Part shown: piece after piece, positions 1 through 64,000 of the stretch | Numbering within the stretch: position 1 is the first letter of the stretch | How the letters are laid out: every line of letters starts with the position of its first letter | NCBI RefSeq assembly: GCF_024345975.1 | Contig: NZ_JAGQCD010000003.1 | Coordinates: 124,001-188,000, forward strand | Direction: 5' to 3' | Length of the DNA: 64,000 bases | Origin: Cyanobium sp. Cruz-8D1 | GTDB lineage: Bacteria; Cyanobacteriota; Cyanobacteriia; PCC-6307; Cyanobiaceae | Program-made: the position numbers and the translations under genes | The notes under the pieces: model-generated | What the model saw: the letters and a program-made list of their open reading frames with translations, nothing else | What the model was told of the DNA's origin: nothing | The model's database searches: none

Positions 1-538
1 GCCAGGCTTCGGCCACCTGGGGCGACAAGGGTGAGCGCTCCGGTCGCATCAGATCGACGAGCACCAGCTGTCCCTGGGGCTTGAGGCTGCGGGCTAGGGC
101 GGTGAGGAAGGCCAGCTTGGTGCCGTCGTCGGGAAGCGACTGCAGCACCAGCACCGACAGAGCGCCATCGAAACGGGACTCGGCGCCCAGTTCCTCCACC
201 GTGGCGTGATGCCAGTCGATCCGGCCCCTGTTCTGCAGCCGTTGCCTTGCCACCGCCAGCATCTCCGCCGACGGATCGATGGCGGTGAGCTGCCAGTCGG
301 GCCGCTGGGCCTCAGCCTCGAGCAGTTCGGCCCCCGTGCCACAGCCCGCCACCAGCACCGCCGACTCCTGCGTCGACGCCAGGGGGGAGGAGGCCAGCAG
401 GGCCACCGACAGGCGAGCGAGGCTGGCATAGCCGGGGATCAGCTGCTGCACCACCAGGTCGTAGGTGCCTTGCCGGGCCGGGGAGGGGTCGGAAGAGAGC
501 AAGGTCTGCAAGCAACCCAGCCATCGTAGGGAGCCCAC
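1..538 (-). CDS. SAM-dependent class I methyltransferase, partial
   Basis: Only the N-terminal part is present; the gene runs off the left edge. The reverse-strand translation shows a Rossmann methyltransferase: a glycine-rich SAM loop (VLVAGCGTGAELLEAEAQRP), an acidic strand end (LTAIDPSAEML), a motif like HHATVEELG, then a hydrophobic strand (FDGALSVLVLQSLPDD) and VLVDLMRPE. No ATG lies upstream in frame; GTG at 538 or TTG at 511 are the plausible starts, and a stop lies further up near 600. It is divergent from the ferredoxin gene. The substrate cannot be told from sequence; small-molecule methylation is the usual role for this fold. Confidence 0.75.
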   Translation of the reverse strand, partial: MGSLRWLGCLQTLLSSDPSPARQGTYDLVVQQLIPGYASLARLSVALLASSPLASTQESAVLVAGCGTGAELLEAEAQRPDWQLTAIDPSAEMLAVARQRLQNRGRIDWHHATVEELGAESRFDGALSVLVLQSLPDDGTKLAFLTALARSLKPQGQLVLVDLMRPERSPLSPQVAEAW

Positions 539-633
539 CCGGCTGTCCCGTTCCTTTCCCAAGGCAACGGACGTGGGAACGTTGGGACGCGGTGTGACCT
601 AAGTTGGTCGGCGCCCCCCACCCACGATCGACC

Positions 634-996
634 GTGCCCACCATCCGTTTCGAAAAGGAAGGCCAGCAGGTTGGTTGCATCGAAGGGGCCAATCTCCGCA
701 AGGCGGCCCTGGATGCCGGGGTGAACCCCTACGCAGGCCTCAACAATCTCAACAACTGCGGCGGCCTCGGCCAGTGCGGCACCTGCGTGGTGGAAGTGGT
801 GGAGGGAGCCCGCAACCTCTCTCCCCGCAGCGATGTGGAGGAGGTCTACCTGGCGGATCGGCCCTCCACCTACCGCCTGAGCTGCCGCACCACCGTCAAC
901 GGGGACGTCACCATCCGCACCAAGCCGGACTCCGGCGTGGGCAAGGGCTCCAACAGCCTGGTCGGTGCCCTCAAGGCTCTGGTCGGCCGCAAGTAA
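634..996 (+). CDS. 2Fe-2S ferredoxin-type protein
   Basis: A roughly 120-residue soluble electron carrier. The cluster signature CGGLGQCGTC, followed by a fourth cysteine in RLSCRTTV, gives the four ligands of a plant/adrenodoxin-like 2Fe-2S fold. I start at GTG 634 (PTIRFEKEGQQV) because the beta-grasp fold begins there; an in-frame start at 604 would add ten residues of low-complexity sequence. The C-terminal tail (about 20 residues, Gly/Ser then basic) extends past the fold. The next gene starts 6 bases downstream, so co-transcription with the ArsC/Spx-like gene is likely. It is a more divergent type than the main photosynthetic PetF; its redox partner is unknown. Confidence 0.88.
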   Translation: MPTIRFEKEGQQVGCIEGANLRKAALDAGVNPYAGLNNLNNCGGLGQCGTCVVEVVEGARNLSPRSDVEEVYLADRPSTYRLSCRTTVNGDVTIRTKPDSGVGKGSNSLVGALKALVGRK

Positions 997-1002
997 GCAG
1001 CG

Positions 1003-1368
1003 ATGGCTGACCCGGCCGTTCACCGGATTTATCACTACGCCGCCTGCGGCACCTGTCGCAAGGCGCTGGCCTGGATGCGGGAACGGCAGATGGCCTTCGA
1101 AGCCATCGACATCACCACCAATCCGCCGTCGCTGGCCCTGCTCAGCGAGGCCCATGGTCAGCTGGGTGGTTTTGGCCGGCTGTTCAACACCAGTGGCCAG
1201 AGCTACCGGGCCCTGGGCGCCGCCACGGCGAAGGCGATGGACACGGCCACCGCCCTGGCGGCCCTCGCGGCCGACGGGCGCCTGATCAAGCGTCCCTTTC
1301 TGGTGACGGCCTCGGGGCGCATCCTCACCGGCTTCCGTGCCGAGGAATGGCAGGAGTTGCTCGGCTAG
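1003..1368 (+). CDS. ArsC/Spx-like thioredoxin-fold protein
   Basis: A 121-residue member of the ArsC/Spx/MgsR family. The N-terminus reads RIYHYAACGTCRKALAWM, a CxxC redox pair in the position of the ArsC catalytic cysteine. Later segments GGFGRLFNTSGQSYRALG and LIKRPFLV match the family's NT(S/R)G and (I)KRP(L/F) motifs. It lies 6 bases after the ferredoxin gene. Its stop overlaps the 3' end of the convergent membrane-protein gene by 4 bases. Arsenate reductase, a YffB-like thiol protein or an Spx-like regulator are all possible. Confidence 0.85.
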   Translation: MADPAVHRIYHYAACGTCRKALAWMRERQMAFEAIDITTNPPSLALLSEAHGQLGGFGRLFNTSGQSYRALGAATAKAMDTATALAALAADGRLIKRPFLVTASGRILTGFRAEEWQELLG

Positions 1369-2882
1369 GTCGCGTCGGTGCGTTCGCCCTGCTCCTGGGC
1401 TCCCTTCACCATCAGTTGGTCGAGCTCCTCGATCAGTCCTTCGATGCCGGCCCGGCTGATCTGGCTCAGGTAAGTCCCTTTGAACTCCTCGAGGAAGGTG
1501 CAGAGCAGCTGCTGGGAGCGTTCCAGGGCCGGCCCACTCTCGAGGGCCTCGGCCAGCTCCTCCCAGAAGCGGTCGATGAAGCGCTGCAGCAACTCCAGCT
1601 GCTGGTCATCACGCCGACTGAGGCGCTCGCCGGTGCTGCGGGTGAGGTCGAGCAGGCTGTCCACCATTCCTCCGGCCAACTGGCGGCTGAGCCCCTTCTC
1701 CACCTGCAGCAGGGGCTGGAGCTGCCGCAGACCCGGCGGCACGATGGCGTTCTGGAGGCTCTGCTGCAGGGCATGGCCCAGTACCCCCTGGAGCTCGGGG
1801 GCCAGCCGTGGGGCCACCCGCACCAGCAGCAGGGGGCCCCAGATGCGCACCAGTTCCACCAGTTCCCGCTCGTCGTTGCTCACCACCGTCTGATGGCTGC
1901 GCAGGGCCCGGATCCGCATCGGCCAGCGTCGCGAGCGGATCAGCTGCTGCAGGCCATCGATCAGCTGCAGGGCCAGCACCTCGAACAGCTCCACCGCCAG
2001 CAGGGCCACCACGCCGCGGCTGATGACGGCCCGGACCGGCTCGATGGTGATCAACCCGCTGGTGTGCAGCCGCTCCAGCACCGGCACCACCCGCAGCAGG
2101 CGCCAGAAGGGCAGCAGCAGGGGCAGGTCGATCCAGCGCCGCAGCAGGGCCCGATACCAGGTCAGGCCCGGCAGGCGGCGACGCAGGCGGATGGTCCGCA
2201 GCAGGATGTCCAGGGCGAAGACGCTCTGGAACAGGATCAGGTCGTAGCGCCAGAAATGGTCGGTGGGCCGGCCGTTCTCATCAATCGAGCGCCAGTAGGT
2301 GGTGGCCACCAGCGGCAGCACCTGCTGGCGCCAGAACAGCCGCTCCTGCTCCCAGGGATGGGAGGCGAGCCAGGCGGGGCTCAGCAGCAGCGCCGCTGCC
2401 TCTTTGGACGAGTCCTTGTCGGCCCGCTGGCGCAGGCGGTTCTTGATCTTCTCCAGGGTGCCGGAGGTGCCCGAGGCCAACATCGGGTTGGAGTCGATCA
2501 TCTCGGCGGTGAGCCGCACCTGGTCCGCCAGGAGCTTTTGCTGGGCGGGGCTGACCTGCCCCGGGGAGCCCTGGCGCAGGGCCCCATCCAAGCGATCGAA
2601 CTGGCCCAGGTAAGCCTCGGTCTCGCGGTGCGGCTCGATCCCCTTGATCGGGTCCACCCAGGGGGTGATGTCGGGGATGAAGGTGAGCGGCACCACCAGC
2701 GGCACCGAGGGCAGCGGGTAGAGGTTGCGCTGCAGCCAGAAGGTGCGCAGGGGGATGTAAGTGACGTCGAAGGCCACCCACAGCAGATTCAGGGCGGCCC
2801 AGAGCGCCACGAAGCGATCCCAGCGGTGGCCCAGGCCACTGGAGGGCAGGGCCAGGGTCTGGTGCCAGCGTGGGCGTGCCAT
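1365..2882 (-). CDS. conserved hypothetical multi-pass membrane protein
   Basis: About 505 residues when started at ATG 2882 (MARPRWHQTLAL). An ATG 60 bases upstream would add a low-complexity leader. The first 60 residues hold a membrane segment (FVALWAALNLLWVAFDVTYIPLRTF). A second candidate hydrophobic region sits mid-protein (LILFQSVFALDILLRTIRL, then LPLLLPFWRLLRVVPVL). This resembles a truncated ion-channel-like helix pair with an arginine-rich strand. The C-terminal third is helical and soluble. I recognise no catalytic motif and cannot name the family. It converges on the ArsC/Spx-like gene and is divergent from lepB, whose TTG start lies 68 bases away. Confidence 0.8.
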   Translation of the reverse strand: MARPRWHQTLALPSSGLGHRWDRFVALWAALNLLWVAFDVTYIPLRTFWLQRNLYPLPSVPLVVPLTFIPDITPWVDPIKGIEPHRETEAYLGQFDRLDGALRQGSPGQVSPAQQKLLADQVRLTAEMIDSNPMLASGTSGTLEKIKNRLRQRADKDSSKEAAALLLSPAWLASHPWEQERLFWRQQVLPLVATTYWRSIDENGRPTDHFWRYDLILFQSVFALDILLRTIRLRRRLPGLTWYRALLRRWIDLPLLLPFWRLLRVVPVLERLHTSGLITIEPVRAVISRGVVALLAVELFEVLALQLIDGLQQLIRSRRWPMRIRALRSHQTVVSNDERELVELVRIWGPLLLVRVAPRLAPELQGVLGHALQQSLQNAIVPPGLRQLQPLLQVEKGLSRQLAGGMVDSLLDLTRSTGERLSRRDDQQLELLQRFIDRFWEELAEALESGPALERSQQLLCTFLEEFKGTYLSQISRAGIEGLIEELDQLMVKGAQEQGERTDAT

Positions 2883-2949
2883 CGGGGACCCGGCGGGCGG
2901 ATGCGTGCCTAATCTGCCTCCCGACCACGGAACCTGCCGCACGAACCCC

Positions 2950-3678
2950 TTGAGCCCATCGGATCCCCAGCCCGGCGGCGGCGCCCGCGACGCGACACCG
3001 CCTCACCCCGAAGCACGGCAGGAGAGCCCCTGGGCCTTCTGGCGCAGCGTTCTGATCACCCTGGCGGTGGCCCTGGGGATTCGCCAGTTCCTGCTGGAGG
3101 CCCGCTACATCCCCTCCGGCTCCATGCTCCCCGGTCTGCAGCTTCAGGACCGGCTGCTGGTCGAGAAGCTGACTTTCCGCCAACGCCCCCCCAGACGCGG
3201 CGAGGTGGTGGTGTTCCGCTCCCCGTACCACTTCGATCCGATCCTCACCGGACCCACAAAACCCGGCGGGCTGCGCTGCCTGCTGGTCAACCTTCCCCTG
3301 ATCGGTTCGGTGCCAGGCCTCCAGCAGCCGGCCTGCGACGCCTACATCAAACGGGTGATCGCCCTGCCCGGGGAGCGGGTGGTGGCTGATCCCCGCGGCC
3401 GGGTCACAATCAATGGCCGCCCCCTGGCCGAGCCCTACGTCCACAACTACTGTCCCGTCGATCGCCAGGGCGTCGGCCCCTGCCGCACCATCGACGTGGT
3501 GGTGCCCCCCGGCCATCTGGTGGTGATGGGCGACAACCGGGCCAACAGCTGGGATGCCCGCTTCTGGCCCGGCGGGCCGCTGCTGCCCGAAACCGAGCTG
3601 ATCGGCCGCGCCTTCTGGCGTTTCTTCCCCTTCAATACGGCGGGCTCGCTGCCAGAACCCAGCCAGCCGGATCCGTAA
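2950..3678 (+). CDS. lepB: signal peptidase I
   Basis: Cleaves signal peptides from exported proteins in the plasma or thylakoid membrane. One N-terminal membrane helix (WAFWRSVLITLAVALGIRQFLL) is followed by the catalytic box YIPSGSMLPGL, placing the nucleophile at Ser58. The lysine box YIKRVIALPGE gives the general base at Lys134. The GDNRANSWDARFWP motif (box E) follows. 242 residues, normal for cyanobacterial enzymes. The TTG start at 2950 is chosen because the frame is low complexity and overlaps the divergent gene further upstream. The last 47 bases overlap the convergent dihydroorotase-like gene. Confidence 0.93.
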   Translation: MSPSDPQPGGGARDATPPHPEARQESPWAFWRSVLITLAVALGIRQFLLEARYIPSGSMLPGLQLQDRLLVEKLTFRQRPPRRGEVVVFRSPYHFDPILTGPTKPGGLRCLLVNLPLIGSVPGLQQPACDAYIKRVIALPGERVVADPRGRVTINGRPLAEPYVHNYCPVDRQGVGPCRTIDVVVPPGHLVVMGDNRANSWDARFWPGGPLLPETELIGRAFWRFFPFNTAGSLPEPSQPDP

Positions 3679-4912
3679 GCCCGGTGGCGATCACCCGGCC
3701 CTGCAGCTGACGCTCCCGGCAGGGCCGGTTGGCCGCCAGGGAGCCGGCCGGTGCGTCGGCCCAACGCCAGGCACAGTCAGGGTCGAACAGCAGCCACTGG
3801 CGCGTGCCTGGGGCCAGGGCCGGCTCCGGCACCCCCAGAAACCGGGCGGGACCCCAGCAGAGCGCCTGCCAGAGCTGCTCGGCCTGCCACCCCTGGCGCC
3901 CCACCAGCTCCTCCCAGAGCAGGGGCAGCACCAGGCCATGGCCCGCCACCCCGGGGCGTCGCTGATCCAGGGGCAGCAGCTCCTCTTCGGCATCGAGGGC
4001 CACGTGGTGGACCGCAACGGCTCCGATGACGCCATCGGCCAGGGCCTCGATCAGGGCCCGCCGGTCGGTCGGTCCCCCCAGGGCGGGCTCCAGCAGCCAG
4101 CCGTCATCGGCCGGATCCAGGCCACCACTGTCCGCCACCAGATGCCACCAGCCCACCGAGGCCATCGGCGGGCGGGCCTGGCGCCGCAGCCGCGCCACCG
4201 CTTCGGCGGTGGACACCTGCATCAGCCGCAGGCTCAGGTCAGGGAGGTCGCCGGCCAGGGTGAGCAGGGTTTCAAGGGGGAGGGTTTCGCTGCCGGGGGG
4301 ATCGAGGGGCCACCCCGCCCGCAGGGCCTCCACCCGCTCCCGCACGAAGCCCCGCTGGGCCAGGGATCCATCCCGCGGCGGCAGCAGCACCGGTCGATCC
4401 CCCATCTCAGCCAGCCTCAGGCCCCGCTCCAGCAGGTCGATCGGCGGCAGGGTCGCCGCGGCCGCCAGACCGCAGGCGCCGGCGGCCAGCTGGTCGGCAT
4501 GGGGCGCCAGCTCCCGGTCGAGGCCATCGACGCTGAAGCTGCCCCAGACCAGCAGCTGCAGGGGCGCGGGCCAGCTCCAGCACAGCCGCTCGGGCCGGTC
4601 CCGCCAGGTGGGGGCCCAGGGCAGCAGGGCCACGGTGCCGTAGCCACCGCTGGCGGCGGCCTCGCCAAGGCTGGCCAGGGTTTCGGCCCGCCCCTGCAGC
4701 GGCTCCTCCAGCACGCTGTGGGGATCCACCAGCGCGGGGCCCAGCCAGCACCCCCCGCCGTCGGCCGTCGCGCAGCCCCCCCCCGACAGCACCGCCGGAT
4801 CTGGGTCGATCGCGGCCAGCACGCCCTCGTCCAGCAGCACGTCGGCCCGCCGCGGCGGCTGGCCTGGGGCTTCCAGCAGAGTCACCCCGCGGATCAGCAG
4901 CTGACGGACCAT
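3632..4912 (-). CDS. dihydroorotase-like amidohydrolase, probably non-catalytic
   Basis: About 426 residues with the amidohydrolase layout: an N-terminal beta-sandwich strand set (LLIRGVTLLEAP, ADVLLDEGVLAAID), the barrel entry LGPALVDPHSVLEEP, then a region resembling dihydroorotase (ETLASLGEAAASGGYGTVALLPW). True dihydroorotases have D-x-H-x-H at the barrel entry; here it is D63-P-H65-S-V67, so the second metal-binding histidine is gone. GVIGAVAVHHVALDAEEE replaces the usual DHAPH segment. Pyrimidine biosynthesis is therefore an uncertain role; a structural or ATCase-partner role, as known for inactive PyrC' proteins, is an alternative. It overlaps the 3' end of lepB. Confidence 0.75.
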   Translation of the reverse strand: MVRQLLIRGVTLLEAPGQPPRRADVLLDEGVLAAIDPDPAVLSGGGCATADGGGCWLGPALVDPHSVLEEPLQGRAETLASLGEAAASGGYGTVALLPWAPTWRDRPERLCWSWPAPLQLLVWGSFSVDGLDRELAPHADQLAAGACGLAAAATLPPIDLLERGLRLAEMGDRPVLLPPRDGSLAQRGFVRERVEALRAGWPLDPPGSETLPLETLLTLAGDLPDLSLRLMQVSTAEAVARLRRQARPPMASVGWWHLVADSGGLDPADDGWLLEPALGGPTDRRALIEALADGVIGAVAVHHVALDAEEELLPLDQRRPGVAGHGLVLPLLWEELVGRQGWQAEQLWQALCWGPARFLGVPEPALAPGTRQWLLFDPDCAWRWADAPAGSLAANRPCRERQLQGRVIATGLTDPAGWVLAASPPY

Positions 4913-4939
4913 GGCAGGGGGCCTCGGGGGGTGGGCCGG

Positions 4940-6265
4940 CTAGAGGGCGCCGGCGGCCGTGCGGTCGATCACGCCCCCCAGATGGGCGGTGAGGTTGAGG
5001 GCAGTCACCACCGGCGCTGCCGTTGCTCCACGGGGATAGTCGATCACCGTGACACCGCCGTTCCCCTGCTTCACGGTCCAGATGTCGGCGGGGGAGAGAC
5101 CGAGCAAGGCGCAGAGGATCGTCTTGTTGACCGCATCATGGGCGACCACCAGGACCGTCTCCTCGGGCCCCAGCCCGGCGGCGATGCGGTTCCAGGCCGT
5201 CAGCGACCGGTCCCAGACCTCGCCGATGGTCTCGCCCTCCGGCATCTGCACCGTTTCGGGACGGCGTTTCCAGGCGGCCAGGAGCTCCGGCCAGCCGGCG
5301 GCGATCTCGCTCTCCAGCCGGCCCTCCCAGAGGCCATGGCCGATCTCCCTCAGCCCCCGGTTGGTGGTCAGGGGCACGCCGGGGTGGGACGCCAGGATCA
5401 CCTCGGCGGTGCGCAGTGGGCGGGCCATGTCGCTGCTGTAGGCCCGCTGCAGCGGGATCGGGGCCAGGAAGGCCCGCGCCGCCTCGGCCTGGGCCAGGCC
5501 ATGGGAGTTGAGCGGAATGTCGATCTGGCCCTGGAAACGCCCCTCCCGGTTCCAGTCGGTCTCGCCGTGGCGCACCAGCAGCAGCCGGCAGCCCGCTGCG
5601 GCCGGCGGCAAGGGCACACCCAGGTGGGAGGTGCCGTTGAGGGACTCGATCTGAACCGACGGGCGCCCCCCCTCGCCACGGATCAGGTTGAGCACCGAAA
5701 TGGAGGCGTTGTCCAGCCTCAGTCGCTGGAAACGACTGGCCGGCAGGCCGAGCAGATGCAGCACCAGGCAGCGCAGGATGGCGTTGTGGGCCACCACGAG
5801 CACGGTGTCATCGTCCCCATGGCGCGCCAGCAGCCGATCGGCGAAATGGCCCGCCTGCTCCAGCAGCTCCGGCACCGGCAGAAAACGGCTGCCGTCGCTG
5901 CGTTGCAGCTCCATGGTCTCGGGGGCTTCGCGCCAGCGTCGCTCCTGCTCCGGATCGAGGGCCCGCACCTCGCTGCGCAGCAGGCCGCTCCAGGGGGCCA
6001 GATCAATCTCCAGCAGGTCGTCGTCGTAGAGCGGGCTCAGCGGAGTGCCATGGCTGGCCAGCAGGGCCGCTGCCGTGGCGCTGGCCCGCTGCAGCGGCGA
6101 GCTGTAGACAGCGTCGAACGCCAGTTCCGCCAGGGCCTCTCCCGTACGACGGGCCTGGAGCTGCCCCGCCTCGGCGAGATTCGAGAGGTCGTCACGGCCC
6201 TGGATGCGGTGCTCCAGGTTGAAGCTGCTCAGCCCATGGCGGACCAGCACGATGCGAAGGGGCAA
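4940..6265 (-). CDS. tandem histidine phosphatase (phosphoglycerate mutase-like)
   Basis: Two copies of the histidine phosphatase domain in one chain of about 441 residues. The first begins LRIVLVRHGLSSFN and contains VVAHNAILRCL. The second begins CRLLLVRHGETDWN and contains VVAHDAVNKTI. Both RHG catalytic motifs and both distal histidines are intact. The start is uncertain: TTG 6265 puts the protein start just before the first RHG strand as in single-domain relatives, while ATG 6352 would add a Pro/Ala-rich leader overlapping the divergent CPBP gene region. It follows the dihydroorotase-like gene's strand with a 27-base gap. Substrate unknown; cofactor-dependent mutases, sugar phosphatases and alpha-ribazole phosphatases share this fold. 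Confidence 0.87.
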   Translation of the reverse strand: MPLRIVLVRHGLSSFNLEHRIQGRDDLSNLAEAGQLQARRTGEALAELAFDAVYSSPLQRASATAAALLASHGTPLSPLYDDDLLEIDLAPWSGLLRSEVRALDPEQERRWREAPETMELQRSDGSRFLPVPELLEQAGHFADRLLARHGDDDTVLVVAHNAILRCLVLHLLGLPASRFQRLRLDNASISVLNLIRGEGGRPSVQIESLNGTSHLGVPLPPAAAGCRLLLVRHGETDWNREGRFQGQIDIPLNSHGLAQAEAARAFLAPIPLQRAYSSDMARPLRTAEVILASHPGVPLTTNRGLREIGHGLWEGRLESEIAAGWPELLAAWKRRPETVQMPEGETIGEVWDRSLTAWNRIAAGLGPEETVLVVAHDAVNKTILCALLGLSPADIWTVKQGNGGVTVIDYPRGATAAPVVTALNLTAHLGGVIDRTAAGAL

Positions 6266-6363
6266 GGTGCTTGTGGCACAGGCCAAACCATCGTATGGGA
6301 GCGGGGCGTCGTCAGGGCAGGGGGCCAGGGACAGGGGAGAATCAGCTGCCATTGCCCCCCGAG

Positions 6364-7782
6364 GTGGTCCGGTTGAACGGAACCCCTTCCCGATCCGGAC
6401 CCCCCACCGCACCACCAGGCTGGAAATCCCTGCTGGCCCTGCTCAGCCTGGCCCTCTGCGCCCTGCTGTGGCTGGGGGGGCTGATCGACAGCCTGGAGCG
6501 GCCGTCGGTGGTGGATTCCCTCAGCCTGCGCCAGCTGGAACTGGGGTCCCTGGCGGCCGAGGCCGTCCCGCCGGGCCTGCGGCCAATCCTGTCCGGGGAG
6601 GCCCCACGCCAGGACCTGACGGAAGAACTGAGGCGGCAGTTGGAGGCCTCCGAAGAACCGCCGCTGGCCCTGCGTCGCCTTGAACTGGCCCTGCTGGAGC
6701 GCTCTGAGGCGGACCCAGCGGGGCTGATCGATGCCATCGAACTGCGGCAACTGGCGACCCAGGTGGACGCCGTGCGGCGTCCCCTGATCGAAGCGCTGCT
6801 GGACGGGGGGCCCGTGGACGCCCAGCGGCGGCAGCGGTTGCTTGCCCCCTGGTCGGCGCCCCTGATGGTGCAGCAGCTGGTCTGCGAACAACTCCCCGGG
6901 GGCCAGGGGACCTGCCCGGCGGAGGAGCGTTCCGTGCGGCTGCTGCTGATGCTTGTGGCGGTGACCATCCTGCCGGCGCTGTTTCTGCTGGCGGGGGTTG
7001 CCCTGCTGCTGCGCCAGGGCTGGATGGCCTGGCGTCAACGGCTGCCCGCCGCGCCGCCGCTGCTGGGTCCACCCTTGAGCCCCGTCGATGTGACCCTGCT
7101 GATCGCTGGCGGATTCGTGGTGCTGGGGGAGGTCGTCGTCCCGATCGTGGTGCAGCCACCGCTCCAGCTCGCCCTGCAGCGCCTGGAGTCTCCGAGGGCC
7201 CTCAGCCAGGGCCTTGAGGTGCTGGTGCTCTACGCAGCCCTGATGGCCGTGCCGCTGCTGCTGCTCGCGCTGATGCTGCCGCGCCGGACCCCAAGGCCAG
7301 CGGGGGGCTGGCTGCAGTGGAAGTGGCGGCCGGCCGGGTCCGCCTTCAGCGCTGCCATCGTCAGCCTGTTGATGGTGCTGCCGGTGGTGACCGCCTCCAG
7401 CTGGGTCATCGAACGGTTCTGGAGCGACCCCGGGGGCAGCAATCCGCTGCTGGAGCTCGTGCTGACCAGCGCCGATCCCCTAGCCCTGGCCTGTTTCGCC
7501 TTCACCGCCCTCGTGGTGGCCCCCCTGTTTGAGGAGGTTCTCTTCCGGGGTGTCTTGCTACCGGTGGCAGGCCTGCGGCTCGGTGGCGCCGGAGCTGTGA
7601 TCCTCAGTGCGGCCGTGTTCGCGATCGCCCACCTGAGCCTGGCGGAGCTGGCGCCGCTGTTCGTGCTGGGCCTCGGCCTCGGCTGGCTGCGCTGGCGCAG
7701 CGGCCGACTGGGTTCCGCCGTCCTGATGCATGCCCTCTGGAACGGGCTGACCTTCATGAATCTCCTCTTTCTCGCCGACTGA
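6364..7782 (+). CDS. CPBP family intramembrane metalloprotease
   Basis: A multi-pass membrane protein of about 472 residues. The C-terminal CPBP (CAAX protease and bacteriocin-processing) domain shows the motifs EEVLFRGVLLP, FAIAHLSLAEL and MHALWNGLTF, which supply the glutamate and histidine metal ligands. The N-terminal half has one membrane anchor (LLALLSLALCALLWLGGL), a long soluble region of about 130 residues that faces one side of the membrane, and then the helical core. GTG 6364 or TTG 6373 are the plausible starts. The substrate is unknown; many cyanobacterial paralogues are uncharacterised. Confidence 0.88.
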   Translation: MVRLNGTPSRSGPPTAPPGWKSLLALLSLALCALLWLGGLIDSLERPSVVDSLSLRQLELGSLAAEAVPPGLRPILSGEAPRQDLTEELRRQLEASEEPPLALRRLELALLERSEADPAGLIDAIELRQLATQVDAVRRPLIEALLDGGPVDAQRRQRLLAPWSAPLMVQQLVCEQLPGGQGTCPAEERSVRLLLMLVAVTILPALFLLAGVALLLRQGWMAWRQRLPAAPPLLGPPLSPVDVTLLIAGGFVVLGEVVVPIVVQPPLQLALQRLESPRALSQGLEVLVLYAALMAVPLLLLALMLPRRTPRPAGGWLQWKWRPAGSAFSAAIVSLLMVLPVVTASSWVIERFWSDPGGSNPLLELVLTSADPLALACFAFTALVVAPLFEEVLFRGVLLPVAGLRLGGAGAVILSAAVFAIAHLSLAELAPLFVLGLGLGWLRWRSGRLGSAVLMHALWNGLTFMNLLFLAD

Positions 7783-7839
7783 CACCGCTTGCTGCCACCC
7801 CCCCGGGGTGGTTCACTTGCGCAGTGCCTCCCAGGTCCA

Positions 7840-8280
7840 TTGGCCGCCTCTCCCGCCCCACGCAGCCAGAATCCCCTGCCAAGACTGAGGCCCCTCCATC
7901 TGATCGAGGGGTCGCTTTCGGCGCGGAAGATCGAACGTCAGGCGCCCTGGCTGGCCGGCCTGCATCGGATCAGCAGCGGCGCCCTGGTGGGACTGGGACT
8001 CTCCATGCTCGGCCTGAGTGCCCTCACCCTCCACTGGCAGAACCAGTGGGCCTACAGCTTCGCCCAGTTGCAGGCCTCCAAGACCCTGGAGCACCGCATG
8101 CAGGAGTCCTCCGCCCTGCTTGAGCAGCACCACCTCAGCCTGGTCCGGCGGCCCGGGCTGCTGGAGCCCACCAGCAGCGAAAAACTCATCCACCTGCCCG
8201 AGCCCCACAGCAGCCGTCCCCGCACCTCCCTGCCCCTGCTCGCCGGCTTCCAGTTGCGCGCCATTCCGGCCGGCTATTGA
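7840..8280 (+). CDS. small bitopic membrane protein upstream of ftsI, FtsL-like topology
   Basis: About 146 residues: a basic N-terminal stretch of about 45 residues, one membrane segment (ALVGLGLSMLGLSALTLHW), then an extracytoplasmic part of about 80 residues starting with a helical, possibly coiled-coil run (QLQASKTLEHRMQESSALLEQHH). Its stop overlaps the ftsI start by one base (TGATG arrangement). Size, topology and position match FtsL/FtsB-type divisome proteins, which are too divergent to recognise by motif. TTG 7840 is chosen as start because upstream sequence is low complexity; TTG 7816 is also possible. The divisome role is inference. Confidence 0.72.
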   Translation: MAASPAPRSQNPLPRLRPLHLIEGSLSARKIERQAPWLAGLHRISSGALVGLGLSMLGLSALTLHWQNQWAYSFAQLQASKTLEHRMQESSALLEQHHLSLVRRPGLLEPTSSEKLIHLPEPHSSRPRTSLPLLAGFQLRAIPAGY

Positions 8281-10130
8281 TGCCTTCCCCGTTCCGTTCC
8301 AAGTCCGGCGACTCCGGTAGCCAGGTCGCCTCCGGCACGGGCAGCGGACGCCGGGCCAAGGGAACGGCAACGCGACGGGTGGTGGAGATCCAGCCGATCC
8401 CCACCGGAAGGATGCTGGCGGTCTATCTGCTGCTCTGCGCCGCCCTGGTCGGGCTGGCGGGTCGCCTGGCCTGGCTGCAGGTGGTGCAGGCGCCGGCCCT
8501 GCAGGCCAGGGCCAGGGCCATCCAGACCCAGGCGATCACCCCCATCGGCAAACGGCGCACCATCGTCGACCGGATGGGCCGGCTGGTGGCCCTTGATGAG
8601 GAGCGGTTCACCCTCTGGGCCCATCCGCGCTACTTCAACATCCCCGGCGACGAACCCCAGGAGATTCGCCCCCCCGTCGACATCGTCAGGGAGCTTTCCA
8701 AGGTGCTGGCACGGCCGCCCGGCGAGCTGCTGCAGCGCATCGGCAGCCGCCGCAGCGGCGTCAAGCTCGCCACCGGCCTGGATCCGGAAACGGCCCATCG
8801 GGTCCGCGAGCTCGGCATCAGCGGCATCGATCTGGAGGCGTACCCGCAACGGGTTTACCCGCAGGGTCAGCTGTTCGCCAATGTGGTTGGCTTCCTCAAC
8901 CTGGAGCGGGTCGCCCAGGCCGGCCTGGAGCAGAGCCGCGACCGGGACCTGCGCCGCCAGGAGGTGACGATGAGCATGCGACGCGGCGCCGACGGCACCC
9001 CCCTTCCTGACGGTCTTCAGGCCGGGTCGCTCTACGGTGACGACCTGCGCCTGCAGCTCACCCTCGATGCCCGCCTGCAGCAGGTGGCCCAGCAGGCGCT
9101 GGGCAAGCAGGTGAAGCAGTGGAAGGCCAAACAGGGCGCCGCCCTGGTGATGAATGCCCGCAACGGCGAAATCCTGGCCCTGGCCTCCACCCCCAGCTAC
9201 GACCCCAACAAGTTCTGGAGCTTCAACCCCGGCCTGTTCCGCGAATGGTCGGTGCAGGATCTCTACGAGCCCGGATCCACCTTCAAGCCCATCAATCTGG
9301 CCCTGGCCCTGCAGGAGAAGGCGATCCGCCCCGGCGACAAGGTCAACGACGTGGGGCAGCTGAGCATCGGCGGCTGGCCGATCTTCAACCATGACCGCCG
9401 TGCCAACGGCCTGATCGATTTCCCCACGGTGCTTCAGGTCTCCAGCAACGTGGCCATGGTGAAGGCCATGTCCCAGGTGAAGCGGGAGCGCTTCTGGCAT
9501 TGGCTGCGGGCCTTCGGCATCGACGAGATGCCCGACACCGATCTGCCCGGGGCCGTGGCCGGCCAGCTCAAGAGCCGCAGCGAATTCACGTCGGCCCCGA
9601 TTGAGCCGGCGGTCGCCGCCTTCGGCCAGGGCTTCTCCCTCACCCCCCTCAAGCTGCTGCAGCTGCACGGCATGCTCGCCAACGGCGGCAAGCTGGTGAG
9701 CCCCCACATCACCCGCGGCCTGCGCTCCGGCGATGCCCTGGCCAGCGCCACCGCACCGACGGGCGTCCAGCTGCTCGATCCCGCCGTCACCCGCACTGTG
9801 GTCAAGTGGATGGAGACGGTGGTGGAGAACGGCAAGGGGATGAAGATCCCCGGCTACCGCATCGCCGGCAAGACGGGCACGGCCCAGAAGGCCCGCAACG
9901 GCGTGTACATCCCCGGGGCCAGGATCTGCAGCTTCGTGGCGATCCTGCCCGGGGTCGATACCAGCTATGTGGTGCTGGTGGTGGTGGACGAGCCCCAGGG
10001 CGGCAATGCCTACGGCTCCACGGTGGCCCTGCCGGCGGCCCGCCACATCGCCGAAGCCCTGCTCGTGATTGAAAAGGTGCCCCCCAGCCAGCCGATTGTC
10101 AGGGGGGCCAGGGCCGCCACGCCGTCCTGA
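8280..10130 (+). CDS. ftsI: peptidoglycan D,D-transpeptidase FtsI / PBP3
   Basis: A class B penicillin-binding protein for septal cross-linking. The order is: basic N-terminal tail, one membrane anchor ([21 protein letters not shown]), dimerisation domain with [10 protein letters not shown], then the transpeptidase domain with EPGSTFKP (SxxK nucleophile), SSN (VSSNVAM) and KTG (AGKTGTAQK). 616 residues, usual for the family. It starts at the ATG overlapping the stop of the FtsL-like gene, so the two are translationally coupled. The spacer to the next gene is 128 bases. Confidence 0.95.
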
Positions 10131-10258
10131 GACGCGCCCGTCCTGAGGGCGCCTCCCGCAGGGGGACCTGTCCTCATTCCCACAACCCTGCTGCCTGGCC
10201 CAGGGGGACCGCGGCTAGCGTCAACTCCAAAAGACATCGCGCCCGACACCGTTCCACG

Positions 10259-11428
10259 ATGGCCAACCTTCTCGAACAACTGGCCGCCATGACCGTGGTC
10301 GTGGCCGACACCGGCGACATTGAGGCGATCCGCCAGTTCACGCCGCGGGATGCCACCACCAACCCGTCCCTGATCCTGGCCGCCGCCCAGATTCCGGCCT
10401 ACCAGGAGCTGATCGACCGCTCCCTGCGCGAATCCCGTGAGGTGATCGGCAGGGAGGCCCCGGCCGAGGACGTGGTGCGGGAGGCCATCGATGAGATCAG
10501 CGTCACCTTCGGCAAGGAGATCCTCAAGATCGTTCCGGGCCGGGTCTCCACGGAGGTGGATGCCCGCCTCAGCTATGACACCGAGGCCACGATCACCAAG
10601 GCCCGCAAGCTGATCGGCCTCTACGCCCAGGCCGGCATCGGCCCTGACCGCGTGCTGATCAAGATCGCCTCCACCTGGGAGGGCATCAAGGCGGCTGAGG
10701 TGCTCGAGCGTGAAGGGATCCACTGCAACCTCACCCTGCTGTTCGGCTTCTCCCAGGCCGTGGCTTGTGCCGAGGCGGGCATCACCTTGATCTCCCCCTT
10801 CGTGGGGCGCATCCTCGACTGGTACAAGAAATCCACCGGTCGCGACAGCTATCCCGGGGCGGAGGATCCCGGCGTGCTCTCGGTCACGCGGATCTTCAAC
10901 TACTTCAAGACCTACGGCTACGGCACCGAGGTGATGGGCGCCAGCTTCCGCAACCTCGACGAGATCATTGAACTGGCGGGCTGCGACCTGCTGACGATCT
11001 CCCCGGGCCTGATGGACCAGCTGCGCCAGAGCGAGGACCACCTGGAACGGCGTCTCGACGCCGCCCATCCGGGCGCCAGCGAGGCCAAGATTCACGTCGA
11101 CGAGGCCGCCTTCCGCAGCATGATGGAAGCTGACCCCATGGCCAGCGAGAAGCTCGATGAGGGCATCCGGGGCTTCTCCAAGGCCATCGAGACCCTGGAA
11201 GGCCAGCTGGCCCATCGCCTGGCGGTGATCGAGGGCGGAGCCGCCTTCACCCACGCGGTGCACGAGATTTTCCTGCTCAACGATCTCGACGGTGATGGCT
11301 GCATCACCCGCGAGGAATGGCTCGGCAGCGATGCCGTCTTCGATGCCCTCGACACCGACAACGACGGCCGCCTGGCGCCGGAAGATGTGCGCGGCGGCCT
11401 GGGAGCTCCGCTGGCCATCAGCCGCTGA
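10259..11428 (+). CDS. tal: transaldolase with C-terminal EF-hand pair
   Basis: Transfers a dihydroxyacetone unit in the pentose phosphate pathway. The barrel is recognisable from ATTNPSLIL near residue 30 and from [15 protein letters not shown], which carries the Schiff-base lysine. After the barrel, the protein continues with two calcium-binding loops: residues 342-353 ([12 protein letters not shown]), a textbook EF-hand, and 365-376 ([12 protein letters not shown]), with Asp instead of Glu at position 12. Total 389 residues, against about 320 for enzymes without the tail. The ATG follows a 128-base spacer with a possible promoter. Confidence 0.94.
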
Positions 11429-11505
11429 ACCTCCGATCTCCGCCCCATTCCTTGATCGGATGTTCACCTTGATGGGCAAGGATGGGCCCCCCTTTCCACT
11501 GACGA

Positions 11506-11895
11506 ATGGCCCACACCGTCCATGCCCTCGACACCATGCGCGCCCTCGCCGCCAAAGGTGAAGTGAGGGACGTCGAGGCCGGATCGATCATCTTCCAGGC
11601 CGGCGAACCCGGTGACTCCATGTTCGGTCTGCTGGAGGGAACGGTGCGCCTGAGCTGGAACGCCGATGCCGGTCACGAGGACATCCAGGCCGGTGACGTT
11701 TTCGGAGCTGGCGCCCTGGTCACAGCGGAACACCGCCGCTACGGCAAAGCCACGGCGCTCAACGCCTGCAAGCTGCTGGTGATGAACCGTGAGAAGTTCC
11801 TGTTCGCCGTCCAGGAGGCGCCCATGTTCGCCCTCGAGTTGCTGGGCTCCATCGACCAGCGCCTGCGAGACCTCAAGGGAGTGACGCGCAACTAG
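11506..11895 (+). CDS. single cyclic-nucleotide-binding domain protein
   Basis: 129 residues that are just one cNMP-binding beta-roll: VEAGSIIFQAGEPGDSMFGLLEGTVRLSW, then DIQAGDVFGAGALVTAEHRR, and a helical tail. The phosphate-binding cassette usually reads FGE(I/L)AL...RxA; here FGAGALVTAEHRRYGKATAL lacks the canonical glutamate, so cAMP binding is doubtful. There is no helix-turn-helix, so it is not a full CRP-type regulator. It stands alone after tal and converges on the flavoprotein gene 38 bases away. Confidence 0.85.
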   Translation: MAHTVHALDTMRALAAKGEVRDVEAGSIIFQAGEPGDSMFGLLEGTVRLSWNADAGHEDIQAGDVFGAGALVTAEHRRYGKATALNACKLLVMNREKFLFAVQEAPMFALELLGSIDQRLRDLKGVTRN

Positions 11896-11933
11896 GGCTG
11901 GACATATACCCGGAGTAGGGCTGGAGGGTGTCC

Positions 11934-13073
11934 TCAGCCCCGCTGGAACAGCAGCCGCCGGATCACCCGCTGGGCGATCTCCCCGTAGCCCATCTCGCCG
12001 GAGAGGATCTGGGCGATGCGCTGGGGAGCGGTGGGCCGCTTGATGCCGAGCTGGTAGCCCACCCGGGGCACCCGGTAGAACACCTGGGCGATGCGTTTGC
12101 CCCAGGCCATCGAATCGCCCCAGGCCTCGCGCATGCGCAGGCTGTAGTGCTCCAGGGCCAGGCCATCCCCATCCAGCCACAGGTCGAGGGCCGCCGCCGC
12201 TTCGCAGCCACTCAGCAGGGACGGGCGTAGCCCCTCGGCCAGGAAGGGATCACAGAGCGAGGCCGCGTCGCCAACGGCCACCAGGCCAGGCCCGTGCAGG
12301 GCATGGTGGCCATTCCACAGCCGCAGCTGGCCGTGGCGCCGCTCGCCCGCGGCCGCTGGCAACCCCAGGCTGGGCAGCAGGGCGGAGAGCACCGCCTCGC
12401 TGTCGGCTTCCTGCTGGCCGACGAAGGTACCCACCCCGATGCTGTAGCCCCCCTGGCGTGGAAACACCCAGCAGAAGCCGTGGTGCACCAGGCCGAACTC
12501 GAAGCGGGCCATGTCGGCGGGGTCGGGATCTGCCGCCACCTCCACCGAAACCGTGGCCGCGAAGCGGGGACGCGGGGGGCCCAGGCCGAGGGGCACCGCA
12601 AAACGGGAGGCGGAGCCATCGGCGATCACCACGGCCCTGGCCCGCAGCGGCCCCTGACCAGGACCCGACACCTCCCAGAGGCCATCGGCGCCGCGCTCAA
12701 TCCGCTCGACCCTGCAGCCATGGCGCAGGTCGCCGCCCGCCTGAACGGCCTGGTCCGCCAGGAAGGCATCGAGCACACTGCGGCGCACGATCCAGAAGGG
12801 GGCCGCCCCGGGCAGCTCCGCCGTCACCGGATCCTCCAGGCACCAGGTGAAGCGCACCCGGCGGATCACCTGATCCACCGCGGGCGCCAGATCGAAGGGG
12901 AACCAGCCCTGCACCGAGGCCGCCATGCCACCGCCACAGGGTTTGGAGCGTCCCGGGGCCTGGGCCTCCAGCAGGATCACCCGGCGGCCACGGGCCGCCA
13001 GATGGAACGCCGCCGCGCCACCGGCGGCGCCCGCGCCCACGACGATCACATCGGCATGGGCGGTCTGGCTCAC
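11934..13073 (-). CDS. geranylgeranyl reductase family FAD-dependent oxidoreductase
   Basis: A flavoprotein of about 379 residues. The N-terminus carries the FAD dinucleotide motif [18 protein letters not shown], followed by PCGGGM as in ChlP/digeranylgeranyl-glycerophospholipid reductases. The second FAD motif is [20 protein letters not shown]-terminal helices ([14 protein letters not shown]) may touch the membrane. The main ChlP of cyanobacteria is longer, so this is probably a paralogue acting on another isoprenoid. The GTG start overlaps the frr stop (GTGA), so it is the last gene of pyrH-frr and coupled to frr. Confidence 0.87.
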
Positions 13074-13609
13074 ACCTTGAGGATGTCGGCTTCCTTCTCC
13101 GCCAGCTTCTTCTCCAGCTCGGCGATGTAGCGATCGGTCAGCTTCTGGACCTTCTCCTGCTCGTCATGGCTCTGGTCCTCGGAGAGCTCACCCTCCTTCT
13201 CCAGCTTCTTGATTCGATCGACGCCCTCGCGGCGGAGGTTGCGCAGACCCACCTTGCCTTCCTCGGCGTACTTGGCCGCGAGCTTGCAGAACTCCTTGCG
13301 GCGGTCCTCGGTGAGGGGCGGGATGTTGATGCGGATCAGGCGGCCATCGTTGTTGGGGGTCAGGCCCAGATCACTCATGGCGATCGCCTTCTCGATCAGC
13401 GCCATGGAACCCCGGTCAAAGGGCTGGATCTGGATCGTCTGGGCGTCGGGGGTGGAGATCGTCGCCAGCGACTTGAGGGGCGTGTCGGCCCCGTAGTACT
13501 CGACGCTCAGCTTGTCGAGCAGGGAGGGGTTGGCCCGACCGGTGCGGATGGTGTTGAAGGTGCGCTGGGTGGCTTCCACCGACTTGCGCATGCTGGCTTC
13601 GAGATCCAT
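13070..13609 (-). CDS. frr: ribosome recycling factor
   Basis: Splits post-termination ribosomes together with EF-G. The 179-residue product ([16 protein letters not shown]) has the family segments [46 protein letters not shown] and the helical tail ending in [13 protein letters not shown]. The ATG at 13609 gives the usual length. It lies 28 bases downstream of pyrH in the standard bacterial order, and its stop overlaps the flavoprotein start. Confidence 0.97.
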
Positions 13610-13637
13610 GGCAGGGGAAAGGCGGGGAGGGGGAGGG

Positions 13638-14357
13638 TCAGCGGGGAGGCGCCGGCACGATGCGGGTGCCGATGGGCTCACCGGCGACCGCTCTGGCTAT
13701 GTTGCCCGAGCCGAACAGGTCGAAGACCACGATCGGGATCGCGTTGTCCTTGCACAGGGCGATGGCGGTGCTGTCCATCACCTCGAGCTCGCCGCTGAGC
13801 ACATCGAGGAAGGTGAGGGTCTCGTAGCGGACCGCATCGGCATGCTTGGCGGGGTCCTTGTCGTAGACGCCATCCACCTTGGTGGCCTTGAAGATCACGT
13901 CGGCGTTGATCTCAGCGGCCCGCAGGGCGGCGGTGGTATCGGTGGTGAAGAAAGGGTTGCCGCAGCCGGCCCCGAAGATCACCACCCTTCCTTTTTCCAG
14001 GTGCCGGATGGCCCGGCGGCGGATGTAGGGCTCGGCCACCTCCTGCATGGAGATGGCGCTCTGGACGCGGGTGGGCACACCGGCGCGCTCGAGGCCGTCC
14101 TGCAGCGTGATGGCATTCATCACCGTCGCCAGCATGCCCACGTAATCGGCCGTGGCCCGGTCCATCCCCGCCGCCGAGCCCTTCAGCCCACGAAAAATGT
14201 TGCCGCCACCGACGACGATCGCCAGCTGGGTACCCCCGGCCACCACCTCGACCACATCGGTGGCGATCGACTGGACGATGGCGGGATCAATCCCATAACC
14301 CTGGCCCCCCATCAGCGCTTCGCCGCTGATTTTGAGGAGAACGCGCCTGTAGGCCAT
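13638..14357 (-). CDS. pyrH: UMP kinase
   Basis: Phosphorylates UMP to UDP. It begins [17 protein letters not shown], the conserved amino acid kinase phosphate loop, and continues with [25 protein letters not shown], and [22 protein letters not shown], all diagnostic. 239 residues, normal length. ATG 14357 fits the family N-terminus; an upstream in-frame codon would add ten residues. It is the first gene of a pyrH-frr-flavoprotein run on the minus strand. Confidence 0.97.
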
Positions 14358-14456
14358 CGACTCGTGCGATCGGCCGAACAGTAGCAACCCTCCCGCTGCA
14401 CCACCAGGTTGCCCGCGCCTCCGTCACCCGCTTCACTGCCCCAAAGGAGCACCGCC

Positions 14457-14642
14457 ATGGCCGTCGACCAGCCCGGACCTCGCAGCAGCGATGTGATGGC
14501 CCGCCTGACGCTCTCAGCCATGGAGCGGGCCAGCGGCAGCCCCGGCTTCTGGGGCCGGCCCGAGGTGCACCGCGCCCTGCTGGTCAGCGGGCTGTCGGTG
14601 CTGGTGTGCAGCCTGGCCCGGCTGCGGGCCGACCTGGGCTGA
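14457..14642 (+). CDS. small hypothetical protein with one hydrophobic segment
   Basis: 61 residues starting MAVDQPGPRSSDVMARL. An AAAGGAG-like ribosome site (about 14443-14449) sits 7 bases before the ATG, which supports this start and the reality of the gene. The C-terminal half has a moderately hydrophobic run (VHRALLVSGLSVLVCSLARL) that could be a membrane or amphipathic helix. It lies between divergent pyrH and convergent cobO. Family not recognised. Confidence 0.6.
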   Translation: MAVDQPGPRSSDVMARLTLSAMERASGSPGFWGRPEVHRALLVSGLSVLVCSLARLRADLG

Positions 14643-14666
14643 TCCGGCACGCCCCGGGGATAAGCG

Positions 14667-15368
14667 TCAGAACTCGATGCCTGCCTGGGCCTTCACCCCC
14701 TGCTCCCGGAACGGATGGCGCACCGCCTTCATCTCGGTGACCAGGTCGGCGCGCTCCAGCAGGGCCGCCGGGGCGCCGCGGCCGGTGAGGGCCACATGGG
14801 TCAGCGGCGGGCGCAGGGCGAGTCCTTCCAGCACCTGGTCAGGGTCGAGATAGCCCAGCTTGAGGGCCACGTTGATCTCATCGAGCACCACCAGCTTGCG
14901 GTCGGCGTCGGCGAGGTAGGCGCGGGAGCGCTCCCAGGCGCTCTGCACCAGCTGGCGGTCCCGCTCCCGGTCCTGGGTCTCCCAGGTGAACCCCTCGCCC
15001 AGGGCATGCCAGTGGAGCGCATCGCCGAAGCGCTCCAGGGCCCGGGCCTCCCCCGGCTGCCAGCCCCCCTTGATGAACTGCACCACCGCCACGTTCTCGC
15101 CATGACCCAGGGTGCGCAGCACCAGGCCCAGGGCGGCGGTGGTCTTGCCTTTGCCGTCGCCGGTGAACACGAGCACCAGGCCCTTCTCCAGGTTGCGTTC
15201 CCCCACCCGCTGCTGCTGCACCTCCCGGCGGCGCTGCATGCGGCGCCGGTAGGCCTCCTGGTCGACCTCGGGAGCCAGGTCGCCCCCCGGGCCCAGCGCC
15301 TCGGCCTGGCGATCCAGGGCCAGCGCCCCGTCTGCCGCGGCTGGGGTCGTGGAGGCGATCGCCGTCAT
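14667..15368 (-). CDS. cobO: cob(I)yrinic acid a,c-diamide adenosyltransferase
   Basis: Adenosylates corrinoids in B12 synthesis or salvage (CobO/BtuR family). The Walker-type ATP loop is VFTGDGKGKTTAALG, followed by VAVVQFIKGGW, VVLDEINVALKLGY and VALTGRGAPAALLERADLVTEM, all family signatures. 233 residues from ATG 15368; the first 40 residues are an Ala-rich extension before the enzyme core. The recombinase gene lies 62 bases upstream on the same strand. Confidence 0.95.
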   Translation of the reverse strand: MTAIASTTPAAADGALALDRQAEALGPGGDLAPEVDQEAYRRRMQRRREVQQQRVGERNLEKGLVLVFTGDGKGKTTAALGLVLRTLGHGENVAVVQFIKGGWQPGEARALERFGDALHWHALGEGFTWETQDRERDRQLVQSAWERSRAYLADADRKLVVLDEINVALKLGYLDPDQVLEGLALRPPLTHVALTGRGAPAALLERADLVTEMKAVRHPFREQGVKAQAGIEF

Positions 15369-15430
15369 GGGAGCCGGTTGCGTTTGGCGCACTCTGGCGG
15401 AACCCCGAACGCCCCGGGCGGCCCCTGGCC

Positions 15431-16681
15431 TCAGGAGGCCCGCAGGCGTGCCAGGGCGGTGTCGACCGCCTGCTGCTGGTCCCGCCGCGTGATCCAGTGG
15501 TGGTAGGTGCGGGTGTGGATCGCCACCGAGTGGCCCATCATCCGGGCGGCCACCGTGTCGGGCAGACCGATGTGGATGGTGCGCACGGCCCAGGCATGGC
15601 GCAGGTCGTAAGGGGTGATCGGCAGCCCGTAGCGGCGGAACTGCTCCGCCACCCGCCGGCCCACCTGCTGCAGGGTGGTGCGGCGCAGATCGGTGCAGAC
15701 CTGGGGCAGCCTTCCGTCGCCCTCGGCCAGGCTCTCCAGGCCGAAGCGCTCCACCCAGTCGGGCTGGAACGGCCACACCTGATGCTCGCCGGTCTTGCTG
15801 GTGGGCAGCACCCGCAGCACCCTGTCGCCTCCAGACGCCAGGGCGGAAAGATCACAGAAAAAAACCTCGTGGTTGCGCAGGCCGTAGGTGGCCATCAGGC
15901 CGTAGGCCAGGCGCCAGCGAGGATTGGGGATGGCCGCCACCAGCTCCTGGATGCGGGCATCGCTGGGCAGGCCCCGGAAGCGGGCCACGTGCAGGCCGTA
16001 GCCGCCACTGCGCTCGCTCCAGTCGGACGGCAGCGGCAGTTCCAGGTGGCGGGCCAAAGCCCCCAGGGCGATGCCGCACTGCTGGCGGCTGCGGCTGGCC
16101 AGGGGGTAGGTCTCCAGCACCCGCTCCAGCAGGGTGGCCTCCATAGCCGTTGCCCCACGGGCCCCGGCGGCCACCGCCTCGAGACGCCGCAGGTAGGGCC
16201 GGTAGGCACCGCTCCAGGTGCTGCGGCTGCCGGCGGGCCGGCGGCGGCGGCGGGGATCGGCGAAGAAGGCGGCCTCGAAACCGGCCAGCAGCGGCCGCAG
16301 GTCCCCGGCCTCAGAGATGGTTTCCGGCATGGATGGGGGGGGCACCTTCGGGACTGACGTCTGGGCTGTCTTGGTGGAAGGGCGCCGGCGCCAGGGCTCC
16401 CAGCTGAAGCTGCCCTGCTCCAGCGCCTGCCGCACCCGCTCGAGCTGCTCAAGGGCGGCGGCCACACCGGCGCTGGTGGCCGGCAGCCCCAGGCTGATCC
16501 GCTGCACCGGCCGCGCCGCCGTGCCCTGCTGGCAAGGCAGGGGGCCGCGCAAGCCCAGTCGCTGCTGGCGGATCTCCAGGCGCAGGCTGGTGCCCGAGGC
16601 CGCCAGGCGCTGATTCTCCTGCCGCACCAGTGCTGCCGGGTCGGCGTCAGCGGTGGCGCCCGGATCGGAAGCGGCTGGCAA
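15431..16681 (-). CDS. tyrosine recombinase / integrase-like protein
   Basis: 416 residues. The C-terminal catalytic domain has the arginine in [12 protein letters not shown], a lysine hairpin ([12 protein letters not shown]), the HxxR box in [12 protein letters not shown], the GHS box in [12 protein letters not shown], and the nucleophile in TRTYHHW (about Tyr393). All catalytic residues appear intact. The N-terminal 200 residues include helices resembling SAM-like core-binding domains and a Pro-rich linker. No excisionase, attachment repeats or phage genes flank it, and its base use matches its neighbours, so it looks like a resident chromosomal gene rather than a recent island. Confidence 0.86.
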
Positions 16682-16833
16682 TGGCAGGGCAGCCAGGGCG
16701 ATGGCGCGGCAAGCAAGGAGCTCAGCCGGAACCTACCCGTGCCATCCCATGGCCGCCAGGGTGCGGTTCGGTGGCCTGGCTGGCGCCCGCCGGTGGGGAG
16801 GCGGCGTTACGCTCAGCCTTTCGGATCGAAGGC

Positions 16834-18009
16834 ATGGCCAGGGTCGGCGTGCTGCTGCTGAACCTCGGCGGTCCGGAACGGATCGAGGATGTCGGGCCTT
16901 TCCTATACAACCTGTTCTCCGATCCGGAGATCATCCGTCTGCCCACGCCGGCGCTGCAGAAGCCGCTGGCCTGGTTGATCAGCACCCTGCGCAGCGGCAA
17001 ATCCAAGGAGGCCTATCGCTCGATCGGCGGCGGTTCCCCCCTGCGCCGCATCACCGAACAGCAGGCCAGGGAGCTGCAGAGCCGCCTGCGCCAGGAAGGG
17101 GTCGACGCCACCAGCTACGTGGCGATGCGCTACTGGCATCCCTTCACCGAATCGGCCGTGGGCGACATCAAGGCCGACGGTGTGGAAGAGGTGGTGGTTC
17201 TCCCCCTGTACCCCCATTTCTCGATCAGCACCAGCGGCTCCAGCTTTCGCGAACTGCAGCGGCTGCGCCAGGCCGACCCGGCCTTCCAGCGCCTGCCGAT
17301 CCGCTGCATCCGCAGCTGGTACGACCATCCGGGCTACATCAACGCCATGGCCGGGCTGATCGCCCGGGAAGTGCGCGCCTCCGGCACGCCGGAGTCGGCC
17401 CACATCTTCTTCAGTGCCCACGGAGTGCCCAAGAGCTACGTGGAGGAGGCGGGCGATCCGTATCAGCAGGAGATCGAGGCCTGCGCCGCCCTGGTCATGC
17501 AACGACTGGAAGAGATGCTGGGCCATGCCAACCCCTCCACCCTCGCCTACCAGAGCCGGGTGGGGCCGGTGGAATGGCTCAAGCCCTACACCGAGGATGC
17601 CCTGCGGGAGCTGGGCGAGCAGGGCGTCAAGGAGCTGGTGGTGGTGCCGATCAGCTTCGTCAGCGAACACATCGAGACCCTTGAGGAGATCGACATCGAG
17701 TACCGGGAGATCGCCACCGAAGCCGGCATCACCCACTTCCGTCGGGTGCCCGCCCTCGACACCGACCCCACCTTCATCCAGGGCCTCGCCGACCTGGTGC
17801 ACGAGGCCATGGCCGGCCCGGAGGTGAACCTCGACATGGCGGCCCAACTGCCCAAGAAGGTGAAGCTCTACCCCCAGGACAAGTGGGCCTGGGGCTGGAA
17901 CAACAGCTCCGAGGTGTGGAACGGCCGACTGGCCATGGTCGGTTTTTCCGCTTTTCTGCTGGAATTGCTCACCGGTCAGGGTCCACTTCATGCCCTCGGA
18001 CTGCTCTGA
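16834..18009 (+). CDS. hemH: ferrochelatase with C-terminal chlorophyll-binding (Hlip) tail
   Basis: Inserts iron into protoporphyrin IX. The first 320 residues follow the ferrochelatase pattern: [43 protein letters not shown] (active-site histidine) and [16 protein letters not shown]. After a linker, the C-terminus is a high-light-inducible-type helix ([20 protein letters not shown]) with the chlorophyll-ligand pattern ExxNGRxAMxG, here with [11 protein letters not shown]. This fusion is typical of cyanobacteria and plastids. 391 residues. The 3' end overlaps the M23 peptidase gene by 20 bases. Confidence 0.97.
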
Positions 18010-18604
18010 TCGCCCCAGGCGTCACCGCCTGCGGGGCCGGTCGCTGCTGATCGCGGCGACCCTGGGGCTGAGCAGCCAGGGCCTGCCCGCCGAAGCCCGC
18101 AACGCCAGCCTCTGGGGCCGGGGGGCCTTTCCGGTGGCCAGTTTCGCGGGATACACGAGCGGTTTCGGCATGCGCTCCCACCCCCTCAGCGGAGACGTCA
18201 GGCCCCACTACGGCATCGACATCGCCGCCCCCCTGGGATCGCCGATCCGCAGCTGGTGGACCGGGACGGTGAGTGAGGTGATCGTCGACGGCGGCTGCGG
18301 CAACGGACTGGTGATCCGCTCCGGCAGCTACGAGCACATTTATTGCCACCTCAGTGGGCAGGCTGGCAATGGCCTCTATCGCAGCGGCAACGTTCTGCTT
18401 CGGGTGGGCCAGCGGGTGGCCACCGGCCAGGTGATCGCCCACGTCGGCCTGACGGGCAGCACCACCGGCCCCCACCTGCACTGGGGCCTGCGCCACCGGG
18501 GCGCCTGGATGGACCCGGCCCGTGTGTTGCGGGCCATGGCGGAGAGCCGCCGCCAGCGCAACCCAATCCCCCTGCAGCGACCTAACCTGGGTGTCTTCCG
18601 CTGA
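17990..18604 (+). CDS. M23 (LytM/LysM-type) metallopeptidase
   Basis: 204 residues, exported: basic N-terminus plus hydrophobic segment ([19 protein letters not shown]) acting as a signal peptide. The peptidase domain has the zinc motif [19 protein letters not shown] (HxxxD) and [11 protein letters not shown] (HxH), with [15 protein letters not shown] between them. It likely cleaves peptidoglycan cross-bridges or activates amidases. The start overlaps the end of hemH by 20 bases. Confidence 0.92.
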
Positions 18605-18701
18605 TGGTGTCCAGATCGTTGCCCGGCTTGATGCCCTCCGGGACTTCCGGTCTTCCAACCTGACGCCCCCCTTCCCCCCTCGCCAGTCCCCAGCCGCCGC
18701 C

Positions 18702-20603
18702 GTGACGCTCACGCCCCTTCCCCCCGCCACAGCCGCCGCAGGGCACACAGCCGCCGCAGGGCCAACAGCCGCCGCAGAGAGGGGCGCTGATCTGTCGGCA
18801 CCGATGCGGGTCAGCGGCGGCTATGCCCTGATGGATGCCCTGCATCGCCACGGTGTCAGGCACATCTTCGGCTATCCAGGCGGGGCGATCCTGCCCATCT
18901 ACGACGAGCTCCACAAGGCCGAATCCCGGGGCTGGCTGAAGCACATCCTGGTGCGTCACGAGCAGGGCGGCACCCATGCCGCCGATGCCTACGCCCGTGC
19001 CACTGGAAAGGTGGGCGTCTGCTTCGGCACCTCCGGCCCCGGCGCCACCAACCTGGTCACCGGCATCGCCACCGCCCAGATGGATTCGGTGCCGATGGTG
19101 GTGATCACCGGGCAGGTGCCCCGGGCTGCGATCGGCACCGATGCCTTCCAGGAAACCGACATCTTCGGCATCACCCTGCCGATCGTCAAACACTCCTGGG
19201 TGGTGCGCGATCCAGCCGACATCGGACGCATCGTGGCGGAAGCCTTCCTGATCGCCGCCAGCGGCCGCCCCGGCCCGGTGCTGATCGACGTGCCCAAGGA
19301 TGTGGGTGCCGAGGAATTCGACTACATACCGGTGGCCCCGGGGTCGGCGGTGCCCTCCGGCTTCAAGCGTCCGCCGGCCCCCAAGCCGGAAGCGATCCGG
19401 GCGGCCCTGGCCCTGATCCGCCAGGCCCGCCGCCCCCTCCTGTATGTGGGAGGCGGTGCCATCGGCTCCGACGCCCACGCGGAAGTGCACCAGCTGGCGG
19501 AGCGGTTCCGTCTGCCCGTCACCACCACCTTGATGGGCAAGGGGGCCTTCGACGAGAACCACCCTCTGGCGGTGGGCATGCTGGGCATGCATGGCACTGC
19601 CTATGCCAATTTCTCCGTCACCGAGTGCGATCTGCTGATCGCCGTCGGGGCGCGCTTCGATGACCGGGTCACCGGCCGGCTGGACAGCTTCGCCCCCCGG
19701 GCCCAGGTGATTCACATCGACATCGATGCGGCCGAAGTGGGCAAGAACAGGGTGCCCGAGGTGCCGGTCGTCTCCGATGTCCGCCTCGCCCTTGAGGCCC
19801 TGCTGCAGGCCTCGGTCGGCGAAAGCTCCAACCGGCGCACCGACGCCTGGCTGGAGCGCATCGACACCTGGAAGCACCACTACCCCCTGGTGATTCCCCA
19901 GCCCACCGGGGACATCGCCCCCCAGGAAGTGGTCATCGCCCTGCGGGAGCTGGCCCCTGAGGCCTTCTACACCACCGATGTGGGCCAGCATCAGATGTGG
20001 GCGGCCCAGTTCCTGCGCAACGGACCCCGTCGCTGGATCAGCAGTGCCGGCCTGGGCACCATGGGCTTCGGCATGCCCGCCGCCATGGGCGTCCAAACGG
20101 CTTTCCCCGACGAGCGGGTGATCTGCGTGGCGGGGGACGCCAGCATCCTGATGAACATCCAGGAACTGGGCACCCTCAGCCAGTACCAGCTGCCCGTGAA
20201 GGTGGTGGTCATCAACAACGGCTGGCAGGGCATGGTGCGCCAGTGGCAGGAGAGCTTCTACGAAGAGCGCTATTCCAGTTCCGAGATGACCGGAGGTATG
20301 CCCGACTTCCCCGCCCTGGCCGAGGCCTTCGGGGTCAAGGGCATCGGCATCACCGACCGGGCCCAGCTGCGCTCCGGCCTCGCTGAAGCCCTGGCCCACC
20401 CCGGTCCGGTGTTCGTCGATGTGCGCGTCCGGCGTAACGAGAACTGCTACCCGATGGTTCCCCCAGGAGCCAGCAACGCCCAGATGGTGGGTCTGCCCAG
20501 CCATCCCGAACTCGCCATCGATACCATCCGCCAATGCAACGCCTGCGGCAGCACCACGGCCAGCGCCCACCTCTTCTGTCCCAGTTGCGGCGCCAAACTC
20601 TGA
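18702..20603 (+). CDS. ilvB: acetolactate synthase large subunit with C-terminal zinc ribbon
   Basis: The thiamine-diphosphate enzyme that begins branched-chain amino acid synthesis. Motifs: [32 protein letters not shown] (with the catalytic glutamate), [17 protein letters not shown], the ThDP loop GDASILMN...[12 protein letters not shown]. After the normal enzyme end, the chain continues into Cys612-x2-Cys615-x10-Cys626-x2-Cys629, a zinc-ribbon knuckle pair. GTG 18702 gives a 633-residue protein with an Ala/Thr-rich leader; ATG 18804 ([13 protein letters not shown]) would remove that leader and is equally plausible. Confidence 0.95.
18729..18782 (+). repeat. three copies of an 18-bp direct repeat
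   Basis: The core ACAGCCGCCGCA recurs at 18729, 18747 and 18765 with an 18-base period. In the ilvB frame it gives a repeated Thr-Ala-Ala-Ala leader. It lies between the GTG at 18702 and the ATG at 18804, so whether it is translated depends on which start is used. Confidence 0.8.
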
Positions 20604-20941
20604 CCCTGCTCGGGGTCCTGTTGGCCATCTTGTTCGTCTGGCCCGGTGCGGCGGCGGCGGCGGAGGTGTTTCAGGTGCGTAGTGGCACCCTGCTGCAGGT
20701 GGGCGATGGCAACCGCAGCTACGCCGTGGAGCTCGCCTGCATGGAGCTGGTGGCGGACCACGAGACGGAGGCGACCGCCTGGCTGCGTCAGGCCCTGCCC
20801 CGTCGCACCAAGGTGAATCTGCGCCCCATGGGCCAGCGGGATGGCACGCTCCTGGCCCAGGTGAGCCTGCTCTCCAGTGGCGCCGACATCGCCACCGGCC
20901 TGATCGCCGCTGGCCTGGCGCAGGCGGAGGCCTGCCCATGA
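20534..20941 (+). CDS. exported hypothetical protein, nuclease-like fold remnant possible
   Basis: About 135 residues if started at ATG 20534, which overlaps the ilvB end by 70 bases; a TTG near 20622 would begin directly in the hydrophobic signal segment ([22 protein letters not shown]). The mature part ([28 protein letters not shown] ... [19 protein letters not shown]) loosely resembles the staphylococcal nuclease beta-barrel, but catalytic arginines are not evident. Its stop overlaps the next small gene (ATGA), so the two are coupled. Confidence 0.7.
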
Positions 20942-21132
20942 GCCTCAACCGCACCGCCAAGGGCATCGTGCTGGTGCCCACCCTGCTGCTCGGTGGAGCT
21001 TTTCTGGCCGCCGGCACCTGGATGGAGGGCCCCGCTGCCGCCAACCGTGGCCTGGCCCTCACCCTGGGAGGGTTCCTGATGGCAGCCGGTCTGCTGGCCC
21101 AGCTGCTGCCCGAACCCGGCCCGGACCCATAG
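20938..21132 (+). CDS. small two-helix membrane protein
   Basis: 64 residues with two hydrophobic segments: IVLVPTLLLGGAFLAAGTWM and LALTLGGFLMAAGLLAQLL, joined by a short polar loop. The start codon overlaps the stop of the previous exported-protein gene. No family recognised; the coupling suggests a common function with that protein. Confidence 0.72.
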   Translation: MSLNRTAKGIVLVPTLLLGGAFLAAGTWMEGPAAANRGLALTLGGFLMAAGLLAQLLPEPGPDP

Positions 21133-21150
21133 TTGGTGTAGTCAGGGCGA

Positions 21151-23589
<2,439 letters not shown>

Positions 23590-23619
<30 letters not shown>

Positions 23620-23775
23620 GGGGGCGCCCATGGGTGGGGCCCAGAGGCGCCAGAGCAGCAGGCCGTGGGCGCTGCAGCGCACCACGCAGAGCGCCGCCAG
23701 ACCCATGCAGAGGGGACAGTGAGCCAGACCCATCAGAACGTCGGCCCCAACCTCGATCAGCTTCCACCATGGCAC
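23590..23775 (-). CDS. small cysteine-rich hydrophobic protein, uncertain
   Basis: 61 residues starting MPWWKLIEVGADVLMGLAHC. The middle is hydrophobic and has five cysteines, two of them in HCPLCMGLAALCVVRC, a CPxC-like pattern. It occupies the otherwise empty strip between ppsA and the FAD protein gene and overlaps only the ppsA tail, which argues for a real gene. No family recognised; it could still be a chance frame in GC-rich DNA. Confidence 0.4.
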
Positions 23776-23827
23776 CTTCCGCGGCGTCGTGCCCTAGAAC
23801 GCCAACAGCCCCCTGCCTGCACCGGCC

Positions 23828-25528
23828 GTGCTGCGCCTCAGCGAGCTGAAGTTGCCGCTCGATCACAGCACCGCCGATCTGGAGGCGGCCATCACCCAGC
23901 GGCTGGGGCTGGCGCCCGGTGAACTGCGCAGCCACCAGCTGGTGAAACGCAGCGTCGATGCACGCCGGCGCGGGGCCATTTCCCTGGTGTACTGCCTCGA
24001 CCTCGCCCTCGAGGGCGGCGCCCGGCGCCGCCTGCTGCGCCGCTTCGCCGGCGATCCCCACCTGCGACCAACCCCGGACAGCCGCTACCGCCCCGTGGCC
24101 CGGGCCGAGGGGACGAGCCCGGCGCTCCGACCGGTGGTGGTGGGCGCCGGCCCCTGCGGCTATTTCGCCGCCCTGCTGCTGGCCCAGATGGGTTGGCGGC
24201 CCCTGCTGCTGGAGCGGGGCAAGGTGGTGAAGGAGCGCACGGCGGACACCTTCGGCTTCTGGCAAGGCCGCCGCCGCTTCGATCCCGGCTCCAATGCCCA
24301 GTTCGGTGAAGGGGGCGCGGGCACCTTCTCCGACGGCAAGCTCTACAGCCAGGTGAGTGAAGAGCCCGCCTACATCCGCAAGGTGCTTGAAGAGCTGGTG
24401 GCGGCCGGGGCCGACCCCGACATCCTCACCCTGCACCACCCCCACATCGGCACCTTCAAGCTGGCCACGGTGGTGCGGGGGCTGCGGGCCCGGATCGAGG
24501 CCCTGGGCGGCGAAGTCCGCTTCGGCCAGCACGTGGTGGAGCTGCTGCTGGAGGAGGGGGCCGACCGGCAGCTGGCCGGTGTGCGCCTAGCTGACGGCAC
24601 GGCCGTCGCCACCCGGCATCTGGTGCTGGCGCCGGGCCACAGCGCCCGCGACACCTTCCTGATGCTGCACGCGTTGGAGGTGGCCATGGAGCCGAAACCC
24701 TTTGCCGTCGGGGTGCGAATTGAGCATCCCCAGGCCCTGGTCGACCAGGCCCGCTGGGGGGAAGCCGCCGGCCACCCGCGGCTCGGCCCCGCGGAGTACA
24801 AGCTGGTGCACCACTGCAAAAGGGAAGCCACAGCCGGCCGCAGCGTCTACAGCTTCTGCATGTGTCCGGGCGGCCTGGTGGTGGGCGCCACCTCGGAGGA
24901 AGGCTGTGTCGTTACCAACGGCATGAGCCAGCATTCCCGCCAGGAACGCAATGCCAACAGCGGTCTGGTGGTGCCCGTGAGCCAGGAGGATCTGGCGCCC
25001 TACGGCAAGCCGGGGGGGGAGGCCCTGGCCGGGATCGCCTTCCAGCGCCACTGGGAGCACCAGGCCTTCCGCGCCGGCGGCAGCGATTACCGGGCGCCGG
25101 CCCAGTGGCTCGGTGATTTCCTGGCGCGTCGCCCCAGTCAGGAGGCGCCCCCGGGGGCGGTGGAGGGGTCGTACCAACCCGGCCTCCGCTTCGGCAGCCT
25201 CGATGGCTGCCTGCCGGACTATGTGCTCGAGGCGATCCGGGAAGCGCTGCCGGTTTTCGGCCGCCGCATCCCGGGCTATGCCATGGATGGTGCCCTGCTC
25301 ACCGGCGTGGAGACCCGCACCTCCTCACCGCTGCGGTTGCAGCGTCATCCAATACGGCTCGAAAGCCTGAACACACCGGGGCTGTTCCCGGCGGGGGAAG
25401 GGGGAGGCCATGCCGGCGGCATCCTCTCGGCGGCGATCGACGGCATCAAGGTGGCGGAAGCCGTGGGTCTCAGCCTCTGTGCGCCGCCGCCCCCTGGGAC
25501 ACCACCCCACTCCACTGCACGGCCTTGA
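23828..25528 (+). CDS. FAD-dependent dehydrogenase (COG2509-like)
   Basis: 566 residues starting at GTG 23828. An N-terminal domain of about 90 residues (LRLSELKLPLDHS ... LVKRSVDARRRG) precedes the FAD motif RPVVVGAGPCGYFAALLLAQMG. The core has FGEGGAGTFSDGKLYSQV, VLAPGHSARDTFLML and SFCMCPGGLVVGATSEEG, characteristic of this uncharacterised flavoprotein family. The C-terminus has LFPAGEGGGHAGGILSAAIDG, the second FAD contact. Reaction and substrate are not established. The 3' end overlaps the convergent laccase-domain gene by 59 bases. Confidence 0.9.
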   Translation: MLRLSELKLPLDHSTADLEAAITQRLGLAPGELRSHQLVKRSVDARRRGAISLVYCLDLALEGGARRRLLRRFAGDPHLRPTPDSRYRPVARAEGTSPALRPVVVGAGPCGYFAALLLAQMGWRPLLLERGKVVKERTADTFGFWQGRRRFDPGSNAQFGEGGAGTFSDGKLYSQVSEEPAYIRKVLEELVAAGADPDILTLHHPHIGTFKLATVVRGLRARIEALGGEVRFGQHVVELLLEEGADRQLAGVRLADGTAVATRHLVLAPGHSARDTFLMLHALEVAMEPKPFAVGVRIEHPQALVDQARWGEAAGHPRLGPAEYKLVHHCKREATAGRSVYSFCMCPGGLVVGATSEEGCVVTNGMSQHSRQERNANSGLVVPVSQEDLAPYGKPGGEALAGIAFQRHWEHQAFRAGGSDYRAPAQWLGDFLARRPSQEAPPGAVEGSYQPGLRFGSLDGCLPDYVLEAIREALPVFGRRIPGYAMDGALLTGVETRTSSPLRLQRHPIRLESLNTPGLFPAGEGGGHAGGILSAAIDGIKVAEAVGLSLCAPPPPGTPPHSTARP

Positions 25529-26303
25529 CCCCGTCGCGGCGCCAGGAATGGAACAACAGTGGCTCGGCCACCGTGCAAAGCGGGCAGAGGGCGATCTGCT
25601 CCGGCGCCAGACCGTCCTGCTCCAGCTGCAGCGCCGTGGCCCGGCGGATGTCCAGCCGATCCTTGCCGGGAGCCGGATCCAGCAGCAGGGCACCGCAGCG
25701 TTCGAGATCCACCAGGGCGCCATCGGGCACCGGGACGCTGCTGCCCGCCACCATGGCCGCGGCCACCTGCAGGGTGACGGAGCGCTCCACCTGGTAGCGG
25801 ATGCCGTCCACGGCTGGCCCGAGGGCCACCCGCAGCTGGTCCCGGCGGGCTCCGTCCGCCACCAACGCCTCGATCGCCGCCGGCACGATCCGGCCCGCGA
25901 CCCCACGCCAGCCGGCGTGGCAGGCCGCCACCCGGCCGCCGGCGCGGTCAACGATCAACACCGGAGTGCAGTCGGCGCCGCACACCCAGAGGCTCTGGCC
26001 GCCGCGATCGCTGCGCAGTCCATCGGCCTCCGGCCAGGGGGCCCGCTCGGCGTCCCCGGCAGCGAGCACGGTGCCGCCATGCACCTGGCGGGTGCGATGC
26101 ACACCAACGCCGGCACTGATTTCCCCAGCCAGCTCCTCTGGCTGGCGGCCCTGCCACTGGCGGGTGAAGAAGCCGTGCTCGAAGCCGGCCAGCAGATCGC
26201 ACTGGAGGTAATGGCCGCCGTAGGTGCCCACCCAGGTCCAACCGGGCAGGTCATTGAAGCCCGCATCGGGCCGCTCGAAGGGGGCCTCGAGCGCCTCAGC
26301 CAT
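25470..26303 (-). CDS. laccase-domain protein (YfiH/PgeF family)
   Basis: 277 residues from ATG 26303. The family (polyphenol oxidase-like, peptidoglycan editing factor PgeF) binds a metal through two histidines and a cysteine; here the segments are RQVHGGTV, VCGADCTPVLIVD and AACHAGWRGVAGRI. In Escherichia coli PgeF removes wrongly inserted L-serine from peptidoglycan stems; other members act on purine nucleosides. It overlaps the Tab2 gene upstream by 8 bases and the FAD gene downstream by 59. Confidence 0.9.
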   Translation of the reverse strand: MAEALEAPFERPDAGFNDLPGWTWVGTYGGHYLQCDLLAGFEHGFFTRQWQGRQPEELAGEISAGVGVHRTRQVHGGTVLAAGDAERAPWPEADGLRSDRGGQSLWVCGADCTPVLIVDRAGGRVAACHAGWRGVAGRIVPAAIEALVADGARRDQLRVALGPAVDGIRYQVERSVTLQVAAAMVAGSSVPVPDGALVDLERCGALLLDPAPGKDRLDIRRATALQLEQDGLAPEQIALCPLCTVAEPLLFHSWRRDGVKAVQWSGVVSQGAAAHRG

Positions 26304-27180
26304 CCGGCTGATCCCGCAACAACCAGAAGCCTTCGAGGGCCGGAGCCTCCTCGCTCGCCTGGATGGCGATGAACTGCAGACCGCCGGCCCGCTCCCGGGC
26401 TTCCGCCAGGGCCACGCTGGCCAGCTGCGCTTCCTCCTCCGGCAGGCGGGCCAGGATCCAGCGATCCTCCAGGCCAGCCTCCAGCACCAATTGACCGGCG
26501 CAGACTTCCAACCGCGCCGGCTCCAGGCCGGACAACCAGCCGGCGATGGCCAGGGCCCGCCGGCGGCTGAACAGCCGGATCCCTGGGATCGGAGTGGCGG
26601 GATCCACACCATCAGGCAGGGCCACCAAGCCGGGGAAGGCGATCTCCCAGCCGCCGGCCTCGGCCAGCGTCGCGGCAGTGAGGGTGGCCCAGCTCCAGCT
26701 GTCGCCCCTGGCCGCCTCCGGCAGGGGCAGGGCCACCGGCGGGATCGGTTGCGGGGGGGGGGCCAGGGGACCGGCCATGTAGCCCGGCTCCTGGGGGTAG
26801 ACGGTGGCCTGTCGCTCCCGCAGCCACTCCACCAGGCCATAGCAGCGCCGGCTCGGCACCAGCTCCAGGCCAAGCCCTTCGGCGGCCCGCTGCACCATGG
26901 CGCGCATCGAGCCGCGCCAGCAACGCAGCCGCCGCGGCGGGCCGAAGCCCTGCTCGGCGGCGTCCTGGATCGCCGCTTCGATCGCCCCGCGCAACCACTG
27001 GGAATTGACGCTGGCAGCCGGGCACGCCATGAACCAGCGGAAGGGCTCAGGTGCCGGCTGCAGACCCGCGGTGGTGCAGATCAGCAGTTCCCAGCGCTTC
27101 TTGCCATCGGCCTCCAGGATCGGCCTGGAGTAGTAGTCGAGTTCCCAGTCAGGGCCAGGCGCCAGCAACGCTCCACTCAT
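26296..27180 (-). CDS. Tab2/Atab2 family RNA-binding protein
   Basis: 294 residues. The sequence begins WELDYYSRPILEADGKKRWELLICTT and contains QWLRGAIEAAIQDA, RCWRGSMRAMVQRA and LPEAARGDSWSWATL, patterns of the Tab2 family. In plants and algae the family activates translation of photosystem I (psaB) mRNA; the cyanobacterial role is less clear. It is sandwiched between the S1-domain gene (4-base overlap) and the laccase-domain gene (8-base overlap), so the three form one operon. Confidence 0.88.
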   Translation of the reverse strand: MSGALLAPGPDWELDYYSRPILEADGKKRWELLICTTAGLQPAPEPFRWFMACPAASVNSQWLRGAIEAAIQDAAEQGFGPPRRLRCWRGSMRAMVQRAAEGLGLELVPSRRCYGLVEWLRERQATVYPQEPGYMAGPLAPPPQPIPPVALPLPEAARGDSWSWATLTAATLAEAGGWEIAFPGLVALPDGVDPATPIPGIRLFSRRRALAIAGWLSGLEPARLEVCAGQLVLEAGLEDRWILARLPEEEAQLASVALAEARERAGGLQFIAIQASEEAPALEGFWLLRDQPDG

Positions 27181-28463
27181 CCTGCGTCCTGTTCCTGCTG
27201 GCGCAGCAGCGAGCGGGCTCGGTGGGCCCGGTCCTCGGCCTCGGCCATCACGGTCTCCTTGGCGATCAACAGTTCCCCGGCCGGGCCTTCGAGCAAGGCG
27301 GTGTTGAGGGCGATGCGGCCGCGGGCGGGGTCGATGGCGGTGACCAGGGCCTTGATGGCCTCCCCCTGCTGGAAGGCCTCCCGCAGGTCGCGCAGGACGC
27401 CGCCGGTGATGCAGGAGTGGTGCAACAGGCCGCTGACGCCACCCAGATCGATGAAGTAGCCGTAGGGCTTGATCGAGGCCACATGGCCTTCGACCAGCTG
27501 CCCCACCTCCAGGGTGGCGAAGCGGGCGGCACTGGCGGCCCGCTTTTCGGAGAGCACCAGCTTGCTGGTCTCGGCGTTGACCTCCAGGAAGGCCACCCCC
27601 AGGGTCTGGCCGACGAGGGCTTCGTGATTCTCACCCTCGTTGAGCTGGGAGCGGGGGATGAAGCCGCGCAGCCCCTCGAGATCGCAGGTGACGCCACCAC
27701 GGTTGAAGCCGCTCACCTTGACCTGCACCACCTTGCCCTCCTTCTCCAGCTGGCGCACCTTCTCCCAGCTGTGGCGCAGGGCGAGGGCACGGGCGCTGAT
27801 GGTCACCATCCCATCGGCGTTCTGCTCACGGGTGACGAGCACCTCGATCGGCAACCCCTTGGGGAAGCGCTCCTTGAGGTTGGTGATCACCCCGAGGCCG
27901 CACTCGCTCTTGGGCATGAAACCGGGGGCCTTGCCGCCGATGTCGACATAGACACCGTCGCTCTCCATGCCGATCACCACCCCCTTGACCACCTCACCGG
28001 TGGTGCCGATCGGAGCGTTCTCATCGAGGGCGGCGAGGAAGGCCTCCTCATCGAAATCGAAGTCGTCCACGGTGCGGGCCTGGCGGGAGGCCGTCGCAGG
28101 GGCGGCCTCAGCTCCGGCGTTGGAGGCAGTGGCGGTGGCGGATCCGCGTGAGGTTGAACCGCCACGGCGATCGGTGGCCGGGCCGAGCAGGTCGGCCATG
28201 GTGAGGCCCTCGAGGGCATCCATGTTGAAGCGGTCCTCGTCCGCCGGGGGCGACGACGGCGGCCGCAGCGGCGGCGCGGCCGGGCTCGACACCACTGGAG
28301 CGAGGGGCGCTTCGGCGGCCACCTCCTCCTCCTTCTTGATCATCAACACCTGGGGGGGCTTGCGCAGCGGCACAGGGGCCGACCCGGAAGGTCTCGCCGG
28401 CGGCATGGGGCGCTGGGCGGAGTTCCGGGGCTGACGCGGCGCGGGGTTGCCGGTTCCTGCCAT
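27177..28463 (-). CDS. S1 RNA-binding domain protein, ribosomal S1 homologue (Nbp1/Rps1b type)
   Basis: 428 residues from ATG 28463. The first 150 residues are Pro/Ala/Ser-rich and disordered. Three S1 beta-barrels follow: about 155-225 (VVKGVVIGMESDGVYVDIGGKAPGFMP), 240-310 (VVQVKVSGFNRGGVTCDLEGLRGFIPRSQ) and 325-395 (VEGHVASIKPYGYFIDLGGVSGLLHHS). The HASIKPYGYFID segment is the classic S1 core. It probably binds mRNA and cooperates with the ribosome. First gene of the S1-Tab2-laccase operon; divergent from the creatininase gene, with a 71-base shared promoter region. Confidence 0.92.
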   Translation of the reverse strand: MAGTGNPAPRQPRNSAQRPMPPARPSGSAPVPLRKPPQVLMIKKEEEVAAEAPLAPVVSSPAAPPLRPPSSPPADEDRFNMDALEGLTMADLLGPATDRRGGSTSRGSATATASNAGAEAAPATASRQARTVDDFDFDEEAFLAALDENAPIGTTGEVVKGVVIGMESDGVYVDIGGKAPGFMPKSECGLGVITNLKERFPKGLPIEVLVTREQNADGMVTISARALALRHSWEKVRQLEKEGKVVQVKVSGFNRGGVTCDLEGLRGFIPRSQLNEGENHEALVGQTLGVAFLEVNAETSKLVLSEKRAASAARFATLEVGQLVEGHVASIKPYGYFIDLGGVSGLLHHSCITGGVLRDLREAFQQGEAIKALVTAIDPARGRIALNTALLEGPAGELLIAKETVMAEAEDRAHRARSLLRQQEQDAG

Positions 28464-28534
28464 GGAGGTCCTCAGCGAAGCACGGGGCTCCACACTGTAC
28501 GAATCACCCGTTGAGGCCCGTCCTCCCCCCGCCG

Positions 28535-29341
28535 ATGCCCCCCTGCAGCGAGCGTCGCCTCGCCAGCCTCAGTTGGACAGCGGTGCAGGAACAGGCCGCC
28601 CGCCCGGGAAGCACGGTGGTCTGGCCCTTCGGCGCCATCGAGCAACACGGCCCCCTGCTGCCCCTGGGCACCGATGCCCTGTTTGCCGAGCGGGTGGCCG
28701 AGGCCGTGCTGGAGCGGCTCGACCCTGACCTGCCGATCTGGCGGCTGCCGCTGCAGAGCATCGGCTTCTCCCCGGAGCACCTGGGCTTCCCAGGAACCCT
28801 CAGCCTTCCCGCCGATCTGATGATCGAGCTGGTGCGCTCCGTGGGCAGGGGGATCGCGGCAGCGGGCTTCCAGCGGCTGGTGCTGTTCAACGCCCATGGC
28901 GGCCAGATCGGCCTGCTGGAGGCGGCGGCGCGGGAGTTGCGGGTGCTGGAACCCGGCCTGGCGGTCCTGCCCTGCTTCCTCTGGCGCGGTGCCGATGGAC
29001 TGGCGGAACTGATTCCCGAACCCGAACGCAACACCGGGCTCCATGCCGGCCTGGCGGAAACCAGCCTGATGCTGTTTCTCGAACCGACCACCGCCGGAGC
29101 CCTGCCTGCCGCCGACGGGCTTGCCCCCAACCCGGCGCCCCCCAGCGGCTGGAGCCTGGAAGGGGCCTGCCCCTGCTCCTGGCGCACGGAGGAACTGAGC
29201 GTCAGTGGGGTCATCGGTGATCCCGCTGGCGCCAGCGAGGACCTCGGCCGCAAACTCTTCCTGCGCCTGGTGGACAGCTGGGAGCGGCGCCTAGACGCTC
29301 TGGTGCGTAGCGATTGGCCACCGACTTCCAGCAGGCCATGA
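28535..29341 (+). CDS. creatininase family protein
   Basis: About 268 residues from ATG 28535; TTG 28511 would add eight. Motifs of the creatinine amidohydrolase fold: [52 protein letters not shown] and [11 protein letters not shown]. The metal ligands (Glu, His, Asp, His, Glu) are recognisable. It ends just inside the upstream region of ado, 35 bases before that start. The real substrate in cyanobacteria is unknown. Confidence 0.9.
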
Positions 29342-29376
29342 CTAAAGTTGCAGGGTTGACTGAGTCTGCGGTCCCC

Positions 29377-30108
29377 ATGCCCACCCTGGAAACCACCACG
29401 TCCGTCGATTCCGCCCTGGGCCCGCTTGAGGGGAGCGAACTTCCCGACTTCACCACCGCCGCCTACAAGGACGCCTACAGCCGCATCAACGCGATTGTGA
29501 TCGAAGGCGAGCAGGAAGCCCACGACAACTACATGTCCCTGGGGACGCTGCTTCCTGACCAGGCCGAGGAGTTGGGCCGCCTGGCGCGCATGGAGCTGAA
29601 GCACATGAAGGGTTTCACCGCCTGCGCCAACAACCTCGGCGTCACCGCCGACATGCCCTTCGCCCAGGAGTTCTTCTCCCCCCTGCGCAACAACTTCCAG
29701 GCGGCCCTCAAGGACGGGAAGGTGGTCACCTGCCTGCTGATCCAGGCCCTGCTGATTGAAGCCTTCGCCATCTCGGCTTATCACATCTATATCCCTGTGG
29801 CCGATCCTTTCGCCCGCAAGATCACCGAAGGAGTCGTCAAGGACGAGTACACCCACCTCAACTACGGCCAGGAGTGGCTCAAGGCCCACCTTGAAGAGTC
29901 CCGCGCCGAGCTCGAGCAGGCCAACCGCGACAACCTCCCCCACGTGCGCCGCATGCTGGATCGGGTCGCCGCTGATGCCGCAGTGCTTCACATGGAAAAG
30001 GAAGACCTGATCGAGGATTTCCTGATCGCCTACCAGGACGCCCTCACCGACATCGGCTTCACCCCTCGGGAGATTGCCCGCATGGCCGCTGCAGCGCTGC
30101 TGGGCTGA
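29377..30108 (+). CDS. ado: aldehyde deformylating oxygenase
   Basis: Converts fatty aldehydes to alkanes and formate. 243 residues, ferritin-like diiron protein. Iron ligands lie in [23 protein letters not shown] (ExxH), the helix [18 protein letters not shown], and [16 protein letters not shown] (ExxH). ATG 29377 ([16 protein letters not shown]) gives the usual length and N-terminus; an ATG at 29338 is in frame but less likely. It is followed 81 bases later by the partner reductase, the standard cyanobacterial alkane pair. Confidence 0.97.
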
Positions 30109-30189
30109 GCTGACCACGCAAGCTCGCCGGGGGAGGATGTAGCGTCGGCGACATCCGGCCCTGCCCTGCCGCCGCGTTCTCCTTCCTGC

Positions 30190-31239
30190 ATGTTCGGCCT
30201 GATTGGTCATTCCACCAGCTTCGAGTCGGCGCGCAATCTGGCGCGAAGCCTCGGTTTCGAGGAGTACGCCGACGGGGATCTGGACATGTGGTGCAGCGCC
30301 CCGCCCCAGTTGGTGGAGAGGATCAGCGTCACCAGCCCCACGGGCCAGTGCATCGAAGGGGCCTACATCGACTCGGTGTTCGTGCCGGAGATGTTGAGCC
30401 GCTTCAAGACGGCCAAGCGCAAGGTGCTCAATGCCATGGAGCTGGCCCAGAAGAACGGCATCGACATCACCGCCCTGGGTGGCTTCACCTCGATCATTTT
30501 CGAGGATTTCAAGCTGCTGAGGGAACAGCAGGTTCGCGCCACCACCCTCGACTGGCAGCGCTTCACCACCGGCAACACCCACACCGCCTGGGTGATCTGC
30601 CGCCAGGTGGAAGCCAACGCTCCACAGCTGGGCCTTGACCTGCGTCGGGCCAAAGTGGCCGTGGTGGGCGCCACCGGCGACATCGGCAGTGCCGTCTGCC
30701 GTTGGCTCTCCCAGCGCACCGGCGTCGAGGAACTACTGCTGGTGGCCCGCCGTCCCCAGCCGCTGGCCGATCTGCAGCAGGAACTGGGCGGTGGCCGCAT
30801 CCTTTCGCTGGAGGACGCCATGGCCGAGGCGGACGTGGTGGTCTGGGTCGCCAGCCTGGCCCAGGCCAGCAGCATCGATCCGGGCCGGCTGCGCCGCCCC
30901 TGCCTGATGATCGATGGCGGCTACCCCAAGAATCTGGACACCAAGGCCGCCGGCGAAGGCATCCACGTGCTCAAGGGCGGCATCGTCGAATTCGGCTCCG
31001 ACATCGGCTGGCAGATGATGGAGGCGGCGGAGATGGCCAATCCCCAGCGTCAGATGTTCGCCTGCTTCGCCGAAGCGATGCTGCTGGAGTTCGAAGGCCT
31101 GCGCACCAATTTCAGCTGGGGCCGCAACAACATCACCCTCGAGAAGATGGATCTGATTGGTGCCGCCTCGCTTCGCCACGGGTTCCAAGCCCTTGGCCTG
31201 GAACATCCGGCACCGGTCCCCAGCCTCTCTTCCACCTGA
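30190..31239 (+). CDS. aar: long-chain fatty acyl-ACP reductase
   Basis: Reduces acyl-ACP to the aldehyde used by ado. 349 residues. NADPH-binding motif [18 protein letters not shown]; the acyl-binding N-terminal part begins [18 protein letters not shown]. The catalytic cysteine is Cys292 in [14 protein letters not shown]. Start ATG 30190 matches the family N-terminus. The next gene (accA) starts 17 bases downstream, tying alkane synthesis to fatty acid supply. Confidence 0.97.
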
Positions 31240-31256
31240 TCCCTGCCTTCCCGACC

Positions 31257-32246
31257 ATGGCCCGCCGCGTCCTGCTGGACTTCGAAAAACCACTGGTGGA
31301 GCTGGAGGAGCAGATCGAGCAGATCCGCCAGCTGGCCCGCGATTCCGAAGTCGATGTGAGCCAGCAGCTGCTGCAGCTGGAAACCCTCGCCACCCGGCGC
31401 CGCGAGGAGATCTTCAGCTCCCTCAGCCCGGCCCAGAAGATCCAGGTGGCCCGCCACCCCCAGCGGCCCAGCACCCTCGACTACATCCAGGTGATCACCG
31501 ACGAGTGGCTCGAGCTGCACGGCGACCGCCGCGGCAACGACGACCGCGCCCTGGTGGGCGGCGTGGGTCGCATCGGCGACCAGGCGGTGGTGCTGCTCGG
31601 CCACCAGAAGGGCCGGGACATGAAGGAGAACGTGGCGCGTAACTTCGGCATGGCCTCGCCCGGCGGCTACCGCAAGGCGATGCGGCTGATGGACCACGCC
31701 GACCGCTTCCGCCTGCCGATCCTCAGCTTCATCGACACACCCGGCGCCTATGCAGGGGTCAAAGCAGAGGAGGAGGGCCAGGGCGAGGCGATCGCGGTGA
31801 ACCTGCGCGAGATGTTCCGCCTGCGGGTGCCCATCATCGCCGTGGTGATCGGTGAGGGGGGCTCCGGCGGCGCGCTCGGCATCGGCGTGGCCGACCGGCT
31901 GCTGATGTTCGAGCACAGCGTCTACACGGTGGCCAGCCCCGAGGCCTGTGCCTCGATCCTCTGGCGCGATGCGGCCAAGGCCCCCGCCGCCGCCGAGGCC
32001 CTGCGCATCACCGCGGCTGATCTTCTGCAGCTGGGGCTGGTGGATGTCCTGCTGAAGGAACCCTCCGGCGGCAACCACTGGGCGCCCATGCAGGCCGCCG
32101 AGACACTCCGCACGGCCCTGCTGGACCAGCTCGATGCGCTGAAGACCTGCAGCGAATCCGCCCTGGTGGAGGCCCGCTACGCCAAGTTTCGGCGCATGGG
32201 CCAGGTTCTGGAGGGGGCGGCGACGGATCCCGCCCACGCGCCGTAG
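31257..32246 (+). CDS. accA: acetyl-CoA carboxylase carboxyltransferase alpha subunit
   Basis: One half of the carboxyltransferase that makes malonyl-CoA; its partner AccD is not in this window. 329 residues. The helical N-terminus ([19 protein letters not shown]) precedes the crotonase-like core with [57 protein letters not shown] and [24 protein letters not shown] 31257, 17 bases after aar. Confidence 0.97.
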
Positions 32247-32271
32247 GGTTGACCTCCTGCCACTGCGCCCG

Positions 32272-32982
32272 TTGCCCACCGCCCTGATCACCGGTGCCTC
32301 CCGCGGCATCGGCGCCGCCGCCGCCCGCCGCTTCGCCGCCGAGGGTTACGACCTCCTGCTGGTGGCCCGCAGCACTGCCGACCTTGATGGCCTGGCCGAG
32401 GAGCTGCGGGGGCTGGGCCGTCACATCGAAACCCAGGCCCTCGACCTGGCCGAGGCGGAGGCCATCCCTGGCACGATGGCCGAGCTGCTCGGGCGGGGGC
32501 TGGTCCCTTCGGTGGTGATCAACAACGCCGGTGCCGCCTGGACCGGCCCCCTGGCGGCCATGCCCCTCGAGCGCTGGCAATGGTTGCTGCAGCTCAACCT
32601 GACCAGCGTCTTCCAGGTCTGCCTGGCGGTGCTGCCCGGCCTGCGCCAGGCCGGTGGCGGCAGGATCATCAACGTCAGCAGCCATGCCGCCAGGAATGCC
32701 TTCCCGGACTGGGGGGCTTATAGCGTCAGCAAGGCCGCCCTGGCATCGTTCAGCCGTTGCCTTGAGGCAGAGGAACGCTCCGCCGGCATTAAGGTGAGCA
32801 CCCTCACCCTGGGGGCGGTGAATACACCTCTTTGGGACAGTGAAACCGTCCACAGTTCCTTCGACCGACGTGCCATGCTTTCACCTGAGCAGGTGGCTGA
32901 ATCCCTGCTCTACCTAGCGCGGCAACCCCATTGCCAGACGGTTGAGGACCTCACCCTGATGCCTGCCGCCGGAGCCTTCTAA
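32272..32982 (+). CDS. short-chain dehydrogenase/reductase
   Basis: 236 residues, TTG start at 32272. Classical SDR pattern: cofactor loop ALITGASRGIGAAAARRFA, NNAG (VVINNAGAAWTGPL), and the Ser-Tyr-Lys triad in INVSSHAARNAFPDWGAYSVSKAAL. It follows accA by 25 bases and precedes folE by 8, so it is in this operon-like run. FabG-like sequence, but the substrate is not known. Confidence 0.92.
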   Translation: MPTALITGASRGIGAAAARRFAAEGYDLLLVARSTADLDGLAEELRGLGRHIETQALDLAEAEAIPGTMAELLGRGLVPSVVINNAGAAWTGPLAAMPLERWQWLLQLNLTSVFQVCLAVLPGLRQAGGGRIINVSSHAARNAFPDWGAYSVSKAALASFSRCLEAEERSAGIKVSTLTLGAVNTPLWDSETVHSSFDRRAMLSPEQVAESLLYLARQPHCQTVEDLTLMPAAGAF

Positions 32983-32990
32983 CCCCCCTT

Positions 32991-33734
32991 ATGACATCCA
33001 CCCTCCCCAGCGGCCTCAGCGCCCGTCAGGTCGCTCCCGTCACCACCCCCATTCCCGTCAGCCTGCGGATCCGCGAGCGACTGCAGAAGCAAGGGGTGCC
33101 GTTCCTGGCCAACGACAACATTTCCGAGCATCTGCGCGAAGGCGAGCTCGACCAGCTGGAGATCGAAGTGGCCGGCAAGGTGCGCGAGTTGCTGCGCAGC
33201 CTGGTGATCGATATCGAGAACGACCACAACACCGAGGAGACGGCCGAACGGGTGGCCAAGATGTACCTGCACGAGGTGTTCAAGGGGCGCTACCACGAGC
33301 AACCCAAGATCGCCAGCTTCCCCAACGTGAAGCAGCTCGATGAGATCTATACCGTTGGTCCCATCTCGATCCGCTCCGCCTGTTCCCACCACCTCGTGCC
33401 GATCCTGGGCAACTGCTGGATCGGGATCAAACCGGGCGAACGGGTGATCGGTCTGTCGAAGTTCTCCCGGGTCGCCGACTGGGTCTTCTCACGGCCCCAC
33501 ATCCAGGAAGAGGCCGTGATCATCCTCGCTGACGAGATCGAACGACTGTGTGAGCCCCTCGGCCTGGCGATCCTTGTCAAAGCCCAGCACTACTGTATGA
33601 AGTGGCGCGGCGTGAAGGAACCCCAGACCAGCATGGTCAACTCTGTCGTGCGCGGTGATTTCCGCCACGACCCCAGCCTCAAGCAGGAGTTCTTTGAGCT
33701 CGTGCGTCAGCAGGAGTCGCTGCTCGGTAACTGA
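32991..33734 (+). CDS. folE: GTP cyclohydrolase I
   Basis: First step of tetrahydrofolate/pterin synthesis. 247 residues. The zinc ligands are in SIRSACSHHLVPILG (Cys and His) and AQHYCMKWRGV (Cys), with the substrate pocket in VIGLSKFSRVADWVFSRPHIQE. The ATG lies 8 bases after the SDR gene. The N-terminus has a roughly 40-residue extension before the core, common in cyanobacterial forms. Confidence 0.96.
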   Translation: MTSTLPSGLSARQVAPVTTPIPVSLRIRERLQKQGVPFLANDNISEHLREGELDQLEIEVAGKVRELLRSLVIDIENDHNTEETAERVAKMYLHEVFKGRYHEQPKIASFPNVKQLDEIYTVGPISIRSACSHHLVPILGNCWIGIKPGERVIGLSKFSRVADWVFSRPHIQEEAVIILADEIERLCEPLGLAILVKAQHYCMKWRGVKEPQTSMVNSVVRGDFRHDPSLKQEFFELVRQQESLLGN

Positions 33735-33749
33735 GCCGCTGCGTGACGC

Positions 33750-34340
33750 TCAGGATCCGGGTCCGGCCATGACCGGCCCCACCACCTGGGACACGCTGCG
33801 CTGGCTGCCGCTTGAGGTGGGCACAGCTACCACCACCATCACCTGGTAGGCCACGTCGGCCGGCGTCAGGGCATAGGTGGGGCCGCTGGCCCCCTGGATC
33901 AGCTGCCAGTGGCTCCGGCCAGGGGCCAGGCGATACCAGTGAAAGGCGCTGGGGGGCAGGGAGGCCAGCACGTCAGCCGTGGCCGTGGCTTGCAGCAGGG
34001 CTCCCTGCCGGGCTTCCCCCTGCAACAGCAGCTGGTTGAGCCCGGCTATCCGCTGCTGCACCGCCCCCTCGATCTGCTGATCCCCGGCGATTTCCTGGCG
34101 CAGCAACTGGATCTGCTGCTGGGGATCGGCCGTGATCCCCGGCACACACTGCAGCGTCCCCTGCACCAGCTGACAACCCACCAGATCCTGGGCTTTGAGG
34201 CCGGCCCCTGGCCCCATCAGCAGCAGCAGGCCCAGGGGCAGGGCGGCACGAAGGCGGAGGGCGCGACGAAGGAAGGACAAAGGGGACTCAGAGATCGGAC
34301 TGCACCGATCCTGGACCCGGCAGTGCCAAAAGCCAATCAA
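33750..34340 (-). CDS. exported hypothetical protein
   Basis: Up to 196 residues if started at TTG 34340, which overlaps the trpF stop (TTGA). TTG 34280 would give a tidier signal peptide (LSFLRRALRLRAALPLGLLLLMGPGAGLKAQ). The mature part has two cysteines (GCQLVQGTLQCVPG), a glutamine-rich helical stretch (DPQQQIQLLRQEIAGDQQIEGAVQQ) and a C-terminal beta-like section. Family not recognised. It converges on folE with a 15-base gap. Confidence 0.75.
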   Translation of the reverse strand: MIGFWHCRVQDRCSPISESPLSFLRRALRLRAALPLGLLLLMGPGAGLKAQDLVGCQLVQGTLQCVPGITADPQQQIQLLRQEIAGDQQIEGAVQQRIAGLNQLLLQGEARQGALLQATATADVLASLPPSAFHWYRLAPGRSHWQLIQGASGPTYALTPADVAYQVMVVVAVPTSSGSQRSVSQVVGPVMAGPGS

Positions 34341-34990
34341 CCGGTGGCGGAACCACGCACCGCCGCCACCAGGGCCGCGACCCGCGCCAGGTTCTTGACG
34401 CCGGGGCGATCCTCCAAGGAGCTGGAGGCATCAAGACCATCGGGGCGGAGCCGGGCCAGCAGCTCGGTCACCGTCTCGGGGCCGACGCCACCGGCCAGCC
34501 ACCAGGGGAAGGTCGGGCGGAAATCCTCCAGCCAGGCGGTGGGGATCCGCTGCCCGGTGCCCCCCAGCTGGCCGGGCTGCCAGGCGTCCAACAACAGGGC
34601 CTCGACCACCTCGGCATAGGCGGCCGCCGTCTCCAGATCCTCGGGGGAGCGCACCCGCAGGGCCTTCCATATCCGGACACCCAGCCGCTGGGCCAGCTCA
34701 CCGCAGCGCTCCACGCTTTCATCCCCATGCAGCTGGAGCACCGCATGGCCCCGGCCCACGCCGAGCTCCTCCAGCCGGTCGTCGCTGGGATCGGCCACCA
34801 CGAGCACGCCGAAGCAATCACCGCCGGCGGCCATGGCCGCGAACAGATCGGGCCGTTGCGCCACTGGCACAAAGCGGGGTGAGCTGGGCACGGCGATGAC
34901 GCCGATCGCATCGACCCCCAGGGCGGCGATGGCGATGGCCTGGGCCGGCTGCCTGAGCCCACAGATCTTCAGCAGCGGGGAGGAAACCAG
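34337..34990 (-). CDS. trpF: phosphoribosylanthranilate isomerase, non-standard start
   Basis: Tryptophan synthesis, isomerising PRA to CdRP. The catalytic cysteine motif LLKICGLRQPAQA and the catalytic aspartate in VEALLLDAWQPGQLGGTGQ are both present, and FPWWLAGGVGPETV and GLDASSSLEDRPGVK form the phosphate site. No ATG, GTG or TTG exists in frame between the in-frame stop at 35015-35017 and the conserved KICG (lysine codon at 34967-34969). CTG at 34990 is proposed as the start. The first GTG (34891) would delete the catalytic cysteine. Divergent from the M50 gene by 73 bases. Confidence 0.88.
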   Translation of the reverse strand: MVSSPLLKICGLRQPAQAIAIAALGVDAIGVIAVPSSPRFVPVAQRPDLFAAMAAGGDCFGVLVVADPSDDRLEELGVGRGHAVLQLHGDESVERCGELAQRLGVRIWKALRVRSPEDLETAAAYAEVVEALLLDAWQPGQLGGTGQRIPTAWLEDFRPTFPWWLAGGVGPETVTELLARLRPDGLDASSSLEDRPGVKNLARVAALVAAVRGSATG

Positions 34991-35063
34991 AACAAGGTTG
35001 GCCGGGGTGCCTTTCTAGGATGGGGTCGAAAACACCGGCTCTGGCCGGATCTCTGCCCGGACG

Positions 35064-36374
35064 GTGCCCGTGGGTGAAGGCTGGCAACTGCTGACGATCC
35101 GCGGCATTCCCCTGCGCATCCACCCGAGCTGGTTCGTGATCCTGCTGCTGGCCACCCTGGGCTTCCAGCAGCAGTACGCCCTCAGCCTCCGCGGCCAGCT
35201 CGCCCCGGCGGCGCTCTGGGCCGTGGCCCTGGTCACCTCTTTGGCCCTGTTCGTTTCCGTGCTGCTGCACGAGCTGGGCCATTCCCTGGTGGCCCTGCAG
35301 CAGGGGGTGAAGGTGAAATCCATCACCCTCTTCCTGCTGGGGGGGGTGGCCAGCGTGGAGCGGGAATGCTCCACCGCCCGCGGTGCCCTGATGGTGGCGG
35401 CGGCAGGACCGGCGGTGAGCCTGGTGCTGGGCATCGGCCTGCTGGCCTCCACCCATGCCGCCAGTCACCTCACCCCCGTCCTGGGGCAGGTGGTGGAACG
35501 GCTCGGCGCCCTCAACCTGATCCTGGGGCTGTTCAACCTGCTGCCCGGGCTGCCCCTGGATGGAGGCCTGATCGTCAAGGCCCTGGTCTGGGAATTCTCC
35601 GGCAGCCAAAGGCGGGGCGTCGAGGTGGCCAACACCTGCGGCCGCTTCCTGTCCCTGTTCGCCGTGGGGATGGGCACGGTGCTGCTGCTGCGGGGTGGCG
35701 GCATCGGCGGAGCCTGGCTGATTCTGCTGGGTTGGTTCGGCCTGGGGGCGGCCCGCAACCAGAAGCAGATGCTGGTCGTCCAGCAGGCCCTCAAGGATCT
35801 CAAGGTCAAGGATGTGGCCCAGCGCCGCTTCCGGGTGCTGGAGGCCGACACCAGCCTGCGGGAGCTGAGCCGGATGCGCCTCGGCACCGCCCCGCCGATC
35901 GCCGAGGCCGGGGAAGGCGCTGCCCCCTCCGACAAGGACGCCCATGGCCCAGCGGACTGGCTGCTCGTCTGCGACCGGGGCCGCTGGCAGGGTGTCATCG
36001 ACGACGCTCCCCTCCAGGCCCTGCCCGTGCAGTGCTGGGACAGGGAACGGGTACGCGACCATCTGCAGCCCCTCTCCAGCCTGCCCTCCATCCCCGAATC
36101 GGCCGCGCTTTGGCAGGCCGCCCTCCAGCTCGAAGACGGTGGCCACCAGCGGCTGCTGGTACTGAGTCCGGCCGGACTGCCCTGCGGAACCGTGGAGCGG
36201 CCCGAACTGGGAGATGCGGTGCTGAAGAAGCTGGGTCTGCGGCTCCCCGCCAATCTGCTCTCCGCCGCCAGGCGTGAGAACGGCTATCCCCTCGGCATGG
36301 CCCTGGGTCAGGTGGCCCGCGGCATGGTCAGCTCGGGGGAGGTGTCCCTGCTCACCGACAAGGTCGCCCGATAA
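35064..36374 (+). CDS. M50 site-2-type intramembrane metalloprotease
   Basis: 436 residues from GTG 35064. The zinc motif HELGH is in VSVLLHELGHSLVAL, and the third ligand in LFNLLPGLPLDGGLIVKAL. About six membrane helices fill the first 240 residues. The C-terminal 190 residues correspond to the CBS-pair region of this family but are degenerate (LKVKDVAQRRFRVLEADTSLRELSRM ... RLLVLSPAGLPCGTVER). The last 67 bases overlap the convergent lipoate-ligase-like gene. Confidence 0.93.
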   Translation: MPVGEGWQLLTIRGIPLRIHPSWFVILLLATLGFQQQYALSLRGQLAPAALWAVALVTSLALFVSVLLHELGHSLVALQQGVKVKSITLFLLGGVASVERECSTARGALMVAAAGPAVSLVLGIGLLASTHAASHLTPVLGQVVERLGALNLILGLFNLLPGLPLDGGLIVKALVWEFSGSQRRGVEVANTCGRFLSLFAVGMGTVLLLRGGGIGGAWLILLGWFGLGAARNQKQMLVVQQALKDLKVKDVAQRRFRVLEADTSLRELSRMRLGTAPPIAEAGEGAAPSDKDAHGPADWLLVCDRGRWQGVIDDAPLQALPVQCWDRERVRDHLQPLSSLPSIPESAALWQAALQLEDGGHQRLLVLSPAGLPCGTVERPELGDAVLKKLGLRLPANLLSAARRENGYPLGMALGQVARGMVSSGEVSLLTDKVAR

Positions 36375-37198
36375 CAGCCCAGGCCTCGGGCGATCACGGC
36401 CAGCTCCGCGGGGCTGAGGGGCCGGACCCGTGGCAGGCAAGTGTCGTGATCGCCGCCGCCATGGCCCCCCTCAGCCAGGCCCTCTGCAAGCCCCCCAGCC
36501 AGCAGGGGCAGCCAGCGCGCCGCCGAGCGGTACAGGTGCTGCTCCAGGTCCTGCCCGGCCAGTGGCAGGGGATCAAGCTCCGGGGGATCGCCGCTGAACA
36601 CCTCCCGCCAGAGGCTGGGGCAGGGGTCCAGCTGGATCGATCCGTGCTGCAGCAGATGGCCGCCACGCCAAAGCTGGGCACTGCCCACCCGCTTGGCGCC
36701 GTTGGCCTGCACCAGGTCGGCGACGGTGCTGGTGGCGAAGCAGCTGCTGCGTTGCAGGCTGGCCGCCTGGCTGCCGCACAGCAGCGGCTGGCCCAGGGCC
36801 GCGAACGCTTCAACGAGCCAGACGAGGGCCCGGCCGTAGACCGCAGAGCGTGTTCCCTGCGGCCGGGGCCACACCAGGGCATAGGTGAGATCGCCACCAT
36901 GGAGGACGGCCCGGCCGCCACTGGGCCGTCGCACCAGATCAAGGCGCCCCTGCCGGGCCAGATCACACCAGTGGGGCTCGAGGCGCCGCTGGTGCCAGCC
37001 CAGGGAAAGGGTGGGCCGCGACCAGCGGTAGAGACGGAAGGCCGGCGCAGGAACCACCTCGGACGCGGGCTTGGCGGCCGCTGGGCCCTCCAGCAACCAG
37101 GCATCGATGGCCATCTGCCAGGCCCCATCGAGCTGGCAGGGTGCGATCCAGCGAACCGGCGCCGCCGGCTGGACGGATGGGGCGGCCTGCGTTCTCAT
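36308..37198 (-). CDS. lipoate-protein ligase A family protein
   Basis: 296 residues from ATG 37198. The BPL/LPL fold is shown by RLYRWSRPTLSLGWHQ, VRRPSGGRAVLHGGDLTYALVWP and GAKRVGSAQLWRGGHLLQHGSIQLD; the lysine in GAKRVGSAQ matches the active-site lysine. Lipoate or octanoate transfer is expected. It overlaps the M50 gene at the 3' end and is divergent from the TauE gene by 20 bases. Confidence 0.9.
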   Translation of the reverse strand: MRTQAAPSVQPAAPVRWIAPCQLDGAWQMAIDAWLLEGPAAAKPASEVVPAPAFRLYRWSRPTLSLGWHQRRLEPHWCDLARQGRLDLVRRPSGGRAVLHGGDLTYALVWPRPQGTRSAVYGRALVWLVEAFAALGQPLLCGSQAASLQRSSCFATSTVADLVQANGAKRVGSAQLWRGGHLLQHGSIQLDPCPSLWREVFSGDPPELDPLPLAGQDLEQHLYRSAARWLPLLAGGLAEGLAEGGHGGGDHDTCLPRVRPLSPAELAVIARGLGCYRATLSVSRDTSPELTMPRAT

Positions 37199-37218
37199 GG
37201 CTCCTGTTCGCCCGGCCC

Positions 37219-38028
37219 ATGGCAACGACCCTGATCTGGAGTCTGCTGCCCCTGCTGCCCCTGGGACTGGTGGCCGGCCTGCTCTCCGGGTTGCTGGGCA
37301 TCGGCGGTGGGCTGATCTTCTCCCCGCTGCTGTTGCTGCTGGGCCTGACGCCCCACCAGGCCCTGGCCACCAGCACCCTGGCGATCGTGCCCACCACGCT
37401 CGGGGGCACGATCGCCCATGTCCGCAGCGGCAGGCTCACCTGGCCGGGAGGCGTGGCGATCGCCGGCGGGGCCGCCCTCAGCGCCGGGCTGTTCAGCCGC
37501 CTGGGCCTGGGCCTGGCCGGCTGGCAGCTGCTCGGCCTGCAGGCGCTGCTCTATGCCCTGCTCACGGGGCTGGTCCGGCCGCGCAGCCAGCAGGCCCCGG
37601 CGCACGAACGGGAGCCCCATCCCCTCGCCCTCGCCCTGGTGGGGGCCCTGGCGGGGGTGGCGGCCGGCCTGCTGGGGGTGGGTGGCGGCCTGGTGATGGT
37701 GCCGGTGCTGGTGGGGGGGCTGGGGATACCCGTCCACGGGGCGATTCGTTACAGCACGCTGGCGGTCCTGGCCTCCTCCTGCAGCGCCTCGCTGGCCTTC
37801 CTGGCCGATGGACGGGCGAATCCGCTGGTGGCTCTGGTGCTGGGAGGTACCGCGGCCGTGGCGGCCCAGTGGTCCGCCAGCCGGCTCGAGCGGGTCCCGG
37901 AGGAACGGCTGGTGTGGATGCTGCGGGCCATCACCCTGGTGCTGGCGCTGGAAAGCGGCCGCCGCGCCGTGGGCCTGTGGTTCGAAGCTCAGGGGATCAC
38001 GCTCCAGAAACCGGGGTCGAGCTCGTAG
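37219..38028 (+). CDS. TauE/SafE family permease
   Basis: 269 residues, eight or so membrane helices in two repeats, each starting with the family's glycine motif: LVAGLLSGLLGIGGGLIFSPLLLLLG and ALAGVAAGLLGVGGGLVMVPVLVGG. Probable export of sulfite or organosulfonates; the substrate cannot be fixed from sequence. ATG 37219. Its 3' end overlaps the CRR6 gene by 40 bases. Confidence 0.9.
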   Translation: MATTLIWSLLPLLPLGLVAGLLSGLLGIGGGLIFSPLLLLLGLTPHQALATSTLAIVPTTLGGTIAHVRSGRLTWPGGVAIAGGAALSAGLFSRLGLGLAGWQLLGLQALLYALLTGLVRPRSQQAPAHEREPHPLALALVGALAGVAAGLLGVGGGLVMVPVLVGGLGIPVHGAIRYSTLAVLASSCSASLAFLADGRANPLVALVLGGTAAVAAQWSASRLERVPEERLVWMLRAITLVLALESGRRAVGLWFEAQGITLQKPGSSS

Positions 38029-38474
38029 CCCAGGACGGCGGCCATCTGGCCCAGGTTGGCGCGGCACTCGATACCTCCGGCGGCCGCCCAGTCGTCGAGG
38101 AGGAACAGGCGCTGGGTGATCCAGAGATCCAGGCTCTCGGGGGCGAAGCGGATCCCCTCGGTGGGGCTGAAACCATGGGGCAGCAGCATCGCCACATGGC
38201 GGGTGAGCTGACCGCCGCTGCGCTCCAGGACCAGGGGCAGCCAGGGATGGAGCGCATCGGCCCGCAGACTCCACAGCCGCAGTTCGGCGATCTCCGAGAG
38301 TTCGCGTGGGTCTTCTGCGTCCCGGGGCCAGTCGAAGTCGATCTGCAGTCCGCTGGCGGCGGTGAGCAGCTCGGCCGGTGCCAGCGATGCCAGGCCCGCC
38401 AGGGGGGAGAGATCGAGCCCGCGCACCTGGTCGGCGGACACCTTCAGGGGCTCGGAGCAGGGTGGGAGCGCCAT
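37989..38474 (-). CDS. CRR6-family NDH-1 assembly factor (DUF1817)
   Basis: 161 residues from ATG 38474. Conserved stretches include LQIDFDWPRDAEDPREL, LHPWLPLVLERSGGQLTRHVAMLLPHGFSPTEGIRFAPESL and LDLWITQRLFLLDDWA. In plants CRR6 is needed to mature the NdhI subunit of NDH-1; a similar role is likely here. It lies next to psaM and overlaps the TauE gene tail by 40 bases. Confidence 0.85.
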   Translation of the reverse strand: MALPPCSEPLKVSADQVRGLDLSPLAGLASLAPAELLTAASGLQIDFDWPRDAEDPRELSEIAELRLWSLRADALHPWLPLVLERSGGQLTRHVAMLLPHGFSPTEGIRFAPESLDLWITQRLFLLDDWAAAGGIECRANLGQMAAVLGYELDPGFWSVIP

Positions 38475-38565
38475 CAAGAGCTGTGACAGGGCAGGGCCGC
38501 AGGCTGGACCGTAGCTCGCGATGGCCGAAGAATGGGTCGGTCAAACTCCATCCACCGTCACGGAT

Positions 38566-38670
38566 ATGGTCACCCCGATCAACCAGGCCGAAGTGCTGAT
38601 TGCCCTCGTCGTGGCGGCCCATGCCGGCGTGCTGGCCGTGCGTCTCTGCTTCAGCCTCTACAAAGCCTGA
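38566..38670 (+). CDS. psaM: photosystem I subunit XII
   Basis: 34 residues, too short for most gene callers: MVTPINQAEVLIALVVAAHA followed by GVLAVRLCFSLYKA. This matches PsaM, a single-helix subunit that helps trimerise photosystem I. An in-frame ATG at 38521 would give a longer protein but PsaM is always about 30 residues, so 38566 is preferred. It lies 91 bases after the divergent CRR6 gene start. Confidence 0.92.
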   Translation: MVTPINQAEVLIALVVAAHAGVLAVRLCFSLYKA

Positions 38671-38917
38671 AGCTGCATGGGCTGCGCCCTTGGCAAGGGG
38701 CGGAGAGGCTGCTACAAGCAAAGGGCTCGCAGCCTTTCCTCAGGTGCGCCAGACCCAGTCCCAGCCTCCCCGGCGCCAGTCTTCCGCTGCAAGCCGCTCC
38801 ACCGGCCGTTCGCGGCGCTCCTCGACCCTGCAGGCAGCCCCGGATCGACCGGTCGGCCCACCGTCCTGGCATCCGGCATCCGCTCCCACGGGCCACCTCG
38901 ATGGGGCTGGGCTCTCC
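38671..38917. other. non-coding gap of about 250 bases
   Basis: No open frame in this strip looks like a protein on either strand; the frames are Pro/Arg/Ser-rich shadows. The sequence is GC-rich without a clear terminator hairpin or tRNA-like structure. It may hold the promoter of the following membrane protein gene. Confidence 0.5.
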
Positions 38918-38959
38918 ATGGAGTCCCCCCGTTCCCCCGCCGAAGCTGGGGGGTGTGGC

Positions 38960-39331
38960 ATGGAAAGCCAGCTGCTCTCCCTGTCCGCCGAGCGGCAGGA
39001 GCTGGTCTGCAGCCTGATCGGGCTGGCCGTGAAGCTGGGGCTCATCGGCCTCACCGGCGTGAGCCTGTTCCAACTTGCCGGCGCCTACCAGCAGCGCATG
39101 GAGAGCCAGGGGGAGATCTCGGCCGTTCTGGAGATCGAGAACGCCAAGCTGGTCAAGGCCAGGGAACGTTTCGATGACCTGTTCATGGTGGAGGGCGAGC
39201 AGCGTCTGATCCGGGAGCAGAGCCAGTGGATCGCCCCGAACCGCCTGCGGGTGATCTGGCAGTCGAAGCGTCCGTTTCCAACTGTTGACTCCCCCGCATC
39301 CGGTCCCGGAAACCAGGGCGCCCGTCCGTAG
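38960..39331 (+). CDS. small membrane-anchored coiled-coil protein
   Basis: 123 residues from ATG 38960; an in-frame ATG at 38918 would add fourteen. One membrane helix (LVCSLIGLAVKLGLIGLTGVSLF) is followed by a helix-rich soluble part (ISAVLEIENAKLVKARERFDDLF) that could form a coiled coil, then a basic segment (RLRVIWQSKRP). Family not recognised. It sits 36 bases upstream of por. Confidence 0.75.
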   Translation: MESQLLSLSAERQELVCSLIGLAVKLGLIGLTGVSLFQLAGAYQQRMESQGEISAVLEIENAKLVKARERFDDLFMVEGEQRLIREQSQWIAPNRLRVIWQSKRPFPTVDSPASGPGNQGARP

Positions 39332-40372
<1,041 letters not shown>

Positions 40373-40443
40373 GGCGACCGCCGGGACGGAGACATTGCGT
40401 CGGAATCTGCCGATTCAGACGCAGGCCGAGCTGGAGCCGCTAG

Positions 40444-41052
40444 ATGTCATCCAACACCACCTCGGAGTCGATGGCCCGCACGCTGCGCTGGGGAGTGGGA
40501 CTGCTTCTGGTCGTCAGCCTGTCGATCGGTGCGTTCCTGCTCCTGCCGTTCCGCTCCTGGTTGCCCGGCGGAACAGTGGGGGACGTGCCGCTGAACCAGG
40601 TGGTGAACGGCACGGCGTTCAATCGTCTGTTTCCCGAGCCGGACGACGGCGACCAGCTCGTGTTCACCCAGGAGAAGCGTGGCTTCAGTGAGGCCAGGCT
40701 CAAGCATGGCGGCCAGGTGAAGGCCCTGCTGGCCATCTCCGATGTCAGCACCGCACCGGAGGCACGCCGCAAGTTCGAGACCAGCCAGAGCCGGCTGCAG
40801 GGCTGGCCGCTGGTGGAGCAGGGTCCCCAGGCCACCGCCCTGCTGGTGGCCGACCGCTTCCAGATCAAGGTGATCGGCCAGGGCGATGGGCTGGAGGCCG
40901 AGCAGCGCCAGATCCTGATCGGCCGGTTCAACCTCCGGGGCCTGGCGGCTCTGAAGTCGGCCAGCGCCCCCCGGGCGAGCCTGCCCAGCGGCCCAGACAG
41001 CGCCGGACGCCAGAGCCTTGAGCGACGGGCGGCCATGGAGCCCGCGTCATGA
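40444..41052 (+). CDS. hypothetical protein with N-terminal membrane anchor
   Basis: 202 residues. One membrane segment near the start (LLLVVSLSIGAFLLLPF) and an extracytoplasmic or lumenal domain of about 140 residues (VNGTAFNRLFPEPDDGDQLVFTQEKRGFSEARLKHGG). The pattern is alpha/beta with no catalytic motif. It starts 71 bases after por, and its stop overlaps the start of the next gene (ATGA), so the two are translated together. The context suggests a link to protochlorophyllide metabolism or thylakoids; this is inference only. Confidence 0.8.
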   Translation: MSSNTTSESMARTLRWGVGLLLVVSLSIGAFLLLPFRSWLPGGTVGDVPLNQVVNGTAFNRLFPEPDDGDQLVFTQEKRGFSEARLKHGGQVKALLAISDVSTAPEARRKFETSQSRLQGWPLVEQGPQATALLVADRFQIKVIGQGDGLEAEQRQILIGRFNLRGLAALKSASAPRASLPSGPDSAGRQSLERRAAMEPAS

Positions 41053-41933
41053 GCTCCGTTCTCGAGCGCCTTGATCGCCTGCCCCGCCGCAACCTGACGG
41101 TGCTCGCCATCAAGGGCCTCAGCACGCTGGTGCCCGGCGGCTGGCACAACATCACCAGCGCCGACGATCTGATCAGCGACGTGCTGGGCAGCAGCGATCC
41201 GGAGTTGATCCGCCAGGTGCGCGAGCGGGCCGACGCCTTGAGCCGGGCCCGACACGAAGGCTATGGCCGTGCCCTGAGCCTGTACGACGCCGTCAACCGG
41301 TCGCAGAAGGCTGCCGGTGGGCTGCGGCTGCTGGCCAACATCGGTGGCGCCCTGCCGCTGGTGAAGCGTGTCGCCGATCTCACCCCCACCAGCGAGACCC
41401 TGCAGGCGGCGGATCTCAGCTTGAAGGTGGCCGCCGAGATGCTGGCCTTCACCCAGGTGAACGGCCTGCCCGGTGACAGCTTCGGCGACTTCGCCGCCGC
41501 CCTGGGCGAGTACGCCGGCGAAGCCCGGGTGAGGATGGCCGCCCTGATCTGCTTCGATGCCCTGCTGCCGCTGGGCGACCAGGCCCTGCAGCGACTGGAC
41601 AGCCTGCTGGGGGGCGTCAACAAGCGGGACCTGCACCAGCTTCCCGCCTACGCCGGGATGGCCAAGTTGCTGCCGGGACGGGGCGACGGGGCCCACCTGA
41701 CCTTCCTGCGCCGGGGCGTGGACCAGTGGCTGGGCTGGGCCGGCGGGTTCAGCAGCCAGCTGGGTCTCACCGGCCAGAAGGCCGTGCAGGCCCTGGAGAC
41801 CACCCTGGGCCCCTGGCAGGGGGGCTTCCAGCAGATGGCCACCTTCCTCGATGCCTTCACCGATACCTACCAGCACACGGGCGTGCAGGCGGTGGCCCGC
41901 CGGCTGGTGGAACGGGCCGCCGCGGAGATCTGA
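41049..41933 (+). CDS. hypothetical helical protein paired with the upstream gene
   Basis: 294 residues, mostly amphipathic helices without transmembrane segments. Recognisable stretches are NLTVLAIKGLSTLVPGGWHNIT, QAADLSLKVAAEMLAFTQV and LTGQKAVQALETTLGPWQGGFQQM. No known motif. It is coupled to the membrane-anchored protein upstream and converges on chlL 14 bases away. A soluble partner of the upstream anchor is one reading. Confidence 0.8.
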   Translation: MSSVLERLDRLPRRNLTVLAIKGLSTLVPGGWHNITSADDLISDVLGSSDPELIRQVRERADALSRARHEGYGRALSLYDAVNRSQKAAGGLRLLANIGGALPLVKRVADLTPTSETLQAADLSLKVAAEMLAFTQVNGLPGDSFGDFAAALGEYAGEARVRMAALICFDALLPLGDQALQRLDSLLGGVNKRDLHQLPAYAGMAKLLPGRGDGAHLTFLRRGVDQWLGWAGGFSSQLGLTGQKAVQALETTLGPWQGGFQQMATFLDAFTDTYQHTGVQAVARRLVERAAAEI

Positions 41934-41947
41934 CCCCCCAGCGGGGG

Positions 41948-42916
<969 letters not shown>

Positions 42917-42975
42917 TCAGATCGGATCCCGGCTGTCGGGGGATCACGCAAACCGAAACATGGCCGGCTTGGGCC

Positions 42976-44637
42976 TCAACGGCTGAAGTGGGCCTTGGCG
43001 TCGTAGAGGGCTTCGGCATCAATGCGTGCCAGGCCCCGTTCGCGGGCGAAGGCTTCGGTGTTCTTACGCACCTTGCCCCGCACGAAGAAGGGAATCTTGG
43101 CAAGTTCGGCTTCCCCATCCGCTGTCCAGAGGCTCTCGAGCGCCTCCCGCACGGCGTCAGCGGCCGTGATGGTGCCGGGGGCCGGGGAGGTGGCCTGAGC
43201 GGCCGCGGTGGCCGGGACAGCCTCGGGCTCACCCGTCGCCGCCGCCGCCGGTGCGCCGTCGCCCAGGTGGCTGCGGTGGCCGTCGACGAACTCGAAGTCG
43301 TGGCGGAACATGCCGATCAGGTGCTCCTCCAGGCCCATCATCAGAGGGTGCACCCAGGAATCGAAGATCACATTGGCCCCCTCCCAGCCCATCTGGGGGG
43401 AGTACCGGGCCGGCACATCCTGCACATGCAGGGGGGCGCTGATCACGGCACAGGGCAGCTCCAGCCGCTTGGCGCTGTGCCGTTCCATCTGGGTGCCGAG
43501 CACCAGCTCCGCCGCCGCCTCGCCCATGGCCTTCTCCACCACGAGGTAGTCGTCGGTGATCAGGGCCTCCAGGCCCAGCTCGGCGGCGGCAGCCCGCACC
43601 TCCCTGGCCTGCTCCCGGCTGTAGCTGCCCAGACCCACCACCTGGAAGCCCAGTTCCTTTGAGGCGATCCGGGCGGCGGCGATGGCGTGGGTGGCATCAG
43701 CGAAGATGAACACCCGCTTGCCGGTCAGGTAGGTGGAATCCACCGACTTGGAATACCAGGGCAGCCGGGAGCGGCGCTCGGCCTCGCTCGGTTGCCCCTC
43801 GACCGTCTGCAGATCAGCGGGAAGCGCCAGGTCGAGCACGCCATGGAGCTCCCGCAGGAAGGTGGCCGTGGCGCCGATGCCGATCGGCACCGTGCGGACC
43901 ACCGGGGTGCCGAAGCTGCGCTCCAGCCAGCTGCACACCGGGCCTGCCACCTCGGGGTAGAGGCAGACGTTGGCGTCGGCCGTGGGGAGGCGCATCAGAT
44001 CAGCGGGCCGGGCTCCCAGCGGTGCCACCACCGCCGCATCGATGCCGTGCTCGGCCAGCAGCCGGGTGATCTCCAGCACGTCGTCGCGGCAGCGGAAGCC
44101 CAGCAGGCTGGGACCCAGCAGGTTGACCCGGGGCCGGCGGCCTTCCTCTCGCCAACGGGACGGGGAGGGCTTGGGGGTGCCCGGCGGCGGCAGCTGGTCC
44201 TTGAGCAGGGTGCGGACCAGTTGGTAGAGGGTCTCGGCCGCTCCCCAGTTCTCCTTCTTGGAGTAGGCGGGCAGTTCCAGGTTGACCAGAGGCACCCCCA
44301 GATTCATGCCCCCGGCCAGGGCGCCGGGTTGATCCTGGATCAGCTCGGCCGTGCAGCTTTCCCCCACCAGCAGCGCCTCAGGCTGGAAGCGCTCGACGGC
44401 CTGGCGGATCGAGCGCTGCACCAGCTCGGCGGTGTCACCGCCCAGATCCCTGGCCTGGAACGTGGTGTAGGTGACCGGAGGACGCAGGCCCCGCCGTTCG
44501 ATCATCGTGAACAAAAGATCGGCGTAGGTGTCGCCCTGGGGGGCATGGAGCACGTAATGCACCCCCTCCATCGAGGTGGCGACGCGCATGGCTCCCACGT
44601 GGGGGGGGCCTTCGTAGGTCCAGAGGGTCAGTTCCAT
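42976..44637 (-). CDS. chlB: light-independent protochlorophyllide reductase subunit B
   Basis: 553 residues from ATG 44637. With ChlN it forms the catalytic heterotetramer of DPOR. Asp36 in [13 protein letters not shown] is the single non-cysteine ligand to the shared 4Fe-4S cluster. [17 protein letters not shown] is conserved. The C-terminal domain ([20 protein letters not shown]) folds over the substrate. It lies 7 bases downstream of chlN and 116 bases before chlL. Confidence 0.97.
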
Positions 44638-44644
44638 GGGGGTC

Positions 44645-45946
<1,302 letters not shown>

Positions 45947-46016
45947 TTAGCGGGGCCGACGGGGTCGCTGCCCGACTGCGTTACATCTTTTCGGGATCGT
46001 GTCCGGATTCCAGCGC

Positions 46017-46520
46017 TCAGAGGCGGCGGCGGAACCCTTCGCTGAAGCTGGCGCTGCGATCGTCGCGATCGCCATCGGCACTGCGGCTGAGCTTCCACAC
46101 GTTGCGCCCCAGGCGACGGGCCGTGAGTCCGCCCCGCTCCACCAGCGGCGCCCCCGGCCGGGCGCCCATCAGCTGGGCCACCTCGGCGGTGCTCAGGGGG
46201 GCGCCGGTGCGAATGGCCAGGTCGGTGATCTCAAGCCGCTGGCGCAGGCCCCCCAGATCGACCGGGTGGTCCGCTTCGCCGGTCTCCTTCCAGTCAGCGA
46301 AGCCGTCGCCAGCGACGCTGCCCATGCGCCGCATCAGGCCCAGGCCGATGAAGGCGAGGGCCTGCTCCGGCCGCACCCCCTCATCCAGCGCCCGGGTGAT
46401 CCATTCGGACACGGTGTCCTGGTCCAGGGAGGGTCGCAGCGGATGGGTCTCCCCCGCCACCCCGGCGGCCGGGGATTCGTTGCTGGAAGAAGGTGCGGAA
46501 GCGCTGCGCCGGGTGGTCAT
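46017..46520 (-). CDS. hypothetical protein with possible helix-turn-helix, upstream of chlN
   Basis: 167 residues from ATG 46520. The N-terminal 40 residues are polar and disordered. The middle is helical (VSEWITRALDEGVRPEQALAFIGLGLMRRMG). The C-terminal segment (LSTAEVAQLMGARPGAPLVERGGLTARRLGRNVWKLSR) looks like a winged-helix or helix-turn-helix. Same strand and just upstream of chlN (73 bases), so it may be co-transcribed with DPOR or regulate it. Not a recognised family. Confidence 0.72.
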   Translation of the reverse strand: MTTRRSASAPSSSNESPAAGVAGETHPLRPSLDQDTVSEWITRALDEGVRPEQALAFIGLGLMRRMGSVAGDGFADWKETGEADHPVDLGGLRQRLEITDLAIRTGAPLSTAEVAQLMGARPGAPLVERGGLTARRLGRNVWKLSRSADGDRDDRSASFSEGFRRRL

Positions 46521-46766
46521 GGTTGCGCCTGTGAAGGTTGTCCTGGAAGGTATCGGCTGGCTTCGGTCCCGCAAGGGTCCCTGGGCCCCGAAGCCCCTCT
46601 GCAGCACAATGAATTCAGGTCTGATCGACCCACCGATCGCGTGCACTGCCGAGGGCCTCCACTCAGTGCCTCCCCCGTTCACATCATGGACCGTTCTCTC
46701 CATCGGCCCTGCGAACATTCCGCCTCCCAGGGCCGATACGATGCGACCTCAACGCAGGAGAAACCG

Positions 46767-47810
46767 ATAGAGATCACACCCGGTGTGTGGTGGGTAGGTG
46801 TGCGGCTGGATAAGGATCATGTCCAGTGCCCCACCTAGTTCCTCGCCAACGGTTCGGAGGGGGGTGCTGATCGATCCTGGCTCGCCACTCACGAGCGAAG
46901 GCACCCTGGCCAAGCTGCGAACCAGCACCGATCTCGGTGCGATCCGCTGGCTCGTCTGTCACCACTCCGACCCCGACATCTGCGCCGCCCTGCCCAGGCT
47001 GGGCGAAGTCCTGACACACCCTGAGATTCAGGTGGTGACGGAGTGGCGCGCCAATGCCCTGATCCGTCATTACGGCCATCGTTTCTCCACCGACCTGGTG
47101 GAGCAGCACGATTGATGCCTGCCCCTGCTGGGGGGTCGGCGGCTGGAATTCCAGCTGACCCCGTACCTCCACTTTCCTGGGGCCATGGTTTCGTAGGACA
47201 CCCTCAGCCACACCCTGTTCTCTATCGCCCCGCAGCACGGCCACATCGACGCGGCGATGCGCCCGTGGCTGGACCATCTGCTGGAGGATCAGCGCCATGC
47301 CCACGCGGTGGCCGCCCTCAACACGGCGGCGCTCTGCGATCCGCTCACGGGCCTGGCCAACCGCCGAGCCCTCGATGGAGCGAAGCTGCCACCCAGCCAC
47401 TCCCTGATCGAGCTGGATCTCGACCATTTCAAGCAGGTCAACGACAGCTTCGGCCACGACGCCGGCGACCGGGTTCTCAAGCAGGTAGCCAAGGCCCTGA
47501 GGGAATCGGTGCGGGAGCAGGACCAGACTTTCCGGCTCGGCAGCGAGGAGTTCCTGGTGCTGCTGCCGGAGGCCGACCAGGCCACGGCCCTGATGGTGGC
47601 GGAACGGATCCGTCTCTCGATGCACCCACTCGACCTCGCTTGTGAAGCCCCCGAGGGGCACCTCACGGTCCGCCTGGGGGTGAGCACCAAACCGGCCCAG
47701 CTCCCTTCCGATTTCTCCCAGCTGATGGAGCTCGCCGACCAGGCGCTCCATGCCGCCAAAGGGGAAGGCCGCAAGCGGGTCTGCGCCGCTGATTCCCTGT
47801 CCACGAGCAG
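46767..47810 (+). pseudogene. decayed diiron metallo-beta-lactamase-fold / GGDEF fusion
   Basis: A broken gene for a fusion of an ODP-type (oxygen-binding diiron, metallo-beta-lactamase fold) domain with a GGDEF domain. Segments in order: EITPGVWWVGVRLDKDH, then GVLIDPGSPLTSEGT, RWLVCHHSDPDICAALP, EWRANALIRHYGHRFS, LEFQLTPYLHFPGAMVS, then GGDEF parts CDPLTGLANRRALD and RLGSEEFLVLLPEA. Damage: an AGGAG ribosome site (46756-46760) is followed by ATA at 46767 where ATG is expected; TAG at 46836; an extra G in the run near 46860 shifts the frame; TGA at 47113 and TAG at 47194 interrupt the next frame; the domain end before GGDEF is shortened; the final stop is lost. The active-site loop reads GSEEF, not GGDEF. 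The 3' limit is approximate. Confidence 0.82.
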
Positions 47811-47959
47811 CCGCTGGGCCGGGATAGCCCCTGGCAACGCCACCCTCGGGAGTACCCTCCAGGTCTGGATTGCCCTAAGGGGCGGCCAGGGATCCCGGCG
47901 TTTCAACCACCCGGCGATCGACACGACCGTCCTCTCGGGAGTTGGCGCCTGGCGCCGTG

Positions 47960-48760
47960 ATGGATCCGCAGGCTGCCCGTTCCTTCCTTCGCGACGACCG
48001 GTCGGACGCCAGACGACGGGCCGCGAATCTGCGCATCACCGGCACCGATGTGAGCGGCAAGGCCTCCGGGGCCAGCTGCGTGATCACCACCGACAGCGAA
48101 GGCAGGCGCCTGGCGCGTCAGTCCAGCCACGTGCAGTCGATCGAGCTGCGCACCTACGTCTTCCTGGATTCCCTCCAGCCCCAGCTGGCGTCGTACATGG
48201 GCACGGTGTCCCATGGCTTCCTGCCGATTCCTGGCGATGCCTGCCTCTGGCTGGAGGTGTCCCCCGGCATGGCGGTGCACCGGGTCACCGACATCGCCCT
48301 CAAGGCCAGCACGGTGCGGCTCGGCCAGATGGTGGTGGAGCGGGCCTTCGGCTCCCTGGCCCTCTACCACCGCGATCAGAGCAACGTGCTCCACTCCGGT
48401 GACGTGGTCCTGGAGGCCATCGGCAGCCGGGTGGAGCTGCGCAGCCGCTGTGAGGTGACCTGGACCGAGATCATCCGGGCGATCACCCCCGACCATGCCG
48501 TGCTGATCAACCGCCAGAACCGCCGCGGCTCGATGATCCAGGCCGGCATGAGCATGTTCATCCTTGAGACCGAGCCGGCCGGTTACGTGTTGATCGCCGC
48601 CAATGAGGCGGAGAAGGGCTCCAACATCACCGTGGTCGACGTCAAGGCCGTCGGTGCCTTCGGCCGCCTCACCCTGGCGGGCAAGGAGGGCGATGTGGAG
48701 GAGGCCGCCGCCGCCGCCATGCGCGCCGTGGCCCAGATCAACGCCGGCGCTGGCGCCTGA
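47960..48760 (+). CDS. csoS1D: tandem-BMC shell protein CsoS1D
   Basis: 266 residues from ATG 47960. Two BMC domains in one chain form a pseudohexamer in the alpha-carboxysome shell with a large gated pore in known homologues. First domain [22 protein letters not shown]; second with [37 protein letters not shown] and [24 protein letters not shown], which closes the fold. It lies upstream of the cso operon as in other alpha-cyanobacteria. It converges on rdgB with a 4-base gap. Confidence 0.9.
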
Positions 48761-48764
48761 ACGC

Positions 48765-49337
48765 TCAGCCCAGGCCCAGCAGACGTTTCAGACCCGGGGC
48801 CATCGCCCGGGCCGCCTTGCCACGGCTGCCCAGCCGGCTCTTGAGGTGCTCGCCCATCTCGGCATAGCTGCAACCGGCTTCGCGCACGTGGAACAGCGGG
48901 TCATAGCCGCCGCCATGGCCCGCAGGCTGGCGCAGGATCAGCCCGCGGCAGAGCCCCTCCGACTCCAGCACCACCGCACCGGACGGGTCGGCCAGGGCCA
49001 TGGCACTCACGAAGGTGCCGCCGCGGTAGAGGGAGTCGCCCAGCTCCTGCAGCAGCCGGTGGATCTTCTCGTGGTCGGTGGGTGCATAGCGGGCCGAGTA
49101 CAGGCCGGGGCGGCCATCGAGGGCATCCACCTCCAGGCCCGAATCGTCGCCCAGCGACCAGCAGCCGGTGAGGGCGGCCACGGTGGAGGCCTTCAGACGG
49201 GCATTTTCCGCATAGGTATGGCCGGTCTCCTCGATCTCCAGCTCCTTCGGTTGCTGCCTGACCTCCAGACCCACCTCGTCGAGCATGGCCGTGATTTCGG
49301 CCACCTTGTGGGGGTTGCCGCTGGCGATGACCAGCAC
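48765..49337 (-). CDS. rdgB: non-canonical purine NTP pyrophosphatase
   Basis: Cleaves dITP/XTP to keep them out of nucleic acids (Ham1 family). About 190 residues from GTG 49337 (LVIASGNPHKVAEI), the canonical beginning; TTG 49361 would add eight. Motifs: ELEIEETGHTYAENARLKA, SLGDDSGLEVDALDGRPGLYSARY, GYDPLFHVREAG and EMGEHLKSRLGSRGKA. Its place between csoS1D and sbtA is shared with relatives and is probably only synteny. Confidence 0.93.
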   Translation of the reverse strand: MLVIASGNPHKVAEITAMLDEVGLEVRQQPKELEIEETGHTYAENARLKASTVAALTGCWSLGDDSGLEVDALDGRPGLYSARYAPTDHEKIHRLLQELGDSLYRGGTFVSAMALADPSGAVVLESEGLCRGLILRQPAGHGGGYDPLFHVREAGCSYAEMGEHLKSRLGSRGKAARAMAPGLKRLLGLG

Positions 49338-49420
49338 CGGGTGGGAAGGGGAGAGGAACAAACCGGGCCCACGGGGGGCCCCATTGTGGTGCAGAGCGGT
49401 AGGCCGGGCGCTGAAGGGCT

Positions 49421-49474
49421 GGGACAGGACGGTTTGAACAGTCCACCCACGGAAAACTCCAGGGTTCCTGTCCC
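49421..49474. promoter_or_regulatory. 9-bp inverted repeat upstream of sbtA
   Basis: GGGACAGGA at 49421-49429 is matched exactly by its complement TCCTGTCCC at 49466-49474, with a 36-base spacer. It sits 123 bases before the sbtA start and 84 bases beyond the rdgB start, inside the shared intergenic region. It could be a binding site or an RNA stem. Confidence 0.45.
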
Positions 49475-49518
49475 GGGCGGACGCTAGGGACTTCACCACC
49501 GATCGGACGACACGGGGG

Positions 49519-49528
49519 GCAACGTTGC
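49519..49528. promoter_or_regulatory. 10-bp palindrome upstream of sbtA
   Basis: GCAACGTTGC is a perfect palindrome 69 bases before the sbtA ATG, in the position expected for an operator. No known CCM regulator site (CmpR/NdhR-type) is matched clearly. Confidence 0.35.
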
Positions 49529-49596
49529 GCGACCGATGACGGCCTGCAGCCGCTTCCGCCCCTAGGTTTCCTCCACCCTTTGGGCCCCGTAGGGCA

Positions 49597-50613
49597 ATGC
49601 AGTCGAGCCTGGTCCTACAGAACCTGCTCTCCGCGCCGGTGCTGTTCTTCTTCTTGGGCATCCTCGGTGTGTTGGTGGGCTCCGACCTGGAGATCCCCTC
49701 CCCACTGCCCAAGCTGTTCTCCCTCTACCTGCTGCTGGCGATCGGCTTCAAGGGGGGCATGGAGCTGGCCCACAGCGGCCTCGGCCCCCAGGTGCTGCTG
49801 ACGATCGGGGCGGCGGTGCTGATGTCGCTGCTGGTGCCACTGACCAGCTTCCTGTTCCTGCGACTACGCCTCGATGGTTACAACGCCGCCGCCATCGCCG
49901 CCTCCTACGGCTCGATCAGTGCCGTCACCTTCATCACCGCCGAGAGCTTCCTCAATGTTCTGGAGGTGAACTTCGACGGCTTCATGGTGGCGGCCCTGGC
50001 CCTGATGGAGTCGCCGGCGATCGTGGTGGGAGTGATCCTGGCCAGACTCTCGGCCCCCGCGGAGGAGGCGGAGACGGCTGGGGAGGCAGAGGATGGCGGG
50101 GGCAGTCTGCGCTGGCGGGAAATTCTCCAGGAGGCCTTTCTCAACGGCTCCGTCTATCTGCTGATCGGCAGCCTGGTGATCGGCTATGTGGTGGCCGCCT
50201 ACAGCCCGGCGGGGTTGGAGAAGATGGATCCCTTCACCGAAAAACTCTTTTATGGCGCCCTCTGTTTCTTCCTGCTCGACATGGGCATCGTGGCGGCGCA
50301 GCGGCTGCGGGACCTGCGCCAGACGGGGGCGTTTCTGATCGGCTTCTCCCTGCTGGCCCCCCCCGTGCATGCCCTGGTGGGGCTGCTGGTGAGTGTCCTG
50401 CTGGGCCTGAGCCAGGGCAACACCCTGCTGTTCATGGTGCTCTGCGCCAGCGCCTCCTACATCGCCGTGCCGGCGGCGATGCGCATGACCGTCCCCCAGG
50501 CCAATCCGAGCCTGTACATCTCCACGGCCCTGGGGCTCACCTTCCCCTTCAATGTGGTGGTCGGGATTCCCCTCTACATGGCGCTGACCCGACACTTCAT
50601 CCCCGTCGGCTGA
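49597..50613 (+). CDS. sbtA: sodium-dependent bicarbonate transporter
   Basis: Imports bicarbonate driven by sodium. 338 residues, about ten membrane helices in two inverted halves (LLSAPVLFFFLGILGVLVG ... LPKLFSLYLLLAIGFKGGMEL). Signature stretches are NAAAIAASYGSISAVTFITAESFL and LALMESPAIVVGVILARL; the polar loop SAPAEEAETAGEAEDGGGS is the cytoplasmic linker. ATG 49597. Followed by the PII-like partner sbtB 46 bases later and then by the carboxysome operon. Confidence 0.95.
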   Translation: MQSSLVLQNLLSAPVLFFFLGILGVLVGSDLEIPSPLPKLFSLYLLLAIGFKGGMELAHSGLGPQVLLTIGAAVLMSLLVPLTSFLFLRLRLDGYNAAAIAASYGSISAVTFITAESFLNVLEVNFDGFMVAALALMESPAIVVGVILARLSAPAEEAETAGEAEDGGGSLRWREILQEAFLNGSVYLLIGSLVIGYVVAAYSPAGLEKMDPFTEKLFYGALCFFLLDMGIVAAQRLRDLRQTGAFLIGFSLLAPPVHALVGLLVSVLLGLSQGNTLLFMVLCASASYIAVPAAMRMTVPQANPSLYISTALGLTFPFNVVVGIPLYMALTRHFIPVG

Positions 50614-50659
50614 GCCCGGGCTCCATGCCATTGCCTCGCCGAACCTTCGCCCCATCACC

Positions 50660-50941
50660 ATGAAGCGAATCGATCTGTTTCTCAGCGAACGGGAGTTGAA
50701 CCGGGTCTGCAAGGCCATCACCGCGGCCGGGGCCAAGGGCTACTCGGTGATGCGGCATGTGACCGGCATGGGGCCGTCCGGGGAGATCTCTGAAGGGATG
50801 GATTTCAGCGGGCTGGGGGCCAATGCCCACGTGATCGTGTTCGTGGAGGACGCCCTGCTGGTGGCCATGGGCAAGGCCCTGCGGCCCCTGCTGAAGCGCT
50901 ACGGCGGGGTGGGCTTCGTCTCGAGCGCCGAGCCCCTCTGA
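50660..50941 (+). CDS. sbtB: PII-like carbon regulator SbtB
   Basis: 93 residues with the PII ferredoxin-like fold: MKRIDLFLSERELNRVCKAI, a T-loop region (GYSVMRHVTGMGPSGEIS) and NAHVIVFVEDALLVAMGKALRPLL. SbtB proteins bind adenine nucleotides including cAMP and block SbtA. There is no C-terminal Cys-pair extension here, so this form ends at the basic fold. 46 bases after sbtA. Confidence 0.9.
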   Translation: MKRIDLFLSERELNRVCKAITAAGAKGYSVMRHVTGMGPSGEISEGMDFSGLGANAHVIVFVEDALLVAMGKALRPLLKRYGGVGFVSSAEPL

Positions 50942-50983
50942 GCCGCAGGGAAACCCCAGCTCGGCCGTGGTGGGGGCAGCGAT

Positions 50984-51002
50984 CAAGCAAAGCTTGCTTT
51001 TT
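50984..51002 (+). terminator. terminator-like hairpin after sbtB
   Basis: CAAGC at 50984-50988 pairs with GCTTG at 50992-50996 around a 3-base A loop and is followed by CTTTTTG. The short stem and T run fit a weak Rho-independent terminator 43 bases after the sbtB stop, separating sbtAB from the csoS1 operon. Confidence 0.45.
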
Positions 51003-51030
51003 GTGTTGCACTGATCAGCTGCCCTTATCA
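51001..51030 (+). promoter_or_regulatory. possible csoS1 operon promoter
   Basis: TTGTGT at 51001-51006 and TTATCA at 51025-51030 are spaced 18 bases apart, resembling -35 and -10 elements. A perfect palindrome CTGATCAG (51011-51018) lies between them. The region is AT-rich compared with its surroundings. 5' end of the large cso transcript is expected downstream. Confidence 0.35.
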
Positions 51031-51123
51031 GCCGATCGCGAAACCATGATGGCCGCCGGGCTCCCAATCGCTTGACGGAGGGTTTGACGGAGGAGCAAGG
51101 TTGCACACGAACATTCCACCCCC

Positions 51124-51135
51124 CTCCTCCAGGAG
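51124..51135 (+). promoter_or_regulatory. ribosome site inside a short hairpin before csoS1
   Basis: CTCC (51124-51127), loop TCCA, GGAG (51132-51135). GGAG is the ribosome-binding sequence 6 bases before the csoS1 ATG, so the stem could partly cover it. A strong AGGAG site at this position is unlike the weaker sites of the following genes. Confidence 0.4.
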
Positions 51136-51141
51136 CAGGTA

Positions 51142-51453
51142 ATGGCAAACGAAACCATGGGCATCGCCCTCGGCATGATCGAGACACGCGGTCTGGTCCC
51201 CGCCATCGAAGCGGCTGACGCCATGACCAAAGCCGCCGAAGTGCGCCTCATCGGTCGCGAATTCGTCGGAGGCGGCTACGTGACCGTCCTGGTGCGGGGT
51301 GAAACCGGTGCCGTCAACGCCGCCGTCCGCGCCGGAGCCGACGCCTGCGAGCGCGTTGGTGACGGCCTGGTGGCCGCCCACATCATCGCCCGTCCCCACC
51401 GTGAAGTGGAGCCGGCGCTGAACAGCAGCTTCGGCCTGGGATCGAAGGACTGA
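51142..51453 (+). CDS. csoS1: alpha-carboxysome major shell hexamer CsoS1
   Basis: 103 residues, single BMC domain: GIALGMIETRGLVPAIEAAD, AMTKAAEVRLIGREFVGGGYVTVLVRGETGAV, GADACERVGDGLVAAHIIARPH. It forms the hexagonal facets; the FVGGGY region lines the pore. First gene of the cso operon. The start has a strong AGGAG ribosome site. Residues 6-90 are nearly identical to CsoS1E further down. Confidence 0.97.
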   Translation: MANETMGIALGMIETRGLVPAIEAADAMTKAAEVRLIGREFVGGGYVTVLVRGETGAVNAAVRAGADACERVGDGLVAAHIIARPHREVEPALNSSFGLGSKD

Positions 51454-51504
51454 GCGGTCAAGGCGACCCTCTGATTTTTCATCCGAACCCATCCGAACAA
51501 TCCC

Positions 51505-52917
51505 ATGAGCAAGAAGTACGACGCCGGGGTCAAGGAGTACCGCGACACTTACTGGACTCCCGATTACGTCCCCCTCGACACCGACCTGCTGGCCTGCTTC
51601 AAGTGCACCGGCCAGGAAGGTGTGCCCAAGGAAGAAGTGGCTGCCGCCGTGGCCGCCGAATCCTCCACCGGCACCTGGTCCACTGTGTGGTCCGAGCTCC
51701 TCACCGATCTCGACTTCTACAAGGGCCGCTGCTATCGCATCGAAGACGTCCCTGGTGACAAGGAGTCGTTCTATGCCTTCATCGCCTACCCCCTCGACCT
51801 GTTCGAAGAAGGCTCGGTGACCAACGTGCTCACCTCCCTGGTGGGCAACGTGTTCGGCTTCAAAGCCCTGCGTCACCTGCGTCTGGAAGACATCCGCTTC
51901 CCGATGGCCTTCATCAAGACCTGCCCCGGCCCGCCGAACGGCATCTGCGTCGAGCGCGACCGGATGAACAAGTACGGCCGTCCCCTGCTGGGTTGCACCA
52001 TCAAGCCGAAGCTCGGCCTTTCCGGCAAGAACTACGGCCGGGTGGTCTACGAATGCCTCCGCGGAGGCCTCGACTTCACCAAGGACGACGAGAACATCAA
52101 CTCCCAGCCCTTCCAGCGCTGGCAGAACCGTTTCGAATTCGTGGCCGAAGCCGTCCAGCTCGCCCAGGAAGAAACCGGCGAGAAGAAGGGGCACTACCTC
52201 AACTGCACCGCCGCCACCCCTGAGGAGATGTACGAGCGGGCTGAGTTCGCCAAGGAACTCGGCCAGCCGATCATCATGCACGACTACATCACCGGTGGCT
52301 TCACGGCCAACACCGGTCTGTCGAAGTGGTGCCGCAAGAACGGCATGCTGCTGCACATTCACCGGGCCATGCACGCGGTGATCGACCGCCATCCCAAGCA
52401 CGGCATCCACTTCCGGGTGCTGGCCAAGTGCCTGCGCCTCTCCGGTGGCGACCAACTGCACACCGGCACCGTGGTGGGCAAGCTTGAGGGTGACCGCCAG
52501 ACCACCCTGGGCTTCATCGACCAGCTGCGCGAATCCTTCATCCCCGAAGACCGCACCCGCGGCAACTTCTTCGATCAGGACTGGGGTTCGATGCCCGGCG
52601 TCTTCGCCGTGGCCTCCGGCGGCATCCACGTGTGGCACATGCCCGCCCTGGTCGCCATCTTCGGTGACGACTCCGTTCTCCAGTTCGGTGGTGGCACCCA
52701 CGGTCACCCCTGGGGCTCGGCCGCCGGCGCCGCCGCCAACCGGGTGGCCCTGGAAGCCTGCGTCAAGGCCCGCAACGCCGGTCGTGAGATCGAGAAGGAA
52801 GGCCGCGACATCCTCCTGGAAGCCGCCAAGCACAGCCCCGAGCTGGCCATCGCCCTCGAGACCTGGAAGGAGATCAAGTTCGAGTTCGACACCGTCGACA
52901 AGCTCGACGTCGGCTGA
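51505..52917 (+). CDS. cbbL: RuBisCO large subunit, form IA
   Basis: 470 residues. Motifs: [39 protein letters not shown] (the lysine that is carbamylated follows in this loop), and [24 protein letters not shown]. The alpha-carboxysome context, with cbbS and csoS2 next, marks it as form IA rather than the IB of beta-cyanobacteria. It starts 51 bases after csoS1 without an obvious ribosome site. Confidence 0.98.
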
Positions 52918-53017
52918 GCCGACACACGGCCCCCTGCCTTGCCACCGCTGATCGAAGGTGCAACCACCGGAGGTCAGCGGAGCTGGGCTTCCCATCCCAT
53001 TCCCCACAAGGATCCCC

Positions 53018-53359
53018 ATGCCCTTCAAGAGCACCGTGGGTGACTATCAAACAGTCGCCACCCTGGAGACCTTCGGCTTCCTCCCGCCGATGACCCAGGA
53101 CGAGATCTATGACCAGATCGCCTATATCATTGCCCAGGGCTGGAGCCCCCTGGTTGAGCACGTTCACCCCAGCCGCTCCATGGCCACCTACTGGTCGTTC
53201 TGGAAGCTGCCTTTCTTCGGTGAGAAGGATCTCGGCGTGATCGTGAACGAACTGGAGTCCTGCCACCGGGCCTATCCAGACCACCACGTGCGCCTCGTGG
53301 GCTACGACGCCTACACCCAGAGTCAGGGTGCCTGCTTCGTCGTGTTCGAAGGCCGCTGA
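53018..53359 (+). CDS. cbbS: RuBisCO small subunit, form IA
   Basis: 113 residues: TVGDYQTVATLETFGFLPPMT, YIIAQGWSPLVEHV, YWSFWKLPFFGEKDLGVIVNELESC and HVRLVGYDAYTQSQGACFVVFEGR. ATG 53018 is preceded by AAGGA about 9 bases upstream. The gene is followed by a strong hairpin before csoS2. Confidence 0.97.
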   Translation: MPFKSTVGDYQTVATLETFGFLPPMTQDEIYDQIAYIIAQGWSPLVEHVHPSRSMATYWSFWKLPFFGEKDLGVIVNELESCHRAYPDHHVRLVGYDAYTQSQGACFVVFEGR

Positions 53360-53399
53360 TCCAGCGGTCCCAGCGGACCCCGGCCCCAGGCCGGGGTCC
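53353..53399 (+). promoter_or_regulatory. two consecutive hairpins between cbbS and csoS2
   Basis: Stem one: CCGCTG (53353-53358) and CAGCGG (53362-53367) around ATC, spanning the cbbS stop. Stem two: an 11-base arm (53375-53385) pairs perfectly with 53389-53399 around a CCA loop. There is no T run, so it is more likely an RNA end protector or partial terminator than a full Rho-independent terminator. Confidence 0.65.
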
Positions 53400-53431
53400 A
53401 TCACTTTTGATCATCCATTCACGGGGCGGAC

Positions 53432-55828
53432 ATGGCCAAGACCACCAGTCGGGAAGCAGCTCTGGAGCGCCGCAAGGCCCTCACCAACGGCGGCAAGAAA
53501 GCCTCCGCCCAGTTCATGTCCTCCCCGGGTCGGGTGCGCACGGCCGCTGATGCCCAGCGCACCAGCCCCGAAGCGGTGAGTCCCGCACCGGCCCCTGCCC
53601 AGGCCGCCCCACGCAGCAGCGCCACGCCTCGCCGGGCGTCCGCTTCGCTCACCTCCGCGTCCAGCTCCGGCCATCGCAGCAACGCCAAGCCGTTGGCGAA
53701 CCCCAGCCGGAATCTGGTGCTGGAGCGCCGTGAAGCCCTGTCCCGCCGCGGCAAGCGCGCCGACACCTCCAGTGACCGCACCCGTCAGGAGGTGATGCGC
53801 GCCACCAAAGCCAATGGGTCCGCCAGCCCTGTGGTGGCCGCCGCCAGTGACCGCCCCTGCGGCTGCAAGGACGCCAAGGCGGCCGTGGCCGCCAGCAGCA
53901 GCAACGCCGCCGGCCTCGGGGCCTCCCTGGCCAACCGCAACGCCCGCAATGGCGATCGCCGCGGCGTCGCCAAGCGCACCGCCCAGCACAACCCCAGTCG
54001 GGCCATCGTCATGGCCCGCCGTGAGGCCCTCTCCAAACGGGGCAAATCCGCCAGCGCCCCCACCAGCGCCGTCGCCGCCTCGGTGGCGCGCCAGTCGAAC
54101 CCCGACATGAGCAGCCGCGAGCTGGCCCAGAAGGTGCGCGAACTGAAGTGCAAGGTGGGCTCCGCCGGCAGCTCCCGCAGCGGTGGCTCCCGTCCCACCG
54201 GCCCCCGCCGCGGCCAGGCCAAGATCGACGCTGCCGCCGATGCCCATTGGAAGGTGGGTGTGAGCGAAACGGTCCGTGGCCAGGTGGTCACCGGTACCCA
54301 GGCGAACCGCTCCCTCAAGACCACCGGCAACGAGGCCAGCACCTGCCGTCCGGTCACCGGCACCGAGTACATGGGCGCCGAGATCTTCCGCACCTTCTGC
54401 CAGAGCGAACCCACCCCGCTCCAGCCCGCCAAGGTGAGGGTGAGCGCCACCAGCCATGGCAACCGGGTCACGGGCAACGAAGTGGGCCGCTCCGAGAAAG
54501 TCACCGGCGACGAGCCGGGAACCTGCAAGACCATCACCGGCACCGAATACATCTCCGCCAACCAGAGCGCCGCCTGGTGTGGCACCTCCGCCCCCGCCCC
54601 CTCCCCCCGCAAAGTCGGGTTCACCCGCACCGTCGAAGGCCGGCCGGTCTCCGGGGTGAGCGTGGAGCGCTCCGAAAAAGTCACCGGCAACGAACCTGGC
54701 TCCAACCGCCAGCTCACCGGCACCCAATACATGGACGACCAGGCCCAGGTGCCGGGGCGCGCCCCGGCCAAGGTCAGCAGCCTGCACACCCTGCGGGGCA
54801 CCGGGATCACCGGCACCCACGTGGGCCGCAGTGAGCACGTCACCGGCGACGAGCCGGGCTCCTGCCGTCTGGTCACCGGCGACGAATACATCGGCACCCA
54901 GCAGTTCGAGCAGTTCTGCGGCACCAAGCCGGCACCGGAAGCCGCCAAGGTCGGCTTCAGTGTCACCAACAAGGCGTTGGTGGTGAGCGGCACCCGCACC
55001 GGCCGTTCCGAGAAGGTCACCGGGGATGAGCCCGGCACCTGCAAGGCCGTCACCGGCACCCCCTACGCCGGCATGGAACAGGCCGGCACCTGGTGCTCCT
55101 CCGACCGGGTGGCCGAGATCCGCCAGCGCACCCCCGCCCGCATGGGCACCGTGATGACCGGCCTTCAGCCCGGCATCGGCGGCGTCATGACCGGCGCCGA
55201 ACGCGGTGCCTGCGAAGACATCACGGGCACCCCCTACATCGGTGGCGACCAGCTGGCCGAGGCCTGCGGCGCCGCTTCAACCCAGGATGCTGATTTTCCC
55301 CAGCCCCTCACCGGGCAGCCCTGGCAGCAGTTCAGCGTCCAGTCACCGGCACGGGCCGCCCACACCGCCCAGACCTCCCGCCAGCGCCCCGGTGGCGTCA
55401 CAGGCAACAGCTACGAGCAGGGCAACCGCATCACCGGCCCCTTCGACATGGCCGCCGACAAGGTGACCGGCACCGAACAGTTCCGCTTCGACCGGCGCGG
55501 GCCGGCGCCGGTCCGGCCGCGCCAAACGGCCGCGCCGGTGAGCGTGGACGAAGAGGCCCGCCCCACCTCCCGGGTCACCGGCGAGGGCCGCTCCGCCGGC
55601 CTGAACATCACCGGTGATGACTGGGGACGGGGCAAGCACGTGACCGGAACCGAGGGGGCCTCGGCACGCCGCCGCAATCCCAGCAGGGTCGGTCCAATGG
55701 CGGCCATGCCCGGCTTCCAGAGCAAGCGCAACGAGGACCTGCCCGAACCCACCAACAAGATCACCGGATCCAGCGGCAGCACCAACTCCGGTTCCCTGAT
55801 CACGATCTCCGGCGGAGCCCGGGGCTGA
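53432..55828 (+). CDS. csoS2: carboxysome assembly scaffold CsoS2
   Basis: 798 residues, mostly disordered. N-terminal region has repeated basic motifs that bind RuBisCO: LERRKALTNGGKKA, VLERREALSRRGKRA and VMARREALSKRGKSA. The middle region carries about six repeats built on VTG...EYxG with paired cysteines. The C-terminus (PGFQSKRNEDLPEPTNKITG, then SLITISGGARG) anchors the shell. The protein links RuBisCO to the shell during assembly. Its start is 32 bases after the hairpins. Confidence 0.97.
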   Translation: MAKTTSREAALERRKALTNGGKKASAQFMSSPGRVRTAADAQRTSPEAVSPAPAPAQAAPRSSATPRRASASLTSASSSGHRSNAKPLANPSRNLVLERREALSRRGKRADTSSDRTRQEVMRATKANGSASPVVAAASDRPCGCKDAKAAVAASSSNAAGLGASLANRNARNGDRRGVAKRTAQHNPSRAIVMARREALSKRGKSASAPTSAVAASVARQSNPDMSSRELAQKVRELKCKVGSAGSSRSGGSRPTGPRRGQAKIDAAADAHWKVGVSETVRGQVVTGTQANRSLKTTGNEASTCRPVTGTEYMGAEIFRTFCQSEPTPLQPAKVRVSATSHGNRVTGNEVGRSEKVTGDEPGTCKTITGTEYISANQSAAWCGTSAPAPSPRKVGFTRTVEGRPVSGVSVERSEKVTGNEPGSNRQLTGTQYMDDQAQVPGRAPAKVSSLHTLRGTGITGTHVGRSEHVTGDEPGSCRLVTGDEYIGTQQFEQFCGTKPAPEAAKVGFSVTNKALVVSGTRTGRSEKVTGDEPGTCKAVTGTPYAGMEQAGTWCSSDRVAEIRQRTPARMGTVMTGLQPGIGGVMTGAERGACEDITGTPYIGGDQLAEACGAASTQDADFPQPLTGQPWQQFSVQSPARAAHTAQTSRQRPGGVTGNSYEQGNRITGPFDMAADKVTGTEQFRFDRRGPAPVRPRQTAAPVSVDEEARPTSRVTGEGRSAGLNITGDDWGRGKHVTGTEGASARRRNPSRVGPMAAMPGFQSKRNEDLPEPTNKITGSSGSTNSGSLITISGGARG
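54251..55268 (+). repeat. CsoS2 middle-region repeats
   Basis: Six protein-level repeats of 45-60 codons starting near 54251, 54431, 54611, 54770, 54947 and 55138. Each opens with KVGxSxTxxG-like residues, has GRSEKVTGDEPGTC, and most end in ...(F/W)C. Unit 3 lacks both cysteines (PGSNRQLTGTQ and no terminal FC), and the sixth is divergent. The repeats are typical of CsoS2. Confidence 0.85.
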
Positions 55829-55834
55829 TCCCTG

Positions 55835-57370
55835 ATGCCTCGCCGCCCGGCCCCCACCATCCGTCCCCTTGCTCCCAGCGCCCCCCGGCGCCGGCCTGAT
55901 GCTCCCGGTGGCGCCGATCTCCCCCGGCGCCTGGCGGCCGTCCGGCTCGGGCAGGGGGCCGCAGGCCTCCATCCGCTGACGGACAGCGCCGCCAACGCGG
56001 CCCTCGAGAGCTACGACCGGGGCGTCAAGGACGCCTTTGATCGGATCGTGCCCGTGCTCAAGCGCCTGTCGGCCCTGCAGCACGAGGATGATTTCGTCGA
56101 GCGCGCCCAGGCCCTGGCCCAGGCCGAACTCGGCTTCAGCCTGCCCCTGCCGATCCTGGAGAAGGCCTGGGTCAGCCAGCTCGACATGCGCAGCCTGTTC
56201 GCCTGGTGCGTCTTCGAAACCTACGAGCAGACCAGCGACAGTTTTTTCAGCGACGATCCCCTGCACGGCCAGCCCGGCAGCCCGGCGGCGGAGGAATTCA
56301 ACGCCTTCCTGCTCTCCTGCGGCTTCCACCTGCTGGATGCCACCCCGTGCGCTGATGGACGCCTGGCCCATGCCATCGCCTTCGCCCTGCGGCTGCCCTT
56401 CAGCTCCGTGCGTCGCCGGCCCCATGCCGGCGCCCTGTTTGATGTGGAGAACACGGTCAACCGCTGGGTCAAGACCGAACACCGCCGTTACCGGGAGGGC
56501 GTTCCCAACCCCGCCCACGACGACACCCGTTACCTGAAGGTGGTGCTGTACCACTTCAGTTCCCGTGACCCCTCCCACGAGGGCTGTGCGGCCCACGGCA
56601 GCGACGACGCCCTGGCCGCCAGTTGCGGCCGTGCGCGGCTGATGGAGTTCCAGCAGGCGGTGGAGAACAGCTTCTGCTGCGGCGCCTCCGTCGACCTGCT
56701 GCTACTGGGCATCGACACCGACACCGACGCCATCCGGGTGCATGTGCCGGGCATGGACGGCAGCACCCGCCTGGATCACTGGCTTGATGCCACCACGGTG
56801 TACGAAGCGACGCGCCAGCTGCACCCCGAGGAAGCCCGGCGCCGCATCGCTGAGCTGGCCACGGCGGCGGCAGCCAGCAGCCCCGATCCGGGCATGGTGC
56901 GCCTGATCGCCCGGCTGCTGGAGCACAACATCTCCCAGATCGATTACGTGCGCCAGTACCACCACGGCCATTACGCCGATGCCGGCCATGCCGAGCGCTT
57001 CATCGGCGTGGGCATCGGCTTCAAGGAGATTCACCTGCGCAACCTCACCTACTTCGCCTACATGGACACCGTTGAGGAAGGGGCCCCCGACATGGACGTG
57101 GGCGTGAAGATCTTCAAGGGGCTCAATGTGTCCCGTGGCCTGCCGGTGCCGGTGGTGGTGCGCTTCGATTACAACGGCAAGGTGCCCGGTGCCCGGGAGC
57201 GGGCGGTGCGCCATGCCCGGCGGGTGCAGGAAGCGATCGAGAACCGTTACCCGGATCTTTTCGCCCAGGGCCTGCTGCATGCCCTGCTCACCGTGCGCGA
57301 CCAGGAACGGCACACGCCCGCCGAGGCGGTAGGTTCCAGCATCAGCCTCACCACCGCAGGAGGGCACTGA
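55835..57370 (+). CDS. csoSCA: carboxysomal carbonic anhydrase CsoSCA
   Basis: 511 residues, the divergent beta-type carbonic anhydrase that turns bicarbonate into CO2 inside the carboxysome. The N-terminal 50 residues are Pro/Arg-rich and disordered. Likely zinc ligands are Cys in RSLFAWCVFETY, and His and Cys in AAHGSDDALAASCGRA. The C-terminal domain (YVRQYHHGHYADAGHAERFIGVGIGFKEI) is the pseudo-repeat lacking metal. ATG 55835 is 6 bases after csoS2. Confidence 0.96.
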   Translation: MPRRPAPTIRPLAPSAPRRRPDAPGGADLPRRLAAVRLGQGAAGLHPLTDSAANAALESYDRGVKDAFDRIVPVLKRLSALQHEDDFVERAQALAQAELGFSLPLPILEKAWVSQLDMRSLFAWCVFETYEQTSDSFFSDDPLHGQPGSPAAEEFNAFLLSCGFHLLDATPCADGRLAHAIAFALRLPFSSVRRRPHAGALFDVENTVNRWVKTEHRRYREGVPNPAHDDTRYLKVVLYHFSSRDPSHEGCAAHGSDDALAASCGRARLMEFQQAVENSFCCGASVDLLLLGIDTDTDAIRVHVPGMDGSTRLDHWLDATTVYEATRQLHPEEARRRIAELATAAAASSPDPGMVRLIARLLEHNISQIDYVRQYHHGHYADAGHAERFIGVGIGFKEIHLRNLTYFAYMDTVEEGAPDMDVGVKIFKGLNVSRGLPVPVVVRFDYNGKVPGARERAVRHARRVQEAIENRYPDLFAQGLLHALLTVRDQERHTPAEAVGSSISLTTAGGH

Positions 57371-57372
57371 CC

Positions 57373-57675
57373 ATGTTGATCTGCAAAGTGGTCAAACCCC
57401 TGGTCTCGACCAACCGCATCCCCGATTTCGAGCACAAGCACCTGCAGGTGGTCCAGGACGGCAGCACCCAGAAGGTGGCCGTCGACGCGGTGGGCTGCAT
57501 CCCGGGCGACTGGGTGATCTGCGTGGGCAGCTCGGCGGCCCGGGAAGCGGCGGGGAGCAAGTCCTATCCCAGCGATCTCACGATCGTGGGGATCATCGAC
57601 CACTGGGATCCCGATGCCGGCAAGGCCAGCCCACCCCCGGCCGCCACCCCGACCAGCCAGGGAGGAGCCGCCTGA
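57373..57675 (+). CDS. csoS4A: carboxysome vertex pentamer CsoS4A
   Basis: 100 residues of the EutN/CcmL-like vertex fold: MLICKVVKPLVSTNRIPDFEH, LQVVQDGSTQKVAVDAVGCIPGDWVICVGSSAAR, DLTIVGIID. The C-terminal 25 residues are Pro-rich. Starts 2 bases after csoSCA and its stop overlaps csoS4B by one base. Confidence 0.96.
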   Translation: MLICKVVKPLVSTNRIPDFEHKHLQVVQDGSTQKVAVDAVGCIPGDWVICVGSSAAREAAGSKSYPSDLTIVGIIDHWDPDAGKASPPPAATPTSQGGAA

Positions 57676-57926
57676 TGGAAATCATGCAGGTCACCGGCTC
57701 CCTGGTCTGCTCCCAGCGGGTCCCCGGCCTGGAACACTGGAACCTGCGGGTGCTGCGCAGCACCAAGGGAAAGCTGAGCGTCGCGGTGGATCCCGTCGGT
57801 GCCGCCCCCGGCAACTGGGTGTTCACCGCCAGTGGTTCGGCCGCCCGCTTCGCCTGTGGCAACCCGGAGACGCACACCGACCTCACCATCGGCGGCATCA
57901 TCGATTTCTGGGAGCCGGACGGGTAG
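57675..57926 (+). CDS. csoS4B: carboxysome vertex pentamer CsoS4B
   Basis: 83 residues, paralogue of CsoS4A: MEIMQVTGSLVCSQRVPGLEHW, VAVDPVGAAPGNWVFTASGSAARFA, DLTIGGIIDFWEPDG. With CsoS4A it seals the icosahedral vertices. The start overlaps the csoS4A stop (TGATGG). Confidence 0.96.
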   Translation: MEIMQVTGSLVCSQRVPGLEHWNLRVLRSTKGKLSVAVDPVGAAPGNWVFTASGSAARFACGNPETHTDLTIGGIIDFWEPDG

Positions 57927-58006
57927 GCGCCGGGGGGTACCGCCACCGGGCGGCCTGCCTCCTTTCGATCGTCTCCCCTCCAGTTCCTCCTCCCCGCGCC
58001 CGTCCC

Positions 58007-58663
58007 ATGGCCAGCCGCCCCCCCCGCACCGGTCCCGACGCCACTCCCACGCCGGCCGCTCCCACCCCGGCGCCACCGGCGGCGGATCTACCTGTCGTTG
58101 CTGGCAGCGGCGGCAGCCCACCGGCCCTGCCACCGGCGGCTGGGAATCCGGTGCTCCAATCGGTGGCCAAACCAGCGGACCCCAAGCCGGCGGCCGCCAC
58201 CAAGGCCCCCCGGGCGGCCCGCTCCACCGCGCCGGCCCGCCAGCCGCGCCGCACTCCCACCACCACCGCCCGCTCCAGCGCCTCCAGCCCCAGCCGCCGC
58301 GGCAGCGGTGGAGCCGGCACCCCCCCCACGACCCCCACTCCCCGTACCCCCCCCATGGCCCCCACCATCCACGGCATCGCCCTCGGTCTGATCGAAACCC
58401 GTGGCCTGGTGCCGGCGATCGAGGCGGCGGACGCCATGACCAAAGCAGCGGAAGTCACCCTGATCGCCCGCGAATTCGTCGGTGGCGGCTACGTCACCGT
58501 GATGGTGCGCGGCGAAACCGGCGCCGTGAACGCGGCCGTCAGGGCGGGCGCCGATGCCTGCGAGCGGGTGGGCGACGGCCTGGTGGCCGCCCACATCATC
58601 GCCCGCCCCCACAGCGAAGTGGAGCCTGCCCTGGCGGCCTCCGGCGTCGGTCGCAGGGGCTGA
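58007..58663 (+). CDS. csoS1E: extended shell hexamer CsoS1E
   Basis: 218 residues from ATG 58007. Residues 1-116 are Pro/Ala/Thr/Arg-rich and lack hydrophobic core, so almost surely disordered. Residues 117-218 are a BMC domain (GIALGLIETRGLVPAIEAAD) almost identical to CsoS1. An internal ATG at 58355 (residue 117) begins a CsoS1-sized reading but has no clear ribosome site. Shell component; the role of the leader is unknown. It follows csoS4B by 80 bases. Confidence 0.92.
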   Translation: MASRPPRTGPDATPTPAAPTPAPPAADLPVVAGSGGSPPALPPAAGNPVLQSVAKPADPKPAAATKAPRAARSTAPARQPRRTPTTTARSSASSPSRRGSGGAGTPPTTPTPRTPPMAPTIHGIALGLIETRGLVPAIEAADAMTKAAEVTLIAREFVGGGYVTVMVRGETGAVNAAVRAGADACERVGDGLVAAHIIARPHSEVEPALAASGVGRRG

Positions 58664-58668
58664 TCCCC

Positions 58669-59136
58669 ATGGACGCCGCCCATCCGCGCGTCCTCGGCTA
58701 CCTGGGCCGCGCGTTGAGTCTCGAACTGTCCGCCGTGCAGCAGTACATGACCCAGGCCTCCCTCGTGGAGCTCTGGGGCGAGGCCGAGGCCGCCGAACGC
58801 TTCCGCCAGGAAACGATCGAAGAATTGCGGCATGCCGAACGGCTGGTGCAGCGCATGCTCCAGCTGGGGGTGGCCCCGGCCGCGTCCCAGCTGCGGCCCG
58901 TGGGCCACGCTGCCGATCTGGTGGGCCTGCTGCGGCTCGATGCTGTCCTGGAAGAGGATCTGATCCAGCACTACGCCGAAGCCACGCGCTTCTGTCTGCT
59001 GATCGGCGATCGCAACAATGAAGTCTTCTTCCGAACCCTGAGGGACGAAGAACAGCAGCATGGGGAAGCGCTGGCGGCCTGGCTGGGCAGCCTGGTCACC
59101 GCCGAGTCCCGGTCCCTGCAAAGGGCCACCTTCTGA
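58669..59136 (+). CDS. bacterioferritin-like protein
   Basis: 155 residues, four-helix ferritin fold. Likely diiron ligands: Glu in RALSLELSAVQQYM, ExxH in EELRHAERL, Glu in RLDAVLEEDLIQHY and ExxH in LRDEEQQHGEAL. Starts 5 bases after csoS1E, so it is part of the cso transcript. Iron storage or diiron oxidase are both possible; the heme-ligand methionine of true bacterioferritin is not obvious. Confidence 0.88.
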   Translation: MDAAHPRVLGYLGRALSLELSAVQQYMTQASLVELWGEAEAAERFRQETIEELRHAERLVQRMLQLGVAPAASQLRPVGHAADLVGLLRLDAVLEEDLIQHYAEATRFCLLIGDRNNEVFFRTLRDEEQQHGEALAAWLGSLVTAESRSLQRATF

Positions 59137-59147
59137 CGTCCCTCCCC

Positions 59148-60992
59148 TTGCCGGACACCCTTCCCCTGTCGATCCAGCTCAGCTGGCTGATCCCCCTCTA
59201 CGGATTCAGCGGCATGCTGCTCTCCCTGCCCTGGGCGACCGGCTGGATCCGACGCAACGGCCCCCGTCCGGCCGCCTACCTCAACCTGCTGGTCACCCTG
59301 CTGGCGGTGCTGCACGGCAGCCTCGTGCTGCGTGCCGTGCTGGCCCTCGGCCCCCAGCATCTCGACATCGCCTGGTTCGCGGCGGCCGACCTGGACCTGC
59401 GCATCGGCTTCGATCTTTCCCTCACCAACCTGGCGGCCCTGGAACTGGTGACGTTCATGAGTCTGGTGGGCCAGGTGTTCGCCCTGGGCTACCTCGACAA
59501 GGAATGGTCCCTGGCCCGCTTCTACGCCCTGCTGGGGTTCTTCGAAGGGGCCATGGCCGGGGTGGTGCTGAGCAGCAACCTGTTCATGAGTTATTTCCTG
59601 CTGGAGATGCTCACCCTGTCCACTTACCTGCTGGTGGGCTTCTGGTACGCCCAGCCCCTGGTGGTGACCGCCGCCCGCGATGCCTTCCTGACCAAGCGGG
59701 TGGGGGATGTGCTGCTGCTGATGGGGGTGGTCACCCTGTCGGCCTGGGCCGGATCCCTGGAATTCATCGACCTGTACGCCTGGTCCGCCAGCGAAACCCT
59801 GCCGGCCCTGGGGGCCACCCTGCTGGGCCTGGGGCTGATCGCCGGACCGATGGGCAAATGCGCCCAGTTTCCGATGCACCTCTGGCTGGATGAGGCCATG
59901 GAGGGCCCCAACCCGGCTTCGATCCTGCGCAACTCCGTGGTGGTGACCTGCGGCGCCGTGGTGCTGCTGAAGCTGATGCCGCTGCTGCTGATCTCGCCGT
60001 TGGCCATCGATGTGCTGCTGGCGGTCGGCACCATCAGTGCGCTGGGCGGTGCCCTGGTGGCCATCGCCCAGGTTGACCTGAAGCGGGCCTGCTCCTACTC
60101 CACCACCTCCTACCTGGGGCTGGTGTTCGTGGCCATCGCCCTGCAGCAGCCTTTCATCGCCCTGTTGTTGCTCTTCTCCCATGCGTTGGCCAAGGCCGTG
60201 CTGTTCATGAGCGTGGGCAGCGTCATCGCCACCACCAACTGCCAGGACCTCACCGAACTGGGCGGCCTGGGGTCGCGGATGCCCGCGACCACCACCGGAT
60301 TTCTGGTGGGGGCGGCCGGCCTCACCGGCCTGCTGCCCCTGGGATGTTTCTGGAGCTTCGGCCTGATGGTGGAGGGGCTGAGCTCCAGGGCCCCGTTCTT
60401 TGCCGCCGTGGTGCTGCTCACCAACGGCCTGACGGCCCTGAACCTGACGCGGGTGTACCGCCAGGTGTTCCTGGGCTCCCCCCACCCCAAGACCCGCCGC
60501 ACCCCCGAGGTGAACTGGCTGATGGCCCTGCCGATGGTGACCGTCGCGGTGCTGGTGCTGGTGACGCCCCTGGTGATGGCCCGCATCGACCGGGTTCCCG
60601 GCATCGGGGCCTTCTCCAGCGTCACCGCCCTGGCGCTGGTGGGCAGCGGCCTGGCCGGTCTTCTGGCCGGCAGCCTGATCCCCCTCGACACCTTCTGGTC
60701 CCGCTCCGTGCTACGGCCCCTTCGCCTGCTGCAGGACCTGCTGGCCTTCGACTTCTACACCGACCGCATCTACCGGGCCACGATCGTGGCCTTCGTGGCC
60801 GGCCTGGCCCGAATCACCAACGGCTTCGACCAGCTGGTGGTGAACGGCCTGGTCAACCGCATCGCCGGAGTCTCGATGGCCTCGGCTGAAAGCCTCAAGC
60901 TTGGGGTGAGCGGACGCCTGCAGACCTACGTCTTCACCGTGGTGGCGGCGATCGTGGTGCTGATTGGCAGCCTCTCCTGGCTGGGGGGCTGA
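59148..60992 (+). CDS. ndhF4: NDH-1 subunit F4 (constitutive CO2 uptake complex)
   Basis: About 614 residues from TTG 59148. Proton-pumping antiporter-like subunit with many membrane helices. Characteristic stretches: FFEGAMAGVVLSSNLFMSYFLLEM, PMGKCAQFPMHLWLDEAMEGPNPASILRNS, and SHALAKAVLFMSVGSV. The chpX gene two steps down identifies it as the F4 type of the CO2-hydrating complex. Start 11 bases after the bacterioferritin gene. Confidence 0.93.
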   Translation: MPDTLPLSIQLSWLIPLYGFSGMLLSLPWATGWIRRNGPRPAAYLNLLVTLLAVLHGSLVLRAVLALGPQHLDIAWFAAADLDLRIGFDLSLTNLAALELVTFMSLVGQVFALGYLDKEWSLARFYALLGFFEGAMAGVVLSSNLFMSYFLLEMLTLSTYLLVGFWYAQPLVVTAARDAFLTKRVGDVLLLMGVVTLSAWAGSLEFIDLYAWSASETLPALGATLLGLGLIAGPMGKCAQFPMHLWLDEAMEGPNPASILRNSVVVTCGAVVLLKLMPLLLISPLAIDVLLAVGTISALGGALVAIAQVDLKRACSYSTTSYLGLVFVAIALQQPFIALLLLFSHALAKAVLFMSVGSVIATTNCQDLTELGGLGSRMPATTTGFLVGAAGLTGLLPLGCFWSFGLMVEGLSSRAPFFAAVVLLTNGLTALNLTRVYRQVFLGSPHPKTRRTPEVNWLMALPMVTVAVLVLVTPLVMARIDRVPGIGAFSSVTALALVGSGLAGLLAGSLIPLDTFWSRSVLRPLRLLQDLLAFDFYTDRIYRATIVAFVAGLARITNGFDQLVVNGLVNRIAGVSMASAESLKLGVSGRLQTYVFTVVAAIVVLIGSLSWLGG

Positions 60993-61001
60993 GCCGGAAC
61001 C

Positions 61002-62534
61002 ATGCTGAGCGCCCTGCTGCTGATTCCCTTCGCCGGCGCCCTCGGCCTGCTCTGCTGGCCGGGGGAGCTGGCCACCGAGCGCATCCGTCGCGCCGCCCTC
61101 GGCCTGCTGGTCCTGCAGCTGCTCTGGAGCCTGCGGGTGCTGCTGGCCTTCGATGTCAGCGATCCGGGCCTGCAGTTGCAGGAGTCCTTCGCCTGGGTCG
61201 ACAGCATCGGCCTCGATTACCGCCTGGGCGTCGACGGCCTGGCCATGCCCCTGGTGCTGGTCAACGCCGCCCTCACCCTGGTGTCGGCGATCTGCACCCG
61301 CGACCTCAGCCAGCGTCCCCGCCTTTACTTCGCCCTGCTGCTGGGGATCAGCGGGGCGGTGAACGGGGCGTTCCTCTCTGAAAACCTGCTGCTGTTCTTC
61401 CTCTTCTATGAACTGGAGCTGATTCCCCTCTGGCTGCTGATCTCGATCTGGGGCGGCGCCAACCGGGGCTATGCCGCCACCAAGTTCCTGATCTTCACGG
61501 CCATCTCAGGCTTCCTGATCCTGGGCGCCTTCCTGGGCCTCGCCCTGGTCACCGGCCAGGCCGATTTCGGCATCCACCCGGTGACCACCGCCCAGCTGGG
61601 CATGGGCACCCAGTTGGTGCTGCTGGGGGCGCTGTTGATCGGCTTCGCCATCAAGATCCCCCTGGTGCCCTTCCACACCTGGCTCCCCGATGCCCACACC
61701 GAGGCCTCCACGCCGGTGTCGGTGCTGCTGGCGGGCGTGCTGCTGAAACTGGGCACCTACGGCCTGCTGCGCTTCTGCCTGGGGATGTTCCCGGAGGCCT
61801 GGGCCCTGCTGGCGCCCGCTCTGGCGGGCTGGGCGGCGGTGTCGGTGCTGTACGGCTCGCTGGCGGCCATCGCCCAGCGGGACATGAAGCGGATGGTGGC
61901 CTACAGCTCCGTGGGCCACATGGGCTACATCCTGCTGGCGGCGGCGGCCGCCACCCCCGTCAGCCTGCTGGGGGCCGTCTTCCAGATGGTCAGCCACGGC
62001 CTGATTTCCGCCCTGCTGTTCCTGCTGGTGGGCGTGGTCTACCGCAAGACCCGCACCCGGGATCTGGAGGTGCTGCGCGGCCTGCTCAACCCCGAGCGCG
62101 GCCTGCCCTTCACCGGCACCCTGATGATCCTGGGGGTGATGGCCAGCGCCGGCATGCCCGGCATGGCCGGCTTCATCTCCGAATTCCTGGTGTTCCGCGG
62201 CAGCCTCGCCGCCTTCCCGGTGGCCACCCTGCTGTGCATGGTGGGCTCCGGCCTCACGGCGGTGTACTTCCTGCTGCTCGTGAACCGGGCCTTCTTCGGT
62301 CGGCTGGCGGTGACCCCACCCAGCGCTGATGCGGTGGCCGACTCCCGCCTCGAAGTGCGCCTGCCGGCGGTGGCCCTGCGCGAAACCCTGCCTGCCCTGG
62401 CCTTGGCCAGCGGTGTGGTGGGCCTGGGGGTGCTGCCCTGGGGGCTGGGCAGGCTGAGCGAACAGGCCACCACCGCCATGGCCCAGTTGCCGGCTCTGGT
62501 GGCGGCGATCCAGGGCGGAGGGCTGCTGTCATGA
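61002..62534 (+). CDS. ndhD4: NDH-1 subunit D4 (constitutive CO2 uptake complex)
   Basis: 510 residues; NuoM-like. LFFLFYELELIPLWLLISIWGG, KIPLVPFHTWLPDAHTEASTPVSVLLAGVLLKLG and MKRMVAYSSVGHMGY are diagnostic; the last contains the conserved lysine/histidine proton path. Starts 9 bases after ndhF4, and its stop overlaps chpX (ATGA). Confidence 0.95.
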   Translation: MLSALLLIPFAGALGLLCWPGELATERIRRAALGLLVLQLLWSLRVLLAFDVSDPGLQLQESFAWVDSIGLDYRLGVDGLAMPLVLVNAALTLVSAICTRDLSQRPRLYFALLLGISGAVNGAFLSENLLLFFLFYELELIPLWLLISIWGGANRGYAATKFLIFTAISGFLILGAFLGLALVTGQADFGIHPVTTAQLGMGTQLVLLGALLIGFAIKIPLVPFHTWLPDAHTEASTPVSVLLAGVLLKLGTYGLLRFCLGMFPEAWALLAPALAGWAAVSVLYGSLAAIAQRDMKRMVAYSSVGHMGYILLAAAAATPVSLLGAVFQMVSHGLISALLFLLVGVVYRKTRTRDLEVLRGLLNPERGLPFTGTLMILGVMASAGMPGMAGFISEFLVFRGSLAAFPVATLLCMVGSGLTAVYFLLLVNRAFFGRLAVTPPSADAVADSRLEVRLPAVALRETLPALALASGVVGLGVLPWGLGRLSEQATTAMAQLPALVAAIQGGGLLS

Positions 62535-63691
62535 GACCGATCCCCCGTTCCCCCAAACCGCCCCTCACCTTCAGCGGCGGGCTGCCCTCCAGCGACGACC
62601 TGGTGGAGACCCTGCTGGCCGGACACACCCTGCTGGCCGAGTCCCCCGATCACCTGAGCCAGGTGGTGGACGTGCTGGAGAGCTACGGGGAGGTGCTGGA
62701 TGCCTACAGCATCAATCTGATCTACCAGGCCGAGAAGCAGTTCCTGAATCCCTTCCCGGTGTTCCGCTTCCTCGACGGTGACCACAGCCCGGCGAAGATC
62801 TGGCGCCACCTGCTGCACGACCGGATCAATTTCGAATACGCGGAGTATTGCCAGAAGGCGATGCTGTGGCATGGCACCGGTGGCCTCGACGCCTACCTCG
62901 ACAGCGAGGCCTTTGCGGCCAACTGCGCCGCCATCGTCGCCCACAAGACCCGCCGCGACCCCCTGCTGGCGGCGCTCAACCCGCTGTTCCCCCAGTTCCT
63001 GAGCGAACTGATCCGCTCGGCGGCCACCACCCACGCCCTGGGCCAGTTCTGGCGGGTGATGAGTGATCTGTTCATCGATCTGGCCCGGGCCGAGCGGGAT
63101 GGGCGGGTGGACTCGATCGCCGCGGTGGTCACCTTCATCAAGGAGGGCCTGGTGGCGGCAGCCGGGGCACCGATCACCTACGCGGTGGAGATCGCCGGCA
63201 CCAGCTTCTGGGTGCTCCCCCCCGAGGCGGGCCTCACCTTCCTGATGGATGTGGCCGTGCCCTACGTGGAAGCGGTGTTCCTGCGCGGCACCCCGTTCCT
63301 GGGCACGGTGTCGTTCAACGCCCAGGCCCAGCAGATCTCCCCCGACCAGGCCCAGTTCAGGTACGGCGCCCTCTACGCCGACCCGCTGCCCACCATGGGC
63401 TCGGGGATCCCGCCCAGCCTGCTGATGCAGGACATGTACCGCCACCTTCCCGACCGTCTCCACCACACCTACCTGGCCGGCATCCGCGGTGCCGGGGACG
63501 TGCGGGTGAAGATCTGCATGACGTTCCAGAAGGCGATGTTCTGCGTCACCAACGCCGCCATTGCCGGCACCTTCCCCCATCCGCTCGAGAGCGATGTCCC
63601 GACGGAGCAGGCGGCCAACCGGGCCTACGCCGCCGCCTGGGCCGCGCGCCTCTGCGTGGCTCGCACCGACTGTCTCGACGATCCCGGCTGA
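62531..63691 (+). CDS. chpX: CO2 hydration protein ChpX/CupB
   Basis: 386 residues, soluble partner that hydrates CO2 to bicarbonate on the NDH-1 F4/D4 complex. Conserved runs include YGEVLDAYSINLIYQAEKQFLNPFPVFRF, INFEYAEYCQKAMLWHGTGGLD and FQKAMFCVTNAAIAGTFPHPL. Start overlaps ndhD4. Together with ndhF4 and ndhD4 it is the complete CO2-uptake module. Confidence 0.93.
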   Translation: MRPIPRSPKPPLTFSGGLPSSDDLVETLLAGHTLLAESPDHLSQVVDVLESYGEVLDAYSINLIYQAEKQFLNPFPVFRFLDGDHSPAKIWRHLLHDRINFEYAEYCQKAMLWHGTGGLDAYLDSEAFAANCAAIVAHKTRRDPLLAALNPLFPQFLSELIRSAATTHALGQFWRVMSDLFIDLARAERDGRVDSIAAVVTFIKEGLVAAAGAPITYAVEIAGTSFWVLPPEAGLTFLMDVAVPYVEAVFLRGTPFLGTVSFNAQAQQISPDQAQFRYGALYADPLPTMGSGIPPSLLMQDMYRHLPDRLHHTYLAGIRGAGDVRVKICMTFQKAMFCVTNAAIAGTFPHPLESDVPTEQAANRAYAAAWAARLCVARTDCLDDPG

Positions 63692-63706
63692 TCTAGGGTC
63701 GCATCC

Positions 63707-63952
63707 ATGGATCAGCCCTGGACCCGGCGGCCCCGACCGGATCGGCTCGAGCGCCGCATCGAGTTCGACGACTACGAACGCACCCGCACCTTCCTGGAGC
63801 GCCTGAACGGCCTCTCGGAGCAGGAGGGCCGCTTCCCCGACATCAGCTTCGGGCGCACCTACGTGAACCTCACCGTGCGCGCCGAAGCCGACGATGACCC
63901 CATCGGTGAACCGGAGGAAACCTTCGCCAAGGCCATCGATGGGCTCCTCTAG
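63707..63952 (+). CDS. alpha-carboxysome RuBisCO assembly factor (acRAF, PCD-like)
   Basis: 81 residues of the pterin carbinolamine dehydratase-like fold: RRIEFDDYERTRTFLERLNGL and EGRFPDISFGRTYVNLTVRAE. The enzyme motif with two histidines (HHP) is replaced by RFPD, so it is not a dehydratase. Such PCD-like proteins assist RuBisCO assembly in alpha-carboxysome organisms. It follows chpX by 15 bases. Confidence 0.88.
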   Translation: MDQPWTRRPRPDRLERRIEFDDYERTRTFLERLNGLSEQEGRFPDISFGRTYVNLTVRAEADDDPIGEPEETFAKAIDGLL

Positions 63953-64000
63953 CGACGACGATGCCGACGCCGCTGGGGCGGCAGCGGCCCAGGAGGCGAC
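63939..64000 (+). CDS. next gene, start only
   Basis: An ATG at 63939 overlaps the end of the acRAF-like gene and opens a frame (MGSSSDDDADAAGAAAAQEA) that runs off the right edge without a stop. The acidic, Ala-rich beginning fits a disordered leader but the product cannot be named. Confidence 0.4.
   Translation, partial: MGSSSDDDADAAGAAAAQEA

Follow-up and report, generated by a model that had tools for sequence, protein, structure and literature searches.

The closest described systems link oxygen or redox sensing to signalling in several ways. In globin-coupled diguanylate cyclases, such as E. coli DosC, oxygen sensing is tied to c-di-GMP through a haem sensor, as opposed to the putative diiron site considered here. 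In Bhr-DGC of V. cholerae, the redox state of the haemerythrin diiron center sets the cyclase activity (PMC9388753). ODP is the oxygen sensor for chemotaxis in T. denticola (PMC7666581). The gene described here encodes, in its intact form, an ODP domain followed by a linker and a GGDEF domain; no description of ODP-GGDEF proteins was found in the literature searched. Its decayed copy lies in a 64,000-nucleotide stretch of the genome of the freshwater cyanobacterium Cyanobium sp. Cruz-8D1 (the window; positions 124,001 to 188,000 of contig NZ_JAGQCD010000003.1).

The intact protein and its relatives

The initial annotation called for a search for an intact fusion in close relatives and would have been refuted by the lack of one; ten species of the genus do carry such a protein, of about 570 residues, at this site. 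One of them is the nearest relative, Cyanobium sp. Aljojuca 7A6 (G026, the sister), whose ODP stretch is 92% identical. Few members of the family have the gene (14 of 251 genomes).

The intact ortholog matches PF19583 with E 1.1e-46 over 194 of 194 positions (Pfam). Both by profile comparison and by predicted fold the ODP part is closest to the chemotaxis ODP (6qrq/6qwo; profile E 4e-21, TM 0.78–0.81); over 6qrq, 6qwo and 6r9n together the TM values are 0.77–0.81. It has the same fold and PQHG motif as the chemotaxis ODP (6qrq, 6qwo, 6qnm, 6r9n) and likewise has no flavodoxin domain. The H-x-D-x-D, H, D, H ligands (H93, D95, D97, H162, D181, H240) align with those of 6qrq in most intact copies, while the window copy lacks D181. 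Known ODPs work with chemotaxis proteins, whereas this one is joined to a cyclase in a single protein. The flavodiiron proteins (FprA, Flv1/Flv3) have the metallo-β-lactamase diiron fold in common with it at about 25–35% identity, but they carry flavodoxin domains in place of GGDEF and reduce O2 or NO. Bhr-DGC works on a similar principle, in that its C-terminal GGDEF domain is controlled by a non-haem diiron sensor, but its haemerythrin has an unrelated fold and other ligands, and the parallel is one of analogy only.

The predicted model of the intact protein has a mean pLDDT of 83 and a pTM of 0.48, and because of the latter the domain arrangement is unsure. Residues from about 271 to 384 are predicted to form an α/β domain, for which no Pfam match was found. 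Over its whole length the predicted fold is most like those of phytochrome-linked cyclases, a faint hint that the linker domain might be GAF/PHY-like. The intact orthologs carry GGEEF and therefore have the GG(D/E)EF signature of the cyclase.

By analogy with the solved ODP chemotaxis sensors, we infer that the metallo-β-lactamase-fold domain, with its H-x-D-x-D / H / D / H site, probably binds two irons and probably senses O2, peroxide, NO or the iron redox state. The linker domain would then pass the change in the sensor on to the C-terminal GGDEF domain, which, with its GGEEF loop and RxxD inhibitory site, would make c-di-GMP from GTP. The likeness to the ODP oxygen sensor, taken with the Bhr-DGC parallel, makes O2/redox control of c-di-GMP by the intact protein likely.

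Full-length ODP-GGDEF homologs outside the cyanobacteria (43–55% identity; L072, L074, L077, L080) occur in Actinomycetota, mostly in metagenome bins. The nearest relatives, also in this phylum and many of them from such bins, reach 50–55%, which suggests lateral transfer between Actinomycetota and cyanobacteria. A gene tree built for the direction of transfer supports the cyanobacterial clade at 61/87 and gives no direction.

Lesions in the window copy

The features of the locus are as follows.

44645–45943, − strand: chlN, intact, flanking the locus on the other side (locus comparison)
46017–46718: ORF between chlN and the ODP-GGDEF gene
46686–47817, + strand: pseudogene of the 570-residue ODP-linker-GGDEF protein, from surviving ATG to mutated stop (alignment to intact orthologs)
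46767–46769, + strand: ATA, Ile28, in motif P[I/V]EI (alignment to orthologs)
46821–47255, + strand: ODP diiron domain remnant (PF19583); H93, D95, D97, H162 and H240 readable, D181 deleted
46836–46838, + strand: premature TAG, codon 51 (Tyr51) (alignment to sister and all copies)
about 46859–46864, + strand: one-base insertion (extra G) in a G run, frameshift (same alignment)
47113–47115, + strand: premature TGA, codon 143 (Trp143) (same alignment)
47194–47196, + strand: premature TAG, codon 170 (Tyr170) (same alignment)
47223–47224, + strand: junction of deletion 1, 168 bp, in frame (ortholog alignment)
47254–47255, uncertain by a few bp, + strand: junction of deletion 2, 414 bp, in frame (ortholog alignment)
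47329–47778, + strand: GGDEF domain remnant (Pfam and ortholog alignment)
47815–47817, + strand: former stop, now TGG (alignment and ORF)
47960–48760, + strand: csoS1D (BMC shell protein), intact, conserved neighbour (locus comparison)

Lesions were called by alignment to the intact sister and to all copies of the gene. The premature stops at 46836, 47113 and 47194 and the extra G near 46860, all pointed out in the initial annotation, which was largely right, are seen against the intact orthologs. So is the loss of the final stop, TAA in the sister, as a result of which the frame continues to 48402, over csoS1D in another frame. The start of the gene had been misplaced. The ATA at 46767 was taken for a lost ATG, but it is the codon of a conserved isoleucine, and a lost start codon is ruled out by the orthologous ATG (MDRSLHRPC...), which is kept in frame at 46686; the gene therefore spans 46686–47817 rather than 46767–47810. 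A shortened linker had also been proposed; the linker is indeed gone, but the description was imprecise, as there are two deletions. The first takes the SDLFGGF...HQHYMPS stretch, including the metal ligand Asp181, and the second takes the linker domain between ODP and GGDEF.

When 46767–47850 was translated through its stops, the product matched PF19583 (E 2.9e-25, positions 6–133) and PF00990 (GGDEF, E about 3.6e-37 to 1.8e-36) in Pfam, as expected for a decayed ODP-GGDEF fusion. The window copy cannot be made as one protein. The cyclase loop at 47539–47553 reads GSEEF, as was first noted, against GGEEF in intact copies, and the window copy thus lacks the GG(D/E)EF signature. The I-site RxxD (REQD, 47512–47523) can still be read in the sequence.

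Both large deletions keep the frame, which counts against the pseudogene reading. Set against its intact orthologs at this site, the copy nevertheless carries lesions that disable it, and the damage is confined to this gene, its neighbours being intact across the 17 species compared below. In that survey of neighbours the row for the ODP-GGDEF gene itself came from a query that was too long and is no evidence. There is little doubt that a gene for a soluble sensor diguanylate cyclase has truly become a pseudogene here; it is a dispensable gene with at least six independent losses. Its decay is fairly recent, as originally suggested, since the sister gene is intact and the segments are still readable in order. 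Stop-codon read-through or recoding was rejected because the lesions are not common to different species.

Repeated loss among 17 species

Seventeen species of the clade were compared at the chlN–csoS1D junction (in G012, chlN sits on another contig). The gene is intact in ten (G026, G004, G012, G013, G006, G008, G018, G003, G062, G014), broken in six (the window genome G000, G060, G025, G009, G023, G002) and absent from G028, where the chlN–csoS1D gap is just 825 bp. On a tree built from eight neighbour genes (8052 columns) the broken tips are scattered; five pair with intact sisters (G026, G004, G012, G003, G018; bootstrap 84–100), and G002 branches apart. In the alignment of all copies, no disabling stop or indel is common to any two broken ones; a 3-bp length variant that broken copies share occurs in intact copies too. 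The gene was therefore inactivated separately in at least six lineages, by differing stops, frameshifts and deletions. This independent breakage in six of 17 species, five of them beside an intact sister, is what is new here, although it makes a real yet fairly ordinary case of repeated loss.

Two further copies are altered in other ways. In Cyanobium sp. CACIAM 14 (G014, L044) the frame is open and GGEEF is kept, but the metal site is probably dead because of H93N, D97E, D181G and H240Q. In a genome of another genus (G086), an IS1595-type transposase (L056, 7853–8806) separates the ODP-linker part from the GGDEF part.

Pairwise dN/dS is 0.19–0.25 between intact copies, 0.34–0.88 between broken and intact copies (0.35 for the window and its sister) and 0.05–0.09 in neighbouring genes. 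Branch-specific relaxation is clear for G009 and G023. Three-taxon counts on the window branch give 27 nonsynonymous to 24 synonymous changes against 15 to 16 in the sister, with no clear difference, so that most of this branch may predate the inactivation or recombination may blur the signal. Of the sites that do not vary among intact copies, 14 of 231 have changed in the window, including H49P, Y51*, W143* and G480S, and 9 of 338 in the intact sister. In the GGDEF part (47255–47660) the window is 87–93% identical to G004/G012 versus 81–93% to the sister, a mosaic indicating that recombination touched either the window or the sister.

The mutation spectrum was counted in 46686–47817 and its counterparts in L053, L046, L048 and L047. 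At codon positions 1 and 2 these broken copies show 42 A:T>C:G transversions, at 1315 A/T sites, versus 21 A:T>G:C transitions. In the non-coding flanks there are 17 A:T>C:G changes in 632 lineage-sites, a rate and ratio similar to those of the broken copies. The excess thus fits relaxed constraint and seems to be the spectrum of neutral change in these GC-rich genomes; a special mutational process is ruled out by the flanks.

Two other cyclases of the sister were traced through the 17 species as a comparison. A PAS-GGDEF protein of 686 residues has its full length in 13 species, and the other four have a truncated copy or none; a second cyclase, of about 290 residues, is missing in four genomes, including that of the window, and shortened in others (its query began upstream of the likely start, and stops seen with it are no evidence). 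Turnover is therefore general among the cyclase genes of this group, and the ODP-GGDEF gene is at its high end.

The high number of events might raise the suspicion that the loss was driven by selection, for example against c-di-GMP when oxygen is high or under laboratory cultivation, and not by drift of a gene that is dispensable: the six independent inactivations are joined by the absence, the IS1595 insertion in the other genus and the ligand-less copy. Selection is an unlikely explanation, given that the spectrum fits neutral decay, that the many accumulated missense changes speak against recent laboratory loss and that several of these genomes also have truncated copies, or none, of the comparison cyclases.

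The shortened frame raises the question of whether a GGDEF-only protein is still made from the ATG at 47257 and is active as a cyclase or c-di-GMP receptor; the open frame 47257–48402 does hold a whole GGDEF domain with its RxxD site. This is quite improbable: GGEEF has become GSEEF, the conserved Y432, S523, Y549 and D557 are changed, and the frame has no stop of its own and runs into csoS1D out of frame. Other broken copies offer no equivalent piece, those of G023, G025 and G009 having deletions in the GGDEF part.

Sequencing or assembly errors could make an intact gene look broken, and some lesions are single bases, one within a homopolymer run, but this has hardly any likelihood when a single gene between clean neighbours has three premature stops, a frameshift, a missing final stop and two deletions, of 168 and 414 bp, and when five other independently sequenced species, one of which (G023) is assembled as a single contig, have lesions of their own.

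Both the window genome and that of its sister have 19 GGDEF matches; in the former the remnant is probably among them, and about 18 other GGDEF genes are kept. Together with the turnover of other cyclases in these genomes, this means that c-di-GMP signalling is not lost. The initial suggestion of changed c-di-GMP signalling in this lineage was overstated, the gene having been lost in other lineages as well.

The carboxysome neighbourhood

In this Cyanobium group the ODP-GGDEF gene stands just upstream of csoS1D in a carboxysome/Ci-uptake locus. In Vulcanococcus limneticus (L055, 7306–10384) the intact gene immediately precedes csoS1D and the rdgB-sbtA-sbtB-csoS1 run, while the other side is occupied by the NDH-1 and ChpXY CO2-uptake genes and not by chlN. 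In Synechococcus sp. CS-1328 and Cyanobium sp. FGCU52 the gene is located elsewhere, and neither csoS1D nor chlN adjoins it. The linkage, in two genera only, is thus to the carbon-concentration locus, and DPOR looks incidental.

Since the conserved neighbour is csoS1D, the link to DPOR drawn at first is not supported, and a dedicated regulator of DPOR (chlNBL), for which the proximity to chlN in this group speaks, is scarcely plausible when chlN is on the opposite strand with another ORF between, is not beside the gene in Vulcanococcus or elsewhere, and chlNBL is intact in lineages without a working gene.

Two other observations concern this locus. A near-invariant GGGAGTACCCTCC motif (47848–47860) precedes csoS1D in almost all of the 17 species, including G028, which has no ODP-GGDEF gene, and might serve the carboxysome genes as a promoter or operator. 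In Cyanobium sp. Cruz CV13-4-11 (G025, L046), about 4.7 kb of extra DNA between csoS1D and rdgB splits the carboxysome/Ci-uptake locus.

The position beside csoS1D raises the idea, for which the chances are slim, that the ODP-GGDEF protein couples O2/redox to carbon concentration via c-di-GMP in freshwater picocyanobacteria; no such link through c-di-GMP was found in the literature searched. If it were true, the repeated losses would mark lineages no longer needing the coupling, and the pairs of broken and intact sisters would be a natural test of it.

The window thus holds a real pseudogene of a sensor cyclase whose kind is known, and the way in which the losses recur independently is of mild interest. 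As a pseudogene it is ordinary, and its value is comparative: in each of five sequenced sister pairs, a single sensor cyclase gene next to the carboxysome locus is intact in one species and broken in the other. These pairs constitute a natural experiment, which bears on the role of an ODP-type diguanylate cyclase in oxygenic phototrophs and on the rate at which c-di-GMP genes turn over.
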